Below, one piece after another: positions 1 through 64,000 of a stretch of 64,000 bases of DNA (the stretch's first letter is position 1; every line of letters starts with the position of its first letter). This stretch comes from Candidatus Desulforudis audaxviator MP104C (GTDB taxonomy: Bacteria; Bacillota; Desulfotomaculia; Desulfotomaculales; Desulforudaceae): assembly GCF_000018425.1 (NCBI RefSeq), contig NC_010424.1, positions 620,001-684,000 of the forward strand. The letters run 5' to 3'. Made by a program: the position numbers and the translations under genes. The notes beneath the pieces were generated by a model, which made no database searches, was not told the origin of the DNA, and worked only from the letters and a program-made list of their open reading frames with translations.

Positions 1-1246
1 ATTCCGGAGCGGCGTCTTTCAATGCGGCAAAATCCGCATAATCCCGCAACAGCAACCCGGCCACGTCTCCATCGAGGGCCCCGGCGCGCACCTGTTGCTG
101 GATAATGCCGGTGACCTGCTCCCGCTGCATACCCGCGCGATAAGGCCGGTCCTCGATCAGAGCCGCGAAGATATCGGCCGCCGCCATCACCCTGGCCCCC
201 GGAGACAGACCGGAAGCCGCGATGCCGAAAGGGTAACCCCGCCCGTCCAGTCTCTCGTGGTGATAGGCGGCCCACTCCCGGATGGTTTCAAAACCCTCGA
301 TGGGACGCAGGATATGGTAAGTATAGTAGGTGTGCCTCTTGACGACGTTATACTCGGCGGAATCAAGCTTACCCGGCTTTTCCAGAATCTCCTCGGGAAC
401 ACTCAGCTTGCCCAGATCGTGGAGCAGGGCGGCCACCCTCATCCGCCGTTTTTCCGCTTCGGAAAACCCGAGTCTTGAAGCCAACTGCACCGCCGTCCGG
501 GCGACCAGCGCGGAATGGCGGTAGGTGAAAGTGCTCCGGCTGTCAATCACCCGGGAGAACATCCGGGCGATGCCGAGTAGTTCCTCCGGCCCGATGGTCA
601 CGTTCAGCAGATCCCCGGCGCGCGTTTCCAGCAGTTCGGGCAGGAAATCGGCGTCCAGATCGAACCAGAAACTTTCCCGGACCGAAACGTCCTCGAGCAC
701 CGCGACCAGTTCCGGGTCGAAGATGCGCCCGGCCAGTTCACGGAGCCGCCCCAGCAAAGGCTCGCGCCGGCTTAGGATGTCTCCCGCCCGTCCTTCGAGA
801 CCAACGTCCACGCGGTCGGCCAGGTGCAGAATCCGGCCGGCCAGCGGGATGGCCTCCCGTGCCAGCCCGCTTGGATTTGTTCCGGACCAGCGGTCGTGAT
901 GGGTGGCGATGACGTCCCCGAGGACGGCGAACACCGCACTGTCGGACACGAAGTCGCGCCCCCGGATACAGTGTTCGAACGCATTCTCGACCTCGAACGC
1001 GGCCAGGTCGGCTTTTTCCCGGAGAGTGATCGCCCCGATGTCGTGCAGTAACGCCGCGCAGTACAGTTGGCGGAGATCTGTGGCCGCCAGCCCCAGACCG
1101 CGCCCGATTTCCAGCGCGACGTGGGCGACCCGCCGGTGATGCCCGGCCAGACCGTGATAGGTGAAATCCAGGGCCGTCGAGAGGGCGGCAAGCAGATTAC
1201 CCAGATTGAAACCCGGCGTCAACCCCTCTTCCACTTCCATGTCCAT
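1..1246 (-). CDS. Tandem HD / HD-GYP phosphohydrolase-type signalling protein (3' end cut by window edge)
   Basis: The reading frame is open from an ATG at 1246 to the window edge, about 415 codons with no stop; a GAGG ribosome site lies just upstream. The N-terminal half holds a degenerate HD domain (HHRRVAHVALEIGRGLGL, later ALLHDIGA and ATHHDRW). The C-terminal half holds a fuller HD-GYP domain with RHSALVARTA, ALLHDLGKLSVP, KRHTYYTYHIL, AAYHHERLDGRGYP and ADIFAALIEDRPYR. HD-GYP domains usually hydrolyse cyclic di-GMP, so a role in second-messenger turnover is likely. The first HD copy may be regulatory. No membrane or receiver domain is seen in the visible part. The C-terminus is missing, so length and any extra domains are unknown. 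Confidence 0.85.
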   Translation of the reverse strand, partial: MDMEVEEGLTPGFNLGNLLAALSTALDFTYHGLAGHHRRVAHVALEIGRGLGLAATDLRQLYCAALLHDIGAITLREKADLAAFEVENAFEHCIRGRDFVSDSAVFAVLGDVIATHHDRWSGTNPSGLAREAIPLAGRILHLADRVDVGLEGRAGDILSRREPLLGRLRELAGRIFDPELVAVLEDVSVRESFWFDLDADFLPELLETRAGDLLNVTIGPEELLGIARMFSRVIDSRSTFTYRHSALVARTAVQLASRLGFSEAEKRRMRVAALLHDLGKLSVPEEILEKPGKLDSAEYNVVKRHTYYTYHILRPIEGFETIREWAAYHHERLDGRGYPFGIAASGLSPGARVMAAADIFAALIEDRPYRAGMQREQVTGIIQQQVRAGALDGDVAGLLLRDYADFAALKDAAPE

Positions 1247-1344
1247 GCGTCCTCATTCCCCCTACTGCAAGAATACATCGGTATTGCAATTCGTTACATC
1301 CGGCACAGGTAAAGCAATTGGTACTAAAGTATAACAGATGCTGG

Positions 1345-1880
1345 TAGATAGTTGGGCGTCAAGAACATAATGTCGCCCAAATCTCTTTATAACCATCACT
1401 ATCACGCCCCAAGGCAGCCACCAGGTATTTGTCCAGGTGGAAAAGGTCCAAAACAAAGACGCTCTGCGGTAGAAACTCCAACCCTTTCTTTATCCACCTG
1501 TCTTCCGGTAGGAAAGCTCCACCGCCTCTTCTAAGGATTGGGCCTTAACCAGAGGATCAACCCGTACGTGCGGCCCGTAACCCGCTAACCGGTCTATCAG
1601 GTGCATCCGCTCCCCATTCTCTTTGTGCCAGTAATAGGTCCGCTTGTAGCTGACCAAACCGAAAAGGGTGAGCACTTCTTTGGGGTCATCCCGCCGCTCT
1701 ATCTGCCAGCCAGCCGCTCCTCCCGGTGCTCCCGTAAATAGGCGTCTTTCGCCTCTAAAACCTCGCTCAGGATCTCTTGCCCTAAGCCGTCGAGTTCCTG
1801 CCGGAGCCTCTCCTGGAAGCTTATAAAGTCAATCCCGTTCTCTTCTTGAGTGGTTGTTTTATCAGTTGCTCGCCGTTACA
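1345..1880 (-). pseudogene. Decayed ISLre2-family (UPF0236) transposase remnant
   Basis: Read on the minus strand, pieces of an ISLre2/UPF0236 transposase can be followed in shifting frames. An N-terminal part (FQERLRQELDGLGQEILSEV, then KDAYLREHREER) runs from about 1830 to 1700. After a frameshift, IERRDDPKEVLTLFGLVSYK continues to a stop at 1490. A later part (WIKKGLEFLPQSVFVLDLFH, then LDKYLVAALGRDSDGYKEIW) lies at about 1495-1350. The middle of the protein is deleted and no usable start remains. It is a different member from the intact ISLre2 transposase near 41 kb, so it marks an older, independent insertion. Family assignment rests on these recognisable segments. Confidence 0.75.
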
Positions 1881-2132
1881 AGAACGGTGAGGTCTCTCTT
1901 CTTTCTCTCCTTCCTCAGCTCCTACAAAATTCCTACAGTAACTTTACACTAAAAGCCATTTGCGATGTTCGGGAGAAAAGATAAATAGGCTGTTTTAGAG
2001 TTGCGGAAAAAACATTTTACCCCGGTCCAATCCGGATTTTATGCGGTTTGCAGGGATGGGTAACGGGCGGATCGGCAAAATTGACCCCAAGGGAGAAAAG
2101 CGGAGAAAAAGCGAAGGAGAATGAGAAATAAG

Positions 2133-2203
2133 AAGGGAAACCCCCTTTTGTGGAGAATCCTTTTTGTAACCACCAAAAAAGAACCACGAAGGAGGTTTCC
2201 CTT
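2133..2203 (+). promoter_or_regulatory. Leader hairpin that masks the transposase ribosome site
   Basis: AAGGGAAACCCCC at 2133-2145 is complementary, with one mismatch, to GGAGGTTTCCCTT at 2191-2203. The second arm contains the GGAGG ribosome site and abuts the ATG at 2204. An inner weak pairing (CTTTTGTGG with CCACCAAAAAAG) lies in the loop. In a transcript reading in from outside, this fold would hide the ribosome site, a known way for insertion sequences to limit transposase expression. The pairing is seen; the function is inferred. Confidence 0.55.
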
Positions 2204-3535
2204 ATGGCCATTATACCACAACAGCGGCTTTTTGGGTGGCAGGAAATCGACGAACTCGGTGACTTGGAACGTTTTTTGCTTGTAGTGAACCACCTGCCCG
2301 ATGAGCAGTTGATGCAAAAGCTGGAGAGAGAGCGTGGTAAGGGACGGGATGATTACCCGGTGCGGGCGGTTTGGAACTCCATCCTGGCCGGGATCGTATT
2401 TCAGCACGTGTCTGTGGAGAGCCTGCGGCGGGAACTCTGCCGGAACGGCCAGTTGCGGGAACTTTGCGGTTTTGATCCGGCCCGGGGCGAGGATGCCGTT
2501 CCGCCTTCTTACATATACAGCCGCATCTTGGTGAAACTGATGCGGCACGCCGACGAAGTGGAAAACATATTTACGCGGCTGGTGGATGAAATAAGAGTGC
2601 TGCTACCGGATTTCGGTCGAATTTTGGCCATAGACAGCAAAGCCGTCAGCAGTCTGGCCCGGGGCAAAAAGCGGGATGAAGAAGAGAAGGTCCAAAAGCC
2701 TGACGGGCGCCGGGACACCGATGCGGACTGGGGCCGGAAAACATACCGGGGGCGTAAGAAAGGCGGCACCCTATGGGAAAAAGTCGTGTGGTGGTTTGGC
2801 TACAAACTCCACCTTGTAGTTGACGCTGTTTATGAACTGCCGGTGGGATTTGCGGTGACAAAGGCGTCGGCCAGCGACGTGAAAGAGGGACATATACTCA
2901 TTGATCGGGTGGCGAAAGAGCATCCGGAGATTGTGGCCCGCTGCGAGGCATTGGCGGCGGACAAAGCCTTTGACGACATCAAGCTAAACGTGAAACTCTG
3001 GGACGAATACCGGATCAAGCCCGTGATTGACATCCGCAACACGTGGCGGGACGGCGAGGAGACGTGGCTTGTAACCGGTAAGGAGAACATCGTTTACGAT
3101 TACCGTGGAACGGTTTATTGTTGCTGCCCCGAGACAAACAAACGTCGCGAGATGGCCTTCGGGGGATTTGAGAAAGACCGGGAAACCTTGAAATACCGCT
3201 GTCCGGCCCGGCACTACGGAGTAGAGTGCCGGGGCATGGAACAATGTGCCGCAACCGGTGGGATACGTATTCCCCTGGTGGAAGACCGGCGGATCTTCAC
3301 CCCGCTGGCGCGGTCCAGCTACAAGTGGAAAACACTCTACAAAAAGCGTACGGCGGTAGAAAGGGTAAATGCCCGCCTGGACGAGGCCTACGGATTTGAA
3401 AAGCATTTCATTCGGGGCTTGAAGAAGATGAAGCTACGTTGCGGGTTGGCCCTGATGGTGATGCTGGCGATGGCCGTGGGCCGACTGCGACAAAAACAAG
3501 GAATAGACTTAAGGAGCCTGGTGAAGGCGGCCTGA
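2204..3535 (+). CDS. DDE transposase, IS1182/IS4-like
   Basis: 443 residues from the ATG at 2204, chosen because AAGGAGG lies 8 bases upstream; a longer frame from 2150 lacks a ribosome site. The catalytic acidic triad can be placed at ILAIDSKAVSS (first Asp), LAADKAFDDIKLN (second Asp) and KKRTAVERVNARLDEAYGFE (Glu). A cysteine-rich stretch (YCCCPETNKRR, CPARHYGVECRGMEQC) precedes the last motif, as in many IS1182-type proteins. The frame is uninterrupted, so the enzyme may be active. Its leader can fold over the ribosome site. Exact IS family is uncertain without a comparison. Confidence 0.85.
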   Translation: MAIIPQQRLFGWQEIDELGDLERFLLVVNHLPDEQLMQKLERERGKGRDDYPVRAVWNSILAGIVFQHVSVESLRRELCRNGQLRELCGFDPARGEDAVPPSYIYSRILVKLMRHADEVENIFTRLVDEIRVLLPDFGRILAIDSKAVSSLARGKKRDEEEKVQKPDGRRDTDADWGRKTYRGRKKGGTLWEKVVWWFGYKLHLVVDAVYELPVGFAVTKASASDVKEGHILIDRVAKEHPEIVARCEALAADKAFDDIKLNVKLWDEYRIKPVIDIRNTWRDGEETWLVTGKENIVYDYRGTVYCCCPETNKRREMAFGGFEKDRETLKYRCPARHYGVECRGMEQCAATGGIRIPLVEDRRIFTPLARSSYKWKTLYKKRTAVERVNARLDEAYGFEKHFIRGLKKMKLRCGLALMVMLAMAVGRLRQKQGIDLRSLVKAA

Positions 3536-3758
3536 CGGGGCTCAACCGGAAAACAGATTACCTGCCAAGAGACGCCCAGAGTGGCGCTGGGGTAAGTTTG
3601 CCCTTTGGCAGAGCGGCATAGTCTATATACTCCATTTACCCCAATATTAGGTTGCTAACTGTGTTTTGTGGCTTGGGGAACAGCCGGTGCCGGGTGTGGG
3701 CGTTGCCTTGTCGGGACCAAAAATGCTTACAACGCAAAACGCTGACTAACGACAAACC

Positions 3759-3787
3759 TTGATTAATGCCTGCCGTGATTGTACATT
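3759..3787 (+). promoter_or_regulatory. Candidate sigma-A promoter for murT-gatD
   Basis: TTGATT at 3759-3764 and TACATT at 3782-3787 are separated by 17 bases and lie 24 bases before the murT start. The rest of 3603-3758 shows no gene. It holds the outer flank of the insertion sequence and low-complexity sequence only. Confidence 0.5.
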
Positions 3788-3810
3788 AATTAAGGTGGAC
3801 GGAGGTGCTT

Positions 3811-5214
3811 ATGAACGGCAGGCTTTTGATCGCCATCTGCGGCGCCAAATCGGCCGCCCGGTGCAGTCAAATGCTGGGGCGGCCTGGGTCGTCTCTGCCG
3901 GGGAAGGTCGCCCTGGCCCTTTATCCCGGAACGCTGAGACAACTGGCTGCCCGGGCGGAGCGGGGGGTAATCCTGGTCACCGGGACCAACGGGAAAACGA
4001 CCACGAACAACATGCTGGCCCGCATCCTGAGGGAGGCGGGCCAGCGGGTCGTGTGCAACCGGGAGGGCGCGAACCTGGTCACCGGAGTGACGACCGCGTT
4101 CGTACGGGAAGCCGACCTGCGCGGCCGGCTGCGGTTTGACTATGCGGTCCTGGAAGTGGATGAAGCCGCTTTTCCGGGAGTGGCGGCCCAGGTCAATCCC
4201 CGGGCGGTGGTGGTCACCAATTTCTTTCGCGACCAACTGGACCGTTACGGGGAACTCGATACGACCATCGCGCTGATCCGTGAGGCTCTGAAAAGGCTGC
4301 CCCGGGTCCGGCTGGTGCTCAACGCCGATGACCCGCTGGTGGCCCAGTTTGGTCTCCTGGGGCTGCGCACGGTCCACTACGGCCTGGCCCCGCACGCCCG
4401 GGTGGTCGAAGGCGGTCACCACACCCGGGAGGCGCGCTTCTGTCCCCAGTGCGGCACCACCCTCCAGTACTCTTTCTACCACTACAGCCAGTTGGGGCTG
4501 TTCCGGTGTGCCGGCTGCGGGTTCCGCCGGCCCGAACCGGAGGTGGAGGCTTTGCAGGCCCGCTACCAGGGGGAGGGGGTATCCTGCGTCATCCGGCGGG
4601 GGGACGAGGAATATGTGCTGGAGATGCAGACCCAGGGGTTCTACAACTTGTACAACGCCCTGGCCGCCTATACGGCCGGGACCCTCCTGGGGGTGGACCC
4701 CGTGCGGGTGATCGGGAGCCTGGAGACTTACGAGCCGGCGGTTGGGAGGCTGGAGCGCTTCCGCTACCGGGACAAGCCGGTGTTCCTGAACCTGGTGAAG
4801 AACCCGGCCGGCTTCAACGAGGGCCTCAACCTGCTGCCGGCCAATCCGGGGACCAAAGACGTATTCATCGCTGTGAACGACAACGTGGCGGACGGCCGGG
4901 ACATCTCCTGGCTCTGGGATGTCGATTTCGAGATGCTGGAAACGGTGCAGGAAAGAGTACCCCGGTTTGTGTGCAGCGGCCTCCGGGCGGAGGACATGGG
5001 GGTGCGCCTGAAATACGCCGGGGTGGATCCCAAGAGAATCGTGGTGCAGCCGAACCTGAAGACTGCTGTGGCTACAACCCTCGAAGGTCCCGGAGAGGCG
5101 GCGTACTTTTTTGCCACCTACACGGCGCTTTGGCCGGTGGAGAGAATCTTGAGACCGAGGCTGACCCCGGAGGGGAGGATGGACCATGCTCATCGCGGGA
5201 CATCTATATCCTGA
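3811..5214 (+). CDS. murT: Lipid II isoglutaminyl synthase, MurT subunit
   Basis: 467 residues. MurT with GatD amidates the alpha-carboxyl of D-Glu in lipid II, giving D-isoglutamine in peptidoglycan stems. A Mur-ligase central domain begins with the ATP loop VTGTNGKTTT near residues 56-65. It carries an inserted zinc ribbon (CPQCGTTLQYS ... CAGCGF), which is characteristic of MurT. The C-terminal DUF1727 part has VADGRDISWLWDVDFEM, including the Asp that helps the amidotransfer. The ATG at 3811 follows GGAGG at 3801-3805; an upstream in-frame GTG at 3805 lies within that ribosome site and is not preferred. The 3' end overlaps gatD by 29 bases, implying translational coupling. Confidence 0.95.
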   Translation: MNGRLLIAICGAKSAARCSQMLGRPGSSLPGKVALALYPGTLRQLAARAERGVILVTGTNGKTTTNNMLARILREAGQRVVCNREGANLVTGVTTAFVREADLRGRLRFDYAVLEVDEAAFPGVAAQVNPRAVVVTNFFRDQLDRYGELDTTIALIREALKRLPRVRLVLNADDPLVAQFGLLGLRTVHYGLAPHARVVEGGHHTREARFCPQCGTTLQYSFYHYSQLGLFRCAGCGFRRPEPEVEALQARYQGEGVSCVIRRGDEEYVLEMQTQGFYNLYNALAAYTAGTLLGVDPVRVIGSLETYEPAVGRLERFRYRDKPVFLNLVKNPAGFNEGLNLLPANPGTKDVFIAVNDNVADGRDISWLWDVDFEMLETVQERVPRFVCSGLRAEDMGVRLKYAGVDPKRIVVQPNLKTAVATTLEGPGEAAYFFATYTALWPVERILRPRLTPEGRMDHAHRGTSIS

Positions 5215-5911
5215 CCTTTTAAACCTGTACGGGGACCGGGGGAACCTGATCGCATATTCCCGGCGGTGTTTGTGGCGGCGGATCCCGGTCAGCGTTCGGG
5301 AGATACCGCTCGGGGAACCGGTGGACTTCCGGGAACTGGACTTTTTGTTCATTGGCGGGGGTTCGGACCGGGAACAAGGGATCCTGGCGGAGGACCTGCA
5401 AAGGCGCCGGGACAACTTGAAAGCGGCCATCGAGGACGGACTGGTGGTCCTGGCCATTTGCGGCGGCTACCAGGTTCTTGGTCACTACTACCAGCTTACG
5501 GAGGACAAAGTCATCCCGGGCCTGCGGTTGCTCGACTTCTACACGCGGGCCGGCGCGAAACGGCTCATCGGGAACTGCGCGGTGGAGCTTGAACTGGACG
5601 GACGCCCGGTGCGGGTGACCGGATTTGAGAATCACTCCGGTCAGACTTTCCTGGGTCAGGTGAAACCCCTGGGCCGGGTGCTGGCCGGTTACGGCAACAA
5701 CGGCGCCGACGGCCTGGAGGGGGCCCGCTACCGCAACGTTTTCTGCTCCTACCTCCACGGTCCCCTGCTCCCCAAGAACCCCCGGCTGACCGACCACCTC
5801 ATCTCCCTGGCCTTACGGCGGCGAGGCCAAAACCCCTTTTTGACCCCGCTTGACGACCGCCTTGAAGAGCAGGCCTGCACCGCGGTCCTGAACCGGCTCA
5901 AGGTGCGTTAG
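5186..5911 (+). CDS. gatD: Lipid II isoglutaminyl synthase, glutamine amidotransferase subunit GatD
   Basis: 241 residues, the size usual for GatD. It is a class I glutaminase that supplies ammonia to MurT. The nucleophile is Cys92 in LAICGGYQVLG and the catalytic His is His191 in YLHGPLLPKNP. The acidic third member of the triad is absent or unclear, as in the family. The gene starts within the end of murT, preceded by GGAGGGGAGGA. It ends 106 bases before a small unknown gene. No terminator is evident directly after it; the first convincing one is at 6255-6279. Confidence 0.95.
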   Translation: MLIAGHLYPDLLNLYGDRGNLIAYSRRCLWRRIPVSVREIPLGEPVDFRELDFLFIGGGSDREQGILAEDLQRRRDNLKAAIEDGLVVLAICGGYQVLGHYYQLTEDKVIPGLRLLDFYTRAGAKRLIGNCAVELELDGRPVRVTGFENHSGQTFLGQVKPLGRVLAGYGNNGADGLEGARYRNVFCSYLHGPLLPKNPRLTDHLISLALRRRGQNPFLTPLDDRLEEQACTAVLNRLKVR

Positions 5912-5936
5912 ACCCCCGATAAAAAAGAAAAAAGGC

Positions 5937-5965
5937 TTGCCGCTCGGGGAATAGTCTGCTAGGAT
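5937..5965 (+). promoter_or_regulatory. Possible promoter for the 40-residue gene
   Basis: TTGCCG at 5937-5942 and TAGGAT at 5960-5965 are spaced by 17 bases, ahead of an AT-richer stretch (5966-6000) and the small gene at 6018. Both hexamers are imperfect. Confidence 0.3.
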
Positions 5966-6017
5966 ATTCGTAGTTATACTGTATACACCATACATTGTAC
6001 GCTGGGAGGCGAGCCGG

Positions 6018-6140
6018 GTGGATTACCTCATAACCTGGGTCGAAGGCGACGAAGTGGAATACCGGTTTATCCCCGCGGACGAGCTGCCGCAAGTGCTGGA
6101 GGCTGAAAAGAACTACATTGTCATCCCCCTGCATAATTAG
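6018..6140 (+). CDS. Small acidic protein of unknown function (40 residues)
   Basis: GTG start at 6018 with GGGAGG eight bases upstream. The product begins VDYLITWVEGDEVEYRF, continues IPADELPQVLEAEKNYIVI and ends PLHN. It is acidic, with alternating hydrophobic residues suggestive of a small beta/alpha fold and no membrane segment. The good ribosome site and codon use like the neighbours argue that it is real. I do not recognise a family. The TAG stop lies at the start of an inverted GTCGTCGG-type repeat, so the original C-terminus may have been altered by that repeat. Confidence 0.5.
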   Translation: MDYLITWVEGDEVEYRFIPADELPQVLEAEKNYIVIPLHN

Positions 6141-6250
6141 TCGTTGGTCGTTAGTCGTCGGTCGTCAGCAAAACAACCCATCAGTTTCCTGAAATGCGCA
6201 TCACGCAGATTCCTGCCACCGGTTCGACCATCGACCACCGACCACTAATT
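6137..6250. repeat. Inverted-arm GTCGTCGG-type dispersed repeat
   Basis: The left arm at about 6137-6169 is built of TTAGTCGTTGGTCG-like units. The right arm at about 6222-6250 (TCGACCACCGACCACTAA) is its approximate reverse complement. About 50 bases of unrelated sequence lie between. A similar unit occurs at 63965-63993 inside the end of mtnP. Confidence 0.6.
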
Positions 6251-6254
6251 CGTC

Positions 6255-6279
6255 GGGCCGTCGAAGAGGCGGCCTTTTT
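6255..6279 (+). terminator. Rho-independent terminator
   Basis: GGCCG at 6256-6260 pairs with CGGCC at 6270-6274 and is followed by TTTTTG. It would end transcripts from murT-gatD and the small gene before prkA. Confidence 0.6.
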
Positions 6280-6360
6280 GTTGTGTGGGGCGCCTTCTTT
6301 TTCCCCGGAACCGGAGCATATACTGGTACCGTGAGACTACTTGGTTACGGGAGGCAGGAC

Positions 6361-8256
6361 ATGAGTTTTCTCCACAACCTGGAAGAATATCGTGCGGCCA
6401 GGAGAAAACTGGAGTGGCAGGGGACCTTCAAGGAGTACCTGGAGTTGGTCCGCCGCCGACCCTGGATTTGCCAGCTCAGTCACTCCCGGATCTTCCGGAT
6501 GATAATGGCGGCCGGGGTGGAGAAGACGGAGGGCGTGAAGCGGTACAGGTTCTTTACCCGGGAATTGTTCGGACTGGACGAGGCTCTGGAAAAGCTCGTG
6601 GAGGAGTACTTGCACCCGGCGGCCCGCCGCCTGGATGTGCGTCACCGTATCCTGCTCCTGATGGGCCCGGTGAGTGGCGGCAAGTCCACCCTGGTCACCC
6701 TGCTGAAGCGGGGTCTGGAGGAATACAGCCGCACCGACGAAGGTGCGGTGTACGCGATCAAGGGCTGCCCGATGCACGAGGAACCCCTGCACCTGATCCC
6801 GGCCGCCGTCCGGGACGCTTTCGCGAAGGAGTACAACGTGCACATCGAGGGCGAATTGTGCCCGGTCTGCCGCCTCCGGGTGGAAACGGAATACGCCGGC
6901 CGCATCGAGGAGGTTCCGGTCGAGCGCATTTTCTTTTCCGAGGAGCGGCGGGTGGGTATCGGCACCTTTACCCCCTCGGATCCGAAATCTCAGGACATCG
7001 CCGAACTGACCGGCAGCATCGATTTCTCGACCATCGCCGAGTACGGGGCCGAGTCCGACCCCCGGGCGTACCGGTTCGACGGGGAGCTGAACATCGCCAA
7101 CCGGGGCCTGATGGAGTTTCAGGAGATGCTCAAGTGCGACGAGAAGTTTCTCTGGAACCTTTTAAGCCTGTCGCAGGAGGGAAACTTCAAGGCCGGACGG
7201 TACTCCCTGATCAGCGCGGACGAGATGATCACGGCCCACACGAACGAATCCGAATACCGGGCTTTTATCGCCAACCGGAGAAACGAGGCCCTGGTGTCCC
7301 GCATGATCGTGATGCGGATCCCGTACAACCTTCGCGTTTCGGACGAGGTCCGGATCTATGAGAAGCTGATCAACCAGAGCGATCTTAATGAAGTGCACCT
7401 GGCCCCCTTCGCCCTGCGGGCGGCAGCCGTGTTCTCGGTGCTTTCCCGGCTCCGGGAATCACGGAAACCGGGACTGGACCTGGTGAAAAAGATGCGGTTG
7501 TACGACGGGGAGGAGATCGAGGGCTTCAGCCGCCGGGATCTTGCCGAACTGCGGAGTGAGCATCCGGACGAGGGCATGAACGGGGTTGATCCCCGGTATG
7601 TGGTCAACCGGTTGTCTTCCGCGCTGATCCGCAGCGAGACCGGTTGCCTCAACGCGCTGGAAGTGCTGCGGGCGTTACGTGAGGGACTGGGCCAGCACCC
7701 GTCCATCGGGCGGGAGGAGCAGGAACGTTTGCTGAACTTTATTGTCACCGCCCGCCAGGAATACGACGAGTTCGCCCGGCGCGAGGCGCAGCACGCGTTT
7801 GCCTGTTCCTACGAAGAATCGGCCCGGATTCTGTGCGAGAACTACCTGGATAACGTCGACGCCTACTGCCGCCAGGCGGCGATTTGTGATCCCGTGACCG
7901 GCGAGAAACTGGAACCGGATGAAAGGCTCATGCGTTCCATCGAAGAACAGATTGGTATTTCGGAAAACGCCAAGAAAGCTTTCCGCGAAGAGATTCTGAT
8001 CTGGGTTTCGGCCGGGTCCAGGAAAGGGAAGCGGTTTGACTTCACCCGTCACCCGCGGCTGCGGGAAGCGATTGAGAAGAAGCTTTTCGCCGACATGAGG
8101 GACGTCATCAAAATCACCACATCGACTCGCAACCCCGATCCGCTGCAGGTCAAAAGAATCGAAGAGGTCCGGGCCCGGTTGGTTGCCGATCAGGGGTACT
8201 GCCTGGTTTGTGCGGCTGAGCTGTTGCGTTACGCCGGCAGTTTGCTGAACCGGTAG
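6361..8256 (+). CDS. prkA: PrkA-type AAA+ serine protein kinase / protease
   Basis: 631 residues from the ATG at 6361, which follows GGGAGG; an upstream in-frame ATG at 6283 lacks a ribosome site. The N-terminal AAA+ domain has the Walker A loop GPVSGGKSTL (residues 102-111) and Walker-B-like and sensor regions downstream. The C-terminal PrkA domain includes the conserved region around ITTSTRNPDPLQVKRIEEVR. In Bacillus PrkA is made in the mother cell and promotes sporulation; recent work on the family favours an AAA+ protease role over a simple kinase. The gene is followed by yhbH and spoVR, the conserved prkA-yeaH-ycgB triad. Confidence 0.93.
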   Translation: MSFLHNLEEYRAARRKLEWQGTFKEYLELVRRRPWICQLSHSRIFRMIMAAGVEKTEGVKRYRFFTRELFGLDEALEKLVEEYLHPAARRLDVRHRILLLMGPVSGGKSTLVTLLKRGLEEYSRTDEGAVYAIKGCPMHEEPLHLIPAAVRDAFAKEYNVHIEGELCPVCRLRVETEYAGRIEEVPVERIFFSEERRVGIGTFTPSDPKSQDIAELTGSIDFSTIAEYGAESDPRAYRFDGELNIANRGLMEFQEMLKCDEKFLWNLLSLSQEGNFKAGRYSLISADEMITAHTNESEYRAFIANRRNEALVSRMIVMRIPYNLRVSDEVRIYEKLINQSDLNEVHLAPFALRAAAVFSVLSRLRESRKPGLDLVKKMRLYDGEEIEGFSRRDLAELRSEHPDEGMNGVDPRYVVNRLSSALIRSETGCLNALEVLRALREGLGQHPSIGREEQERLLNFIVTARQEYDEFARREAQHAFACSYEESARILCENYLDNVDAYCRQAAICDPVTGEKLEPDERLMRSIEEQIGISENAKKAFREEILIWVSAGSRKGKRFDFTRHPRLREAIEKKLFADMRDVIKITTSTRNPDPLQVKRIEEVRARLVADQGYCLVCAAELLRYAGSLLNR

Positions 8257-8281
8257 TCAGGCTTAGAGGAGGCCGGCGGCA

Positions 8282-9436
8282 GTGAAGCAGTTTACGGTCG
8301 GACACGAAGACTGGTCCCTGCACCGGAAGGGCCTTCCGGATCAGCAAAGGCACCGGGAGAAGGTGCGCCAGGCCATCCGGGAACACCTGTCCGACATCAT
8401 CAGCGAGGAAAGCATCATCGTCTCCGAGGAGGACCGGGTGGTCAAAATCCCGGTGCCGGCCATCCGGGAATACCGTTTCCGGTTCGACCAGGGCCGTCAG
8501 AAGCAGGTTGGTCACGGCGGAGACGGGTTGGAAATCGGCGACATGGTGGCGGGCGGTTGCCCGCCGGCCTTGAGCGGCAAGGGCGCCGGCACCGAACCGG
8601 GCAGCGACTATTACGAGGCGGAAATCACCCTCGACGAACTGTCGGAACTGATGTTTGAGGACCTACACCTTCCCAACCTGCGCGACAAACCGCGGCCGCA
8701 ACTGGTCACCGAAAGCGTGGACTTCCGCGATGTGCGCAAGAGGGGTCCGGCGGGCAACCTGGATCGCCGACGTACCATCAAGGAAACGTTCCGGAGAAAC
8801 GCCCTGAAAGGCCGACCTGGCTTGCAGAAATTCACCCCGGAGGACCTCAGGTACCGGACCTGGAACCCCGTGCGCCGGCCCGAGTCCGCGGCCGTGGTCC
8901 TGGCCATGATGGATACCTCCGGCTCAATGGGTCCGTTCGAAAAGCACGTCGCCCGATCTTTCTTCTTCTGGATGGTCCGGTTCCTGAAAACCAGGTACGA
9001 CAACGTGGAAGTGGTATTCCTGGCCCACCATACCGAAGCCCGCGAAACCACGCAGGATGAGTTTTTCTCCAGGGGGGAGAGCGGCGGCACGCGGTGTTCA
9101 TCCGTTTACCGGCTGGCCCTGGACATCGTGGCCGAACGGTACTCCCCGCGGCAATACAACGTATACGCCTTTCACTTTTCGGACGGCGACAACCTTGCCT
9201 CCGACAACGACCTGTGTGTGGCCTTGGCGGGCCAACTGGTCGGGGTTTCCAACCTCGTCGGATACGGGGAAATCGAGGGTCCCTACTACTACACGAGCAC
9301 CCTGCGCAGCGCCTTCAAGAAGATCGCCGATCCCCGCTTCGTGACGGTGGTGCTGCGGGACAAGAGCGAGGTATACAGCGCCCTGAGGACTTTCTTCCGG
9401 GCCGGCCCGGCGGACGAGGTCGGTCCGGACGCCTGA
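8282..9436 (+). CDS. yhbH: YhbH/YeaH family protein (DUF444, von Willebrand A-like)
   Basis: 384 residues from a GTG at 8282, with GGAGG 10-14 bases upstream. The N-terminal third is charged and contains a glycine-rich linker. The C-terminal half resembles a von Willebrand A fold with a MIDAS-type motif, MMDTSGSMGPFEKHVARSFF, then HHTEARETTQDEFFSRGESG and FHFSDGDNLASDN. Family members accompany PrkA and SpoVR and are needed for normal sporulation in Bacillus; the biochemical role is not settled. It lies 25 bases after prkA and 17 before spoVR, so the three are almost certainly co-transcribed. Confidence 0.92.
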   Translation: MKQFTVGHEDWSLHRKGLPDQQRHREKVRQAIREHLSDIISEESIIVSEEDRVVKIPVPAIREYRFRFDQGRQKQVGHGGDGLEIGDMVAGGCPPALSGKGAGTEPGSDYYEAEITLDELSELMFEDLHLPNLRDKPRPQLVTESVDFRDVRKRGPAGNLDRRRTIKETFRRNALKGRPGLQKFTPEDLRYRTWNPVRRPESAAVVLAMMDTSGSMGPFEKHVARSFFFWMVRFLKTRYDNVEVVFLAHHTEARETTQDEFFSRGESGGTRCSSVYRLALDIVAERYSPRQYNVYAFHFSDGDNLASDNDLCVALAGQLVGVSNLVGYGEIEGPYYYTSTLRSAFKKIADPRFVTVVLRDKSEVYSALRTFFRAGPADEVGPDA

Positions 9437-9453
9437 CGGGAGGAGAATGCCCG

Positions 9454-10713
9454 TTGCACGACATGGAGAGTCTCGAAAAAGATATCGAGGAGATCATGGC
9501 GGCAGCCCGGCAATACGGCCTGGACCACCGCGACATGCACTTCGAGATCTGTCCGCCCGAGGTGCTCTACAGTTTTGGTGCCTACAGGATGCCCACGCGG
9601 TTCGGCCACTGGAGTTTCGGGAAGGCCTACCAGCGCATCAAAACCGAGTACGACCACAACCTGAGCCGGATGTACGAAATGGTGATCAACACCGACCCGT
9701 GTTACGCCTTCCTGCTTCAGGGGAACACCCGGATTCAGAACCGGCTCGTGATCGCCCACGCCCTCGCGCACAGCGACTTCTTCAAGCACAACGCCTACTT
9801 TGCCCGGACCGCGCCGCGGACCGTGCTGGAGAGCATGACCGTCGCCGCCGGCCGGATCCGGAACTACGAACAGGCCTACGGGCGGGAGCGGGTGGAGCAG
9901 TTCCTGGACGCGGCGCTGGCGGTTCAGGAGCACGTTGATTACCACCATTCTCCCGGGACCGGACGGAGATACCCGGCCGGCGAATCGGCCAGCCATTCCA
10001 AAAACGATGTCCTGGGGTTCATCGCCCGCTTCGGGCACGGTCTGGAATCCTGGCAGCGGGACATTCTGGCCGTCGTCCGGGAGGAATCCCTGTACTTCCG
10101 GCCGCAATTGGCCACCAAGCTGTGCAACGAAGGCTGGGCCACCTTCTGGCACTTGAAGATCATGCACCACCTGGAGTTGACGGAGGAGGAAACAGTTGAT
10201 TTCGCGCGGATGCACGCCCAGCTTGTTCAGCCCTCGCGGTTGCGGGTAAACCCTTACCTGCTGGGTCTCTCAATCTTTTCCGATATCGACCGGCGGTGGG
10301 GCCGGGACACGGTTTTTGAAGCGCGGGCCACCTGTGACGATCCGGGGCTTTTGCGCAACTACCTGACCGAGGAACTGGTTCGAAAAATGGACCTTTTCGT
10401 GTTCCGGAGAATCGGCTATGAATGGCGGGTGGTCGAGAAGGACTGGCAAACGGTGCGCGACACCCTGATTCAGAACCTCTTCAACTGCGGTCACCCGTAC
10501 ATACTGGTGGAGACGGGCGATTTCAACGGACGCGGGGAACTGTACCTGAAACATTATTATGAGGGGGTGGAACTGGACGTTCACTACCTGGAGAAAACGC
10601 TGCCCCTGGTCCACCGGCTGTGGGGCCGTCCGGTGCACCTGGAAACGGTCCTCGAGGAAAAGGAAATGCTTTTTTCCTTTCCGGGTGACAAGGTCGGCAA
10701 ACGCCTTATATAA
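9454..10713 (+). CDS. spoVR: SpoVR family protein (spore cortex-associated)
   Basis: About 419 residues. The TTG at 9454 is chosen because GGGAGGAG at 9438-9445 lies eight bases upstream; an ATG at 9463 is the alternative. Diagnostic SpoVR segments are present: EICPPEVLYSFGAYRMPTRF, HWSFGKAYQRIKTEYD, HALAHSDFFKHNAYF, ESLYFRPQLATKLCNEGWAT and FWHLKIM. In Bacillus SpoVR is needed for proper cortex assembly, and its relatives travel with PrkA and YhbH in many phyla. It completes the triad, and ku starts 53 bases later. Confidence 0.93.
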   Translation: MHDMESLEKDIEEIMAAARQYGLDHRDMHFEICPPEVLYSFGAYRMPTRFGHWSFGKAYQRIKTEYDHNLSRMYEMVINTDPCYAFLLQGNTRIQNRLVIAHALAHSDFFKHNAYFARTAPRTVLESMTVAAGRIRNYEQAYGRERVEQFLDAALAVQEHVDYHHSPGTGRRYPAGESASHSKNDVLGFIARFGHGLESWQRDILAVVREESLYFRPQLATKLCNEGWATFWHLKIMHHLELTEEETVDFARMHAQLVQPSRLRVNPYLLGLSIFSDIDRRWGRDTVFEARATCDDPGLLRNYLTEELVRKMDLFVFRRIGYEWRVVEKDWQTVRDTLIQNLFNCGHPYILVETGDFNGRGELYLKHYYEGVELDVHYLEKTLPLVHRLWGRPVHLETVLEEKEMLFSFPGDKVGKRLI

Positions 10714-10766
10714 TCCCGGTCCGGCGAGGCAAACTAGGGAGAAAGGTGAACGGGAAGTGATGAGTC

Positions 10767-11618
10767 TTGCGCCCGATCTGGAAAGGGGCCGTGACCTTCG
10801 GCCTGGTGTACATTCCGGTGAAACTCTATCCGGCGACCGAGCGCCGGGACATTAAATTCAATTACCTCCACGAGCGGTGCCACACACCGATCCGGTACCG
10901 CAAGTTCTGCCCCCATTGTGAGGCGGAAGTGCCTGCCCAGGAGATCGTCCGGGGCTACGAGTACGAAAAGGGCCGGTACGTGGTCCTGACGGAAGAGGAA
11001 CTGGAGAACCTGCCCACGGGCGGAGCCGGAAACATTTCCCTCCTGGATTTCGTCCCCATCGAGGAGATCGATCCGGTCTACTACGATCGGTCCTACTATC
11101 TCTCACCGGCGGAAGGCGGCGAAAAGGTGTACAGCCTGCTGCGCGAAGCACTGGAGAAGAGCGGACGGGTCGGTGTGGCCCGGGTGTCCATCCGGACCAA
11201 GGAGTCGCTGGCGGTGCTTCGGGTCAGCGGCCCGGCGCTTCAGATGAGCACCATGTACTATCCGGACGAGGTGCGTTCCCCCGCGCTCCTGCCGGAACTG
11301 GGGGCCGGGGTGAACCTGCACGCCAACGAGGTCAAAATGGCGCTGAACCTGGTGGAAAGCCTAGCGGGAACTTTTGAGCCCGAAAAATACCGGGATGAAA
11401 GGCGGGAGGCCGTTTCCGAAATCATCCGGGCCAAGGTGGCCGGTGAGACCGTTGTGACGGCGCCGCCGGCGCGCCCGGAAAAGGTGGTCGACCTGATGGA
11501 GGCTCTGAAAGCGAGCATCGAACAGGCCAGGAAGGAGCGTGGGACGAAGAAAGCCGAAGGCAAGCGGACGAGAACAAAGAGGCCGCGCCCACCCGCTGGT
11601 GACGCGGCACACCCGTAG
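10767..11618 (+). CDS. ku: Ku, DNA end-binding protein of bacterial NHEJ
   Basis: 283 residues from a TTG start (RPIWKGAVTFGLVYIPVKLY near the N-terminus, a Ku signature). The Ku core continues through NYLHERCHTPIRYRKFCPHC, where cysteines sit in a zinc-like site, to KYRDERREAVSEIIRAKV. The last 40 residues are rich in Lys and Arg, the usual DNA-gripping tail. Ku homodimers thread onto double-strand breaks and recruit LigD. In this organism the LigD activities are two separate genes at 12689 and 14708. The position right after spoVR suggests spore-linked repair, as in Bacillus. Confidence 0.95.
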   Translation: MRPIWKGAVTFGLVYIPVKLYPATERRDIKFNYLHERCHTPIRYRKFCPHCEAEVPAQEIVRGYEYEKGRYVVLTEEELENLPTGGAGNISLLDFVPIEEIDPVYYDRSYYLSPAEGGEKVYSLLREALEKSGRVGVARVSIRTKESLAVLRVSGPALQMSTMYYPDEVRSPALLPELGAGVNLHANEVKMALNLVESLAGTFEPEKYRDERREAVSEIIRAKVAGETVVTAPPARPEKVVDLMEALKASIEQARKERGTKKAEGKRTRTKRPRPPAGDAAHP

Positions 11619-11674
11619 AAGGATTGCTTTGATTCGTCGAAATCGTCTGGTCGCACTGTTCCAGTCCCAAGTGT

Positions 11675-12568
11675 TTACTTGTACTCCACCTTGGCTTTGG
11701 TCCACAGACTGTCCACCCAGGCGGGGTAGAGCTGAGTTATCTCTTTTTCGGTGAGTTCGCGGCGCACTTTCGCTTCCACGTCGGCGAACACAGGCTCAAC
11801 GGCTGGGTGTTTCTCCAGGATTTCGACCACGTGGAAACCGGACGGGGTTTCAAGCACTTCGTTCACCAGACCGGTCTCCATCCCGAAGAGGGCTTTCTGC
11901 CAGGCGGGGATGAGTTCTCCGTACCGGATGGTGCCCAGACCGCCTCCGCCGCCGGCGGTGAGGGGGTCCACCGATTTCTCGCGGGCCAGCACGGCAAAGT
12001 CGGCACCGGAGACCAACTCGGACCGGACGCTTTCCGCCTCTTCACGGGTCTTAAGCACGATGTGGCGCGCCTCCAGGCTCTCGGGCTGCCCGAAACGCTT
12101 CCGGTTGGCCTCGAAGTACTCCTTTACCTCGGCTTCATCCAGTTGGATCTGTTTTCCGAGCACCCCTTCGACGATGAGTTGGACCCGGATCTGCTGCTCT
12201 AAGTCCTTTTGTTCCAGTCCGTATGCCTTGAGGGCCTCCTGAAACTCTTCCCGGGACGAGAAGCCGCTTTCGATGACCTCGTCCAGCCGGGTCTGGACAT
12301 CGGCGTCTGATATCTCGACACCCTGTGCGCGGCCTTCCTGGATGATCAACTTCCGGGTGATCAGCTCCTGCAAGGTCTGCTGACCCATCTGCGCGTACAT
12401 TTCAGCGTACAGTTCGTCACGGGAGATGGGCTCCCCGTTCACGACGGCCACCGTCTCAACGTCACCCGACCGGCCGCACCCGCCGAGTGCCAACCCCGCG
12501 AGCAGGACCGCGATGACCAGGACGAGCACCAACCCGGGACGCCTGAGGGGTAAGAGTGCTTTAGGCAC
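11675..12568 (-). CDS. prsA: Peptidyl-prolyl isomerase lipoprotein, PrsA/SurA-like foldase
   Basis: 297 residues. A basic N-terminus and hydrophobic core end in the lipobox LALGGC, giving a membrane-anchored lipoprotein. An N-terminal chaperone region (VNGEPISRDELYAEMYAQMG) precedes a parvulin rotamase domain (LEARHIVLKTREEAESVRSE, GGGGLGTIRYGELIPAW). It should help fold exported proteins outside the membrane. It is transcribed towards ku, and its start region faces ligD. A perfect TATAAT on the minus strand (12604-12609) may be its -10. The start is GTG, with GGGAG some 12 bases upstream. Confidence 0.9.
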   Translation of the reverse strand: MPKALLPLRRPGLVLVLVIAVLLAGLALGGCGRSGDVETVAVVNGEPISRDELYAEMYAQMGQQTLQELITRKLIIQEGRAQGVEISDADVQTRLDEVIESGFSSREEFQEALKAYGLEQKDLEQQIRVQLIVEGVLGKQIQLDEAEVKEYFEANRKRFGQPESLEARHIVLKTREEAESVRSELVSGADFAVLAREKSVDPLTAGGGGGLGTIRYGELIPAWQKALFGMETGLVNEVLETPSGFHVVEILEKHPAVEPVFADVEAKVRRELTEKEITQLYPAWVDSLWTKAKVEYK

Positions 12569-12688
12569 GATTAAACTACTCCCTTCTTTTCACATTGAAG
12601 TCCATTATACACGTTACCGCCTGAAAGATCATGCGGGACTGGTGACGGCAAGCGTGACGTTCGCGCCGTTTCTGGAAAGACTGGAGGT

Positions 12689-13621
12689 ATGAACACAAAG
12701 TTTTCGCCCATGGAGCCTGTTTCCTGGCCGGCGCCGTTCAATGACCCGGGTTTTGTGCACCAGTTGAAATGGGACGGCATCCGGATCATTGCGGAGGTCC
12801 GGGGGGACGAGGTGGTGCTCCGTACGCGCCGGGGCGGGGTGCGGACCGAGACCTACCCCGAGCTTCGCGTGCTCAGCAGGATCCTGAAGGGGGAAGCGGC
12901 CGTTCTGGACGGCGAAGCGGTGGTCCTCGATGAGGAAGGTTGTCCGAGCTTCGGGCGGATTCTGCGGCGCGACCAGACCCGCAGAGTGACGGCCGCCTTG
13001 AGGCGGGACCTGCCGGTGCAGTACGTGGTGTTTGACGTTTTGCTTCTTGACGGGGAATCACTGCTGGATCGGCCCTTTACGGAGCGGCAGGAAATCCTGG
13101 CGGGGATTCTGCCGGAAGAGGCGCCGGTGGCGATTTGCCGGAGTCTCCCGGACGGCGTGGAACTGTTCAAAGCCACGGGCCGCCTTGGACTGGAGGGGAT
13201 TGTGAGTAAAGAGCTGGCCGGCCGGTACCACCCGGGGCGTAAACACCCCACCTGGCGCAAGGTGAAGCATTTCCGCCGGTTGGAGGCGGTGGTGGGCGGT
13301 GTCGTGTTGAAGCGGGGACGGGCCAACGCCCTGCTGCTCGGTCTTTACTCCGGCCGGAACCTGGTCTATATCGGCCGGGCCGCCACCGGACTTTCGGAGA
13401 GGGACCTGACGGTTTTGACCGGAATGGCCCGCACCCACGCCGCCGGCCGTTCCCCGTTCAAGAACACACCCGCGGCTGGCCGGGGCCTGGAGGTTGCCTG
13501 GCTCGAGACGCCCCTGACGGCACGCGTGCGGTTCATCGGCTGGACCGATCAGGGGCGGCTGCGGAACCCGGTGCTCGAAGGCTTCAACGACCAGGCGGCC
13601 GGGGACTGCGTTTTCCCTTAG
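12689..13621 (+). CDS. ligD: ATP-dependent DNA ligase, LigD ligase-domain type
   Basis: 310 residues. The adenylation motif is KWDGIRIIAEV, with Lys27 the expected AMP-accepting residue. Further nucleotidyltransferase motifs include AVLDGEAVVLDEEG, VVFDVLLLDGESLLDRPF, GLEGIVSKELAGRYHPGRKH and PTWRKVKHF. An OB-fold C-terminal part follows. It corresponds to the ligase domain of LigD standing alone, without polymerase or phosphoesterase domains. Together with Ku (10767) and the separate polymerase (14708) it makes a split NHEJ set. GGAGGT lies just before the ATG. Confidence 0.93.
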   Translation: MNTKFSPMEPVSWPAPFNDPGFVHQLKWDGIRIIAEVRGDEVVLRTRRGGVRTETYPELRVLSRILKGEAAVLDGEAVVLDEEGCPSFGRILRRDQTRRVTAALRRDLPVQYVVFDVLLLDGESLLDRPFTERQEILAGILPEEAPVAICRSLPDGVELFKATGRLGLEGIVSKELAGRYHPGRKHPTWRKVKHFRRLEAVVGGVVLKRGRANALLLGLYSGRNLVYIGRAATGLSERDLTVLTGMARTHAAGRSPFKNTPAAGRGLEVAWLETPLTARVRFIGWTDQGRLRNPVLEGFNDQAAGDCVFP

Positions 13622-13860
13622 AGATGCCATCGGGCTGAAGAAGACTGCCGGCAAGATTTTCGGCAAATTCGGCAAGGAAGTGGTGATCGGTACTCACCCC
13701 TGGTAAGATCCGGCCGGCCCCTGCCTTAGGGCTTGCAATCACCCGATCGTGCAGCTGTCATATCATGGTGCAGCGAGAAAGCTGCGTTTGGTTCCAAGGG
13801 GCATGCCCTGGCATGCTTCACCCGCTCATAATGGCCGCGGGTGACGGGGGGAGGGAATCG

Positions 13861-14295
13861 GTGCGGGAATTATGGATGACTTTGCTGCCGGTGCTGGTGC
13901 GCTTGCCCCGCTACGCGAGACTGGTGTTGGGTTTGTCCCGGGACAGCCGGGTCGCCCCGCCGCAAAAAGCGCTCCTCGCGGGGGCGATCCTGTACAACTT
14001 TTCGCCGGTGGACCTCATTCCGAGTGTGGTCCCGGTGTTGGGTCAGCTCGACGACCTTGCCGTGCTGTTGTTCGCCGTTCGTTCGGTGGTGAGGAATTGT
14101 CCCGGGCCGGTGGCCAGGGAGTACCTGTGCCGGTGCGGGTTGACCGCGCGTCACGTGCGTGAGGACCCGGAGGTGGTGAGGCGGACACTGCGGCGGGTGG
14201 TGACGGAATCGGGCCGGCTCGCCGGCCGAAAAATTGCGCACGGCTTTGAAGGAATAACGACAAGGCACAGAGCTGGTTTCCGGCAAAGGGACTGA
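13861..14295 (+). CDS. DUF1232 (YkvA-like) small membrane-associated protein
   Basis: 144 residues from a GTG at 13861 that follows GGGAGGG. The DUF1232 core is the segment LLAGAILYNFSPVDLIPSVV followed by PVLGQLDDLAVLLFAV, probably one or two membrane-embedded helices. The function of DUF1232 proteins is unknown. The C-terminus is Arg-rich. The upstream 240 bases (13622-13860) hold no convincing gene. Its location between ligase and SASP genes places it in the spore/repair neighbourhood, but no link is shown. Confidence 0.75.
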   Translation: MRELWMTLLPVLVRLPRYARLVLGLSRDSRVAPPQKALLAGAILYNFSPVDLIPSVVPVLGQLDDLAVLLFAVRSVVRNCPGPVAREYLCRCGLTARHVREDPEVVRRTLRRVVTESGRLAGRKIAHGFEGITTRHRAGFRQRD

Positions 14296-14402
14296 TCAAA
14301 ATCCAAGCGCCGGAAAGCTACAGGCTGCGCCTTGTCGGAGTCTATTGTTGTCCGTCCGGGGGTCTTTTATTCGGACCGGGGGTTTGTGTCACCCCTGTTT
14401 TC

Positions 14403-14606
14403 TTACTTGTCGACTTGCGTTTCCTGCAGGGATTTTTCACCGGTCTCAGCCAGCTTCCGCACCATCTGTCCGCCGATGCGGCCGGCCTCCCGTGCGCTCA
14501 ATGCGTCACCCCCGACTTTCAGGTCGTCGTCAAGATGCAGTTCGCGGGCCGTTTCCCACTTCAACTGTTCGTGCTTTTCCTTGCGCCGGTTTTTCTTCCG
14601 GGGCAT
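14403..14606 (-). CDS. Small acid-soluble spore protein, alpha/beta-type (divergent)
   Basis: 67 residues from the ATG at 14606, preceded by GAGGTGAT; a TTG three bases earlier is possible. The C-terminal half carries the SASP hallmark DALSAREAGRIGGQMVRKLA. The N-terminus is very basic (PRKKNRRKEKHEQLKWETA). Alpha/beta SASPs coat and protect DNA in dormant spores and are degraded by GPR, which is encoded at 50074. The gene faces away from ligD-polymerase, whose true start is at 14708. Being longer and more basic at the N-terminus than a classic SASP, it may be a specialised variant. Confidence 0.8.
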   Translation of the reverse strand: MPRKKNRRKEKHEQLKWETARELHLDDDLKVGGDALSAREAGRIGGQMVRKLAETGEKSLQETQVDK

Positions 14607-14707
14607 CAATCATCACCTCGTTCATATATTTCACCTGCAGCGGGAAAATATTCTGCAACCCGGGGATGCGTTACCTGGTCCCGTCTTTCTCGAAGGGGGA
14701 TCCGCTT

Positions 14708-15610
14708 GTGCCGACGGTACTCATCGGCCGCCAGAAAGTGGACCTGACCAATCTGGACAAGGTATTCTGGCCGGAAGGATACACCAAGGGCGACCTGGTG
14801 AATTACTACCACCGGGTGGCGCCGTATGTGCTCCGCTACCTCAGGGACCGGCCGATCGTAATGAGCCGGTATCCGGACGGGATCAACGGAAAACACTTCT
14901 ACCAGAAGGAGAGACCGGAATACACGCCGGACTGGATTGAAACGGTGCTGGTGGCCCACGAGGGCGCCCAACGGGTGATAAACTACATCGTGTGCCGGGA
15001 CGAGGCGACCCTGGTCTGGATCGCCAACCAGGGGGCGATCGAGATGCACGCCTGGCTGGGCAGGGCCGGCCGCCTCGAGTACCCGGATCTGGCCGTCCTC
15101 GATCTGGATCCGGCGGCAGGGGCGAAATGGCGCCAGGTGATCGACGTGGCGCTGCTGGCCCGCACCGTGCTGGCCGAATTCGGCCTGGCCGGTTTCCCCA
15201 AGACCTCGGGAGCCACCGGAGTGCACGTTTTCATTCCCCTGGAACCGGTGCACACCTACCGGGAGACGACACGGGCAATGGAGGCGGTGGCCCGCCTGGT
15301 CACCGGCGTTTGCGCGTTCGCCACCACCGAACGGGTGATTGAACGGCGGACCGGCAAAGTGTACATCGACTATCTGCAAAACACGGCGGGTAAAACCATG
15401 GCTTTCCCGTACAGTGTGCGCCCCCTCCCGTCGGCTCCCGTGTCCACCCCCGTAACCTGGGAGGAACTCGAAGATCTGAAAGCGGCGAAAGGTTTCAACA
15501 TAAAGACCGTGCCGGAACGCCTACAAAACCTGGGTGACCCCTATGCCGGACTTTTCAACCGCCACTACCGTCTGGATGCCCTGCTGGAACTCGCCCCGTC
15601 CCCCGCTTAG
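14708..15610 (+). CDS. ligD: LigD-type DNA polymerase/primase domain protein (NHEJ)
   Basis: About 300 residues. The GTG at 14708 is chosen because GGGGGA lies 6 bases before it; an in-frame ATG at 14666 lacks a ribosome site. Archaeo-eukaryotic primase-like polymerase motifs are visible: NLDKVFWPEGYTKGDLVNYY, YPDGINGKHFYQKERPEYTP, LAVLDLDPAAGAKW (metal-binding Asp pair), PKTSGATGVHVFIPL and KVYIDYLQNTAGKTM. In LigD systems this domain adds nucleotides or ribonucleotides at breaks before ligation. It is separate from the ligase at 12689, as in several Clostridia and archaea. Confidence 0.92.
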   Translation: MPTVLIGRQKVDLTNLDKVFWPEGYTKGDLVNYYHRVAPYVLRYLRDRPIVMSRYPDGINGKHFYQKERPEYTPDWIETVLVAHEGAQRVINYIVCRDEATLVWIANQGAIEMHAWLGRAGRLEYPDLAVLDLDPAAGAKWRQVIDVALLARTVLAEFGLAGFPKTSGATGVHVFIPLEPVHTYRETTRAMEAVARLVTGVCAFATTERVIERRTGKVYIDYLQNTAGKTMAFPYSVRPLPSAPVSTPVTWEELEDLKAAKGFNIKTVPERLQNLGDPYAGLFNRHYRLDALLELAPSPA

Positions 15611-15709
15611 CGTCTTTTCACTTTTTGGAGGCTCGGACGTTTGGTTCGGCAGGAATTTACAGAGACACCCCCGAATCCCATGGGCAAATCAGGCAGGGAG
15701 AGGCACATC

Positions 15710-16825
15710 GTGGAGGAGCGGGCATACTGGCTGGCCTGGGTGGTGGCCTGGCCGGCTGGGGGGCGGCGGCTTTTGAACCTGCTCGAGGCGGTCGGTTCTG
15801 CCCGGCAGGCCTGGGAGGCCGAGAAGAGTGAGCTGGCGGCGTCGGGGCTGGATTCGTCCCTGGCGGACGAACTATTGTCCAGGCGTTCCCGGGTCGACCC
15901 GGCCGCGGAGCAGGAACGGGTCCGGCAGGCCGGCATCCGGGTGATTACTTGGGTGGACGCGGACTACCCGGAGAGCCTGCGCCACATCTACGATCCCCCG
16001 GCGGTGCTTTTCGGCCTGGGGGCGTTCAGTTTTCAGGAGTCCGGCCCCGCCGTGGCCATCGTCGGTTCGCGCCGGGCCACGCCGTACGGCAAGGCGACGG
16101 CCGGCCGACTGGCCGCCGCGCTTGGCTCCTGTGGCCTGGTGGTGGTCAGCGGGATGGCCCGGGGTATCGACACCGCGGCGCACAGGGGCGCCCTGGAGTC
16201 CGGGGCCCCGACGGTGGCGGTGCTCGGTTCCGGTCTGGACGTGGTCTACCCCCGGGAAAACGCCGGCCTGATGGAGAAAATCGCGGCTTCCGGCGGATTG
16301 GTGCTCACCGAATTTCCTCTGGGCTCAAAACCGGAAGCATGGCATTTTCCGGTGCGCAACCGGATCATCAGCGGTCTTTGTCGCGGGGTCGTGGTCGTGG
16401 AGGCCGGCGAGCGCAGCGGCGCCCTGATTACGGCGGAACTGGCCTTGGAACAGGGTCGTGACGTGATGGCGGTGCCCGGCAACGTGAACAACCCTTTCAG
16501 CCGGGGTCCCAACCGCCTGATCAAGCAAGGTGCCCGGTTGGTTGAGGACGCCAAGGACGTGCTGGAGGAACTGGGCCTGACCGCGCTTTTCCCCGAAACC
16601 GAGTCCGGGGAAGCCGAAGCGGTCGCGCAGTTGAGCGGGGAGGAAAAGCGGGTACTGGAAATCCTTCAGGGACAGAGCCTATCCGACCAGGCCCTCATCA
16701 GACTCACGGGCCTGGCGGCCCCGCAAACAGCGGCCGTACTGGCCTACCTAGAAATCAAGGGGTTTGTGCGGCGGGCGCCGGGCGGGTTATACTACTCTTT
16801 ATTAAAATTAAAAAACGGCCGGTAG
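15710..16825 (+). CDS. dprA: DNA-processing protein DprA (Smf)
   Basis: 371 residues from the GTG at 15710, six to eight bases after GGGAGAGG; an ATG at 15680 is an alternative. A short N-terminal SAM-like region is followed by the Rossmann-like core with the DprA signature VAIVGSRRATPYGKATAGRL, VVVSGMARGIDTAAHRGALE and EFPLGSKPEAWHFPVRNRII, then a C-terminal winged-helix DML1-like domain. DprA loads RecA on single-stranded DNA during transformation and protects incoming DNA. The dprA-topA order is usual in Firmicutes. Confidence 0.95.
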   Translation: MEERAYWLAWVVAWPAGGRRLLNLLEAVGSARQAWEAEKSELAASGLDSSLADELLSRRSRVDPAAEQERVRQAGIRVITWVDADYPESLRHIYDPPAVLFGLGAFSFQESGPAVAIVGSRRATPYGKATAGRLAAALGSCGLVVVSGMARGIDTAAHRGALESGAPTVAVLGSGLDVVYPRENAGLMEKIAASGGLVLTEFPLGSKPEAWHFPVRNRIISGLCRGVVVVEAGERSGALITAELALEQGRDVMAVPGNVNNPFSRGPNRLIKQGARLVEDAKDVLEELGLTALFPETESGEAEAVAQLSGEEKRVLEILQGQSLSDQALIRLTGLAAPQTAAVLAYLEIKGFVRRAPGGLYYSLLKLKNGR

Positions 16826-16868
16826 TCTTTCATGCCGGTGAAATCATTGCGACGCGAGGTGGACCTGA

Positions 16869-19004
16869 TTGGAGAAGACTCTGGTGATTGTTGAATCCCC
16901 GGCCAAGGCCAGGACGCTCGGCAAGTTCCTGGGGAAAAAATACGAGATTCGGGCTTCCATGGGGCACGTCCGTGATCTTCCCCGGAGCCAGTTCGGCGTG
17001 GACGTTGATGACGGGTTTAAGCCCAAGTACATTACCATTCGGGGCAAGGGAGACGCCATCAAGGAACTGCGGGCCGCCCGCAAGAAGTCGAACCAGGTGC
17101 TTTTGGCTTCGGACCCCGACCGTGAAGGGGAAGCTATCGCCTGGCACCTGCAGGAACTGCTCCAGATTGACCCTGAAGAGCCTTGCCGCGTGGAATTCAA
17201 TGAAATCACCAGGGAAGCGGTGACGGCGGCGATCAAGAATCCTCGCAAGATCGACCCGAACCGGGTTGACGCCCAGCAGGCGCGGCGGATTCTGGACCGG
17301 CTGGTCGGCTACAACCTGAGCCCCCTGCTGTGGCGCAAAGTTCGCAAGGGTTTGAGTGCCGGCCGGGTGCAGTCGGTGGCGGTGCACCTGATCTGTGCGC
17401 GCGAGCGGGAGATCGAAGCCTTCGTGTCCGAGGAATACTGGACGCTTACCGCGCTCCTGGCCAACAGGGAGCGCGAAAGGTTCAAGGCCCGGTTGCTCAA
17501 GAAAGCCGGGGAGAAGCTCACGGTGCCGAACGAGGAGGCCATGAAGGGGATCCTGGACGACCTGAAGGAGGAAGTTTACCGGGTCGCGGATGTGATCCGG
17601 AAAGAGAAAAAGAAAAACCCGTCCCCCCCGTTCACCACCAGCACCCTGCAGCAGGAGGCCTACCGGCGCCTGAATTTCACCACCCGGAAGACGATGATGG
17701 TCGCCCAGCAGCTTTACGAGGGTCTGGACCTGGGTAAGGAAGGGCCGGTCGGCCTGGTCACCTATATCCGGACTGATTCGACCCGGATTTCCCCCGGAGC
17801 CCAGGACGAGGCCCGGGAGTACATCGCCGAACACTACGGTAAGGAGTACGTGCCGAAGCAGAAAAGGGTGTACACCGGCAAGGCGCGGGCCCAGGACGCG
17901 CATGAGGCCATCCGGCCCACGTCTGTGTTGCGGACTCCGGAGGCGCTGAGAAAGTACCTGAATCCGGACCAGCTGCGCCTGTATGAATTGATCTGGTCCC
18001 GTTTTCTCGCGAGCCAGATGGTTAGCGCGGTTCTGGACACGGTGCGGGCCGAAATCGTGGCCGGAGAGTACCTTTTCCGGGCCACGGGCTCCACGGTGAA
18101 ATTCCCCGGCTTCACGCGGGTCTACACCGAGTTGCGGGACGAGGCCAAAAACGGCGAGGAGGAAGAGGAAGGGGCGCTCCCGGCGCTTGAAAAGGGGGAG
18201 CAGCTGAAACTGGTGCGCACCACGCCGGCCCGGCACTTTACGCAGCCGCCGGCCCGGTACACGGAAGCCACCCTGGTGCGAACCTTAGAGGAACTTGGCA
18301 TCGGCCGTCCGAGCACGTATGCGCCGGTGGTGGAGACAATTCAGCGGCGGGGCTACGTGGTCCGGCGCGGTAAAACGCTCCACCCGACCCAATTGGGTTT
18401 GGTGGTCATCGACCTTTTGAAGGAACACTTCCCGGACGTAATCAACTATGAGTTCACCGCCGAGTTGGAGGAAAAACTGGACCGGATCGAAGAAGGATCC
18501 ATGCAGTGGGAAAAGGTGCTCGAGGAGTTCTACCGGCCCTTCCGCCGGGAAGTCGCCGAGGCGGAAGCGAAGATCGACCGGGTCCGGCTGGACGAGGTCA
18601 CCGACGAGGAGTGCCGGAAATGCGGCCGCAAAATGGTGATCAAGATGGGTCGGTACGGCAAGTTCCTGGCCTGCCCCGGGTTTCCCGAATGCCGCCATAC
18701 CCGGCCGATCTTCGAGGAGACCGGCCACCGCTGTCCCAAGTGCGGCGGCCGGGTGGTGGTCAGGCGGACCAAGAAGAGCAAAGTTTTCTACGGTTGTGCC
18801 GGATACCCCGGGTGTGATTTCGTGACCTGGGACCAGCCGACCGACCAGAAATGCCCCGACTGCCAGTCTTTCCTGGTGGCCAGGGGCACCCGGGGGCACC
18901 CGCTTCAGCGGGTCAGCGGGTCAGCGGGTCAGAGCCGCACCTTTGCCTGCGCCAATCCGGAATGCGGCTACAAGGAACGCAAAGCCGGACGGGGAAAGGC
19001 CTGA
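16869..19004 (+). CDS. topA: DNA topoisomerase I
   Basis: 711 residues from a TTG at 16869. The Toprim domain starts at [15 protein letters not shown] and has [15 protein letters not shown]. The catalytic tyrosine is Tyr299 in [14 protein letters not shown]. The C-terminus has three tetracysteine zinc ribbons: [34 protein letters not shown] and [16 protein letters not shown]. The last finger is unusually long, with roughly 11 extra residues between the cysteine pairs, encoded by a palindromic element at 18883-18919 that also occurs in xerC. The enzyme relaxes negative supercoils. Its stop overlaps the trmFO start (TGATG). Confidence 0.97.
18883..18919. repeat. In-frame palindromic intragenic element, copy 1 (in topA)
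   Basis: GGGGCACCCGGGGGCACCC is followed by GCTTCAGCGGGTCAGCGG. The segment ACCCGC-TTCA-GCGGGT is a perfect six-base-pair hairpin. Tandem GCGGGTCA units continue to about 18933. The copy at 21040-21076 in xerC is identical at 34 of 37 positions; the three differences are all C/T. In topA it adds residues near [17 protein letters not shown] inside the third zinc finger. Confidence 0.8.
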
Positions 19005-20323
19005 TGTCCGGTGGGGTCATTGTGGTGGGGGCCGGGCTGGCCGGGGCGGAGGCAAGCTGGCAACTGGTCCGGCGCGGCGTTCCCGTAGTCCTGTACGAGA
19101 TGCGCCCCCGGAAATGCACCCCGGCTCACAAAACCGGGGATTTCGCCGAACTGGTCTGCTCCAATTCCCTCCGGGCGGAGGCGCTCACGAATGCGGTCGG
19201 CCTGCTCAAAGAGGAGATGCGCCGGCTCGGTTCTCTGATCATGGCCTGTGCCGACGCGCACCGGGTGCCTGCGGGCGGAGCTCTGGCCGTGGACCGGCAA
19301 CTGTTCGCCGCGGCGGTTACCGAAAGGCTCACCAGCCACCGCCTGGTGACCGTCTGCCGGGAGGAAATCACCACTATTCCCACCGCAGAACTGGTGATCC
19401 TGGCCACCGGGCCCCTGACTTCCGACGCTCTGGCGGACGAGCTTCGCCGGTTGACCGGGCAGGAACACTTGTATTTCTTTGATGCGGTGGCCCCGATCGT
19501 CACCCTGGAATCCATCGATCAGGACCGGGTCTTCCGGTCCTCCCGTTACGGCCGCGGTGATCCGGCCTATCTGAACTGCCCCATGTCGCGGGAGGAGTAC
19601 GAACGGTTTTGGGAGGCGCTGGTGGCCGCCGAACGGGCGACGCGGCACACCTTCGAACGGGAAACCCACTTTGAAGGCTGCCTGCCGGTGGAGGTGATCG
19701 CCGCCCGGGGCCGTGAAACGCTGCTTTACGGACCGCTTAAGCCGGTGGGACTGGTCGATCCCCGCACGGGGGAGCGGCCGTATGCCGTGGTCCAGCTCCG
19801 TCAAGACAACCGGGCCGGTACCCTCTACAACCTAGTCGGGTTCCAGACCAACCTTAAATGGGGGGAGCAGCGCCGGGTGTTCTCGATGATCCCGGGGCTG
19901 GAGCAGGCCGAGTTTGTACGCTACGGTGTGATGCACCGGAACACGTACATAAACGCGCCGGTCTTGCTGTCCCCCAACCTGATGTTGAAGAGCCGGCCCG
20001 GGCTTTTTATCGCCGGGCAGTTGAGCGGGGTGGAGGGTTACGTCGAGTCGGCGGCCGCCGGTCTGGTAGCTGGCCTGAACGCGGCGCGGTTGTACAAGGG
20101 CCTGGAGCCCCTGGTTTTTCCGCCCGAGACGGCGCACGGGGCCCTTATCAACTACATAGTGACCGCCGACCCTGCTAATTTCCAGCCGATGAACGTGAAC
20201 TTCGGGCTGTTTCCACCCCTGCCCGGAAAGCGCGTCCGGCGCCGGCCGGAACGCAACCTGGCCCACGCGCAGCGCGCCCTGGAACGTCTGGCGGCTTGGC
20301 TGACCGAAAAGGGGGAAGGTTAG
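19004..20323 (+). CDS. trmFO: tRNA (m5U54) methyltransferase TrmFO, folate/FAD-dependent
   Basis: 439 residues from the ATG at 19004, overlapping the topA stop. The N-terminal FAD-binding loop is [20 protein letters not shown]. Family-typical segments include [55 protein letters not shown]-like text and [20 protein letters not shown] near the C-terminus. It methylates U54 in the T-loop of tRNAs using methylenetetrahydrofolate, the Firmicutes counterpart of TrmA. The topA-trmFO-xerC-hslVU-codY order is the conserved one. Confidence 0.96.
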
Positions 20324-21276
20324 TGTACCATTTGATTGACGGTTTCCTAGCCTACTTGCAGGCTGAGCGTCAAGCCTCGCCCCGGACGATCACCGCCTAC
20401 CAGAAGGATCTTTTCGCCGGGCTCGATTACTTTGCGCGCCGCCGGGGAAAAGCGGATGCCGAACTCCGGGCGGGCGACATCGACCTGAAATTGTTCCGGG
20501 GGTACCTGGCGCACCTCGGGCAATCCGGCCTCGCCCGGAGCACCATCGCCCGGAAGGTGGCGGCCTGGCGCTCGTTTTTCCGCTACCTGGTCCGGGAAAA
20601 CGCTGTGCCGGCGAGTCCTTTGGCCGGGATGTCCGCGCCCCGGCTGAAGAAACGGCTGCCGGGCGTACTGTACCCGGAAGAGGTCGGCACGCTGCTCGAG
20701 GCGCCGGACTTAAGCCCCACCGGGTTGCGGGACCGGGCACTCCTGGAGATGTTGTATGCCGGGGGCTTGAGGGTGTCGGAACTGGTGGGGCTGGACCTGG
20801 CCGACCTGGAACTGAAACAGGCGTACGTCCGAGTGCTGGGGAAAGGGAACCGGGAAAGGCTCTTACCCCTGGGGGGATACGCTGTGGAGGCCCTCAAGCG
20901 GTACCTAGCCGAGGGGCGGCCGAAGCTTCTTGGCGGGAAAAAGACCACCGCAGCGCTCTTTCTGAACTACCGGGGCGAAAGGCTGACCGACCGGGGCGTG
21001 CGGCTTGTTTTCACCAACTACCTGAAGGGTTTGGCGTCCGGGGTACCCGGGGGTACCCGCTTTAGCGGGTCAGCGGATCGGCAGGCCGGCCCCCACCTGC
21101 TCCGGCACTGCTTTGCGACCCACCTTCTGGAGGCAGGCGCGGATTTGCGCACGGTCCAGGAACTCCTGGGCCACGCCCGCCTGTCGACCACCCAGATTTA
21201 CACCCGGGTTTCGGCCGACCGCCTGCTGGAGGTGTACCGGCGGGCGCACCCCCGCGGCCGGAGCCGCAAGGACTAA
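20323..21276 (+). CDS. xerC: Tyrosine recombinase XerC
   Basis: 317 residues from a GTG at 20323 that overlaps the trmFO stop and follows GGGGGAAGG. The N-terminal SAM-like core-binding domain begins IDGFLAYLQAERQASPRTIT. The catalytic residues can be placed: Arg150 (AGGLRVSEL), Lys174 (VLGKGNRERL), His258 and Arg261 (PHLLRHCFATH), His284 (LLGHARLST) and Tyr293 (QIYTRV). It resolves chromosome dimers at dif. Just before PHLLRH there is an insertion of about 11 residues (around [16 protein letters not shown]) relative to normal XerC. It is encoded by the same palindromic element found in topA, and the catalytic motifs remain intact. Confidence 0.95.
   Translation: MYHLIDGFLAYLQAERQASPRTITAYQKDLFAGLDYFARRRGKADAELRAGDIDLKLFRGYLAHLGQSGLARSTIARKVAAWRSFFRYLVRENAVPASPLAGMSAPRLKKRLPGVLYPEEVGTLLEAPDLSPTGLRDRALLEMLYAGGLRVSELVGLDLADLELKQAYVRVLGKGNRERLLPLGGYAVEALKRYLAEGRPKLLGGKKTTAALFLNYRGERLTDRGVRLVFTNYLKGLASGVPGGTRFSGSADRQAGPHLLRHCFATHLLEAGADLRTVQELLGHARLSTTQIYTRVSADRLLEVYRRAHPRGRSRKD
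21040..21076. repeat. In-frame palindromic intragenic element, copy 2 (in xerC)
   Basis: GGGGTACCCGGGGGTACCC is followed by GCTTTAGCGGGTCAGCGG. The hairpin ACCCGC-TTTA-GCGGGT is preserved. Compared with copy 1 in topA, the coding frame is shifted by one base, so the same DNA gives a different peptide. It falls just ahead of the catalytic His/Arg helix of XerC. Confidence 0.8.
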
Positions 21277-21378
21277 AAACGGGCGGGCACTGGAGCCGGG
21301 CGGTGCCCCGGAAATACGGGTTTCCCCGGCTATGCCGGGTTCGCACCGGGCAAAAATTGTTTTAGAGGTGAGACGTAA

Positions 21379-21912
21379 ATGACGTTTAAAGGCACCACTA
21401 TTGTCGCCGTGAAACGGGACGGTGCAGTGGCCCTGGCCGGTGACGGTCAGGTCGGGCTTGGCAACGGGATCATTGTCAAGCGTGACGCCGTCAAACTGCG
21501 GCGCCTGTACAAGGACCGGGTGGTGGCCGGTTTCGCCGGGAGCGTGGCCGACGCGTTCGCCCTGTTCGAGCGCTTCGAGGGCAAGCTGGAAGAGTCCCAG
21601 GGTAACCTGCGCCGGGCGGCGGTGCAGTTGGCGAAAGACTGGCGCACCGATAAGTACTTGCGGCGCCTGGAGGCCTTGCTCGTTGTGGCGGACCGGGAGG
21701 CCGTGCTGCTGATTTCCGGCGGCGGCGAGGTGATTGAGCCGGACGACGGGATCATCGCCGTCGGCTCCGGGGGTGCTTTCGCACTGGCCGCAGCCCGGGC
21801 CCTGGCCCGGCACACCGCGCTTCCGGCGGTCGACATCGCCCGCGAGGCTCTGCAGATCGCGTCCCAGATTTGCGTGCACACCAATGACCGGATCACGGTG
21901 GAACAAGTATAA
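21379..21912 (+). CDS. hslV: ATP-dependent protease HslV (ClpQ) peptidase subunit
   Basis: 177 residues. HslV is the proteasome-like peptidase of the HslUV complex. The catalytic threonine is expected at the [11 protein letters not shown] motif, after a five-residue propeptide [25 protein letters not shown] and [20 protein letters not shown] are typical. It starts with an ATG preceded by GAGGTGA, 103 bases after xerC, and is followed 22 bases later by hslU. A GC-rich hairpin (CCCGGC/GCCGGG at 21325-21339) lies in the short upstream gap; its role is unknown. Confidence 0.95.
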
Positions 21913-21934
21913 TTGCGGAAGGGAGAATGAGCTT

Positions 21935-23329
21935 GTGGAACTGACGCCTCGGCAGATAGTGGCCGAACTGGACAAATACATCGTCGGCCAGGAAGAAGCG
22001 AAAAGAGCGGTGGCGGTAGCTTTGCGGAACCGTTACCGGCGGGCGCGCCTTCCGGAAGATCTGCGTGAAGAGGTGATGCCCAAAAACATACTGATGATCG
22101 GACCGACCGGGGTGGGCAAGACGGAGATCGCCCGGCGGTTGGCCCGCCTGGTGAACGCTCCGTTTGTGAAGGTTGAGGCGACGAAGTTCACCGAGGTGGG
22201 CTATGTAGGCCGGGATGTGGACAGTATGGTGCGCGACTTGGTGGAAACCTCCATCCGGATGGTCCGTTCCGAGCGTCTGAACGAGGTGGAAGCACGGGCG
22301 GCGCGCCTTGCGGAGGAACGGATTATCGAACTTCTGGCGCCCTTCCCGCAACAAGAAACCGGCGGGCGCAATCCCCTGGAGATGCTGTTGGGGACGGTCC
22401 GCCCGGACCCGGAGATTGATGACCGTCACAAGCAGAGGCTCCGCCGGGTTGAGTTCGAGCGGGAAACCCTGCGGACGAAACTCGAGCGCGGGGAACTGGA
22501 GAACGAGTACCTGGAGATCGAGGTCGAGGACCGTCCAACTTCCACCCTGGAGCTTTTCTCCGGTCAGGGCGTGGAGGAGATGGGCATCAACCTGAACGAC
22601 GTGTTGGGCCACATCTTTCCGAAGAAAAAGAAACGGCGGAAGGTAACCGTGGCCGAAGCCCGGAAAATCCTGACCCAGCAGGAGGCCCAGAAGCTGGTCG
22701 ACAACGAGGAGGTGGTGACCGAGGGCATCCGGCGCGCCGAGGAGTCCGGAATCATCTTCCTTGACGAAATCGACAAGATCGCCGGGCGAGAAGCCGGCGC
22801 CGGGCCCGACGTTTCCCGGGGAGGCGTGCAGCGTGATATTCTCCCGATCATTGAGGGTTCCACCGTGGTCACCAAGTACGGTCCGGTACGGACCGACCAC
22901 ATGCTGTTCATCGCTGCCGGGGCTTTCCACATGTCCCGGCCCTCGGACCTGATTCCGGAACTGCAGGGCCGTTTCCCGATCCGGGTGGAACTCAAGAACC
23001 TGACCGAAGAAGACTTCCTGCAGATTCTGACGGAGCCCCAGAATGCCCTGATCAAACAGTACACCGCGCTGCTGGCTACCGAGGGCATTAAGCTCGAATT
23101 TTCTAAATATTCTCTTGTCGAGATTGCCAAAATCGCTTATACTGTTAATGATCAGACGGAGAATATCGGTGCCCGCAGGCTGCACACCGTGCTTGAGAGA
23201 CTCCTGGAGGAAATATCGTTTGCTGCCCCTGACATCGAGGACAAGCACGTGGTCATCGACGAGCAGTATGTCCGGGAAAAGCTCAGCGAGATTGTACGCC
23301 GTGAAGACTTGAGTCGTTATATTCTATAG
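21935..23329 (+). CDS. hslU: ATP-dependent protease ATPase subunit HslU (ClpY)
   Basis: 464 residues from a GTG at 21935, nine bases after GGGAG. The AAA+ unfoldase starts [20 protein letters not shown] and has Walker [20 protein letters not shown], the pore-region motif [18 protein letters not shown] and Walker [16 protein letters not shown]. The C-terminus contains the conserved [18 protein letters not shown]. The intermediate domain is present at residues of about 110-240. It feeds unfolded substrates to HslV. An AT-rich island near its 3' end holds a promoter-like pair for codY. Confidence 0.97.
23115..23143 (+). promoter_or_regulatory. Candidate promoter inside hslU, reading into codY
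   Basis: TTGTCG (23115-23120) and TATACT (23138-23143) are spaced 17 bases in an unusually AT-rich segment of hslU. It lies 209 bases before the codY start and could give codY expression independent of the upstream operon. Confidence 0.4.
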
Positions 23330-23351
23330 ACCCACAAGGGGGCTTTGGCTG

Positions 23352-24131
23352 GTGACCCTGCTGGAGAAATGCCGGGCGATCAACAGGATCCTGCAGAAGT
23401 CCGCCGGTTACGCGGTAGACTATGGTGAAGTGGCCCAGGTGCTCTGTGCTAACCTTCGGGCCAACGCCTACATTTTGGACGAGGAGGGCCGGATTCTGGG
23501 GGCCGAGTTCCTGGATGATTTCAGTTGCGGAGTTGTTCGCAGCATGATTTACGAATCGGGATTCCCCCGGGAGTACAACGAGTGGTTGCTGGGGATTCCC
23601 TCGACCTACGCCAATTTCTGTCAGACGGAAAACGCCTGTGTATTCAACGCCTACGAACACTGCCAGTACGTGAACAAGGTGACCACGGTGGTACCCATCG
23701 TGGGTGCCGGCAAGCGCCTTGGGACCCTGGTGCTCGCCAAATTCGGCGAGGAGTTTACGGGTGACGATTTGGTGCTGGCCGAAATCGGGGCGACGGTGGT
23801 GGGCATGGAAATCCTGCGGGCCCAGGTGGGCCGCATGGAAGAGGACGTCCGGAAGCGGACCGCCGTACAGGTCGCCCTGGGTACGCTCTCCTATTCGGAA
23901 CTGGATGCAGTGCGGCACATCTTCAGGCAACTCGACGGCAGTGAAGGCCTCCTGGTGGCCAGCAAGATCGCCGACCGGGCCGGTATCACCCGTTCGGTGA
24001 TCGTGAACGCCCTACGCAAATTTGAGAGCGCGGGCGTAATTGAGTCCAAGTCCCTGGGCATGAAAGGCACCTATATTCGGGTGCTCAATGACCGTTTACT
24101 CGACGAACTGGCGAAAATGCAACAGAAGTAG
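23352..24131 (+). CDS. codY: GTP- and branched-chain-amino-acid-sensing repressor CodY
   Basis: 259 residues, the normal CodY length. The N-terminal GAF domain (ANAYILDEEGRILGAEFLDD, STYANFCQTENACVFNAYEH) binds isoleucine, leucine or valine. The C-terminal winged helix contains ASKIADRAGITRSVIVNALR and FESAGVIESKSLGMKGTYIR, almost the family consensus. CodY represses nitrogen, amino-acid and stationary-phase genes when nutrients and GTP are plentiful. It ends the topA-trmFO-xerC-hslVU-codY group. The start is GTG with AAGGGGG about 14 bases upstream. Confidence 0.97.
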   Translation: MTLLEKCRAINRILQKSAGYAVDYGEVAQVLCANLRANAYILDEEGRILGAEFLDDFSCGVVRSMIYESGFPREYNEWLLGIPSTYANFCQTENACVFNAYEHCQYVNKVTTVVPIVGAGKRLGTLVLAKFGEEFTGDDLVLAEIGATVVGMEILRAQVGRMEEDVRKRTAVQVALGTLSYSELDAVRHIFRQLDGSEGLLVASKIADRAGITRSVIVNALRKFESAGVIESKSLGMKGTYIRVLNDRLLDELAKMQQK

Positions 24132-24140
24132 TTTTTGTTC

Positions 24141-24170
24141 TTGCTCGATTTGTGGGATTTGTGATAAAAT
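24141..24170 (+). promoter_or_regulatory. Candidate promoter for rpsB-tsf-pyrH-frr
   Basis: TTGCTC (24141-24146) and TAAAAT (24165-24170) are spaced 18 bases, 123 bases before rpsB in a locally AT-rich stretch. Confidence 0.5.
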
Positions 24171-24194
24171 ACTTTTCGGTGCTTAACTACACAC

Positions 24195-24264
24195 GCCGCC
24201 GGATTGCGGCCACGGTGCCTCCGCTGCAACGGGGGTCCGGCTGTGAGTTGAAGGTGGCGGAGGC
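24195..24264 (+). promoter_or_regulatory. Structured 5' leader of rpsB
   Basis: GCCTCCGC at 24217-24224 and GCGGAGGC at 24257-24264 are perfect complements. A smaller hairpin GCCGC-CGGATT-GCGGC lies at 24195-24210. No T-tract follows, so this is more like a translational leader than a terminator. Autoregulation by S2 is known in other bacteria; its presence here is inferred. Confidence 0.4.
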
Positions 24265-24292
24265 CTAAAACCACGCGGAGGGAGGTGTAATA

Positions 24293-25027
24293 GTGGCGAT
24301 TGTGACCATGAAGCAGTTGCTTGAGGCCGGGGTGCATTTTGGCCACCAGACCCGCAGGTGGAATCCCAAAATGGCCCCTTATATTTTTACGGACCGTAAC
24401 GGAATCTACATCATCGACCTGCAAAAGACGGTTCGTAAGATCGAAGAGGCCTACAACTTCATCAAGCAGATCGTAGCCGAGGGGCAGACGGTGCTGTTTG
24501 TGGGTACCAAGAAGCAGGCCCAGCTGACGGTGGTCGAAGAAGCCGGGCGGTGCGGGATGTTCTACGTGAACCAGCGCTGGCTGGGCGGCATGCTGACCAA
24601 CTTCCAGACCATCCGGCGCCGGATCGACCGGTTGAAGGAGCTGGAGAAAATGGAAGCCGAGGGCCGTTTTGAGGTACTCCCGAAGAAAGAAGTGGCCGAG
24701 CTTATGCACGAGAAGCAACGCCTGGAGAAGTATCTCAAGGGCATCAAGGACATGACCAAGCTTCCGGGCGCGCTGTTCGTGATTGATCCGCGCAAGGAGC
24801 GGATCGCAGTGGCCGAGGCCCGCAAACTGGGCATTCCGATCGTGGCCATTGTGGACACGAACTGTGACCCGGACGAGATCGACTACATCATCCCGGGCAA
24901 CGACGACGCGATCCGGGCTGTACGGCTTCTAACCAGCCGGATGGCCGACGCGGTTCTGGAAGGACGCCAGGGAGAACAACTGGCTCCGGAACCCGACCAG
25001 GAAGCCGTGGTGGAGGCTGAAGCCTAA
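24293..25027 (+). CDS. rpsB: Small ribosomal subunit protein uS2
   Basis: 244 residues from a GTG preceded by GGAGGGAGGTG. The S2 signature is clear: [56 protein letters not shown] and [20 protein letters not shown]. It binds the 30S body near S1 and mRNA entry. It is the first gene of the rpsB-tsf-pyrH-frr translation cluster, with its own promoter-like site and structured leader. Confidence 0.98.
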
Positions 25028-25100
25028 AGTGGCCGGGTTTCGGTTATAATGAGGCCAGGGTGGCTATGCGGAAAATCATGGTTTTTTGGGGGGCGCATAA

Positions 25101-25706
25101 ATGGAAGTGTCGGCAAAGCTGGTAAAAGAACTCCGCGAGCGTACCGGCTCGGGAATGATGGACTGCAAGAAGGCCCTGGTGGAAACCGGCGGTGACCTGG
25201 AGAAGGCGGTTGACTACCTGCGGGAGAAGGGTCTGGCGGCGGCCGCCAAGAGAGCCGGCCGGACGGCGTCCGAGGGCCTGATCGAGAGTTACATCCATGG
25301 GGCGGGCCGGATTGGAGTGCTGGTGGAGGTCAATTGCGAAACGGACTTCGTGGCAAAGACCGATGAGTTCCGGGCTTTTGCCCGGGACGTGGCCATGCAG
25401 ATCGCGGCCGCCCGTCCGGAATTTGTCGGGCGTGAGGACGTCCCGGCGGAGACGCTGGACAGAGAGCGGCGCGTTTTGCGGGCGCAGGCGCTGAACGAAG
25501 GCAAGCCGGAGAAGATTGTCGACAAGATGGTTGAAGGCCGTCTCGAGAAGTTCTTCCGGGAGAACTGCCTTCTGGAGCAGCCGTTTATCAAGAACCCGGA
25601 CGTTGCCGTGCAGGACGTGCTTAAGGAAACCATCGCTCGGCTGGGCGAAAACATCGTGATCAAACGGTTCGCCAGGTTCCAATTGGGCGAGGGGGGCGAC
25701 GAATAG
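25101..25706 (+). CDS. tsf: Elongation factor Ts (short form)
   Basis: 201 residues, the short single-core form found in many Clostridia and Thermus rather than the 280-residue enterobacterial type. The N-terminus has [20 protein letters not shown] and the core [19 protein letters not shown], both EF-Ts signatures. It recycles EF-Tu by promoting GDP release. It follows rpsB after 73 bases, with GGGGGGCG before the ATG. Confidence 0.97.
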
Positions 25707-25740
25707 AAAAAGCAGGAAAATCGCGGCGCTCGCCGAATAG

Positions 25741-27041
<1,301 letters not shown>

Positions 27042-27043
27042 TC

Positions 27044-27313
27044 ATGTCGGCATGCCCGGATTTACTTGGTTTTGAGCTGGACGAGGCCCTCGCCCGACTG
27101 TCCGGGGAAGGGTGGCGGACGACGGTAAAGCTGACCTCTCCTCCCGGGACCGTACCGCCGGGACCCCGCAGAGTGGTCCGCATGGTTGTAACCGGTGAGC
27201 AGGAAGTCGAGATTGTGGCGGCACACCAGGGTTGGGAGGAGAACCACTCGCCGGGTGCGTTTCCGAATTCAAAAGCAACGCCCCCCCTAGAATTTCGGGG
27301 GGTTTTCTCATAG
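27044..27313 (+). CDS. Small PASTA-like protein of unknown function
   Basis: 89 residues starting two bases after the frr stop. The first 60 residues (DLLGFELDEALARLSGEGW, TTVKLTSPPGTVPPGPRRVV) resemble a single PASTA-type fold: an LxGxxLDEA helix start, a strand, and a T-x-x-P-x-x-x-V turn. The last 20 residues are encoded by the arms of the transcription terminator at 27281-27308 and are unlikely to be structured. There is no signal peptide, unlike usual extracellular PASTA domains. Function is unknown. Confidence 0.65.
   Translation: MSACPDLLGFELDEALARLSGEGWRTTVKLTSPPGTVPPGPRRVVRMVVTGEQEVEIVAAHQGWEENHSPGAFPNSKATPPLEFRGVFS
27281..27308 (+). terminator. Rho-independent terminator between frr and uppS
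   Basis: A run of seven C at 27281-27287 pairs with six G at 27297-27302 across TAGAATTTC, followed by TTTTCT. It ends the rpsB-frr transcript and lies inside the 3' end of the small PASTA-like reading frame. Confidence 0.75.
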
Positions 27314-27326
27314 GAGGTAGCCAAGC

Positions 27327-28085
27327 GTGGGGCGGGACGGATCAGCCGATGAAAAGACCCTGGTGCAGATGCTGGACCGGGAGCGGGTACCGGCGCACGT
27401 GGCCGTAATCATGGACGGCAACGGCCGGTGGGCCCAGAAGCGTGGGCTTCCCAGAGCCGCGGGTCACCGGGCCGGGGCGGAGGCTCTGAGGGAGGTAGTC
27501 CGGTTTTCCGCTGAGCTTGGAGTGCGCTTTCTCACGGCGTATACCTTTTCCACAGAGAACTGGAAACGACCGCGCGCCGAAGTTGACGGCCTTATGTCCC
27601 TGCTTGTGGAGTACGTTTATAAGGAACTCGAAGAAATGCACAGCCAGGGTGTCTGCCTGCGGACGATCGGCCGCCCGGAGGAGTTGCCGCCGGACGCCAG
27701 AGAGGCCCTAGCGGAAGCCGTGGCACGAACGCGCGACAACTCGCGGATTGTGGTGAATCTGGCCCTGAATTACGGGGGCCGCCGGGAACTGGTGGACGCG
27801 GTCCGCAGGCTGGGTGTGGAAATTCGGTCCGGGCGGCTTAATCCCGGGGACATTGACGAGGAAACCGTCCAGTCTGCCCTGTATACGGCCGGGATTCCCG
27901 ACCCCGACCTGCTGATCCGGCCGGCCGGCGAGTTTCGGATCAGCAACTTCATGCTCTGGCAACTGGCATACACCGAGTTCTGGGTAACGCCGGTACTCTG
28001 GCCCGACTTCGGGCGGATACACCTGGCCCAGGCATTGCTGGAGTTCCAGCGCCGTGACCGGCGTTACGGGGGCCTGAACATCTGA
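27327..28085 (+). CDS. uppS: Undecaprenyl diphosphate synthase (isoprenyl transferase)
   Basis: 252 residues. The cis-prenyltransferase signature HVAVIMDGNGRWAQKRGLPR is followed by GHRAGAEALREVVRFSAELG, TAYTFSTENWKRPRAEVDGL, ALNYGGRRELVDAV and the C-terminal GIPDPDLLIRPAGEFRISNF. It makes the C55 carrier for cell-wall synthesis. The GTG start is preceded by AGGAGG. It abuts cdsA (ATG overlapping the region of the stop). Confidence 0.97.
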   Translation: MGRDGSADEKTLVQMLDRERVPAHVAVIMDGNGRWAQKRGLPRAAGHRAGAEALREVVRFSAELGVRFLTAYTFSTENWKRPRAEVDGLMSLLVEYVYKELEEMHSQGVCLRTIGRPEELPPDAREALAEAVARTRDNSRIVVNLALNYGGRRELVDAVRRLGVEIRSGRLNPGDIDEETVQSALYTAGIPDPDLLIRPAGEFRISNFMLWQLAYTEFWVTPVLWPDFGRIHLAQALLEFQRRDRRYGGLNI

Positions 28086-28864
28086 TGGCGGCCAGAGTTC
28101 TTACCGCCCTGTTCGGCGCACCTCTTTTGCTGCTGGCGGCCTGGTTGGGCGGTTTCTACCTGGCTGCGGCCGTGGCTTTGCTGGTGCTTTTGGCCCAACA
28201 CGAGTTTGTGCGCCTGATCGGGGACTTAAGTCCACACCGGGGGCTGGTTTTCGCCGGGGGGCTCGTTCTGGTGACCGCCGCCTATTTGAACCCGGGCCGG
28301 TTCCCGGATGCCGCGCTGTTCGCGCTGCTATTGCTGTACCTCGGGGCCTTCGTTTTCTTTTTCCCCCGTATTGCGCCCGGATCGCTTGCCGGCACCTTGT
28401 TGGGCGCGGTGTACCCCGGCCTTCTGGCGTACCTCTACCTGCTGCGGGCCCTGCCGGACGGATGGCTGTGGCTGTTGCTTGTTCTCGTGGTCACCTGGGC
28501 GTTTGACATGTTTGGGTACTTCACCGGAATGGTGTTGGGCCGCATCCGGATGACGCCCAACCTGAGCCCCAAGAAAACTGTTGAAGGTCTGGCCGGCGGA
28601 ATCCTGGCCGCCGTGGCGGCAGCGGCCGCCGGCGGGTTCTTCATCGCCGGGAAGCTGGACTGGCCGTTCATCGTGCTTGGTCTCCTGATCGGCGCCGCGG
28701 CGCAAACCGGTGACCTGGCGACCTCGGCTTTGAAGCGTTTTGCCGGGGTGAAGGACGCCGGGCGTTTGCTCCCCGGGCATGGGGGAGTGCTGGACCGGTT
28801 TGACAGCATGCTGGTAAGCGCTCCGCTGGGCTACTACCTGATCCAGTGGCTGATTCTGAGATAA
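28085..28864 (+). CDS. cdsA: Phosphatidate cytidylyltransferase
   Basis: 259 residues, almost all hydrophobic, with about seven or eight predicted membrane helices. The CdsA signature near the C-terminus is GDLATSALKRFAGVKDAGRL followed by LPGHGGVLDRFDSML. It makes CDP-diacylglycerol, the precursor of membrane phospholipids. It follows uppS directly. In most relatives dxr is next; here a chrA-padR pair on the opposite strand and a permease gene come between. Confidence 0.96.
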   Translation: MAARVLTALFGAPLLLLAAWLGGFYLAAAVALLVLLAQHEFVRLIGDLSPHRGLVFAGGLVLVTAAYLNPGRFPDAALFALLLLYLGAFVFFFPRIAPGSLAGTLLGAVYPGLLAYLYLLRALPDGWLWLLLVLVVTWAFDMFGYFTGMVLGRIRMTPNLSPKKTVEGLAGGILAAVAAAAAGGFFIAGKLDWPFIVLGLLIGAAAQTGDLATSALKRFAGVKDAGRLLPGHGGVLDRFDSMLVSAPLGYYLIQWLILR

Positions 28865-28944
28865 AACCTCCAAGAAGAAAACTATAAGGAAACTAAAAAG
28901 GCGCCGTCCAGCCGGATAGTGACTGATGTCTAGTTGCCGGCAAG

Positions 28945-30174
28945 CTACAATCCCAGGGTAAAGATAAGGCTGCCTCCGGCGGCACCGGTGATTACAACGA
29001 CCCAGGAAGGCAATTTCCAATACTCCAGCATCCCGAACAAGACCGCCGCCAGGGCGAAATCCACCGGTTTATTGATGGAGCTGGTCCATATCGGGTCATA
29101 CAGGGCGGCCAGCAATAGACCGACTACGGCGGCGTTTACCCCCATCAGGGCGCCTTGAACGTTGGGATAGCTGCGGAGAGCGTTCCAGAAAGGAAGTATG
29201 CCGATCACCAACAGGAACGCCGGCAGGAAGATACCAATGGTCGCCACCGTGGCACCCGGCCAACCATTTATGATCGCTCCCAGATAAGCAGCAAAGGTGA
29301 ACAAGGGACCGGGAACGGCCTGAGCCGCCCCGTATCCGGCCAGGAACATTTCCTTGCTGACCCAGCCCACGGGTACCACTTCTCTTTCCAGCAGGGGCAG
29401 TACGACGTGTCCCCCGCCGAACACCAGCGATCCGGCACGGAAAAAGGTGTCGAAAACCGCCAACGATTGATAAGCAGTGAGTTGCCTTACAACAGGCAAA
29501 AAAACCAGTAAGCCCCCGAAAAGAATCAGGCAACCTATTGCCACCGAACGGTGAATATGTAAATTGAGAGTGGAAAATTCGGGCATCTTGGTGTTCTTAT
29601 ACAGGAAAACACCGACGAATCCGGCCAAAACAATCAAAATTACCTGCATGAAAGCTGTTTGCCACATCAAAATAGCAGTGGCCGTCAATAGGGCAATCGT
29701 GGCGCGATTGCGATCCGGCGTCAGGTTTCTACCCATTCCCAGGACCGCGTGGGCCACGATGGCCACCGCGACGATCTTCAAAGCGTGGATCAGTCCGGTG
29801 CCTGCTATATCGAACTCTTGTAGCAGCAAGGCGAAGAGTATGAGGGCGAGCGCCGACGGCAGGGTAAAACCGATCCACGCTATAACCGCTCCCGGTAAAC
29901 CACCACGTATCGCCCCGATGCCGATTCCCACCTGGCTGCTCGTCGGCCCCGGCAGAACCTGGCACAGAGCGACCAGGTCGGCGTAGCTTCTCTCATCCAA
30001 CCACTTGCGCCTGCGGACATATTCATGATGAAAGTAACCAATATGGGCGATCGGACCGCCGAACGATGTCAGGCCAAGCCTAAGAGTCACACCGAACAAC
30101 TCAAGTAAAGTTTCTACCCGGCTTTTTTGTGGACTGCTTTCGTGTTTGCTGTCAGAATTGGGTTGTGTGTTCAT
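28945..30174 (-). CDS. chrA: Chromate transporter ChrA (fused two-domain CHR family)
   Basis: 409 residues from the ATG at 30174, which follows GGAG; an upstream ATG at 30210 is possible. Two homologous CHR halves are visible. The first has GVTLRLGLTSFGGPIAHIGY, ALCQVLPGPTSSQVGIGIG. The second has FFRAGSLVFGGGHVVLPLLE, AGYGAAQAVPGPLFTFAAYL. About ten membrane helices are expected. ChrA exports chromate by proton antiport; some members may move other anions. It lies directly downstream of a PadR-type regulator in a two-gene operon oriented against its neighbours. Confidence 0.92.
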   Translation of the reverse strand: MNTQPNSDSKHESSPQKSRVETLLELFGVTLRLGLTSFGGPIAHIGYFHHEYVRRRKWLDERSYADLVALCQVLPGPTSSQVGIGIGAIRGGLPGAVIAWIGFTLPSALALILFALLLQEFDIAGTGLIHALKIVAVAIVAHAVLGMGRNLTPDRNRATIALLTATAILMWQTAFMQVILIVLAGFVGVFLYKNTKMPEFSTLNLHIHRSVAIGCLILFGGLLVFLPVVRQLTAYQSLAVFDTFFRAGSLVFGGGHVVLPLLEREVVPVGWVSKEMFLAGYGAAQAVPGPLFTFAAYLGAIINGWPGATVATIGIFLPAFLLVIGILPFWNALRSYPNVQGALMGVNAAVVGLLLAALYDPIWTSSINKPVDFALAAVLFGMLEYWKLPSWVVVITGAAGGSLIFTLGL

Positions 30175-30212
30175 CCGTCTCTCCACCTCGGGTATCAATG
30201 TTACAGCCATCT

Positions 30213-30518
30213 CTAAAGAACTTCTTGAACCAACTCTCTGATCTTGTTTCGAGCTTTCGCCAAAGCATCCGCTCCTTTGGGGGTGATGCTGTAATACTTT
30301 CTTATCTTGCCCCTCACAAGCCGGTCCTCTTTTTTCAAGTAGCCGCGGTCAGCCATTTGATGCAGCGTGGGATATAAAGTTCCGGGACTAATGTTATAAC
30401 CGTGATTAGCCAGCTCTTCGATCAGGAAAGCGCCATAAACCGGTTCATGGCTGGCATGATGAAGAATATGAATTTTTATGAAACCCAAAAAGAAATCTCT
30501 GATCATTAAGTCATCCAT
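30213..30518 (-). CDS. PadR-family transcriptional regulator
   Basis: 101 residues from the ATG at 30518, seven bases after GGGGGG. The PadR winged helix is complete: IKIHILHHASHEPVYGAFLI, EELANHGYNISPGTLYPTLH, QMADRGYLKKEDRLVRGKIR and KYYSITPKGADALAKA. It most likely represses its own operon with chrA; PadR-type regulators paired with chrA exist in other bacteria. Its C-terminus is short, so the dimer helix may be minimal. Confidence 0.9.
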   Translation of the reverse strand: MDDLMIRDFFLGFIKIHILHHASHEPVYGAFLIEELANHGYNISPGTLYPTLHQMADRGYLKKEDRLVRGKIRKYYSITPKGADALAKARNKIRELVQEVL

Positions 30519-30555
30519 GCAGTCGCCCCCCGATATTGTCAAATGATATCGCCTT

Positions 30556-30584
30556 ATGATACTATAGTTAGCGTATGTAGTCAA
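30556..30584 (-). promoter_or_regulatory. Promoter of padR-chrA with embedded dyad
   Basis: On the minus strand TTGACT (30579-30584) and TATCAT (30556-30561) are spaced 17 bases. The spacer contains the palindrome ACTATAGT and an ATAC-N10-GTAT dyad, well placed for autorepression by PadR. Confidence 0.6.
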
Positions 30585-30724
30585 GGACTTTGCCCGATAA
30601 CCAAGATAGGTTCAAATCCGGCCGAGAGCGTGCGTCAGCCCTGGGAGATGCCGCCGATTCAGCTCAACCGGATGACGGTTTCAACACCACGGCCATCCAG
30701 CAGTTTGAAAAGGGTCTGGGCTGC

Positions 30725-30754
30725 TTTACTTGTATGTCCCAAATAGTCTATAGT
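30725..30754 (+). promoter_or_regulatory. Candidate promoter for the YtvI-like permease gene and dxr
   Basis: TTTACT (30725-30730) and TATAGT (30749-30754), 18-base spacer, 34 bases before the start codon at 30789. The rest of 30585-30724 shows no gene. Confidence 0.45.
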
Positions 30755-30788
30755 TTATTAGGTACGATTGAGAGAGGTGAGGCCGTTC

Positions 30789-31865
30789 ATGCCACCGTCG
30801 GAGCGGGTTCAACAACTGACCTGGAGTGCCGGAGCTTTGCTTCTGGTAACGTTGAACTTGATTGTTCTTTTTTACATCGCGAGATACATGCTGCCGATTC
30901 TATTGCCGTTCCTGGTGGCGTTGATGATCAGCCTGCTGATTGAACCGGCGGTGAGGTTACTGCAGGAACGGCTGCGATTCCCGCGGCCTTTGGCCGTCAT
31001 TGGGGTGATCTTTGTGCTGCTGGCCGTGGTGGGGGCCTTACTGACGGCGGCGGCCCTGCGGCTGGTTGCCGAACTGGGGCATCTGTCTTCATTGCTGCCG
31101 TATCATGTCGCCAACTTCCGGCGAACCTTTGAAGGGTTGTTAGATGATGCAGTGATCTTTTACGGCCGATTGCCACCGGCCATGGTGAACTACATCGACG
31201 GTCTGCTAGCCTCGGCGGTGAAAAGCCTGGAAGGGTTCTTGAGGGGTGCACTCGACGCTTCACTCGGACTGCTGTCCACAGTACCGTTTATGATCGTCGT
31301 ACTCATGATCACCTTTGTGGCCACCTACTTTTTCAGCCGGGACAACGAAAAGCTCCGTGAAGCGTGGATCCGGGCGATTCCGGAACCCTGGGGCGCAAGG
31401 AGCCTTTTGATCGTGCGCGAAGGTTTCGGGGCGTTCATCCGGTTTTTCCGGGCCCAATTCGTGTTGGTGAGCATCACCACGGCGATCACAATCACCGGAC
31501 TCCTGATCATCGGTGTGCCGTACGCCGTGTCGATCGGCATCGTCACGGGCATCTTTGACCTTTTGCCGATATTGGGTCCGACCACCATCTTCGTTCCCTG
31601 GATTGCCTGGTGTGTGCTGACCGGCTCCTATTCGCTGGCGTTGAAACTGTTCGTCTTGTATGCAATTCTGTTCACTGTACGGGCTTCCCTGGAGGCGAAA
31701 GTAGTGTCGATGAACCTGGGCATTCACCCGCTGGCTGTACTGGTGGCGATGTACATCGGGCTGAAGGTTATGGGTATACTTGGATTAATCCTGGGTCCCA
31801 TCCTGGTGGTGGTGGTGCAGGGTGCGATCAAGGCCGGAAAACGGGCGCGCGAAGCCAGTGTGTAG
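30789..31865 (+). CDS. AI-2E family / YtvI-like integral membrane permease
   Basis: 358 residues from the ATG at 30789, six bases after GAGGTGAGG. Two helices at residues of about 15-50, a soluble middle, then about five helices. The family core is FIRFFRAQFVLVSITTAITI, GVPYAVSIGIVTGIFDLLPI, LGPTTIFVPWIAW and the C-terminal GLKVMGILGLILGPILVVVV. Members include sporulation protein YtvI and putative autoinducer-2 exporters or sodium antiporters; the substrate cannot be told from sequence. It precedes dxr by 21 bases and probably shares its transcript. Confidence 0.85.
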   Translation: MPPSERVQQLTWSAGALLLVTLNLIVLFYIARYMLPILLPFLVALMISLLIEPAVRLLQERLRFPRPLAVIGVIFVLLAVVGALLTAAALRLVAELGHLSSLLPYHVANFRRTFEGLLDDAVIFYGRLPPAMVNYIDGLLASAVKSLEGFLRGALDASLGLLSTVPFMIVVLMITFVATYFFSRDNEKLREAWIRAIPEPWGARSLLIVREGFGAFIRFFRAQFVLVSITTAITITGLLIIGVPYAVSIGIVTGIFDLLPILGPTTIFVPWIAWCVLTGSYSLALKLFVLYAILFTVRASLEAKVVSMNLGIHPLAVLVAMYIGLKVMGILGLILGPILVVVVQGAIKAGKRAREASV

Positions 31866-31886
31866 CCGGCCGCGGGAGGGTTGAGT

Positions 31887-33041
31887 ATGCCGAAGAGGAT
31901 CGCCGTTCTGGGCAGCACGGGTTCAATCGGCCGGCAGGCTTTGGACGTGGTTCGCAGCCACCCGGAAAAATTCAAAGTGGTTGGACTGGCGGCCGGACGG
32001 AACTGGGAGTTGCTGGCGGAGCAGGCGGCTGAATTCGCGCCGGGGGTGGTCTCCGTCTGGTCCGGCGACGACGCCGAGCGCGTCCGGGTACGCCTGGGCG
32101 GGGGAGTGGAGGTGCACGCGGGCGAGCCCGGATTAAGCGCCGTGGCCACTTGGCCGGCGGCGGATATTCTCCTGGTGGCGGTTGCCGGAACAACCGGTCT
32201 GGTTCCGACCGTGGAAGCGATCCAGTCGGGCAAGGACGTGGCGCTGGCCAACAAGGAGACGCTGGTGGTGGCCGGTGAGCTAGTCACCGAACTGGCGTTA
32301 GGGAGGGGCGTCCAGATACTGCCCGTTGACAGTGAGCATTCAGCAGTCTGGCAGTGCACCGCCTACCGGCGGACCGAGGTGACCGGAGTCGTCCTGACGG
32401 CGTCCGGAGGCCCGTTTCGCCGTTTCTCCCGTGAGGAACTGGAGCGGGTGAGGCCGGAGGACGCGTTGCGGCACCCGACCTGGCGGATGGGTCCCAAGAT
32501 CACGGTTGACTCGGCGACCTTAATGAATAAGGGTCTGGAGGTTATCGAGGCCCGGTGGCTGTTCGACGTTGACTACGACCGGATTGAGGTGGTGGTGCAT
32601 CCTGAGAGTATCATCCACGGGATGGCGCGCTTGCGCGACGGAACGGTGTTGGCCTGCATGAGCCCCACCGATATGCGGTTGCCCATCCAGTATGCGTTAA
32701 GTTATCCCCAGCGGTGGGAAACGGCGCTGCCGGTTCTGGATTTTGCCGCCTTGGGTGAGCTTACCTTCGAGACACCCCGCCGCGACCTCTTTTCGGCACT
32801 GGACCTGGCCTACCAGGCCGGGCGTGAGGGCGGCACCATGCCCTGCGTGCTGAATGCCGCCAACGAGGTGGCGGTGTCGGCCTTTCTGGACGGGCGCCTG
32901 GCCTTTACCGATATCCCCAGGGTGGTGGCTGCCACCATGGAACAACACGAGAGCAAGCGCCGCCCCGAACTTGGGGACATTCTGACCGCCGACCGGTGGG
33001 CGCGGGAAACGGCGGCGGCGGCCGCGGAAAGGGTGAGCTGA
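31887..33041 (+). CDS. dxr: 1-deoxy-D-xylulose 5-phosphate reductoisomerase
   Basis: 384 residues from the ATG at 31887, seven bases after GGGAGG. The NADPH loop is [20 protein letters not shown]. Active-site regions are [57 protein letters not shown] and [10 protein letters not shown]. It catalyses the first committed MEP-pathway step to isoprenoids. It overlaps rseP by one base, and ispG follows, so two MEP steps lie in one operon with the upstream isoprenoid user uppS. Confidence 0.97.
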
Positions 33042-34060
33042 TGCTTACGGTAGTCGCCGTAATTGTGGTATTCGGTTTGCTGATTTTTATTCACGAGTTG
33101 GGACACTTCCTGGTGGCTAAGCGCGCCGGGATTCTGGTGCATGAGTTCGCCCTGGGTTTCGGCCCCAGGCTGGCCGGCATCCGCCGGGGGGAGACGGAGT
33201 ATACCCTGCGGGCCGTTCCACTCGGAGGTTTTGTCCGCTTCGCCGGTATGGATCCCAAGGAGGAGGAATATGATCCGGCGCGGAGTTACAGGTACAAGTC
33301 GGTCCGCCAGCGCATGGGCGTCATCGCGGCCGGCCCGCTGGCCAACTTCTTCCTGGCGATTGTTCTCTTGGCCGTCATTTTTATGGTTCAGGGCCTGCCG
33401 ACACCCACCACTGTGGTAAAAACCGTGCTGCCGGACCGGCCGGCGGCGGCGGCCGGTCTCCAGCAGGGCGACCGGATCGTGGCGGTTGACGGACGACAGG
33501 TGGGCAACTGGGAACAACTGGTGACTGAGATCAGTACCCGGCCGGGTGAAACCCTGATTCTGACGGTGGAACGGGAAGGTGAGCGTCTCGACCTGCCGGT
33601 GGTCCCGGAGAATGAGTCCGGCGTGGGCAAGATCGGTTTCGCCCCGGACATACAGCCGGTGCGGGTGGGGTTATTCAAGGCCCTGGCCGGCGGGGTCCAG
33701 TACACGGTCCAGATTACACTGCTGATCGTCAGTTTCCTGGGCCAGATGATCACCGGCCACGCGCCGGCCGACGTGGGGGGTCCGGTGCGGATTGTGGCCG
33801 AGATCGGCACCGCGGCCCAGCTTGGATTGATGCCGCTGTTGCAGTTGGCCGCTTTCTTAAGCATCAACGTGGGACTCTTCAACCTGCTGCCGATCCCGGC
33901 GTTGGACGGCAGCCGCCTGATGTTCCTCTCCTGGGAGGGGCTCACCAGGCGACCGGTCAATCCGGAGCGGGAGGGGATGTTCCACCTGGTGGGCTTCGCC
34001 CTGTTGCTGCTGTTGATCGTGGTAATCACCTACAATGACATCGCTCAACTGATGATGTAG
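33041..34060 (+). CDS. rseP: Site-2 intramembrane metalloprotease RseP
   Basis: 339 residues. The zinc-binding HELGHFLVAKRAG motif lies in the first membrane helix near residues 19-23 and the second metal ligand in NLLPIPALDGSR near residue 290. A single PDZ domain occupies about 120-200 (LPDRPAAAAGLQQGDRIVAV). Four membrane helices are expected. It cleaves anti-sigma factors and signal-peptide remnants within the membrane. It overlaps the dxr stop (TGATG), the conserved dxr-rseP coupling. Confidence 0.96.
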   Translation: MLTVVAVIVVFGLLIFIHELGHFLVAKRAGILVHEFALGFGPRLAGIRRGETEYTLRAVPLGGFVRFAGMDPKEEEYDPARSYRYKSVRQRMGVIAAGPLANFFLAIVLLAVIFMVQGLPTPTTVVKTVLPDRPAAAAGLQQGDRIVAVDGRQVGNWEQLVTEISTRPGETLILTVEREGERLDLPVVPENESGVGKIGFAPDIQPVRVGLFKALAGGVQYTVQITLLIVSFLGQMITGHAPADVGGPVRIVAEIGTAAQLGLMPLLQLAAFLSINVGLFNLLPIPALDGSRLMFLSWEGLTRRPVNPEREGMFHLVGFALLLLLIVVITYNDIAQLMM

Positions 34061-34152
34061 CGGGGCCGGAACAGCCGACCGGCCGCCGCCGATACGCGAA
34101 TGAACGTCGACCCGTCCGCAGTGCAGTAGTAGATGGGGGGTCTTTTAAGGTT

Positions 34153-35202
34153 TTGCGCAGGAAAACACGGGCTATCCGGCTGGGTAGTGTTCAGGTCGGT
34201 GGCGGGGCCCCTGTTTCGGTCCAGTCCATGACCAGCACCGACACCCGCGACGTGGCCGCTACCGTGGCCCAGATCCGGGAGTTGGTTGGAGTCGGCGCGG
34301 AAATCGTCCGGGTGGCCGTGCCGGACCAGCAGGCGGTCCAGGCGTTGCGGCAGATCCGTGCCCAGGTGCCGGAGGTGGCGCTGGTTGCGGACGTTCATTT
34401 CGACCATCGCCTGGCCCTGGCCGCCGTCGAGGCGGGAGTGGACGGGCTGCGCCTGAATCCGGGCAACATCGGCGGTCGGGACAAGGTGGCCGAAGTGGTA
34501 CGCGCGGCCAGGGAACGTGGCGTGCCGATCCGCGTCGGGGTCAACGCGGGTTCCCTGGACCGTAGAATCGTAGAGCGGTTTGGAGCCGTGACGGCCGAGG
34601 CCATGGTCGCCAGTGCCCTGGAACACGTGGCCATTCTGGAGGACCTGGACTTCACGGCCGTGAAGATTTCCCTGAAAGCCAGCGATGTGCCCCTGACGGT
34701 GGCCGCTTACCGGCTTCTCGCCGCCAAAGTGGACTACCCCTTCCACGTTGGTATCACCGAAGCCGGTACGTTGCGCGGGGGCCTGGTGAAATCGGCGGTC
34801 GGGATCGGTATCCTGCTCGCGCAAGGTATCGGAGACACCATTCGGGTTTCATTGACCGCACCACCCAGACACGAGGTTTGGGCCGGGTACGAAATATTGA
34901 AGACACTCGGGCTAAGACGCCGGGGCGTGGAGCTGATCTCCTGCCCGACGTGCGGCCGGACTGAAATCGATCTGGTCCGGATTGCGACCGAGGTGGAAGA
35001 ACGCTTACAGGGTACGACCCGGGCGTTGAAGGTGGCCGTGATGGGCTGTGTGGTGAACGGACCGGGCGAAGCACGGGAGGCCGATGTGGGCATTGCGGGC
35101 GGAAAAGGGGTTGGGCTCTTGTTCCGCAAGGGAGAGCCGGTCCGTACCGTACCGGAGTCCAAACTGGTGGACGCGCTCCTGGAGGAGATAGAGAAACTGT
35201 AG
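34153..35202 (+). CDS. ispG: 4-hydroxy-3-methylbut-2-enyl diphosphate synthase
   Basis: 349 residues, the two-domain bacterial form. A TIM barrel begins with IRLGSVQVGGGAPVSVQSMT and has VADVHFDHRLALAAVEAGVD and RLNPGNIGGRDKV. The C-terminal domain has the [4Fe-4S] ligands in ISCPTCGRTEIDL and VAVMGCVVNGPGEAREADVG. It performs the penultimate MEP-pathway step. The start is a TTG at 34153; the 92-base gap before it contains AAGG near the start and no other feature. Confidence 0.97.
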   Translation: MRRKTRAIRLGSVQVGGGAPVSVQSMTSTDTRDVAATVAQIRELVGVGAEIVRVAVPDQQAVQALRQIRAQVPEVALVADVHFDHRLALAAVEAGVDGLRLNPGNIGGRDKVAEVVRAARERGVPIRVGVNAGSLDRRIVERFGAVTAEAMVASALEHVAILEDLDFTAVKISLKASDVPLTVAAYRLLAAKVDYPFHVGITEAGTLRGGLVKSAVGIGILLAQGIGDTIRVSLTAPPRHEVWAGYEILKTLGLRRRGVELISCPTCGRTEIDLVRIATEVEERLQGTTRALKVAVMGCVVNGPGEAREADVGIAGGKGVGLLFRKGEPVRTVPESKLVDALLEEIEKL

Positions 35203-35225
35203 GCCGAGGAGGAACAAGTTGAATA

Positions 35226-36926
35226 ATGCGCGCCAGCGAGTATCTGATTCCAACCCTGCGGGAAATACCGGCCGAAGCGGAGGTGGTCAGTCACCGGCTC
35301 CTCTTGAAAGCCGGTTTCATCCGTAAGGCGGCGTCCGGAGTCTACACCCTGCTTCCTCTGGCCCACCGGGTGCTGCGGAAGATAATGCGCATCATCCGGG
35401 AGGAGATGGACCGGCAGGGGGGACAAGAGATTCTGCTTCCGATCATGCAGCCGGCCGAGTTGTGGTTGCGTTCGGGTCGGTGGCACGTATACGGACCCGA
35501 GCTTTTCCGGCTGAAGGATCGGCACGGGCGTGATTTCTGCCTGGGGCCGACGCATGAGGAGATCATTACCGAACTGGTGATGGGCGACGTACGCTCCCAC
35601 AAGCAGTTGCCTCTCCTGCTGTATCAGATACAGAACAAGTACCGGGATGAGCGCCGCCCGCGGTTCGGCCTGCTCCGGGGCCGCGAGTTCATCATGAAGG
35701 ACCTTTATTCTTTCGATCGGGACGAGGCTGGCCTGGAGGTCAGCTACCGTAAGATGTTTGAAGCCTACCAGCGTGTTTTCAGCCGCTGCGGGCTGGAGTT
35801 CCGCCCGGTGGAGGCCGACTCGGGGCCGATCGGGGGCAGTGTGAGTCACGAGTTCATGGTCCTGGCCGGCTCCGGGGAAGCCCTGGTGGTTTACTGCCCG
35901 GAGGATGCTTGCGGCTATGCGGCGAACGTTGAGAAAGCCGAAAGCCGCGCGGAGCGCCCGAAGACCAAGGAAGATCCCCTGGCACTTGAACTCCTACCCA
36001 CGCCGGGCAAGCGGACGGTGGAGGATGTGTGCGCCTTTCTGGGGGTCGGTCCGGAGCAGATCGTAAAGACGATTCTGTACGAGACCGACCGGGGGCCCTG
36101 CGCGGCCCTGGTCCGGGGTGACCGGGAGGTCAACGAGGTCAAGCTGCAGAACGCGATCGGGGCGATGCACCTGGAAATGGCGGGGCCTGCGACCATCGAG
36201 CGGCTCACCGGAGCGCCGGTCGGGTTCACCGGCCCGGTCGGCCTGGAGGGTGTCCGGCTCGTGGTTGACGACGAGGTTTCTTTTATGGTTAACTGTATTA
36301 CCGGAGCTAACCGGGGGGATGCCCATTACCGGAACGTGAATCCCGGACGGGACTTCCCTCTACAAGTGGTGACCGACCTGCGCCTGGTGCGGGAGGAAGA
36401 CCCCTGCCCGCAGTGCGGCCGTCCCCTGCTGGCGGCCCGCGGGATTGAGGTGGGCCAGGTGTTCAAACTCGGCACCAAGTACTCCGAGGTAATGGGGCTG
36501 ACCTACCTGGATGAGCACGGTACGGAGCGCCCGGTGGTCATGGGCTGCTACGGCATCGGCGTGACTCGTACCCTGGCGGCCGCCGTGGAGCAGAATCACG
36601 ATGAGCAGGGGATTATCTGGCCGACGGCCATCGCGCCCTTTGCCGTGGTGGTAGTGCCGGTGAATGTCCGGGACGAGGTGCAGTCGGCGCTAGCCGAAAA
36701 AGCCTACACGGTGCTCTCCGAGGCGGGCGTGGAAGTGCTTCTGGACGACCGGCCCGAGCGCCCCGGGGTGAAATTCAAAGATGCGGACCTGGTGGGGTAC
36801 CCCTTGCGGGTTACCGTGGGCAAAACGGCCGTCGACGGGCTGGTGGAACTGCGGCTCCGGAAGAACGGGGACACCCGTCTGGTCGGGATCGGGGAACTGG
36901 TGGATACGGTGCGTGGGTTTCTGTAG
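35226..36926 (+). CDS. proS: Prolyl-tRNA synthetase (bacterial type)
   Basis: 566 residues. Class II motifs are seen in the N-terminal part ([77 protein letters not shown]). The inserted YbaK-like editing domain occupies about residues 235-385, and the anticodon-binding domain ends the protein ([20 protein letters not shown]). The editing insert marks the bacterial ProRS form. It follows ispG after 23 bases. Confidence 0.97.
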
Positions 36927-36955
36927 GTACCGTTTTGCAGGGGGTGAAAAAGGCA

Positions 36956-38290
36956 GTGTTGGGTCTTGAGCGGCCCCGTAACAGGCGGATATTCGCCATG
37001 TGCGTTCTGATTTTTGTCGGGGTGGCACTCCTTGTTTCGGCGGTGCCGGTTCAGGGCCGGGTCGCCGACCAGGTCGTGGTGTTGCGGGTTGACGGCCCGA
37101 TTGTCCCGGTGGTGGCACAGTACCTGGACCGGGGCATTGCGGATGCCGAACGCTTGGGCGCCGTCTGTGTCATTGAGTTAAATACTCCGGGAGGACTTTA
37201 CGATACTACCCAGAAGATTGTTCAACGAATAATGAACGCCGACGTTCCGGTTGTGGTTTTCGTATCACCCGCGGGGGGTTGGGCCGGTTCGGCCGGCACG
37301 TTCATCACCATTTCGGCTCACGTGGCGGCGATGGCTCCGGGAAGCCGCATCGGCGCGGCCCACCCGGTTGCGGCCGGCGGCGAGCAGATGTCGGGGGCCC
37401 AGGAGGAGAAAATCACTCAGGACGCGGCGGCCTGGGTGCGGAGCATCGCCGAGATGCGGGGGCGTGACGCCGAGAAGGCCGAGTTGGCGGTGACCGAGAG
37501 CCGGTCGTACACCGACAACCAGGCCCTGGAGTTCAACCTGATCGACTTGCGGGCTCCGAACCTGACCGAACTCCTGACAATGATCGACGGGATGACCGTC
37601 GCCCTGAACAGCGGGGAGGAAGTGACGCTGGCCACAGCAAACGCGCCGTTGGAACGGGGGGAAATGAACTGGGTCGAGCGGATCCTGCACACCTTGAGCA
37701 ATCCGAATATCGCCTACATGCTGCTTTCAATCGGAATGCTCGGCTTGCTGCTGGAGTTCTACAACCCGGGGTCCATCTTCCCGGGTGTGGCCGGGGGTCT
37801 GGCCCTGATTCTGGCCCTGTATTCACTGGGGACCCTGGACGCCTCCTGGGGCGGAATCCTGCTGATTATTCTGGGGTTCGCCCTGTTCGCCTTTGAGCTA
37901 TTTGTACCGAGTTTTGGTCTTTTGACTGCGGGGGGGCTGATTGCCATCGTGCTGGGTTCAATGATGCTTTTTGCCGGTAGCCCGGCAGGTTTTAAGGTGA
38001 ATATCGGCGTTATGGCGGGAGTTATAGTCGGCATCACTCTGTTCGTGGTTTTCGCGGTGCGGGCGGTGGTCAAGGCGCATAAGCGCCAGGCCTCCACCGG
38101 TCGGGAGGGGATGTCCGGCGCGGTCGGTGTGACCCTCACACCGCTTGACCCCAAGGGAGAGATTCTGTTTGACGGTGAGCGCTGGCGCGCGGTGGCCGAG
38201 GGCGGCCCAATCCAGGCCGACGAGGAGGTGGTGGTCGTCCGGATGGAGGACGGCTTGCGGTTGGTGGTGCGTCGGCGGGAAAAAACCTGA
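36956..38290 (+). CDS. nfeD: NfeD-family membrane-bound ClpP-class serine protease
   Basis: About 444 residues from a GTG at 36956, nine bases after AGGGGGTGA; an upstream TTG at 36935 is less likely. After a signal/anchor helix comes a ClpP-class protease domain (VCVIELNTPGGLYDTTQKIV, VSPAGGWAGSAGTFITISAH, with the nucleophile Ser in GGWAGSAG). Next are about four or five membrane helices (residues of about 240-370) and a C-terminal OB-fold NfeD domain. It typically works with the slipin encoded next (38386) in membrane quality control. Confidence 0.93.
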   Translation: MLGLERPRNRRIFAMCVLIFVGVALLVSAVPVQGRVADQVVVLRVDGPIVPVVAQYLDRGIADAERLGAVCVIELNTPGGLYDTTQKIVQRIMNADVPVVVFVSPAGGWAGSAGTFITISAHVAAMAPGSRIGAAHPVAAGGEQMSGAQEEKITQDAAAWVRSIAEMRGRDAEKAELAVTESRSYTDNQALEFNLIDLRAPNLTELLTMIDGMTVALNSGEEVTLATANAPLERGEMNWVERILHTLSNPNIAYMLLSIGMLGLLLEFYNPGSIFPGVAGGLALILALYSLGTLDASWGGILLIILGFALFAFELFVPSFGLLTAGGLIAIVLGSMMLFAGSPAGFKVNIGVMAGVIVGITLFVVFAVRAVVKAHKRQASTGREGMSGAVGVTLTPLDPKGEILFDGERWRAVAEGGPIQADEEVVVVRMEDGLRLVVRRREKT

Positions 38291-38385
38291 AGCACGGGAC
38301 GAGGTTTCTGACCAAGAACTGGTAATAATACGGGTATCCGGAACACCCGGCACCCGTTAAAACAAGAGAAAGGAGAGCGAAATCC

Positions 38386-39171
38386 ATGCTGGAATTCTTA
38401 ATGTTCTGGGGTGTGCTGATCGCGTTGGCCATCTTGTTCCTGTCCTCGGCCATCCGGATCGTCCAGGAATACGAACGGGGTGTGATTTTCCGGTTGGGCC
38501 GGTTCGTCGGGGCGCGTGGTCCCGGACTGTTCTTCCTCATCCCGATCATCGAACGGATGGAGAAGGTGGACCTTAGAGTAGTGACCGCCGATGTGCCGAC
38601 CCAGGAGGCGATCACCCGGGACAACGTGACCGTTAAAGTGAATGCGGTCATCTATTTCCGCGTGGTGGATCCAGGCAAGGCCGTTCTGAAGGTGCTGGAT
38701 CACATCCGGGCTACATCGCAGTTGGCCCAGACCACGCTGCGGAGCGTACTCGGCCAGAGCGAGCTGGACGAACTGCTTGCCCAACGCGACCAGATCAATC
38801 AACGCCTGCAGAAGATTATTGACGAGGGTACCGAACCCTGGGGAGTGAAGGTGTCTATGGTCGAGGTGCGGGACGTGGAGCTGCCCCAGTCGATGCAGCG
38901 GGCCATGGCCGCCCAGGCGGCCGCCGAGAGAGACCGGAGGGCGAAGATCATCCATGCGGACGGCGAATTTCAGGCGGCTCAGAAATTAGCCGACGCCGCT
39001 GCCATCATCGCCACCCAGCCGGCCGCCATTCAGCTGCGGTATTTGCAGACTCTGACTGAGATTTCCGGGGACAACCGTTCCAGTACGATCGTATTCCCGC
39101 TGCCGATGGATTTCATGAAAGTGCTCGAGCGTCTCACTGCGTTTCCGGAACAGTCGCCGGAACAAAAGTAG
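38386..39171 (+). CDS. Slipin / stomatin-like SPFH membrane protein
   Basis: 261 residues. One N-terminal membrane helix, then the SPFH domain: [56 protein letters not shown] and [21 protein letters not shown] coiled-coil/oligomerisation region rich in Ala follows ([20 protein letters not shown]). Slipins form membrane microdomain scaffolds and are the usual partner and substrate of the NfeD protease upstream. It is preceded by GAAAGGAGAGCG. Confidence 0.95.
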
Positions 39172-39189
39172 GCGCACCGAAAAGGCCCA

Positions 39190-39225
39190 AAGACCCCGTC
39201 CGGTTTGGGCGGGGGTCGTCTTTTT
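39190..39225 (+). terminator. Rho-independent terminator after the slipin gene
   Basis: AGACCCCGTCC pairs with GGGCGGGGGTC and is followed by GTCTTTTTG. It separates nfeD-slipin from the moaA unit. Confidence 0.75.
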
Positions 39226-39296
39226 GTGTCCGGGTGGCAGGAAAACGGCGCCCGGCCAGCGAAAAAGTAACGTATATTGAATGGGGACTGTTCTTG

Positions 39297-39406
39297 AAGA
39301 GCACCTCCGAGCCGGGGGACCTAAAGTCTTAGCGCTATGGACCCGGGCCGATAGGGTGCGTTGGGAAACCGGCGCGCCTCCCGTTGCGGAAAGGATGGTG
39401 GGGGCA
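39297..39406 (+). ncRNA. Molybdenum/tungsten cofactor (Moco/Tuco) riboswitch aptamer
   Basis: The leader carries the conserved blocks of the Moco RNA family in order: CACCTCCGAGCC, GGGGGACCTAAAG, the middle CTATGGACCCGGGCCGATA, GGTGCGTTGGGAAACCGGC, GCCTCCCGTTGCGGAAAGG. It lies 60 bases before moaA, the expected target. No ligand preference between molybdenum and tungsten cofactor can be decided by eye. A short reading frame overlapping it is not coding. Confidence 0.8.
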
Positions 39407-39423
39407 TTGTTTATGTGTGGGGA

Positions 39424-39460
39424 CCGGGCCCGGGAGTTTACAGGGTCCGGCTTTGTTTTT
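39424..39460 (+). terminator. Expression-platform terminator of the Moco riboswitch
   Basis: CCGGGCCC (39424-39431) pairs with GGGTCCGG (39443-39450) with one G-U pair, followed by CTTTGTTTTT and then the moaA ribosome site. It suggests cofactor-dependent premature termination. Confidence 0.65.
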
Positions 39461-39468
39461 GGGGTGGG

Positions 39469-40452
39469 ATGAGGATCGTGCGGGATAACTTCGAGCGCCG
39501 GATCACCTACTTGCGGGTGTCCTTAACCGAAAGGTGCAATTTGAACTGCTTTTATTGCCGTCCGGGCGAGCAAAAAACGCCCACGGTGGACGGCCTGCCG
39601 TTGGAAAGCCTGATGCGGGTGATTCGCGCCGGAGCACGGGTGGGAATCAGAAAAATCCGCCTTACCGGCGGCGAGCCCCTGGTCCGTCCGGACGTGATCC
39701 CAGTGGTGGCGGCTCTCAATGAAATCCCTCAGATTGACGACATTGCGCTGACGACCAACGGCTCCCTCCTTGCTCCTCGGGCGCAGGGGCTGAGGGCGGC
39801 GGGGCTGAAGCGGGTGAATATCAGTCTGGACACCCTGCGGCCGGACCGGTTTCGGAGCATAACCCGTAACGGCGAGCTGTCCGCGGTGATGAACGGATTG
39901 GAGGCCGCCCTGGCACAAGACCTGCATCCGGTCAAGCTCAACATGGTGGTGATGCGGGGAATCAACGACGACGAAATCGACGATTTCGTGCGTCTGACCG
40001 AGGACCGGCCCCTGCATATCCGGTTCATAGAACTCATGCCCATTGGGGTGAGCAGCCACTGGGCTTCCGAGTATTATGTTCCAGCCGACGAAATCCGGCG
40101 CAACATCGATCAACGCTACGGTCCGCTGCAGACGGTACGGCCCGCGGGCGGTGACGGGCCGGCCCGTTGCTGGAAAATCCCGGGCTTTATTGGTTCCATC
40201 GGCTTCATCGCCCCCTTGAGCGGCTATTTCTGCCCTTCCTGCAACCGGTTGCGGCTGACCGCCGCCGGCACCTTGCGGCCGTGCCTTTACAAGGAGGACG
40301 AGATCGACCTGGTAGAACCCCTTGCCCGAGGGGTGAACGATGACGAACTCGCCGGCCTGGTTGTCCAGGCGATCCTCCGCAAACCGCAAGGCCATCCCGA
40401 AAATGGAATTCTCCCCGTGTGTGACCGGTTGATGTCTCAAATCGGCGGTTAG
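39469..40452 (+). CDS. moaA: GTP 3',8-cyclase MoaA (radical SAM, molybdopterin synthesis)
   Basis: 327 residues from the ATG at 39469. The radical-SAM cluster motif is TERCNLNCFYCR. The C-terminal second [4Fe-4S] site is CPSCNRLRLTAAGTLRPC. KIRLTGGEPLVRPD and VNISLDTLRPDRFRSITRN are typical. It converts GTP to the cyclic intermediate of molybdopterin. It stands alone here behind a Moco riboswitch; other moa genes are not in the window. The C-terminus lacks the usual final double-glycine tail. Confidence 0.96.
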   Translation: MRIVRDNFERRITYLRVSLTERCNLNCFYCRPGEQKTPTVDGLPLESLMRVIRAGARVGIRKIRLTGGEPLVRPDVIPVVAALNEIPQIDDIALTTNGSLLAPRAQGLRAAGLKRVNISLDTLRPDRFRSITRNGELSAVMNGLEAALAQDLHPVKLNMVVMRGINDDEIDDFVRLTEDRPLHIRFIELMPIGVSSHWASEYYVPADEIRRNIDQRYGPLQTVRPAGGDGPARCWKIPGFIGSIGFIAPLSGYFCPSCNRLRLTAAGTLRPCLYKEDEIDLVEPLARGVNDDELAGLVVQAILRKPQGHPENGILPVCDRLMSQIGG

Positions 40453-40481
40453 CCGGTCCCTTTAACTGCGAAAAAGGTGGG

Positions 40482-40503
40482 AAAAGGTGTCAGACACCTT
40501 TTT
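40482..40503 (+). terminator. Terminator after moaA
   Basis: AAAAGGTGTC and GACACCTTTTT form a near-perfect stem with almost no loop, followed by the T-tract, 30 bases after the moaA stop. Confidence 0.65.
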
Positions 40504-40568
40504 GCCTGGAGCATGGCCGACGGCTGCCGGTGTGGCGGGTGTGCGTGACCGGCACGCGAAGGATTGAA

Positions 40569-40578
40569 GCGCGGGCGG
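40569..40578. repeat. Left target-site duplication of the ISLre2-family element
   Basis: GCGCGGGCGG, identical to 42150-42159 on the other side of the element. Confidence 0.65.
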
Positions 40579-40604
40579 TGAGTGTAAGGTTTAAGTAGGA
40601 GATG

Positions 40605-40685
40605 TGAGGTCGGAAATAGAAGTGAGACCTCAAAACGGCTTCCCCTGAGGGGAAGCCCTCCCCGCCAAAGGAGTGAGGTCTCATG
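40605..40685 (+). promoter_or_regulatory. Mutually exclusive leader hairpins at the transposase start
   Basis: TGAGACCTCA (40623-40632) pairs perfectly with TGAGGTCTCA (40674-40683), whose last base is the A of the start codon. An internal hairpin GGCTTCCCC-TGA-GGGGAAGCC sits at 40637-40657. The same GACCTCA can instead pair with TGAGGTC at 40605-40611, which would free the start. Confidence 0.55.
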
Positions 40686-42101
40686 TTCAAGATTCGCTTT
40701 CTGCTTGAGGTAGTCCTGTTTCTGGCCAAGGGAATTTTTGAGGTGTTCAGGTCGGTGCGCAATGTGGATGAGTTGGAAGAGCGGGTGCAGCGGTTGGTTC
40801 AACAGGCAGGCGGCAAAATGCTGGAGGAGGCGCTGGCACACATTGACCTTGAGTTAAGCGGCAAGCGGGATCCAGCCCTCAAGAACGTGGGACAGCGGTC
40901 GCGGACCCTGGTCACCAGCTTCGGTGAGATTACGGTTAAGCGCCGACTGTACCGTAACCAGAAGACCGGCGCGTACCGGTTCCTTCTGGACGAAGCCTTG
41001 GGAATCCCTGAACGCCAACGGGTGACACCGCGGATGACCCGTATGATCCTGGAGCTAGGCACGGAGATGCCCTTCAGGCGCGCGGCCCGGGTTATGGGTT
41101 TTCTAGTACCGGGGATTCACTGGATGACCGTCTGGTCTAAGGTTCAGGATGCTGGAGAAAAGGCCGCCCGGGATGCTGAGGCACTACGCGAGGCCGTCTT
41201 TGAAGACGGTGTGGTTCCTGAAGGCGGCAAGGAGGTTCGGGAGTTATCCATTGAAGCCGATGGTGTAGTAATACCCTTGCAGCGGTCGCCCAAGGCGTTT
41301 GGTGAGATCAAGCTGTTTATCGGCTACGAGGGCAGGGAACAAAAGACCCGGAAACTGGTGAACCGTTACACGGTGGCCACCGCCAGGGGCAGCCGGGTGG
41401 CTTGGGAAGACACCGGGGCGGCCTTCGGCCACAAGTGGGACCTTAGCAGGGTAGAGCGGATCCGCATTGGTGGGGACGGCGCCGAGTGGATCAAACAAGG
41501 CCTGGAGATGTTCCCCGGGGCGACTTACCACCTTGACCCCTTCCACCTGCGCCGGCGTTTAACCGAGGCTTTAAGTTACAGCAGCAACGTCTATGAAACT
41601 GTCACCGAAGGGTTAGCCGAGCTAAACCAAGATGCGGTAGTTTCCGCCTTGGACCAGGCGATTCGGGTCAACCGGGGTGCACGCCGTAACGGGATCATGC
41701 GGCTTAAGGAGTATCTCCTGGCTAACTGGCAAGGTATCGCCGCCTTGCCGGAGGGAGACCGTTTAGGTGCGATCGAGGGCCAGGTCCGTCACACCATCGC
41801 CAGGCGAACAAAGCGGATTGGGGCGCGTTGGAGCCCGGCCGGTGCGGAACGGATGGGACGCCTGTTAGCGGTACGGGCTAATGATGAGCTGGACAGATAC
41901 GTGGTACACTCGGAACCCCGGTTCGACCTACTGAAAAAGGCTGTCGGAGCCGAGGCAATCCAACTGCCCAAACGCTTCGGCAAAGATCCCGAGGCCTGGC
42001 TTCAAGCCAACGTGCCCGCCCTTGAAGGACCGCACGCCGGAAAACACTGGGTCAAGCACATAGTAAGAGAGATTAGTTCACCGAGGTGGTCTACGGTCTA
42101 A
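40683..42101 (+). CDS. ISLre2-family (UPF0236) transposase
   Basis: 472 residues from the ATG at 40683, nine bases after GGAG. UPF0236 features include a helical N-terminus, GQRSRTLVTSFGEITVKRRL, YRFLLDEALGIPERQRVTP, VRELSIEADGVVIPLQ with the first acidic residue, IGGDGAEWIKQGLEMFPGAT and YHLDPFHLRRRLTEAL. The frame is complete, so it may be active. Its relatives are a DDE-like group. The decayed copy at 1345-1880 belongs to the same family but is clearly divergent. Confidence 0.92.
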   Translation: MFKIRFLLEVVLFLAKGIFEVFRSVRNVDELEERVQRLVQQAGGKMLEEALAHIDLELSGKRDPALKNVGQRSRTLVTSFGEITVKRRLYRNQKTGAYRFLLDEALGIPERQRVTPRMTRMILELGTEMPFRRAARVMGFLVPGIHWMTVWSKVQDAGEKAARDAEALREAVFEDGVVPEGGKEVRELSIEADGVVIPLQRSPKAFGEIKLFIGYEGREQKTRKLVNRYTVATARGSRVAWEDTGAAFGHKWDLSRVERIRIGGDGAEWIKQGLEMFPGATYHLDPFHLRRRLTEALSYSSNVYETVTEGLAELNQDAVVSALDQAIRVNRGARRNGIMRLKEYLLANWQGIAALPEGDRLGAIEGQVRHTIARRTKRIGARWSPAGAERMGRLLAVRANDELDRYVVHSEPRFDLLKKAVGAEAIQLPKRFGKDPEAWLQANVPALEGPHAGKHWVKHIVREISSPRWSTV

Positions 42102-42149
42102 TTCAAATTAAATCGGCTGGGAGATCGCCTACTAAGTCTTGACACGGAC

Positions 42150-42159
42150 GCGCGGGCGG
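42150..42159. repeat. Right target-site duplication of the ISLre2-family element
   Basis: GCGCGGGCGG, the partner of 40569-40578; it ends six bases before the -35 box of the rib promoter. Confidence 0.65.
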
Positions 42160-42165
42160 GTTCGC

Positions 42166-42195
42166 TTGACAGTGCATTTTCAATCCACCTATAAT
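42166..42195 (+). promoter_or_regulatory. Consensus sigma-A promoter of the rib operon
   Basis: TTGACA (42166-42171) and TATAAT (42190-42195), both perfect hexamers, with an 18-base spacer. It is one of the strongest-looking promoters in the window. Confidence 0.8.
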
Positions 42196-42257
42196 TAAAA
42201 AACGGAAAACGCGGCGTGTGCTCGAAGGGCGTGTCGTATCAGAGCAGCCTGATTCCG

Positions 42258-42281
42258 AAGTCGGCCCTATGTCGACTTTTT
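42258..42281 (+). terminator. Short leader terminator (attenuator candidate) before ribD
   Basis: AAGTCG (42258-42263) pairs with CGACTT (42273-42278) and is followed by TTTTT counting shared bases. The loop GCCCT (42264-42268) could pair with AGGGC at 42226-42230. No FMN aptamer is seen in this roughly 100-base leader. Confidence 0.45.
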
Positions 42282-42306
42282 CAATGTTTTGGCAGGAGGG
42301 GGCCGC

Positions 42307-43425
42307 GTGGACCAAGAATACATGCGGATGGCTCTGGACCTTGCTGTCAGGGCGCGGGGTCGCACCAGTCCGAATCCCCTGGTTGGTGCGGTGGTGGTCC
42401 GGGACGGTGAGATTGTGGGCCGTGGGTATCACGCTCGGGCCGGTCTGCCCCATGCCGAGATTGTGGCGCTTGCCCAAGCCGGTGAGGCGGCGCGTGGGTC
42501 CACCCTCTATGTTTCTTTGGAGCCGTGCTGCCACTTCGGCCGGACCGGTCCCTGCACCGAGGCGGTGATTGCGGCCGGCGTGCGGCGGGTTGTGACGGCG
42601 ATGCGGGATCCCAATCCCAAGGTTGCCGGTAGGGGTATTGCGCGGCTGCGCGAAGCAGGCGTTGAGGTCACCGAGGACGTCCTCCGCGATGAGGCAGCCC
42701 GGTTGAATGAGATATTCATTAAGTACATCACCACCGGCAGGCCGTTTGTGGCCTTAAAGGTGGCCGTGAGCCTGGATGGCAAGATCGCCACACGCACCGG
42801 CGATTCGCGCTGGATTACCGGTGGGCCGGCCCGGGAATACGCCCACCGGCTGCGGGATACGTACGACGCGCTTCTGGTGGGGCGGGGAACCGTGGTCAAA
42901 GACGACCCGTCTTTGACCACCAGGCTTCCCGGAGGGGGCCGGGATCCGGTGCGGATTGTGTTGGACAGCCTGGCTCGCATCCCGGAATCGTCCCGGGTAC
43001 TGTCGGGGGAATCGACCGCCCCGGTCATCGTGGCGGTGACCGGGCAGGCTCCCCGGACTCGGGTGGCCGGCCTGGAGAGCCGGGGCGTCCAGGTGGTGCG
43101 CTGTGGGCCGGGACCGGCGGTCGATCTGGAGGTGCTGCTCCGGGAACTGGCCGCCCGGGAGATCACCAGCGTGATGGTGGAAGGCGGGGCGACGGTGCAC
43201 GCTTCGTTTCTGGAGGCCCGGTTCGTTGATAAGCTGCACTGGTTTGTGGCCCCGAAGATCGTGGGCGGGGTGGAAGCTCCGGGGGCGGTCGCCGGCCGGG
43301 GTGTGGGGCGCATATCCGAGGCGGTCGGCCTGGAACGGGTGCGCCGGATCGAATTGGGGAACGATTTGTGTATCGAGGGCTATCCGGTGTGGGGGGGGGC
43401 GGCGGATGTTCACCGGGATTATTGA
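42307..43425 (+). CDS. ribD: Bifunctional riboflavin deaminase/reductase RibD
   Basis: 372 residues from the GTG at 42307 that follows AGGAGG. The N-terminal cytidine-deaminase-like domain has RTSPNPLVGAVVVRDGEIVG, HAEIVALAQAG and LEPCCHFGRTGPCTEAVI (zinc ligands). The C-terminal reductase domain has VALKVAVSLDGKIATRTGDS, ITGGPAREYAHRLRDTYDAL and VMVEGGATVHASFLEARFVD. It performs the second and third steps of riboflavin synthesis. It overlaps ribE by 20 bases. Confidence 0.97.
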   Translation: MDQEYMRMALDLAVRARGRTSPNPLVGAVVVRDGEIVGRGYHARAGLPHAEIVALAQAGEAARGSTLYVSLEPCCHFGRTGPCTEAVIAAGVRRVVTAMRDPNPKVAGRGIARLREAGVEVTEDVLRDEAARLNEIFIKYITTGRPFVALKVAVSLDGKIATRTGDSRWITGGPAREYAHRLRDTYDALLVGRGTVVKDDPSLTTRLPGGGRDPVRIVLDSLARIPESSRVLSGESTAPVIVAVTGQAPRTRVAGLESRGVQVVRCGPGPAVDLEVLLRELAAREITSVMVEGGATVHASFLEARFVDKLHWFVAPKIVGGVEAPGAVAGRGVGRISEAVGLERVRRIELGNDLCIEGYPVWGGAADVHRDY

Positions 43426-44053
43426 GGAACTGGGCACACTACGGCGGGCCGAACGCGGTCCGGCTTCCGCCCGCCTGCATATCGAAGCGCGCACGGTGCT
43501 TGAGGATGCCCGTCTCGGCGAGAGTATCGCGGTCAACGGGGTATGCCTGACGGTGGCCGATTTCGGGACGGGGTGGTTCACGGCCGACGTGATGGCCGAG
43601 ACGCTGAAGCGGACCAACCTGGGAGAAGTCCGCCCTGGAGAGCGGGTGAATCTGGAGCGCGCCATGCGGCTCGGGGAGCGCCTGGGCGGGCACCTGGTCA
43701 GCGGTCACGTGGACGGGGTGGGCACGGTTGTTGGGTGCGAACCGGAAGGAATCGCCCTGGTGTTCCGGATCCAGGCTCCCGAAGGTGTGATGCGGTACGT
43801 GATCGAGAAGGGCTCGGTGGCCGTGGACGGGATCAGTCTGACGGTGGTCGACCACGACCGGGAGACCTTCCGGGTGTCGATCATCCCGCATACGGCGCAG
43901 ATGACCACCCTGGGGTTCAAAAGGGCGGGGGCGCGGGTGAACCTGGAAGCGGACATGATCGCCAAATACGTAGAGAGAATGCTCGGCGGCCGCCGGGAGG
44001 AGCCGGACCGTAAACTGGACGGCGATTTCCTGGCCCGCCACGGCTTTTTGTAG
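43406..44053 (+). CDS. ribE: Riboflavin synthase, alpha chain
   Basis: 215 residues. Two lumazine-binding barrels are present. The first starts MFTGIIEELGTLRRAERG with SIAVNGVCLTVADFG and ends with GGHLVSGHVDGVGTV. The second has KGSVAVDGISLTVVDHD and IPHTAQMTTLGF. It dismutates lumazine to riboflavin. The start lies within the 3' end of ribD, so the two are translationally coupled. Confidence 0.97.
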   Translation: MFTGIIEELGTLRRAERGPASARLHIEARTVLEDARLGESIAVNGVCLTVADFGTGWFTADVMAETLKRTNLGEVRPGERVNLERAMRLGERLGGHLVSGHVDGVGTVVGCEPEGIALVFRIQAPEGVMRYVIEKGSVAVDGISLTVVDHDRETFRVSIIPHTAQMTTLGFKRAGARVNLEADMIAKYVERMLGGRREEPDRKLDGDFLARHGFL

Positions 44054-44080
44054 TCAAGGTTTTGGGGGAGGCAGCACACG

Positions 44081-45289
44081 GTGGAATTCAGATTCAACAC
44101 GATCGAGGAAGCCATTGAGGACGTCCGCCGAGGTAAGATGCTGGTGGTGGTGGACGACGAGGACCGGGAGAACGAAGGCGACCTGATAATGGCCGCGGAG
44201 AAGGTGACTCCGGAGGCCATCAATTTTATGGTTACACATGCGCGCGGTTTGGTCTGTATGCCGATTACCGATGAGCTGGCCCAGAAACTGGAGTTGAATC
44301 CCATGGTGGTCAACAATACCGATCCGCACGCCACCGCCTTCACGGTATCGGTGGACGCGGTGGGGACCACGACCGGGATTTCGGCTTACGAACGCGCCTT
44401 CACGGTGCAGAAGATCATCGATCCGGCAACCAGGCCCGAGGACCTGCGGCGGCCCGGCCACATCTTCCCGCTGCGCGCCAAGGAGGGCGGGGTGCTGCGC
44501 CGGGCCGGGCACACCGAGGCGGCGGTGGACCTGGCCAGATTGGCCGGTCTATACCCCGCCGGCGTGATCTGCGAGGTCATGAAGGAAGACGGCACCATGG
44601 CCCGGGTTCCGGAACTGATGGAGTTCGTGAAGGAACACGGGCTGAAGATCGTGACGATCGCCGACCTGATCCGCTACCGGCGCCGCACCGAAAAACTGGT
44701 GCGCCTGGTGGGCACGGCCAAGCTGCCCTCCCGGTACGGAGAGTTCGTGGTGCACGCCTACGAAAGCGTGTTGGACGGCAAGGGTCACCTGGCGCTGGTG
44801 AAGGGCGACCTGAGTTCGGTGGAGGCACCCCTGGTGAGGGTCCACTCTGAGTGCCTGACCGGGGACGTGTTCGGTTCACTCCGGTGCGACTGCGGGAACC
44901 AGATCGGCCGCGCCCTGCGGCAGATCGAAGCGGAGGGGGTCGGGGTGCTGCTGTACATGCGGCAGGAGGGCCGGGGCATCGGCATCCTGAACAAGATCCG
45001 GGCCTACGAATTGCAGGACGAGGGCAAGGACACCGTGGAGGCGAACGAGGTCCTCGGTTTTCCGCCCGACCTCAGGGACTACGGTATCGGTGCGCAAATC
45101 CTTTCGGATCTGGGCTTGACCAAGTTGCGCATAATGACCAATAATCCCCGGAAGATCGCCGGCCTGGAGGGTCACGGCCTGAAAGTGGTGGAGCGGGTGG
45201 CGATCGAGGTGCCGCCCGGGCCGGAAAACGGGTTCTACCTGGCCACAAAAAAACGGAAAATGGGTCATCTCTTGACACTTGCGGACTAA
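44081..45289 (+). CDS. ribBA: Bifunctional DHBP synthase / GTP cyclohydrolase II
   Basis: 402 residues. The N-terminal DHBP synthase has [31 protein letters not shown] and [18 protein letters not shown]. The C-terminal cyclohydrolase has [20 protein letters not shown] (zinc cysteines), [20 protein letters not shown] and [19 protein letters not shown]. It supplies both precursors of riboflavin. The GTG start follows GGGGGAGG. It is the third gene of ribD-ribE-ribBA-ribH. Confidence 0.97.
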
Positions 45290-45309
45290 CAAAAAGGAGC
45301 GTGGGCGAT

Positions 45310-45786
45310 TTGGCAAAGGTTTTCGAAGGGCATCTGATCGGCGAGGGTTTGCGGTTCGGCATCGTGGTCGCCCGGTTTAACGAATTCATCACCCACAAAC
45401 TGCTGTCGGGCGCGCAGGACGCCCTGATCAGGCACGGCGTTGCGGAGAACGACATCGAAGTGGCCTGGGTGCCCGGAGCTTTCGAAATTCCGCTGGTGGC
45501 CCGCCGGATGCTGGCCAGAAATCGCTACGATGCGGTTCTCTGTCTGGGTACCGTGATCCGTGGGGGTACGCCCCATTTTGAGTACGTTGCTTCCGAAGTG
45601 GCCAAGGGAGTCGCCAAAGTAGGATTGGAGACCGGCACCCCGGTGATCTTCGGCGTAATCACGGCCGACACCATTGAACAGGCCATCGAACGGGCTGGCA
45701 CCAAGGCCGGGAACAAGGGTTGGCAGGCGGCGGTGAGCGGGATTGAAATGGCCAATCTGGTCCGCAGGCTGGAGAGCTCATCTTAG
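45310..45786 (+). CDS. ribH: 6,7-dimethyl-8-ribityllumazine synthase
   Basis: 158 residues. The TTG at 45310 gives the usual N-terminus [20 protein letters not shown] and is ten bases from AAGGAG; a GTG at 45301 is too close to that site. The core has [55 protein letters not shown] and [20 protein letters not shown]. It forms icosahedral or pentameric shells and makes lumazine. It closes the rib operon before a bidirectional terminator. Confidence 0.96.
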
Positions 45787-45854
45787 AAGCCCATAACGAC
45801 AAGCGCTCTCCGGTCCCGGTGTCTTGTCGGGTGCTTCTATGTGCGGAAAATGAA

Positions 45855-45877
45855 AAACGGCTCTGCGCGAGCCGTTT
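45855..45877. terminator. Bidirectional terminator between ribH and rpmB
   Basis: AAACGGCTC (45855-45863) and GAGCCGTTT (45869-45877) are perfect complements. T-rich tracts follow on both strands, stronger towards the minus strand. It separates two convergent units. Confidence 0.8.
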
Positions 45878-45913
45878 CTATGTTTTCTATGTTCTGTAGG
45901 GACGATGCCGGCG

Positions 45914-46105
45914 TTAGACGGCGCGGATCACGCGGCCGCTGCGCAGGCAGCGGGTGCAGACCCGAATCCTCCGGGGTTTGCCGTCCACCAGTGCCCTGAC
46001 CCGCTGCAGGTTCGGTTCCCAGGTGCGCTTGGTACGGATGTGCGAGTGGCTGAGTTTCATCCCGACGACCACACCCTTACCGCAAAGGTCACATTTCTTG
46101 GCCAC
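45914..46105 (-). CDS. rpmB: Large ribosomal subunit protein bL28
   Basis: 63 residues from the GTG at 46105, right after GGAGGTGGAGTC; the longer upstream frame has no ribosome site. AKKCDLCGKGVVVGMKLSHS and HIRTKRTWEPNLQRVRALVD are L28 signatures. Four cysteines (CDLC and CTRC) give the zinc-binding C+ form. It is usually transcribed alone in Firmicutes, as here, and is about 60 bases from the next minus-strand gene. Confidence 0.96.
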   Translation of the reverse strand: MAKKCDLCGKGVVVGMKLSHSHIRTKRTWEPNLQRVRALVDGKPRRIRVCTRCLRSGRVIRAV

Positions 46106-46168
46106 GACTCCACCTCCTTGTGCAAACCACGGTAACATTCTACCAGAGCCGGATACTGAGCGCAAGCG

Positions 46169-47179
46169 CTAATTGGCCTGAAGCGGTGCCTCTCTCTCCT
46201 CGCTCCGTTCGGACGAGGATACGCTCAAGTTGTACCATTTTCCGCACCGGGAACCCCACCTGCTGACCAAGTCGCCGCCGATGTAGAACTCGTTCACTTC
46301 GCAGTTGTTAGGGCAGTCCGTGCAGGAAAAGGTGCGGGGCTGGCAGGTGAAGCCGGCGATTTGGGCCGCACCGCGGAAGTTGGTGGCCGTGCGCCGCCGC
46401 TCGGCATTGCGCTTGGCCAGGAGGGCGGCGCCGAAAGCACCCATAACCTGAAAGTTTTCGGGAACCACGATATCCAGACCGAGCCGCTTGTGGAAAGCGG
46501 CCCGGATACCAGCGTTGGCGGCCACGCCGCCCTGGAAAAGCACCACCGGTTCGATCTTGCGGCCGCGGGCCACGTTGGCGAGGTAGTTTCCGACCAAGGC
46601 GATACAAAGCCCGGCGATGAGGTCTTCCTTTTTGTAACCCATTTGCTGCTTGTGAATCAGGTCGGATTCGGCGAAAACCCCGCACCGCCCGGCGATCTTG
46701 ATCGGACTTTGCGAACGGATGGCGTAGTCGCCGAACTCCTCGATCGGGATACCGAGACGAACCGCCTGATGATCGAGAAAGGAACCGGTTCCCGCCGCGC
46801 AGACGGTATTCATGTTAAACCCCACCGGTACTCCGTCCCGAAAGAAGATGATCTTAGAGTCCTGCCCGCCGATGTCGATCACCGTGCGCACGTCGTTCCG
46901 GTAATGGCGTGCCGCGACCGCGTGGGCGGTGATCTCGTTTTTGATCACGTCGGCACCCACCATTATCCCCGCCAGCCGGCGCCCGCTGCCCGTGGTGCCC
47001 ACCCCGGCGATGGGCGGCTCGCCGATACTCTCGTGCAATTGCCGAAAGGAGTTCTGGATGGCCTGGATGGGGCCGCCCTCGGTCCGCAGGTAGGACCGGA
47101 ACAAAAGTTCCGCGTTTTCATCGATGACGGTCAGCTTGGTGGTGACGCTGCCCACGTCGATACCGAGATAGTAACGCAA
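46169..47179 (-). CDS. 2-hydroxyacyl-CoA dehydratase activase-like ATPase (HgdC/BadF family)
   Basis: 336 residues. The ASKHA-type ATPase core has YYLGIDVGSVTTKLTVIDEN, GVGTTGSGRRLAGIMVGADV, VIDIGGQDSKIIFF and QGGVAANAGIRAAFHK. The dimer [4Fe-4S] cysteines are in NTVCAAGTGSF and AGRCGVFAESDLIHKQQMGY. The C-terminus adds a cysteine cluster (CQPRTFSCTDCPNNC) beyond the classic activase. Such proteins pass an electron to a dehydratase with ATP hydrolysis. The only partner visible is the large protein upstream; no dehydratase subunits are present, so the target is unknown. The genes are one base apart. Confidence 0.9.
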   Translation of the reverse strand: MRYYLGIDVGSVTTKLTVIDENAELLFRSYLRTEGGPIQAIQNSFRQLHESIGEPPIAGVGTTGSGRRLAGIMVGADVIKNEITAHAVAARHYRNDVRTVIDIGGQDSKIIFFRDGVPVGFNMNTVCAAGTGSFLDHQAVRLGIPIEEFGDYAIRSQSPIKIAGRCGVFAESDLIHKQQMGYKKEDLIAGLCIALVGNYLANVARGRKIEPVVLFQGGVAANAGIRAAFHKRLGLDIVVPENFQVMGAFGAALLAKRNAERRRTATNFRGAAQIAGFTCQPRTFSCTDCPNNCEVNEFYIGGDLVSRWGSRCGKWYNLSVSSSERSEEREAPLQAN

Positions 47180-49330
47180 CTATGCTCCCTCCTCCAGCTT
47201 GAGACGACCATTCCGGCGGTCTTTTAGGATGTCCAGGAAAGCTTCCACCCGGGTCTCAAAGCCCGCCTCACCGGTCTGGTCGGTGATGATGAAGGTTAGC
47301 ACAGGAAGATCAAATTCCTCGCTCAGTTTTACCATAATATTCTGGGCTACGATTTCGGGCATACAGGTAAAAGGCATCAGGTGAATGATGCCGTCGATCC
47401 CCTCCTGCGTTGCCAGGGCGGTGAGCCCGACGCTAAAACGCCCGTGTCCGCCCACGTCGGTTCCCAGGTAGGGAAGCGCGGCCTGCTGAATCTGCTTCTT
47501 CCGTTCAGTGGCCTCCCGGGTCGGGAAGAGATTCTTGTGAAACCACTGGGTCACCGAAATCTCGCGATCTACCCAGACCCTGGGGTCGGTCGATTTGCCC
47601 AACAGGGATTCCAGGTGCATGTTTATGTGGGCTTCGAGCACCACCCAGATCTCACCGACGATCCGGACCCGGACCGGGTTGGTATCCTCGGTTTCGATGG
47701 CTTCCGCTTGGTCGCGGAACTCGCTCATCAGCATCCAGACCGACTCGGTGGAGGCGGCGCGCTCGACGCGGCGCACAAACTGGGTGAACAACCGGTCCAC
47801 CGTTCCCGGCCTGCTTTCGAAAGCGCGCACCCGGTGGCAGATGTTCTCGGCTTGGTCGATGGCGGCCATGCGGTGGTAGCCGGCGTACAGGGCCCGCAAA
47901 ATCCGCAACCACGAGGCTTGATTCGTGGTTCGCTTCAAGGTCTGGCGGAAGTCCGACCATCTTTCCCGGAGCGGCAGGGGTGAGTCGATGACGATGAGTT
48001 CGAACTCGTAACCCAGGCGGCGCAGCAACTGTTCTTGTACCTGGGCGTACCAGCCCAGCCGGCACTTGCCCTTGCCGCCGACCATGAGCAGGTGGGTGGC
48101 CCCTTTTTCCAACAGCCAGCGCATTTGACCGAGGGTGATGGTGAACGGCAGGCAGACGAACTCGGGGGACAGGTCCTTGCCCAGCTCCAGGACCTCCTTG
48201 TTGGCGTGGGGGGTCCTGATGGAATCCACGCCGCAGTCCGCCAGGGCGGAACGGATGGCCAGGTCCAGATGGCCCATGGTCGGCATGCCGATCACAAACC
48301 GGTCCGGACGTAGTCCCGGAACCTGCACTTTGGGGATGGTTCCGGAAGCGCCGGATGGAAGCGGCTGGACGTCCATGAACGCTTCGATCCGGGTCGTCAG
48401 TCCGGCGTCGGCGGTATGCTCGTCGAGGGTCAGGAGAAGGAAGGGTATTCCCTGCCGGGCGGCTTCCTCCTCGACGAAGTTTTCTATGATCGATTCTGGA
48501 CCGCACTCAAAGGAACCCACCAGGACCAGCTTATCCACCAGGTTATTCCGGAGATAATGAAGGGCGGCGCCGAGAAGCTGGGCTTCAAAACTCCACAACC
48601 GCTCACCCTCCGACACCGTTTCCATCTGGCGGCGGATCTCTTCCGGGGGGACCATCTCGGCGGTTAGAACCCGGCCGTACTGTTTGAACTTAGGCAGCAG
48701 ATCCATGCTGAAAGCGTCAAACAGGATGTAGGGGTGCCCGATAACGGCTACCGTTTCTTCCGCGGACATGGCGGCCGCCTGGCCGTCTCCGCGCCGGGGA
48801 GCTTTGGAGTCCAGAATGCGGAAAGCGTCTGGCGTTGACAGGCGTTTTTCCACACACAATGTTTCAAAACGGCGTTGGGCCTTCCAGCCGGCCTGGAGGG
48901 CGCGGCGGGTACGGTCAGGGCCGGCACCCAGAAGCAAACCGGTTTCGATCCATGTCTTTTCCCAGTGGCGTTTCCCCTGTGACAGGTCAACCACCGGGCT
49001 CAACACCTGAGCGCCGTTTTCGAGCGCGTTTTGGACCATGTACGGGATGCCTATGAATTTGGGACAGCAGTAGTTCTTGGGTTCCAAGCTGACCAAACAG
49101 GGAATAAAAAGGCGGTCGACGCCGCGGTCGAGCAACTCGCGGGCGTGTGCAAACAGCAGTTTTACCGCCACACAGGGCTCATCGGTCGGGCAAAATTCCA
49201 TTTTCTCCAGGATCCGCTTGGTGGTCGGCGGGGATACCACGAGTTGCACGCCGATTTCCCGGCAGAACTCGGCGTAGAAAGGGTACATATAGTAATAAGC
49301 CATTGCTCTGGGCAAACCTACGGTTACCAT
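47180..49330 (-). CDS. Tandem DUF2229 / CoA-dehydratase-activase-associated protein
   Basis: About 716 residues from the ATG at 49330, preceded by GGATGTGA; TTG 49345 is possible. Two homologous halves are visible. The first begins VTVGLPRAMAYYYMYPFYAE, has CPTDEPCVAVKLLFAHAREL and ends LTLDEHTADAGLTTRIEAFM. The second starts at RPDRFVIGMPTMGHLDLAIR, has PEFVCLPFTITLGQMRWLLE and ends FIITDQTGEAGFETRVEAFL. Each half resembles an HgdB-like dehydratase subunit lacking a clear full catalytic set. It likely binds iron-sulfur clusters through cysteines in each half. The function is not known. Confidence 0.85.
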   Translation of the reverse strand: MVTVGLPRAMAYYYMYPFYAEFCREIGVQLVVSPPTTKRILEKMEFCPTDEPCVAVKLLFAHARELLDRGVDRLFIPCLVSLEPKNYCCPKFIGIPYMVQNALENGAQVLSPVVDLSQGKRHWEKTWIETGLLLGAGPDRTRRALQAGWKAQRRFETLCVEKRLSTPDAFRILDSKAPRRGDGQAAAMSAEETVAVIGHPYILFDAFSMDLLPKFKQYGRVLTAEMVPPEEIRRQMETVSEGERLWSFEAQLLGAALHYLRNNLVDKLVLVGSFECGPESIIENFVEEEAARQGIPFLLLTLDEHTADAGLTTRIEAFMDVQPLPSGASGTIPKVQVPGLRPDRFVIGMPTMGHLDLAIRSALADCGVDSIRTPHANKEVLELGKDLSPEFVCLPFTITLGQMRWLLEKGATHLLMVGGKGKCRLGWYAQVQEQLLRRLGYEFELIVIDSPLPLRERWSDFRQTLKRTTNQASWLRILRALYAGYHRMAAIDQAENICHRVRAFESRPGTVDRLFTQFVRRVERAASTESVWMLMSEFRDQAEAIETEDTNPVRVRIVGEIWVVLEAHINMHLESLLGKSTDPRVWVDREISVTQWFHKNLFPTREATERKKQIQQAALPYLGTDVGGHGRFSVGLTALATQEGIDGIIHLMPFTCMPEIVAQNIMVKLSEEFDLPVLTFIITDQTGEAGFETRVEAFLDILKDRRNGRLKLEEGA

Positions 49331-49408
49331 TCGACTCACATCCAAATTGGTATAGACCCGGTCTTTCAGTATGCCCGCTTCCGGCAGAGAATACCAAAAA
49401 AATCGCCC

Positions 49409-49452
49409 ACTAGCATCAAAGCTAGTTTAGCAGAATATGGGCCGGTAGTCAA
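49409..49452 (-). promoter_or_regulatory. Promoter with palindromic operator-like site for the activase operon
   Basis: On the minus strand TTGACT (49447-49452) and TAAACT (49424-49429) are spaced 17 bases. The dyad ACTAGC-N6-GCTAGT (49409-49426) overlaps the -10 and the likely transcription start, well placed for a repressor. The rest of the 49331-49731 gap is AT-rich; it holds two AATTCATWATG repeats (49518-49528, 49564-49574) and the sporulation promoter below. Confidence 0.6.
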
Positions 49453-49656
49453 TTTTGGCTGCCAGGGGTCCCTTTCGACCAAATTAGCCAAAATACGGGC
49501 CGATCCATACGGGGTATAATTCATTATGTCGGGGTTATGAAACCGGGCTCGTGCTGTCATAATAATTCATAATGATATCGGTGTTGATTTTCCGCGAGCT
49601 CATCAGCTGGAATTAAATGCCAGCAAAAACCAAGGAAACAGAGTCATGATGTTCTA

Positions 49657-49686
49657 ACATAAGCCGGCGGTTCTAGGTTCATAATA
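49657..49686 (+). promoter_or_regulatory. Candidate sigma-G (forespore) promoter of the SASP gene
   Basis: ACATA (49657-49661), an 18-base spacer and CATAATA (49680-49686) match the forespore sigma-G pattern gHATR-N18-CATWHTA except for the first base. It ends 45 bases before the SASP start. Confidence 0.55.
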
Positions 49687-49731
49687 GTTGCAAACAGAAA
49701 AAACAATCTCAAACGTAGAGGAGGAAAAACA

Positions 49732-49992
49732 ATGGGTCGCACGAATCCGAAAATCGTCCCGGCAGCCAAGAACGCGCTTGATCAGATGAAGTACGAGGTG
49801 GCCGGTGAGATCGGAATCGCCAACTATCAGCAGCTTGACAAGGGTGACCTGCCCTCTCGGGTTAACGGTAAGGTTGGCGGCAACATGGTCCGCAAGATGG
49901 TGGCCTTTGCGGAGCAGGCTATGGCCCAGGGTAACGTAAACCAAGTCCGGATGACCGTTCCGCCCGAGCCTTTCGGTACGCAGGGCCAGTAG
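49732..49992 (+). CDS. sspA: Small acid-soluble spore protein, alpha/beta type
   Basis: 86 residues. SASP motifs are LDQMKYEVAGEIGIANYQQL (containing the E-IGI GPR cleavage region) and RVNGKVGGNMVRKMVAFAE. The protein binds spore DNA, shifts it to an A-like form and protects it from UV and heat. The ATG follows GAGGAGG. A sigma-G-like promoter lies upstream and a strong terminator downstream. The convergent gene at 50074 encodes GPR, its degrading protease. The exact paralogue name within the ssp family is arbitrary. Confidence 0.93.
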   Translation: MGRTNPKIVPAAKNALDQMKYEVAGEIGIANYQQLDKGDLPSRVNGKVGGNMVRKMVAFAEQAMAQGNVNQVRMTVPPEPFGTQGQ

Positions 49993-50034
49993 TTTTCAGC
50001 CAGCCGGGCAAATGACAAGTGAAACCCCAGTTCC

Positions 50035-50072
50035 AGAGCAGACGGCGAATGCCGGCTCTGCTCTTTTTTTTA
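50035..50072 (+). terminator. Rho-independent terminator after the SASP gene
   Basis: AGAGCAG (50035-50041) pairs with CTGCTCT (50058-50064), with an inner GGC/GCC extension, followed by a run of T to 50071. Confidence 0.85.
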
Positions 50073-50073
50073 G

Positions 50074-51018
50074 TTATTGCAGGTAGTCGGCAAAACGCTC
50101 CGGTATGATACCGGGATGCAAGGCCACCGATAACCCGCCGGCAATAATACGGGCGCAGTTTTTGATGAGATTGTCGATTTCCTTTGGGGTGACCATGAGC
50201 TGTCCGCCAAAGGGTTCGAGCAATTGTTGGATGATCCCCTCCATTTCGGCGGTTTGCGGAGGTGTCCGTCCGTGTATCTCGTAGAGCTTCACGATGGCGT
50301 CACGGGCGATAAACGCGGCGTGGACGACGGTCGGCACGCCGATGGAGATGACCTTCACACCCAGAGTCTCCTCGGTGAGTCCCTGGCGCTGACCGCCGAT
50401 TCCCGACCCGGGATTGATTCCCCGGTCACAGAGTTGAATAGATGAGGCAATCCGTTCGACCGAGCCGGCGGCGAGAGCGTCGATACAGATCACAAGTTCG
50501 GGCCGCACGTGCTCGACAACGCCCTTGATGATCTCGGCCGTCTCAATGCCGGTGATCCCGAGTACCCCAGGTGAAAGCGCGCTGACCACTCGGGTTCCCT
50601 CCGGGATATGCTCCGGAGCGAAGTGATAGACGTGCCTGGTTACGAACGTGTGGTTGGCGACCCGCGGACCCAGGGCATCCGGCGTAGCGTTCCAGTTTCC
50701 CAACCCTACCACCAGGATGTTCCCTTGTTCGCTCACGCGGATCATTCCTTTGAGGGCCTCGGCCAGTTCCCGGACTATCGCGGTATGTGCTTCGGGATCA
50801 GTAACCCGCAGTGCCGGCGCTTCAATTGTAATGTAAGTACCCGGGGGCTTGCCCATGGCCTGGGCTCCTTGTTCAGTGGTGATGTTAACTGTGGTGACCT
50901 TCCCGTTCTGAAACTCACGGCGTTCCACCACGACACCGGGGATTTCCCGGCCCGTCTGGGCCCGCAGGGCGTCGTGGGCTTCAAGGGCCAAATCGGTCGC
51001 AACACCACAGACTCGCAT
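50074..51018 (-). CDS. gpr: Germination protease GPR (SASP endopeptidase)
   Basis: 314 residues from the ATG at 51018, right after GGAGGCGGGTT. The N-terminal region includes the family's propeptide/self-processing zone (VRVCG, TDLALEAHDALRAQTGREIP). Conserved core segments are NILVVGLGNWNATPDALGPR, FVTRHVYHF, SALSPGVLGITGIETAEIIK, VICIDALAAGSVERIASSIQ and NPGSGIGGQRQGLTEETLGV. GPR cleaves alpha/beta SASPs early in germination. It is convergent with a SASP gene, separated by that gene's terminator. Confidence 0.95.
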   Translation of the reverse strand: MRVCGVATDLALEAHDALRAQTGREIPGVVVERREFQNGKVTTVNITTEQGAQAMGKPPGTYITIEAPALRVTDPEAHTAIVRELAEALKGMIRVSEQGNILVVGLGNWNATPDALGPRVANHTFVTRHVYHFAPEHIPEGTRVVSALSPGVLGITGIETAEIIKGVVEHVRPELVICIDALAAGSVERIASSIQLCDRGINPGSGIGGQRQGLTEETLGVKVISIGVPTVVHAAFIARDAIVKLYEIHGRTPPQTAEMEGIIQQLLEPFGGQLMVTPKEIDNLIKNCARIIAGGLSVALHPGIIPERFADYLQ

Positions 51019-51134
51019 AACCCGCCTCCTTGCTGGAACTGTTTTCAAGGAGTATGGTGGCCCGTACCGGAATCAAATATACCAGGCGGCGTCCGGGTTT
51101 ACACCAGGGCAACTGGAGGCAGAATATAGTGAAA

Positions 51135-51247
51135 GAATACAGAATTCAGAATTCAGGAGTCAGAAAAACAGAATTGGCCAATGCCCGATTTCTCTACTTG
51201 AAATGCAACTGTAGCGTCTCGCATTCTGAATCTTGACTCCTGTATTC
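51135..51247. repeat. Inverted-arm GAATTCAG-type repeat
   Basis: The left arm (51135-51163, GAATACAGAATTCAG..) and right arm (51222-51247, ..TTGACTCCTGTATTC) are rough reverse complements enclosing about 58 bases. It fills most of the 312-base gap between gpr and rsmD. A similar structure occurs at 62858-63056. Confidence 0.55.
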
Positions 51248-51285
51248 GTGGGAAGGAGAAAAAGGTCTATGTCCCTGGCAAGATG

Positions 51286-51294
51286 TGTTATAAT
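51286..51294 (+). promoter_or_regulatory. Extended -10 promoter for rsmD-coaD
   Basis: TGTTATAAT is a perfect -10 with a TGN extension, 36 bases before the rsmD start. No good -35 hexamer is seen. Confidence 0.5.
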
Positions 51295-51330
51295 GATTGC
51301 GAATTTATCCCGGAACCAGGTGAATGAGAT

Positions 51331-51894
51331 TTGCGGATTATTGCCGGAAATCTGAAGGGCAGGCGTTTGCAGGCCGGATCCGGATTGGTGGTCCGGCCCA
51401 CAACCGGCCGGGTGCGTGAGGCCCTGTTTAATATCCTGGCGCAGCGTGTTCCGGAAAGCCGGTTCTTGGATCTGTACGCCGGAACGGGAGCCGTGGGCCT
51501 GGAGGCGTTGAGCAGGGGCGCGTCACTGGCCGTATTCGTGGAAAACGACCGGAGAGTGGCGGCGATATTGAAAAGGCGCTTGGCCGAGACCGGACTGTCG
51601 GGAAGGGGCCAGGTGCGATTGGGAAAAGCGACGGCGGTGATCACCGCTCTGGGAGTGGAGGGCCGGGTGTTCGACCTGGTGTTCATGGATCCGCCTTACT
51701 CTGGTGACCTCGTAACCAAGACGCTGTCCCGCCTTTTTGAGTCGGGCGTGGTCGACCCGGCCGGTTGGGTGATCGCTGAATCTTCCTTCCGGCGGCCCCC
51801 GTCCGAAAAGGTGGGCGGCCTTTATGTTTGGCGCCGTAAACGATACGGCGAATCTTTGCTATCGTTCTACCGCGTGGAGGAGGGGTTGGGGTGA
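51331..51894 (+). CDS. rsmD: 16S rRNA (guanine966-N2)-methyltransferase RsmD
   Basis: 187 residues from a TTG at 51331. RIIAGNLKGRRLQAGSGLVV is the family start. The SAM-binding motif is FLDLYAGTGAVGLEALSRGA and the catalytic motif VFMDPPYSGDLV. It methylates G966 of 16S rRNA. The stop overlaps the coaD start by four bases, the standard rsmD-coaD pairing. Confidence 0.96.
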   Translation: MRIIAGNLKGRRLQAGSGLVVRPTTGRVREALFNILAQRVPESRFLDLYAGTGAVGLEALSRGASLAVFVENDRRVAAILKRRLAETGLSGRGQVRLGKATAVITALGVEGRVFDLVFMDPPYSGDLVTKTLSRLFESGVVDPAGWVIAESSFRRPPSEKVGGLYVWRRKRYGESLLSFYRVEEGLG

Positions 51895-52382
51895 AGATTG
51901 CCGTGTATCCCGGCAGCTTTGACCCTATTACGAACGGGCATCTGGACGTGATCCAGCGGGCGGCGCAGGTTTTTGACCAGGTGGTTGTGGCCGTGGCCCA
52001 CAGTTCTACCAAGGAGCCCCTGTTTTCGATCGAGGAACGGCTGGACATGCTCCGGGTTGTTTTGCAGAAGTTGCCAAACGTGCGGGTGGACGCCTATCGC
52101 GGCCTGACGGTCCGCTATGCCCGGGAGCAGGGTGCGCGGGCCCTAATCCGGGGCTTGCGGGCGGTGTCCGATTTTGAGTACGAGTTTACAATGGCCCTCA
52201 CCAACAAGAAACTGGCGCCGGAAATTGAGACTGTCTTTTTGATGACCGAGGCCAAGTACTCATTCATCAGTTCGGGTTCTGTCAAGGAGGTGGCGCGTTA
52301 CGGCGGTTGCCTGGAGGATATGGTGCCGGTTCCGGTGGAGCGGATATTAAGGGATAAATTTGGGATGAGGGGTGAGGGGTGA
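51891..52382 (+). CDS. coaD: Phosphopantetheine adenylyltransferase
   Basis: 163 residues from a GTG. The nucleotidyltransferase motif is IAVYPGSFDPITNGHLDVIQ. GARALIRGLRAVSDFEYEFT, MTEAKYSFISSGSVKEVARY are typical. It makes dephospho-CoA, upstream of the CoA and acyl-carrier prosthetic groups used by the fatty-acid genes further downstream. It is translationally coupled to rsmD. Confidence 0.97.
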   Translation: MKIAVYPGSFDPITNGHLDVIQRAAQVFDQVVVAVAHSSTKEPLFSIEERLDMLRVVLQKLPNVRVDAYRGLTVRYAREQGARALIRGLRAVSDFEYEFTMALTNKKLAPEIETVFLMTEAKYSFISSGSVKEVARYGGCLEDMVPVPVERILRDKFGMRGEG

Positions 52383-52383
52383 A

Positions 52384-52830
52384 TTGGAATTGCTTTCCAT
52401 ACTAAACGACCTGGAAGAATTCATCCAGAATTCCGCCCGGGTGCCCATGACCAAGAAGGTGCTGGTGGACGAGGAAAAGTTGTTGGACTTTCTTGACCGG
52501 GCCCGTACCATTCTTCCGGAAGAAGTGCGCAAAGCGAAGTGGCTGGTACAGGAGCGGGAAAAGGTGATCAACGAGTCCCGCCAGGAAGCGGCCCGCCTGC
52601 TGGAGGAAGCTCAGAAGGAGGTCGAGAGGAGGGCCGAGCAAAGCGAGGTCGTCCGCCGGGCCAAGGAAATGGCGGATGAAATCATTATGAAGGCCGAGAA
52701 AGCAGCGCGGGAGATGCGGCTGGGGGCCCGTGACTATGCTGATGACGTGCTGTCCAAACTGGAAGCCCGCGTGGAGAAAATCGTCAAGGAGATCGAAGGG
52801 GGCCGCCTGGAACTAAAAAACATGAAGTAG
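52384..52830 (+). CDS. Charged coiled-coil protein of unknown function
   Basis: About 148 residues. A TTG at 52384 follows GAGGGGTGAA; a GTG at 52372 is an alternative. After a short N-terminal region (LSILNDLEEFIQNSARVPMT, KKVLVDEEKLLDFLDRART) the protein is a long Glu/Lys/Arg/Ala coiled coil (REKVINESRQEAARLLEEAQ through LEARVEKIVKEIEGG). It resembles F-type ATPase b-subunit stalks in composition but has no membrane anchor. It follows coaD at once and overlaps the 3' end of ylbJ on the other strand by 18 bases. Function is unknown. Confidence 0.75.
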   Translation: MELLSILNDLEEFIQNSARVPMTKKVLVDEEKLLDFLDRARTILPEEVRKAKWLVQEREKVINESRQEAARLLEEAQKEVERRAEQSEVVRRAKEMADEIIMKAEKAAREMRLGARDYADDVLSKLEARVEKIVKEIEGGRLELKNMK

Positions 52831-53994
52831 ACGCCGCAGCAGATGGACGAACATGGCCAAGCTCAAAAGAGCCAGGGGCAGGCATAAGGCCAACAGGATA
52901 GAAGTTTGGAAAACGGCGGTCCAGGCCAGTTCCAGCCCCGGGGCGGCCACGACCGGGGTTACCAGCAGCGGCTCAAAAACCGGAAACAGAAGCAAGGTCA
53001 AAACAACAGCCAGGACGGCGTGAGCAATCCGGCCCATTACGTAGAGCCGGAGCCGGATATCCGTATGGGAAACGAAACTGGCGACCTGGGCCTGAATCGA
53101 GAGGCCGCTCCAGGCCAGGATCAGCTGTACGGCGATCAGTTGCTGAACCAACGGCGCGGCGGTCTCACTCACCGCCCTGATACCGAGTGTCATCTCGAAA
53201 AAACCGGTGGCGAGCGGCAGATTCAAGCCGGAATGAAAGCCCAGGGGCTGCAACAGCAGACCGAAAAGGCCGGCAAGAACACTGAGCAATCCGAAGCTGT
53301 CCAGCAGGTGGATGGTCACGGCGAATAAAACGATAAACCCACCGATAACCAGCAGTTTGGCCACTGCGGTTTTCACCGCTTCGCCCAGAATCAGTCCCGG
53401 ATGGCGCCCGTCAGCCGTCATGAACTCGTGGACGGCCCGCCTCCAGAGGTGGTGGACCGATCCGGAGAACTGCCCCCGCTCTTGGGGGCGATAGCGGCGG
53501 AATACAAGCCCCAGGGTGAGGTTGGCCAGGTAGTGGATGCCCAGGAGAAAGGGCCCCAGCGCGGGATTGTTGAACATCCCCACCGCGACGGCCACCAGAA
53601 TGAAAAGCGGGCTGGCGTTGTTGGTGAAGGAAAGCAGGTGTTCGGCCTCCGCCCGGGTGCATTGTCCGGCGGACCGGAGGCGGGCGGTGAAGTTGGCCCC
53701 GACCGGATATCCGGAACTGTAACCTACGGCCACGGCGAACGAGGCGCTGCCCGGGAGCGCGAAGATCGGGCGCATGACTGGTTCCAACAGTACGCCGACG
53801 AAGCCGGCCAAGCCAAGGCCGAGCACCAGTTCCGAGACGACAAAAAAAGGCAACAAGGCCGGGAACACTATATTCCACCAGGTATCCATTCCGACGAGGG
53901 CTCCCTCGAAGGCGGTGCGTGGACGGACGGCCAGGATGACAATCAGGGCCAGGGTAAGTGAGGCCGGCAAGATTCTCCCGCAACCCGGACGCAT
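52813..53994 (-). CDS. ylbJ: Sporulation integral membrane protein YlbJ-like
   Basis: 393 residues with about eight to ten membrane helices. YlbJ family segments include MDTWWNIVFPALLPFFVVSE, VGYSSGYPVGANFTARLRS, LLSFTNNASPLFILVAVAVG and GFFEMTLGIRAVSETAAPLV. YlbJ belongs to the nucleoside-recognition/gate domain membrane proteins and in Bacillus is under sigma-E and needed for spore formation. It is a single gene transcribed away from the yceD promoter. Confidence 0.9.
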   Translation of the reverse strand: MRPGCGRILPASLTLALIVILAVRPRTAFEGALVGMDTWWNIVFPALLPFFVVSELVLGLGLAGFVGVLLEPVMRPIFALPGSASFAVAVGYSSGYPVGANFTARLRSAGQCTRAEAEHLLSFTNNASPLFILVAVAVGMFNNPALGPFLLGIHYLANLTLGLVFRRYRPQERGQFSGSVHHLWRRAVHEFMTADGRHPGLILGEAVKTAVAKLLVIGGFIVLFAVTIHLLDSFGLLSVLAGLFGLLLQPLGFHSGLNLPLATGFFEMTLGIRAVSETAAPLVQQLIAVQLILAWSGLSIQAQVASFVSHTDIRLRLYVMGRIAHAVLAVVLTLLLFPVFEPLLVTPVVAAPGLELAWTAVFQTSILLALCLPLALLSLAMFVHLLRRLLHVF

Positions 53995-54081
53995 TGCGTG
54001 CCTCCCGTTTCCCCGTTTCCCGAGGGGTTCGATGTCTAACAGAACCTATGGCTTGCGAAACCGCATAATACCAGGTTTTTA

Positions 54082-54110
54082 TTGACAAGCCCCAGGGCCG
54101 CCGTTATAAT
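54082..54110 (+). promoter_or_regulatory. Perfect consensus sigma-A promoter for yceD-rpmF
   Basis: TTGACA (54082-54087), a 17-base spacer and TATAAT (54105-54110), both exact, 28 bases before the start codon. Confidence 0.85.
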
Positions 54111-54138
54111 GGGCCTGTTAAGCGATTGGGGTGGACTT

Positions 54139-54657
54139 ATGTTTCGGCTCGATCTGGGCACGGCCAGGGACCGGCCCGGCCAACCGGTCACCTTCGAATT
54201 CCGGAAAAAGCTGCCGGGCATCGAACAGCTTGAAGAGGCTGGCACCGCCGTGGGACCGGTGGAGGTGGCGGTTACGATAACGTACCTGGAAGGGCTCTAC
54301 TGGCTGGAAGGCACTGTGGACGGCCGATTCGTAACAGACTGCGCCCGCTGCCTGGAGCGGGTGGAGATCCGGTTCGGGACCAAGCTGGCGGAAAAGTATG
54401 CTCGGGGAGGTCCCGGCGCGGACACCGAAGTGATGCCGGTGGAGGGCGATTTCATAGACTTAACCGAGAAGATTGTCGAGAGCGTGCTCCTGGCGCTGCC
54501 GATGAAGCCGTTGTGCAGTCCGGATTGTCTGGGACTATGTGCCGAGTGCGGACAGGTATTGAATAAGGCTGCCTGTGACTGCCGGCCAGACGGTATTGAT
54601 CCCCGCCTGGCCGAATTGGGGAGACTGTTGAACCCGGATAAAAAGGGGGTGGAATGA
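54139..54657 (+). CDS. yceD: YceD family protein (DUF177, 23S rRNA accumulation)
   Basis: 172 residues from the ATG at 54139. The DUF177 core includes FVTDCARCLERVEIRFGTKL and the C-terminal cysteine region MKPLCSPDCLGLCAECGQVL. YceD proteins are linked to 23S rRNA accumulation and ribosome biogenesis, and are nearly always paired with rpmF, as here. The stop is directly followed by the rpmF start. Confidence 0.92.
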   Translation: MFRLDLGTARDRPGQPVTFEFRKKLPGIEQLEEAGTAVGPVEVAVTITYLEGLYWLEGTVDGRFVTDCARCLERVEIRFGTKLAEKYARGGPGADTEVMPVEGDFIDLTEKIVESVLLALPMKPLCSPDCLGLCAECGQVLNKAACDCRPDGIDPRLAELGRLLNPDKKGVE

Positions 54658-54837
54658 ATGGGGGTTCCCAAACGGAAGCATTCCAAGCAGCGCCAGCGCT
54701 TGCGGCGCGCGGCGTGGAAGACTGAAGTGCCCACCCTGGTGGATTGCCCGCAATGCCGGGCGCGAATAGTACCGCACCGGGTCTGCCCGGAGTGTGGGTA
54801 TTACAAGACGAAAAAGGTCGTAAATAAGGACAAATAA
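54658..54837 (+). CDS. rpmF: Large ribosomal subunit protein bL32
   Basis: 59 residues, beginning at the ATG directly after the yceD stop. GVPKRKHSKQRQRLRRAAW is the L32 N-terminus, and CPQC ... CPECGYY gives the zinc ribbon. The ribosome site GGGGGTGG lies inside the end of yceD. Its stop codon overlaps the left arm of the terminator. Confidence 0.97.
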   Translation: MGVPKRKHSKQRQRLRRAAWKTEVPTLVDCPQCRARIVPHRVCPECGYYKTKKVVNKDK

Positions 54838-54867
54838 GCTTTTGGTTCATCAAAAGCTTATTTTTTT
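54833..54867 (+). terminator. Strong rho-independent terminator after rpmF
   Basis: AATAAGCTTTTG (54833-54844) and CAAAAGCTTATT (54851-54862) form a perfect 12-base-pair stem with a six-base loop, followed by seven T. Confidence 0.9.
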
Positions 54868-54874
54868 ACCGTTA

Positions 54875-54903
54875 TTGCTTTTAACTGGCAAGTTGGATAT
54901 ACT
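54875..54903 (+). promoter_or_regulatory. Candidate promoter of the plsX-fab operon
   Basis: TTGCTT (54875-54880) and TATACT (54898-54903), 17-base spacer, just after the rpmF terminator and 36 bases before plsX. I see no FapR-type operator around it. Confidence 0.6.
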
Positions 54904-54939
54904 CTCATTTAGTATAGAACGCGGCGGGGGGACCGGTAG

Positions 54940-55947
54940 TTGCGGATTGCGGTAGACGTCATGGGAGGTGATTTCGCACCCCAGGAGATCATCAGGGGTG
55001 CGGAAGCAGCGGTTCGGGAGTGGGGTTTTGAGGTGATCCTGGTCGGGAATGAGGAGGCAATCGCCAAGTACGCCGATTCACGCTTATGCCTTCCCGTGGT
55101 GCGTGCCCCGCAGGTCGTGCAAATGGACGAGTCCCCTGTGGTAGCCGTCAAGCGTAAACCCGATTCCTCAGTGGTCAAGGCCGTCGAACTGGTCAAGGAT
55201 GGCCGGGCCGATGCGGCCGTGTCCGCCGGTCACACGGGCGCCACCTTCGCGGCCAGCTTATTCCGGCTGGGGAGAATCCGGGGTGTCGAGCGCCCGGCGC
55301 TGGCGAGCGTCATCCCGAACGAGCAGGGCCAAACCGTGCTCCTGGACATCGGCGCCAACGTGGACTGCAAACCGGGACATCTGTTGAAGTTCGGCATTAT
55401 GGGCAGCCTGTACGCCAGGCAGGTGCTGGGAGTTCCTAATCCACGGGTGGGGCTTTTGAGCATCGGTGAAGAGGCCTCCAAGGGAAACGAGCAGACTCTG
55501 ACGGTGTTCCCGCTGTTCGAACGGGCCCCCTTTGATTTTGTGGGTAATGTGGAGGGCGGGGACCTATTTAGCGGCCGCGTCGACGTGGTTGTCTGCGACG
55601 GGTTTGTCGGGAACATTGCGCTAAAAACGGGAGAAGGCGTGGTTCGCACGTTGGAAAAAGCGGTCAAGCAGGAAGTGGCCACCAATTGGATTTCAAAGGT
55701 TTGTGCGTTGCCCACCGTATACACGCTCCGGAACATACGTAAGCGCTTCGACTACACCGAGTACGGCGGTGCCCCATTGCTCGGCGTCAACGGGGTGGTG
55801 GTGGTGAGCCACGGCCGGTCCAACGCCAAGGCCGTGAAAAACGCCATCCGTGTGGCCGGTGAAGCCGTCCGGACAAACCTGGTGGGAACTATCGCCGGCG
55901 GCATCGGGGACGTACGGGAAAACGGAGCCGAAACCGCTGATGGCTGA
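54940..55947 (+). CDS. plsX: Phosphate acyltransferase PlsX
   Basis: 335 residues from a TTG start. The PlsX N-terminus RIAVDVMGGDFAPQEIIRGA is clear, as are SAGHTGATFAASLFRLGRI, DIGANVDCKPGHLLKFGIMG, VDVVVCDGFVGNIALKTGEG and GGAPLLGVNGVVVVSHGRSN. It converts acyl-ACP to acyl-phosphate for phospholipid synthesis. It leads a fatty-acid operon and overlaps fabH by eight bases. The upstream transcription factor FapR found in Bacillus is absent. Confidence 0.97.
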   Translation: MRIAVDVMGGDFAPQEIIRGAEAAVREWGFEVILVGNEEAIAKYADSRLCLPVVRAPQVVQMDESPVVAVKRKPDSSVVKAVELVKDGRADAAVSAGHTGATFAASLFRLGRIRGVERPALASVIPNEQGQTVLLDIGANVDCKPGHLLKFGIMGSLYARQVLGVPNPRVGLLSIGEEASKGNEQTLTVFPLFERAPFDFVGNVEGGDLFSGRVDVVVCDGFVGNIALKTGEGVVRTLEKAVKQEVATNWISKVCALPTVYTLRNIRKRFDYTEYGGAPLLGVNGVVVVSHGRSNAKAVKNAIRVAGEAVRTNLVGTIAGGIGDVRENGAETADG

Positions 55948-56968
55948 GCGGATTTCGGCCGGAATCGTCGGCATCGGATCCTGCGTGCCGGAGAGGGTCT
56001 TGACCAACCGGGATCTGGAGGCGCTGGTGGACACTTCAGACCAGTGGATCCGTGAGCGTACCGGCATCCGGGAGCGCCGGATCGCCGGTCCGGACCAGTC
56101 CACATCGGATCTGGCCGTCGTTGCCGCCCGCCGGGCCCTGGCCGACGCCGGTATCGAACCCGGTGAGTTGGACCTGATTGTTGTGGCCACGGCCACCCCG
56201 GACATGATTTTTCCGTCTACGGCCAGCCTGGTGCAGGAACGCCTGGGCTGCGGCCCGGTGGCGGCTTTTGATCTCTCCGCCGGGTGCACCGGCTTCATGT
56301 ATGGTTTGGTGGTCGGCGCGCAGTTTATCGCCGCCGGTACCTACCGGACGGTGCTGGTGATCGGCGCGGAAACCCTTTCCAGGATCCTGAACTGGGAAGA
56401 CCGTTCCACTTGTGTGCTTTTCGGGGATGGAGCCGGGGCCGTGGTGCTGCAGCCGGTCCCGCCCGGACGCGGTCTGCTGGCGGCCCGGCTGGGGTCGGAC
56501 GGATCCGGAGGCGACCTTCTGAAACTGCCGGCGGGGGGTTCCAGGCTGCCGGCCTCGGCGCTCACGGTGGAACAGAAACTGCACTACGTGCACATGAACG
56601 GGCGTGAAGTGTTCCGCTTTGCCGTCCGCATCCTGGGTGAGGCGGCCGCCGAGGTTATCCGGGAGGCCGGTCTCAGGCAGGACCAGATCGATCTCTTTAT
56701 CCCCCACCAGGCGAATATTCGGATTATTGAGGCGGCAGCCAAGCGGCTGGACCTGCCCATGGACCGGGTCATGGTCAACGTCGACCGCTACGGCAACACC
56801 TCCTCCGCCTCCATTCCGTTGGCGCTGGAGGAGGCGGTGCATTCCGGCCGGTTGGCGGACGGGGACCGCGTGGTGATGGTCGGCTTCGGCGCCGGACTGA
56901 CCTGGGCCGCGGCGGTATTGGATTGGGTCGGCACCGGTAGGCGTGAGATAGAGAAACCGTTTGTTTGA
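55940..56968 (+). CDS. fabH: 3-oxoacyl-ACP synthase III (FabH)
   Basis: 342 residues from the ATG at 55940. The catalytic cysteine is Cys116 in FDLSAGCTGFMYGLVVG, with His in LFIPHQANIRIIE and Asn in VDRYGNTSSASIPLALEE. It starts chain elongation by condensing acetyl-CoA or branched primers with malonyl-ACP. The C-terminus extends about ten residues past the usual end (GTGRREIEKPFV). It overlaps plsX and is followed by fabK after 14 bases. Confidence 0.97.
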   Translation: MAERISAGIVGIGSCVPERVLTNRDLEALVDTSDQWIRERTGIRERRIAGPDQSTSDLAVVAARRALADAGIEPGELDLIVVATATPDMIFPSTASLVQERLGCGPVAAFDLSAGCTGFMYGLVVGAQFIAAGTYRTVLVIGAETLSRILNWEDRSTCVLFGDGAGAVVLQPVPPGRGLLAARLGSDGSGGDLLKLPAGGSRLPASALTVEQKLHYVHMNGREVFRFAVRILGEAAAEVIREAGLRQDQIDLFIPHQANIRIIEAAAKRLDLPMDRVMVNVDRYGNTSSASIPLALEEAVHSGRLADGDRVVMVGFGAGLTWAAAVLDWVGTGRREIEKPFV

Positions 56969-56982
56969 GGAGGTTCCAAAAA

Positions 56983-57933
56983 GTGCTGAAAACAGAACTT
57001 TGCGAATTGCTGGGTATCGAGTACCCGATTCTGCAGGGCGGGATGGCCTGGGTTTCGGAAGCCAAGCTGGCGGCGGCTGTTTCCGAAGGCGGCGGCCTGG
57101 GAATCATCGGCACCGGTCAGGCTCCGCCGGACTGGGTCCGAGCCCAGATTCGCGCCGCAAAATCGCTCACCGACAGACCGTTCGGCGTGAACGTCATGCT
57201 GCTTTCCCCATTTGCGGACGAGGTAATGCGGGTGGTTTTTGAGGAACGAGTGGCGGTGGTGACCACCGGAGCCGGCAACCCGGGCAAGTACATCAGTGCG
57301 CTGCGCGAAGTGGGCTGCCGGGTGATACCGGTCGTGCCCTCGGTCGCGCTGGCCCGGCGTCTGGAGCAGACCGGGGTGGACGCTCTGATCGCGGAGGGCA
57401 TGGAGTCCGGCGGCCACATCGGAGAGCTGACGACCATGGTCCTGGTGCCTCAAATTGTAGATGCCGTAAGCATCCCGGTAATCGCGGCCGGCGGGATCGG
57501 TGACGGCCGGGGAGTAGCGGCGGCGTTGGCGCTGGGAGCCAAGGGGGTGCAGTTGGGCACCCGCTTCATCTGTGCCGAGGAGTGCACGGTGCATCCGCTG
57601 GTCAAGGAGAAGATTCTCAAGGCCAAGGACCGGGACACCGTAGTCAGCGGGCGCACCACCGGTCATCCGGTAAGGTGTCTCCGGAACAAGCTCACACGGC
57701 AGTTTGAGGAACTGGAGGCCAGGCAGGCGCCCCCGGAGGAGCTGGAAAAGCTGGGAGTGGGCAAACTGCGGGCGGCAATGGTGGATGGGGATGTGGAATA
57801 CGGTTCGGTGATGGCGGGTCAGATTGCGGCCCTGGTCAATGACATCAAGCCGGCCAGGGAAATTATCCGGCAACTGGTGGCGGAAGCGGAACAGGTCGTG
57901 GCACGGATGGCCCGGATGGGAGAAGCGAGATGA
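56983..57933 (+). CDS. fabK: Enoyl-ACP reductase II FabK (FMN, NADH)
   Basis: 316 residues from the GTG at 56983, nine bases after AGGAGG. The FMN-barrel has IEYPILQGGMAWVSEAKLAA, FGVNVMLLSPFADEV, VVTTGAGNPGKYISALREVG, EGMESGGHIGELTTMVLVPQ and PVIAAGGIGDGRGVAAALAL. FabK replaces FabI in many Clostridia and streptococci. No FabI or FabV is in the window. It overlaps fabD by four bases. Confidence 0.95.
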   Translation: MLKTELCELLGIEYPILQGGMAWVSEAKLAAAVSEGGGLGIIGTGQAPPDWVRAQIRAAKSLTDRPFGVNVMLLSPFADEVMRVVFEERVAVVTTGAGNPGKYISALREVGCRVIPVVPSVALARRLEQTGVDALIAEGMESGGHIGELTTMVLVPQIVDAVSIPVIAAGGIGDGRGVAAALALGAKGVQLGTRFICAEECTVHPLVKEKILKAKDRDTVVSGRTTGHPVRCLRNKLTRQFEELEARQAPPEELEKLGVGKLRAAMVDGDVEYGSVMAGQIAALVNDIKPAREIIRQLVAEAEQVVARMARMGEAR

Positions 57934-58871
57934 AAACGGCCTTTTTGTTCCCCGGCCAGGGTTCCCAGTACGTGGGCATGGGTGAAGAACTGCACCGCAG
58001 CTACCCGGTGGTGAGGCGGATTTTCACCCGTGCCGATGAGATTCTCGGCTTTTCCTTGACCAAGCTCTGTTTTGAAGGGCCTAGAGAGGAACTCCAGAAA
58101 ACGGCCAATACTCAGCCGGCCGTGTTTGCCACCAGTGTCGCCTGTTTCGAAGTGCTCCGCGAAAAAGGAATCCTTCCGGACGTGCTCGCTGGACACAGCC
58201 TGGGTGAATATACCGCCTTGGTCGTAGCCGGCGCCTTTTCGTTTGAGGATGGTTTGCGCCTGGTGCGGCGGCGGGGACAGCTCATGCAAGAAGCCGTTCC
58301 CCTTGGGACCGGCGGCATGGTGGCCGTCCTGGGACTGGAGCGGGAAACCCTCAAAGAAATCGCGACCGAGGCCGGACGTGCCGGAGTAATCAACCTGGCC
58401 AACTTCAACTGTCCCGGACAGGTGGTGTTGGCGGGAGAGATGGCGGCGCTGGAGCGAGCGGTCGACCTGGCAAAACAGGCCGGAGCAAAGAAATGTGTAC
58501 CGCTTTCGGTCAGTGGGCCGTTTCACTCCTCCCTGATGCGCAGCGCCGGGGAGCGCCTGGCCCAAGCCCTTGACGGGATCGAGATAAGGGATCCCCGAAC
58601 GCCGGTGGTGGCCAACGTTGACGGCCGGTTCCTGGTGACGGCGGCCGAGGTGAGGGCGGCCCTGGTCCGGCAGATTTACAGTCCGGTCCGTTGGGAGGAA
58701 GGGATACAGACGCTGATCGGGGCCGGAGTGCGGACTTTTGTGGAAGTCGGTCCCGGCAAAGTGTTGTCTGGGCTGGTCAAGAAAATCGCTTCGCGGGATA
58801 CCGCCATCCTCAACGTGGAGGACGGGGCCTCCCTGCAAAAAGTCCTTGCGTGCCTGGAGGAGGTTGGCTAG
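57930..58871 (+). CDS. fabD: Malonyl-CoA:ACP transacylase
   Basis: 313 residues. The N-terminus AFLFPGQGSQYVGMGEELHR and the nucleophile Ser90 in LAGHSLGEYTALVVAGAFS are typical, with His in SVSGPFHSSLMRSAGERLAQ. It loads malonyl groups on ACP. It is flanked tightly by fabK and fabG. Confidence 0.97.
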   Translation: MKTAFLFPGQGSQYVGMGEELHRSYPVVRRIFTRADEILGFSLTKLCFEGPREELQKTANTQPAVFATSVACFEVLREKGILPDVLAGHSLGEYTALVVAGAFSFEDGLRLVRRRGQLMQEAVPLGTGGMVAVLGLERETLKEIATEAGRAGVINLANFNCPGQVVLAGEMAALERAVDLAKQAGAKKCVPLSVSGPFHSSLMRSAGERLAQALDGIEIRDPRTPVVANVDGRFLVTAAEVRAALVRQIYSPVRWEEGIQTLIGAGVRTFVEVGPGKVLSGLVKKIASRDTAILNVEDGASLQKVLACLEEVG

Positions 58872-58872
58872 A

Positions 58873-59616
58873 ATGAAACTTGACGGAAGAACGGCCCTGG
58901 TAACCGGGGCCTCACGCGGTATCGGGCGGGCCGTGGCCCTGGCTCTGGCCGCTGCGGGGGCCGACCTGATCGTGAACTACGCAAGCAACATCCGGGCGGC
59001 GGAACAAGTAGCGGCAGAAGCCCAACGTTTCGGTTCCAGGGTATTATTGTTCCAGGCCGACGTATCCCGGCCGCAGGAAGCCGCGGACTTGGTCCAGGCT
59101 GGTCTGGACAAATTCGGACGTCTGGACATACTGGTGAATAACGCCGGGATTACGCGGGATAACCTGCTATTACGGATGACGGATCAGGATTGGGACGAAG
59201 TCATAAACGTCAATCTAAAAGGGGTTTTCAATACCACCCGGGCGGCGCTCCGGCCGATGATCAGAGCCCGCCACGGCCGGATCATCATTATTTCGTCCGT
59301 CATCGGACTGCGGGGCAACGCGGGTCAGGCGAATTATGCGGCGGCCAAGGCGGGCCTGATCGGGTTCACCAAGTCGGTGGCCAGAGAGGTCGGCTCGCGG
59401 AGCATCACGGCGAATGCGGTTGCGCCTGGTTTTATCCAGACCGAAATGACCGATAAACTGGGCCCGGCGGTGCGCGAGCGCATGCTTTCCGAGATTCCCC
59501 TGGGGCGTCTGGGCACTCCCGAGGACGTGGCGGCGCTCGTCACCTTTCTGGCCAGTGATGCGGCCGGGTATATCACCGGGCAGGTGATCGCCGTCGACGG
59601 TGGAATGGCCATGTAG
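58873..59616 (+). CDS. fabG: 3-oxoacyl-ACP reductase
   Basis: 247 residues from the ATG at 58873, one base after the fabD stop. The SDR cofactor loop is [20 protein letters not shown]. The catalytic Ser-Tyr-Lys set is in [20 protein letters not shown] and the following [15 protein letters not shown]. The C-terminus [14 protein letters not shown] is typical. It reduces 3-oxoacyl-ACP with NADPH. Confidence 0.97.
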
Positions 59617-59692
59617 GAGCGCGAGTCGGTTGAATATCGCGCAAAATAATAAATCAAAGGCGGTCAGGCAGTGGAAAGGGGGTGACAGGCAG

Positions 59693-59926
59693 ATGTCGGA
59701 AAAGTTGCAGAAAATACAGGCGCTGATTGTGGAACAACTGGGGGTGGACGAAGAAGAGGTTACTCCGGAGGCCTCATTTGTAGATGATCTTGGAGCGGAT
59801 TCGCTGGACCTGGTGGAACTGGTAATGGCCTTTGAGGAGGCTTTTGAGATACGCATTCCCGATGAGGATGCGGAAAAGATCCGTACCGTCGGTGATGCCG
59901 TGGCCTACATTGAAGAACGGAGTTAG
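59693..59926 (+). CDS. acpP: Acyl carrier protein
   Basis: 77 residues, acidic, four-helix ACP. The phosphopantetheine site is Ser37 in [19 protein letters not shown]. The ATG follows GGGGGTGA. It lies between fabG and fabF, the usual place, and is the carrier for all the neighbouring enzymes. Confidence 0.98.
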
Positions 59927-59958
59927 CGCTCCCGGCCCTCCTGGGGGAGGTGCTTTTG

Positions 59959-61212
59959 TTGCGGCCGCGAGTGGTAATTACCGGTATGGGGGCAATCACG
60001 CCCCTCGGCACCGGTCTGGAGGTGTTCTGGTCCGCCCTGGTCGCGGGGCGTTCCGGAATCAGAACCATTCAGTCGTTTGACGCTGGGGCTTTCAGAACAC
60101 GGATCGCCGGCGAAGTGCCCGATTTTGAACCAACGGACTACATCGAGAAGAAGGAAGCCCGACGGATGGACCGGTACGCGCAGTTTGCGGTGGCCGGCGC
60201 GGGCATGGCGATCAAGGACGCCGGGATCGAGCTGGACGGCCTCCGCCGGGAACGCGCGGGGGTGGTCATCGGTTCGGGAATCGGCGGCATGCACACCTTC
60301 GAGGAACAGGCCCGGGTCCTGTTCGAGCGCGGCCCCGACCGCGTGAGCCCCTTTTTTGTACCGATGATGATCGGGAATATGGCGGCCGGTCAGATTGCGC
60401 TTACCTACGGGTTGTGCGGACCCAACGTCACTGTGGTCACCGCCTGCGCGTCCGGCAATCACGCTATCGGGGATGCCTTTAAGGTGATTCAGCGCGGTGA
60501 CGCCGACGTGATCATCACGGGCGGTACGGAAGCATCAATCACCCCGCTGGCACTGGCCGGCTTTTGCGCGATGAAGGCGACTTCGGTGCGGAACGACTCC
60601 CCGGAGCAGGCTTCACGGCCCTTTGACGCCCAGCGGGACGGGTTCGTCATGTCTGAGGGCTGCGGCATTCTGGTGCTAGAGAGTCTGGAACACGCTCTGC
60701 AACGGGGAGCTCCCCGGATCTACGCCGAGGTCATCGGGTACGGCACCAGTTGCGACGCCTACCACATCACCGCCCCCGATCCGGAAGGGTTGGGCGCGGT
60801 CCGCTCGATGCAGGCCGCTCTGCGCGACGCGGCCGTCGAACCGGACGAGGTGGACTACGTGAACGCTCACGGTACTTCAACGTCTTTAAACGACCGGGTG
60901 GAAACCTTGGCCTTAAAAAGCGTTTTCGGCCCCGCCGCTTCTAAATTGGCGGTCAGTTCGACCAAGTCCATGACCGGGCATCTGCTCGGTGCCGCGGGAG
61001 GCCTGGAAGCGGTGATCTGTGCCCTGGTGCTTCAGCGGGGGGTAATCCCCCCAACAATAAACTATGAACACCCGGACCCGGAATGCGACCTGGACTATGT
61101 GCCGAACATCGCCCGGGAGGCCCGGGTGCGGGTTTGCCTGTCCAACGCTTTCGGCTTCGGTGGGCACAACGCCACGCTGGTTTTTAGAAGGTACGAGGAC
61201 GGTGACCGGTAA
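59959..61212 (+). CDS. fabF: 3-oxoacyl-ACP synthase II (FabF)
   Basis: About 417 residues; start TTG 59959 eight bases after GGGGGAGG (GTG 59950 and TTG 59956 are alternatives). VVITGMGAITPLGTGLEVFW is the N-terminus. The catalytic Cys is in TVVTACASGNHAIGDAFKVI and the two His in NAHGTSTSLNDRVETLALKS and SMTGHLLGAAGGLEAVICAL. It elongates acyl chains, giving temperature control of unsaturation in some bacteria. Its stop overlaps the rnc start. Confidence 0.97.
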   Translation: MRPRVVITGMGAITPLGTGLEVFWSALVAGRSGIRTIQSFDAGAFRTRIAGEVPDFEPTDYIEKKEARRMDRYAQFAVAGAGMAIKDAGIELDGLRRERAGVVIGSGIGGMHTFEEQARVLFERGPDRVSPFFVPMMIGNMAAGQIALTYGLCGPNVTVVTACASGNHAIGDAFKVIQRGDADVIITGGTEASITPLALAGFCAMKATSVRNDSPEQASRPFDAQRDGFVMSEGCGILVLESLEHALQRGAPRIYAEVIGYGTSCDAYHITAPDPEGLGAVRSMQAALRDAAVEPDEVDYVNAHGTSTSLNDRVETLALKSVFGPAASKLAVSSTKSMTGHLLGAAGGLEAVICALVLQRGVIPPTINYEHPDPECDLDYVPNIAREARVRVCLSNAFGFGGHNATLVFRRYEDGDR

Positions 61213-61919
61213 TGGTGCCGTTCACGAACCTGGCGGAATTCCAGGAAGGCATCGGGCTCTTCTGGCGGGATCCGGACCTTTTGCTTGAAGCGCTGACCCA
61301 CAGCTCATTCAGCTACGAACACCCGGGGCACCGGCACAACCAGCGGCTGGAATTCCTGGGTGACGCGGTACTGGAAATCGTGGTCAGTGAGCACCTGTAC
61401 CGGCGGCTGCCCGATGCTCCCGAAGGCGACCTGACGAAAATCCGCGCCGCCGTGGTCTGCGAACCGGCCCTGGCGCACGTGGCCCGAGAGATGAACCTGG
61501 GTACCTACTTGCGAATGGGCCGGGGGGAAGAGCTGTCGGGCGGCAGGGAGCGCCCCTCGGTACTGGCCGACGCCCTGGAGGCGCTGCTGGGGGCGCTTTA
61601 TCTCGACCAGGGTTTGGAGGTCGCCCGGTGGTTTGCCCTGCAAAGCCTCGAACCCATAATTAGTGCCACGCTTGCTGGGAAGGGGGAGGCCGACTACAAG
61701 ACCCGGCTGCAGGAACTCCTGCAGAAAAGGTCTCCCGAGCCGTTGCGCTATGTAATCATCAAGGAAGAGGGTCCGGACCACAACAAGTTGTTCACCGCCG
61801 GGGTGGTGTACCGGGGTAAGGTTCTAGGCCGGGGCACCGGGCGTACCAAGAAAGAGGCCGAACAGCACGCGGCCAGGGAGGCGCTAGTCAGTTTTGAGCG
61901 CGTTGAACAGCACCACTAG
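61212..61919 (+). CDS. rnc: Ribonuclease III
   Basis: 235 residues. The RNase III signature is NQRLEFLGDAVLEIVVSEHL, with the second acidic cluster in LADALEALLGALYLDQGLE. The C-terminal dsRNA-binding domain has DYKTRLQELLQKRSPEPLRY and KKEAEQHAAREALVSFE. It processes rRNA precursors and double-stranded RNAs. The fabF-rnc-ftsY order (without smc here) is Firmicutes-like. Confidence 0.97.
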   Translation: MVPFTNLAEFQEGIGLFWRDPDLLLEALTHSSFSYEHPGHRHNQRLEFLGDAVLEIVVSEHLYRRLPDAPEGDLTKIRAAVVCEPALAHVAREMNLGTYLRMGRGEELSGGRERPSVLADALEALLGALYLDQGLEVARWFALQSLEPIISATLAGKGEADYKTRLQELLQKRSPEPLRYVIIKEEGPDHNKLFTAGVVYRGKVLGRGTGRTKKEAEQHAAREALVSFERVEQHH

Positions 61920-61928
61920 GAGGTTCTT

Positions 61929-62843
61929 ATGGGCTTATTCAGCCGCCTGAAACAGAGCCTGACCAAGACCCGTGAGGTACTGGCCGGGAAGGTGGAGGGT
62001 CTGGTGTACGGGCGGACGACCGTAGACGAGTCCCTCTACGAGGAACTGGAAGAGATTTTGATTCAGGCCGACGTGGGGGTGGAGACTTCCCTGGAGCTTG
62101 TGGCACGGGTGCGCGAGCGGATGAAGGCGCAGAAACTCGATGACCCCACCAAGCTCAAACCGATCCTCAAGGATGAACTGCGCCGGATTTTCGCGGGCGG
62201 GGATGAAACCGCAAACCTTAGGCTGGACGGAGACCCGACGGTGATTCTGGTGGTAGGAGTCAACGGGACGGGGAAGACGACCTCGATCGGCAAGCTGGCC
62301 CACCTGCTCCGCCGGGATGGAAAGAAAGTGCTGCTGGCGGCGGCCGACACGTTCCGGGCGGCGGCGATCGACCAGTTGGAAATCTGGGCCCACAGGGCCG
62401 GGGTTGAGTTGATCAGGCACGGTGAGGGGGCCGATCCGGCGGCAGTGGTTTACGACGCCATCCAGGCCGCCCGGGCGCGTGAGTACGACGTGTTGATCAT
62501 CGACACGGCCGGTCGGCTGCACACCAGGGTCAACCTGATGGAAGAACTGAAAAAAGTGTTCCGGGTGGTGAGCCGGGAACTGCCGGGTGCGCCTCAGGAA
62601 GTTTTGCTGGTTCTGGATGCGACCACCGGGCACAATGCGGTTAACCAGGCCAAAATATTCGGTGAGGCCGTCGGGGTGACCGGAATCGTGCTGACCAAAC
62701 TGGACGGAACCGCCAAGGGCGGAATCGTGGCGGCGATCAGAAATTCGCAAAAGATACCAGTCAAACTGGTGGGCACCGGCGAGAGAATCGAAGACCTCTC
62801 CTATTTCCACGCCGGGGAGTTCGTAGACGGCCTGCTGGGATAA
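61929..62843 (+). CDS. ftsY: Signal recognition particle receptor FtsY
   Basis: 304 residues, the compact form without a long acidic N-terminal A-domain. The NG domain has [60 protein letters not shown] and [19 protein letters not shown]. It docks ribosome-SRP complexes on the membrane. The smc gene that commonly sits just upstream in Firmicutes is absent at this position. Confidence 0.97.
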
Positions 62844-62857
62844 CAACGGGGAACAGG

Positions 62858-63056
62858 AATTAAGAATCCAGAATTCAGAAGTAAATGAAAGGACTTAGAC
62901 CCTATGCCGTAAGCACTACATGCATATATGGGGAGAAAAGTTGATCAGAGGCTCGACAATGGGTGATGCACTGAATTTGGTGCCGCTCTTCGGTATGATT
63001 CTGATTATGTTTTTGTTCCTCATTCTGGATTCTAGATTCTGGATTCTGAATTCTGG
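62858..63056. repeat. Inverted-arm GAATTCAG-type repeat, second copy
   Basis: The left arm (62858-62884, ..AGAATCCAGAATTCAG..) and right arm (63021-63056, CATTCTGGATTCTAGATTC..) are rough reverse complements around about 135 bases. The 62844-63162 gap otherwise holds a doubtful small reading frame and a terminator. Confidence 0.55.
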
Positions 63057-63114
63057 TTTACCGGGGCATCGGCTGCCCCTTCTTTTGTGCATGACCGCCG
63101 ACTACGATGCATAA
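62959..63114 (+). CDS. Doubtful small membrane peptide
   Basis: 51 codons from an ATG preceded by AGAGG. The first 22 residues (GDALNLVPLFGMILIMFLFL) form one hydrophobic helix. The rest is encoded by the right arm of the dispersed repeat and is probably not original. It may be a truncated small membrane protein or noise. Confidence 0.25.
   Translation: MGDALNLVPLFGMILIMFLFLILDSRFWILNSGLPGHRLPLLLCMTADYDA
63063..63086 (+). terminator. Terminator after ftsY region
   Basis: GGGGCA (63063-63068) pairs with TGCCCC (63074-63079), followed by TTCTTTT. Confidence 0.65.
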
Positions 63115-63162
63115 ACGGGTTTTGGGTGCCGGAAGCTAAACCATACGCAGGGGGATGGACAA

Positions 63163-64000
63163 ATGACGGTGAGGATCGCGGTGATCGGCGGAACCGGGGT
63201 GTATGACCCAGCTATGTTGGGGGAAATACGCGAAGACCACGTGCGCACTCCTTACGGGGAGGTCGACCTGCAGGTGGGCCGTTTCGAGGGGCGGGAGGTT
63301 GCCTTTATGGCCCGCCACGGGCGGTGGCACTCGGTGCCGCCGCACCTGGTCAATTACCGGGCCAACATCATGGCCCTGAAACAACTGGGTGTGCGGAGTA
63401 TCCTGGCCACCGCCGCGGTCGGATCGCTCAACCTGGACATGAAGCCGGGAGACTTCGTGTTCTGCGACCAGTTCCTGGACTTCACCAAGTCCCGGGCCCA
63501 GACCTTCTTCGAAGGGGGACCGGAAGGCGTGGTGCACGTGGACATGACCGAGCCGTACTGTCCCGAGCTCCGGGCGCTGCTGGAAGAAGCTGCGGCGGCC
63601 CTGAAACTGACGGTGCACCCGGGCGGCACTTATGCGGCCACCGAAGGCCCTCGTTTTGAGAGTCCCGCCGAGATCAGGATGCTGAGACACCTCGGCGCCG
63701 ACCTGGCCGGAATGACCGGAGTCCCGGAAGTGGTGCTGGCCCGGGAGGCTGGAATCTGCTACGCCACCATCTGTATGGTGACCAATTTCGCCGCCGGCAT
63801 CTCGCCCCACCGGCTGACCCACGAAGAGGTGCTGGAAGCCATGCGGGTGAACGCCGCAAAGATCCGTTCCCTGATCGCCGGCACCGTGCTCCTGATCGAT
63901 CCGGAACGAAGTTGTCCGTGCCACGAGGCGGTGCGGGGCCCGGTGGTTGGGTCGGACAATAATGTTGGTCGGTCGTCGGTGGTCAGTGGTCGGGCTGGCT
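63163..64000 (+). CDS. mtnP: S-methyl-5'-thioadenosine/thioinosine phosphorylase-like protein (3' end beyond window)
   Basis: The frame is open from the ATG at 63163 (GGGGGA upstream) to the window edge, about 279 codons. RIAVIGGTGVYDPAML and FMARHGRWHSVPPHLVNYRA give the phosphorylase N-terminus; YAATEGPRFESPAEIRMLRH and ADLAGMTGVPEVVLARE complete the core, followed by MVTNFAAGISPHRLTHEE. It cleaves methylthioadenosine or related nucleosides in methionine salvage. The core domain should end near residue 255; the remaining frame runs into a GTCGTCGG-type repeat (63965-63993), so the C-terminus is probably repeat-derived. Confidence 0.9.
   Translation, partial: MTVRIAVIGGTGVYDPAMLGEIREDHVRTPYGEVDLQVGRFEGREVAFMARHGRWHSVPPHLVNYRANIMALKQLGVRSILATAAVGSLNLDMKPGDFVFCDQFLDFTKSRAQTFFEGGPEGVVHVDMTEPYCPELRALLEEAAAALKLTVHPGGTYAATEGPRFESPAEIRMLRHLGADLAGMTGVPEVVLAREAGICYATICMVTNFAAGISPHRLTHEEVLEAMRVNAAKIRSLIAGTVLLIDPERSCPCHEAVRGPVVGSDNNVGRSSVVSGRAG
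63965..63993. repeat. GTCGTCGG-type dispersed repeat at the mtnP 3' end
   Basis: Units GGTCGGTCGTCGG and TGGTCAGTGGTCGG resemble the arms at 6137-6250. The second arm, if present, is beyond the window. Confidence 0.5.

Follow-up and report, generated by a model that had tools for sequence, protein, structure and literature searches.

ATP-driven enzymes of the 2-hydroxyacyl-CoA dehydratase superfamily carry out chemistry that is among the most reducing in biology. In the 2-hydroxyacyl-CoA dehydratase HadBC, which acts on a CoA substrate, two unlike subunits with three-cysteine cluster sites are served by a separate ATPase, HadI. Related folds are found in the double-cubane cluster protein (DCCP, with DCCP-R) and in the class I benzoyl-CoA reductases (BzdNO/MbdON), where, according to PMC11971306, BzdO has a three-cysteine site and BzdN six cysteine ligands for an [8Fe-9S] cluster. 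Here we compare with these systems a gene pair of Candidatus Desulforudis audaxviator MP104C that had been described in an earlier note as an orphan dehydratase-activase operon. One half of its larger product is a member of PF09989 (DUF2229), entitled 'CoA enzyme activase uncharacterised domain' in Pfam.

Organization of the locus and of its two products

The activase ORF and the large ORF are directly adjacent on the minus strand of the window, i.e. the whole analyzed stretch of 64,000 nucleotides, where we distinguish the following features:

46169..47179, minus strand: activase gene, 336 aa, BadF/HgdC-type ATPase
46244..46324, minus strand: C-terminal Cys4 motif of the activase, CxxCxNxC-x18-C, residues 286-312
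47180..49330 including the stop codon, minus strand: large protein gene, N-half (DUF2229) and C-half (HGD-D-like) fused, delimited by ORF, start, Pfam and fold
47183..48295, minus strand: C-half, residues ~346-716
48356..49330, minus strand: N-half, residues ~1-325, with PF09989 at 8-232
49367..49394, minus strand: candidate promoter P2, GTATT-N16-CATACTG, sigmaF/sigmaG-like, weak in the window
49409..49426, no strand: palindrome ACTAGC-N6-GCTAGT, probably incidental
49424..49452, minus strand: promoter P1, TTGACT-N17-TAAACT, presumably sigmaA-type, conserved in relatives
49732..49992, plus strand: gene divergent from the pair, 86 aa, whose translation we take to be a small acid-soluble spore protein (SASP)
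50074..51048, minus strand: ORF that we recognize as the presumable spore germination protease gene gpr, with homologues adjoining the pair in relatives

The large ORF spans 47180-49345 and gives 721 aa from a TTG start or, as in the earlier note, 716 aa from the ATG at 49330, immediately upstream of which stands GGATGTGAG. The activase matches PF01869 (E 3.4e-45) and TIGR00241 (E 5e-57). All 73 aligned rows retain both C127 and C166, as well as the four additional C-terminal cysteines (C286, C289, C293 and C312), bearing out the earlier description of an activase with an extra C-terminal cysteine cluster. The Cys4 motif is also present in 6 of the 7 large fused activase-DUF2229 proteins that were scanned.

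The large protein matches PF09989 (E 8.3e-54; 182.9 bits against a cut-off of 29.4) and PF06050 (HGD-D; E 3.3e-10), and a profile comparison of the N-half with the C-half (E 2.2e-37) establishes the two as homologous, as expected of the two HgdB-like halves that had been proposed. Each half contains exactly three invariant cysteines, namely C58, C94 and C281 in all 92 aligned N-half rows and C398, C428 and C661 in all 99 C-half rows (721-aa numbering; the alignments comprise only ORFs above length limits, with identical sequences reduced to one copy). In a structural model built from an alignment of 37 fused rows (A3) every one of these cysteines is predicted to lie at the start of a helix; an alignment mixing fused and split proteins (A1) was dropped, having seemingly placed split N-halves on the C-half. 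The predicted structure resembles the subunits of dehydratases and benzoyl-CoA reductases (HadBC, DCCP, BzdNO), with most of the match contributed by the C-half (Z 15-16 over ~300 residues to HadC, DCCP and BzdNO/MbdON chains; next unrelated rows at 9.4). The best sequence relation of the N-half is to DCCP (E 2.3e-7, in an alignment of ~70 residues). The large protein thus does resemble dehydratase subunits, the lack of which would have refuted the earlier reading. Given the three invariant cysteines in each half, the large protein is itself a pair of dehydratase-type subunits, N and C, fused in one chain. Thus, the earlier statement that no dehydratase subunits occur nearby is accurate for separate genes but overlooks the halves of the large protein.

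Neither half has the six conserved cysteines that define double-cubane cluster proteins, and the cysteine count rules out such a cluster in the N-half, hinted at by weak NF040772/DCCP matches. Matches to PDB sequences of dihydrodipicolinate synthase (E 0.14 and worse) were taken as chance. Some N-half rows contain additional lineage-specific cysteines at C52 (30/92), C83 (15/92) and C93 (27/92).

Distribution of the module and its sporulation-gene neighborhoods

The N-half, C-half and activase (N-C-A) constitute a recurring module widespread in anaerobes, a distribution at odds with the label 'orphan'. DUF2229 scores above its cut-off in 143 of 150 relatives, and the two genes indeed co-occur, with an activase within the locus at 56 of 79 loci (these and the family counts below were tallied by hand from tables) and at 20 of 20 in a second, hand-picked set of spore formers. 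Several genomes are incomplete, which makes absences unsure. The module is also found in phyla without endospores, and its basic chemistry is therefore not spore-specific. The fused lineage of the window is mostly encountered where other N-C genes are absent. In the activase tree, which takes in 6 of 24 activases from fused proteins and is not rooted on any known activase, the partial loci L002, L063, L064 and L080 are marked split_other yet fall in the window's clade, the 'fused' label of L120 is an overlapping-frame artefact, and the activase of L097 is a distant one.

The point missing from the earlier note is a recurrent linkage to sporulation genes. It is most apparent in a sister lineage, where N-C-A stands behind a gene of the GerA family (spoVAF-type) in the same orientation, within the sigF-spoVA region, at 16 of 20 loci (one locus per genome, the genomes hand-picked for long contigs before their neighbors were viewed). 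At 14 of these 16 the genes lie within 330 bp, and at 15 a SigF- or SpoVAD-like gene is also present. Among control regions the arrangement occurs in 1 of 19; L180 and L185 of this set have weak sigma-factor matches (29-31%). Counted by family, the module is at most 5 kb from SpoVAD in 18 of 25, N-C is lacking in 5 of 30 SpoVAD-positive families, and 2 of 7 SpoVAD-negative families have it. SpoVAD is present and N-C absent in G058 and G081; the match in G138 is sub-threshold (E 9e-4) and was scored as absent.

The link to spores is weaker for the window's own lineage than for the sister lineage. It adjoins SASP and gpr genes at 7 of the 13 loci with long flanks and does not at the other 6. Where genomes have the window lineage, N-C-A is absent from 14 of 15 informative spoVA regions, the exception, in G125, belonging to the sister lineage. 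Riboflavin genes near the window lineage are convergent on the pair and were judged to be positional. Among the literature matches listed (titles and abstract beginnings) no paper ties DUF2229 or this activase to sporulation, and the words 'activase' and 'dehydratase' are missing from the main texts of a sporulation gene set (PMC3533761) and of the C. difficile forespore regulons (PMC3789822).

Promoters and alternative interpretations

A perfect sigmaG-type promoter precedes the module of spore formers at 11 of 21 loci, as against 10 of 4000 random pieces and 0 of 34 upstream regions from other or unknown phyla. Counting against a spore role, none occurs in 26 upstream regions from more distant Bacillota. 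In the window, the SASP gene has an upstream sigmaG-type site matching at 8 of 9 positions. In the window lineage itself the conserved promoter is of the sigmaA type, and the spore-type block is weak: P1, presumably sigmaA-type by its consensus, is present at 10 of 10 loci scanned (two of them the same locus) and in 11 of 22 upstream regions in a wider scan; P2 matches at 7 of 9 positions with a spacer of 16, and related blocks occupy nearly the same site in 10 of 21 relatives.

In light of this gene context, we propose that the module is a presumably oxygen-sensitive, ATP-driven [4Fe-4S] reductase or dehydratase which serves spore formation or revival, a reading to which we assign a probability of about 0.5. 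A less likely interpretation is that the same ATP-driven enzyme acts on an acyl thioester in vegetative metabolism, with its spore-related neighbors reflecting inherited synteny. The conserved sigmaA-type promoter and the occurrence in phyla without endospores are in line with this, as are genes for LolA and beta-ketoacyl synthase directly downstream of the module in two Nitrospirota loci (L093 and L129; LolA at L139). However, the linkage recurs across 18 different families, and two loci that do not adjoin spoVA (L154 and L164) have sigmaG-type promoters of their own. More doubtful still is the idea that the pair reductively activates or repairs another metalloenzyme, as the ATP-dependent corrinoid activators do, and has no small-molecule substrate of its own; such a role would suit the very wide distribution in anaerobes and the fact that genes of a substrate pathway do not recur next to the window lineage, but the halves bear the three-cysteine sites of catalytic subunits and no client protein recurs among the neighbors.

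The earlier note also saw in the palindrome an operator-like element. It is exact and sits over the -10 of P1 (49452-49424), but its left arm is part of this conserved promoter, and in L068, of the same genus, the right arm reads ACCAGT while P1 is retained. The 2.35-Mb genome contains no second exact copy, and 20 relatives have none. Of random 107-bp pieces drawn from the window, 31% contain an inverted repeat with 6-bp arms and a spacer of 0-12, and 4% one with a spacer of exactly 6, which makes the palindrome weakly unusual at best. It is no evidence of an operator, and control of the pair by a local repressor is highly improbable.

Proposed mechanism and comparison with known systems

By analogy with the superfamily, C127 and C166 of a dimeric activase would bind a [4Fe-4S] cluster, and ATP hydrolysis by the activase could drive single electrons into the large protein at a very low potential. 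Each half of the latter may carry a [4Fe-4S] cluster on its three-cysteine site, with one iron left open. As for the conserved Cys4 tail, its role is probably to carry the electron on its way in, if it is not a structural one. The self-contained, ATP-dependent low-potential enzyme envisaged earlier fits all tests run, with the correction that the activase is not without its dehydratase. To judge from gene context, the module may in anaerobic endospore formers serve forespore development or reawakening, the fused lineage being the version kept by Desulforudis-type bacteria in place of the spoVA-linked one. More specifically, we tentatively picture the sigF-spoVA block as ending in the genes for a dedicated radical iron-sulfur enzyme, driven by ATP and made in the forespore, whose job the fused lineage has taken over in Desulforudis-type bacteria, a version that we consider somewhat less probable than a spore role in general.

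If true, super-reducing chemistry would take place inside the spore, for instance in the modification of a spore metabolite or lipid or in the restart of a metalloenzyme at germination. A member of this superfamily in the sporulation program of anaerobes would be unexpected, and would offer the first functional handle on DUF2229, whose Pfam title gives no function; we found no assigned function either for this domain or for the large activase-DUF2229 fusions. It would also make testable the question of which low-potential reaction an anaerobic spore needs.

Among other systems, we considered and set aside the complex that activates methyl-coenzyme M reductase; the text of PMC12176620 contains none of 'activase', 'HgdC', 'mmp15' and 'hydroxyglutaryl'. 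A CoA-substrate-specific enzyme activase is listed among selenium-gene associations in Slackia in PMC5322559. By its predicted structure, chiefly that of the C-half, the large protein shares its fold with BzdNO/MbdON, and the site of BzdO is like those of its halves, whereas the six-cysteine half BzdN has no counterpart in it. The fold is likewise shared with DCCP, which differs in having six cysteines in place of three invariant ones per half; the large protein, unlike it, joins unlike halves. HadBC with HadI is similar to the pair in fold, unlike subunits, separate ATPase and three-cysteine sites; in the pair the subunits are fused and the activase has a Cys4 tail, with an identity of ~15%. 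The large activase-DUF2229 fusions (~1430 aa) share with the pair both the Cys4 motif and the order activase, N, C, but are single chains whose activase domains, as sampled in the tree (6/24), form a separate clade.

The gene pair and the recurrence of its module

The pair consists of a large protein, in which a DUF2229 N-half is fused to an HGD-D-like C-half, and an activase.

The pair and its downstream neighbor in the window
ATG at 49330, minus strand: large protein, 716 aa (ORF calling instead begins at TTG 49345, 721 aa)
46169-47179, minus strand: activase, 336 aa, adjoining the large-protein gene
45916-46104, minus strand: short gene just 3' of the activase gene and in the same orientation, its product reading by eye like ribosomal protein L28 (presumably rpmB)

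Comparison with known domains and solved relatives reveals that the activase follows the usual BadF/HgdC-type ATPase pattern up to about residue 260, and its structure was predicted with confidence (pLDDT 90.9). Its tail extends past the matched region of five solved relatives (243-276 aa long) and contains a four-cysteine motif, CxxCxNxC-x18-C, which is invariant in 73 of 73 relatives and is also present in six of the seven large fused proteins scanned. A second activase of the same genome (L001, G000:C1:946378-947124; 260 aa) is without this tail. The genome additionally codes for a lone HGD-D/double-cubane-like protein (L005, G000:C1:1590151-1591101), whose match to NF040772 (E 5.7e-12) falls well short of that model's cut-off.

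The two halves, in one gene or in two, are seen together in 71 of 79 loci from genome contigs, and an activase lies within the locus in 56 (including L097, with a distant activase); several of the other 23 run into a contig edge. The genes for the N-half, C-half and activase (N-C-A) are side by side in 20/20 loci of relatives, and module loci were found in Bacillota, Thermodesulfobacteriota, Myxococcota, Nitrospirota, Actinomycetota and others. L074 and L069 are close relatives, both at 79% in the best segment. The earlier note's observation of the pair was sound, but the pair is not an orphan, given that the three-gene module recurs across several phyla.

Certain loci (L131, L132, L133 and L113) display additional N and C genes flanking a single activase, e.g. 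C-A-N-C-N, which suggests that the same activase may work with two catalytic partners. In two Nitrospirota loci (L093 and L129), LolA and beta-ketoacyl synthase genes occur 3' of the module, a hint of acyl-thioester chemistry; LolA is also seen at L139, likewise in Nitrospirota. The vicinity of L081-L091 (Thermodesulfobacteriota/Myxococcota) contains genes for a lipid-A-type acyltransferase, an MMPL transporter, a methyltransferase and B12 radical-SAM proteins.

Spore-gene linkage of the sister lineage

Recurrent neighbors of split N-C-A loci in Bacillota, which include the sister lineage of the fused form, are GerA-, GerAB-, GerAC-, SpoVAD- and SpoVAC/AE-family genes and a SigF-like sigma factor. 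Among 20 genomes whose loci were chosen regardless of their neighbors, a GerA-family gene is followed on the same strand by N-C-A in 16, with a gap of at most 330 bp in 14 of them (0.85 kb in L157 and 3.2 kb in L155), and 15 of these 16 loci also contain a SigF- or SpoVAD-like gene; control regions of the same genomes contain a GerA-family gene in 1/19 (Fisher 2e-6). A wider survey took one genome from each of 37 further families: 25 carry both SpoVAD and N-C, and in 18 of these the two lie less than 5 kb apart on one strand; the other seven have no such closeness among the matches listed.

Genomes with SpoVAD within 5 kb of N-C
G113, G114, G116, G117, G121, G123, G124, G125, G127
G129, G133, G137, G139, G140, G143, G144, G147, G149

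N-C occurs in 25 of 30 SpoVAD-positive versus two of seven SpoVAD-negative genomes (p 0.009); counter to the link, G058 and G081 possess SpoVAD with no N-C match. These data show, for the sister lineage, a spore context of the module that the earlier note had missed. In a third Bacillota group (L098, L103 and L108), yyaC, another spore gene, identified by TIGR02841 on the L098 copy, is found near the split module.

A scan upstream of N with a sigmaG consensus (GNATR-N17/18-CATNNTA) recovered all nine positions, always with spacer 18, in 11 of 21 relatives' loci, including L154 and L164 though they are not beside spoVA; these loci are related and therefore do not represent independent events. 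A perfect site is present in 10 of 4000 random 180-bp pieces of Bacillota loci, in 0/34 upstream regions from other or unidentified phyla and in 0/26 from more distant Bacillota. Of the ten loci that lack a perfect site, five have an N open frame that overlaps the preceding gene, and hence the two may be co-transcribed.

Neighbors and promoter of the window lineage

In the activase tree the fused Firmicutes form constitutes one clade (29 rows, SH-aLRT 100), and a separate 41-row group includes 29 spoVA/ger-linked rows (SH-aLRT 86). By hand count, no other N-C is present in 22 of 29 window-lineage genomes versus 14 of 121 genomes without this lineage; seven of the 29 do carry another. The spoVA regions of window-lineage genomes are without N-C-A in 14 of 15 informative cases, the exception being G125, where the sister lineage sits in that region; the L221 spoVA region stops at a contig edge. 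In the window's own genome (G000), in G001, G002, G004, G006, G007 and G050, and at loci L071 and L072, the pair has a gene for a small acid-soluble spore protein (SASP) and gpr as neighbors. Long upstream flanks are available for 13 window-lineage loci, of which seven (L068-L072, L074, L227) have these genes and six (L075, L076, L077, L079, L225, L226) do not. The sigmaG-type score is 8/9 for the site upstream of the window's SASP gene, and this genome's spoVAD is preceded by a 9/9 site.

The palindrome ACTAGC-N6-GCTAGT, previously taken as operator-like, is exact in the window and single-copy in the genome (one contig, 2,349,476 bases), and no exact copy was found in 20 relatives searched; in L068, whose protein is 90% identical, the right arm reads ACCAGT. 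The left arm overlaps the -10 of a TTGAC-N17/18-TAAACT promoter, which is kept in 10/10 loci of one scan (one a duplicate, L040 and L068 being the same locus) and in 11 of 22 window-lineage upstream regions, with more distant members mostly without it. The palindrome was over-read, and it is the promoter that persists. A sigmaF/sigmaG-like block upstream of the pair, whose copy in the window scores 7/9 positions with spacer 16, has counterparts at almost the same spacing from the start in 10 of 21 relatives (L039-L046, L076, L077), with single-locus scores that are weak save in L076 and L077.

Fold, proposed mechanism and relation to known enzymes

The N-half matches PF09989/DUF2229 in Pfam, and PF06050 matches two stretches of the large protein. 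Profile comparison aligned the two halves with each other over 316 columns (probability 99.9, E 2.2e-37). The best structural matches of an AlphaFold2 model of the large protein (pLDDT 86.8, pTM 0.89) are HadBC, DCCP and BzdNO, with NifEN and MbdON also at E < 0.001; fold comparison of the C-half gave Z 15-16, unrelated rows scoring no more than 9.4. Each half contains three invariant cysteines (N-half 92/92 rows, C-half 99/99), each placed by the model at, or just before, a helix start. C52, C83 and C93 of the N-half (721-aa numbering) are conserved in only some family members (30, 15 and 27 of 92 rows) and could alter the cluster of this half.

The pairing, conserved cysteines, fold relation and sister-lineage spore-gene linkage are established by these comparisons. 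By analogy with the superfamily, ATP hydrolysis by the activase would release one electron from its inter-subunit cluster; this would enter the fused catalytic protein, whose open-iron cluster would then perform a radical reduction or dehydration. From the present analysis only, we propose that the Cys4 tail could be the electron entry site and that the pair might serve the forespore or germinating spore. A spore component of this enzyme type in anaerobes would be surprising, if true.

As described in PMC11971306, the catalytic [4Fe-4S] site of BzdO has three cysteines and an open iron, and the double-cubane subunit BzdN has six cysteines. The three cysteines in each half of the large protein resemble the BzdO site, unlike the six of BzdN. 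The simplest reading makes the large protein a heterodimer fused into one chain and carrying two three-cysteine clusters, nearer to the hydroxyacyl-CoA dehydratases than to the double-cubane proteins.
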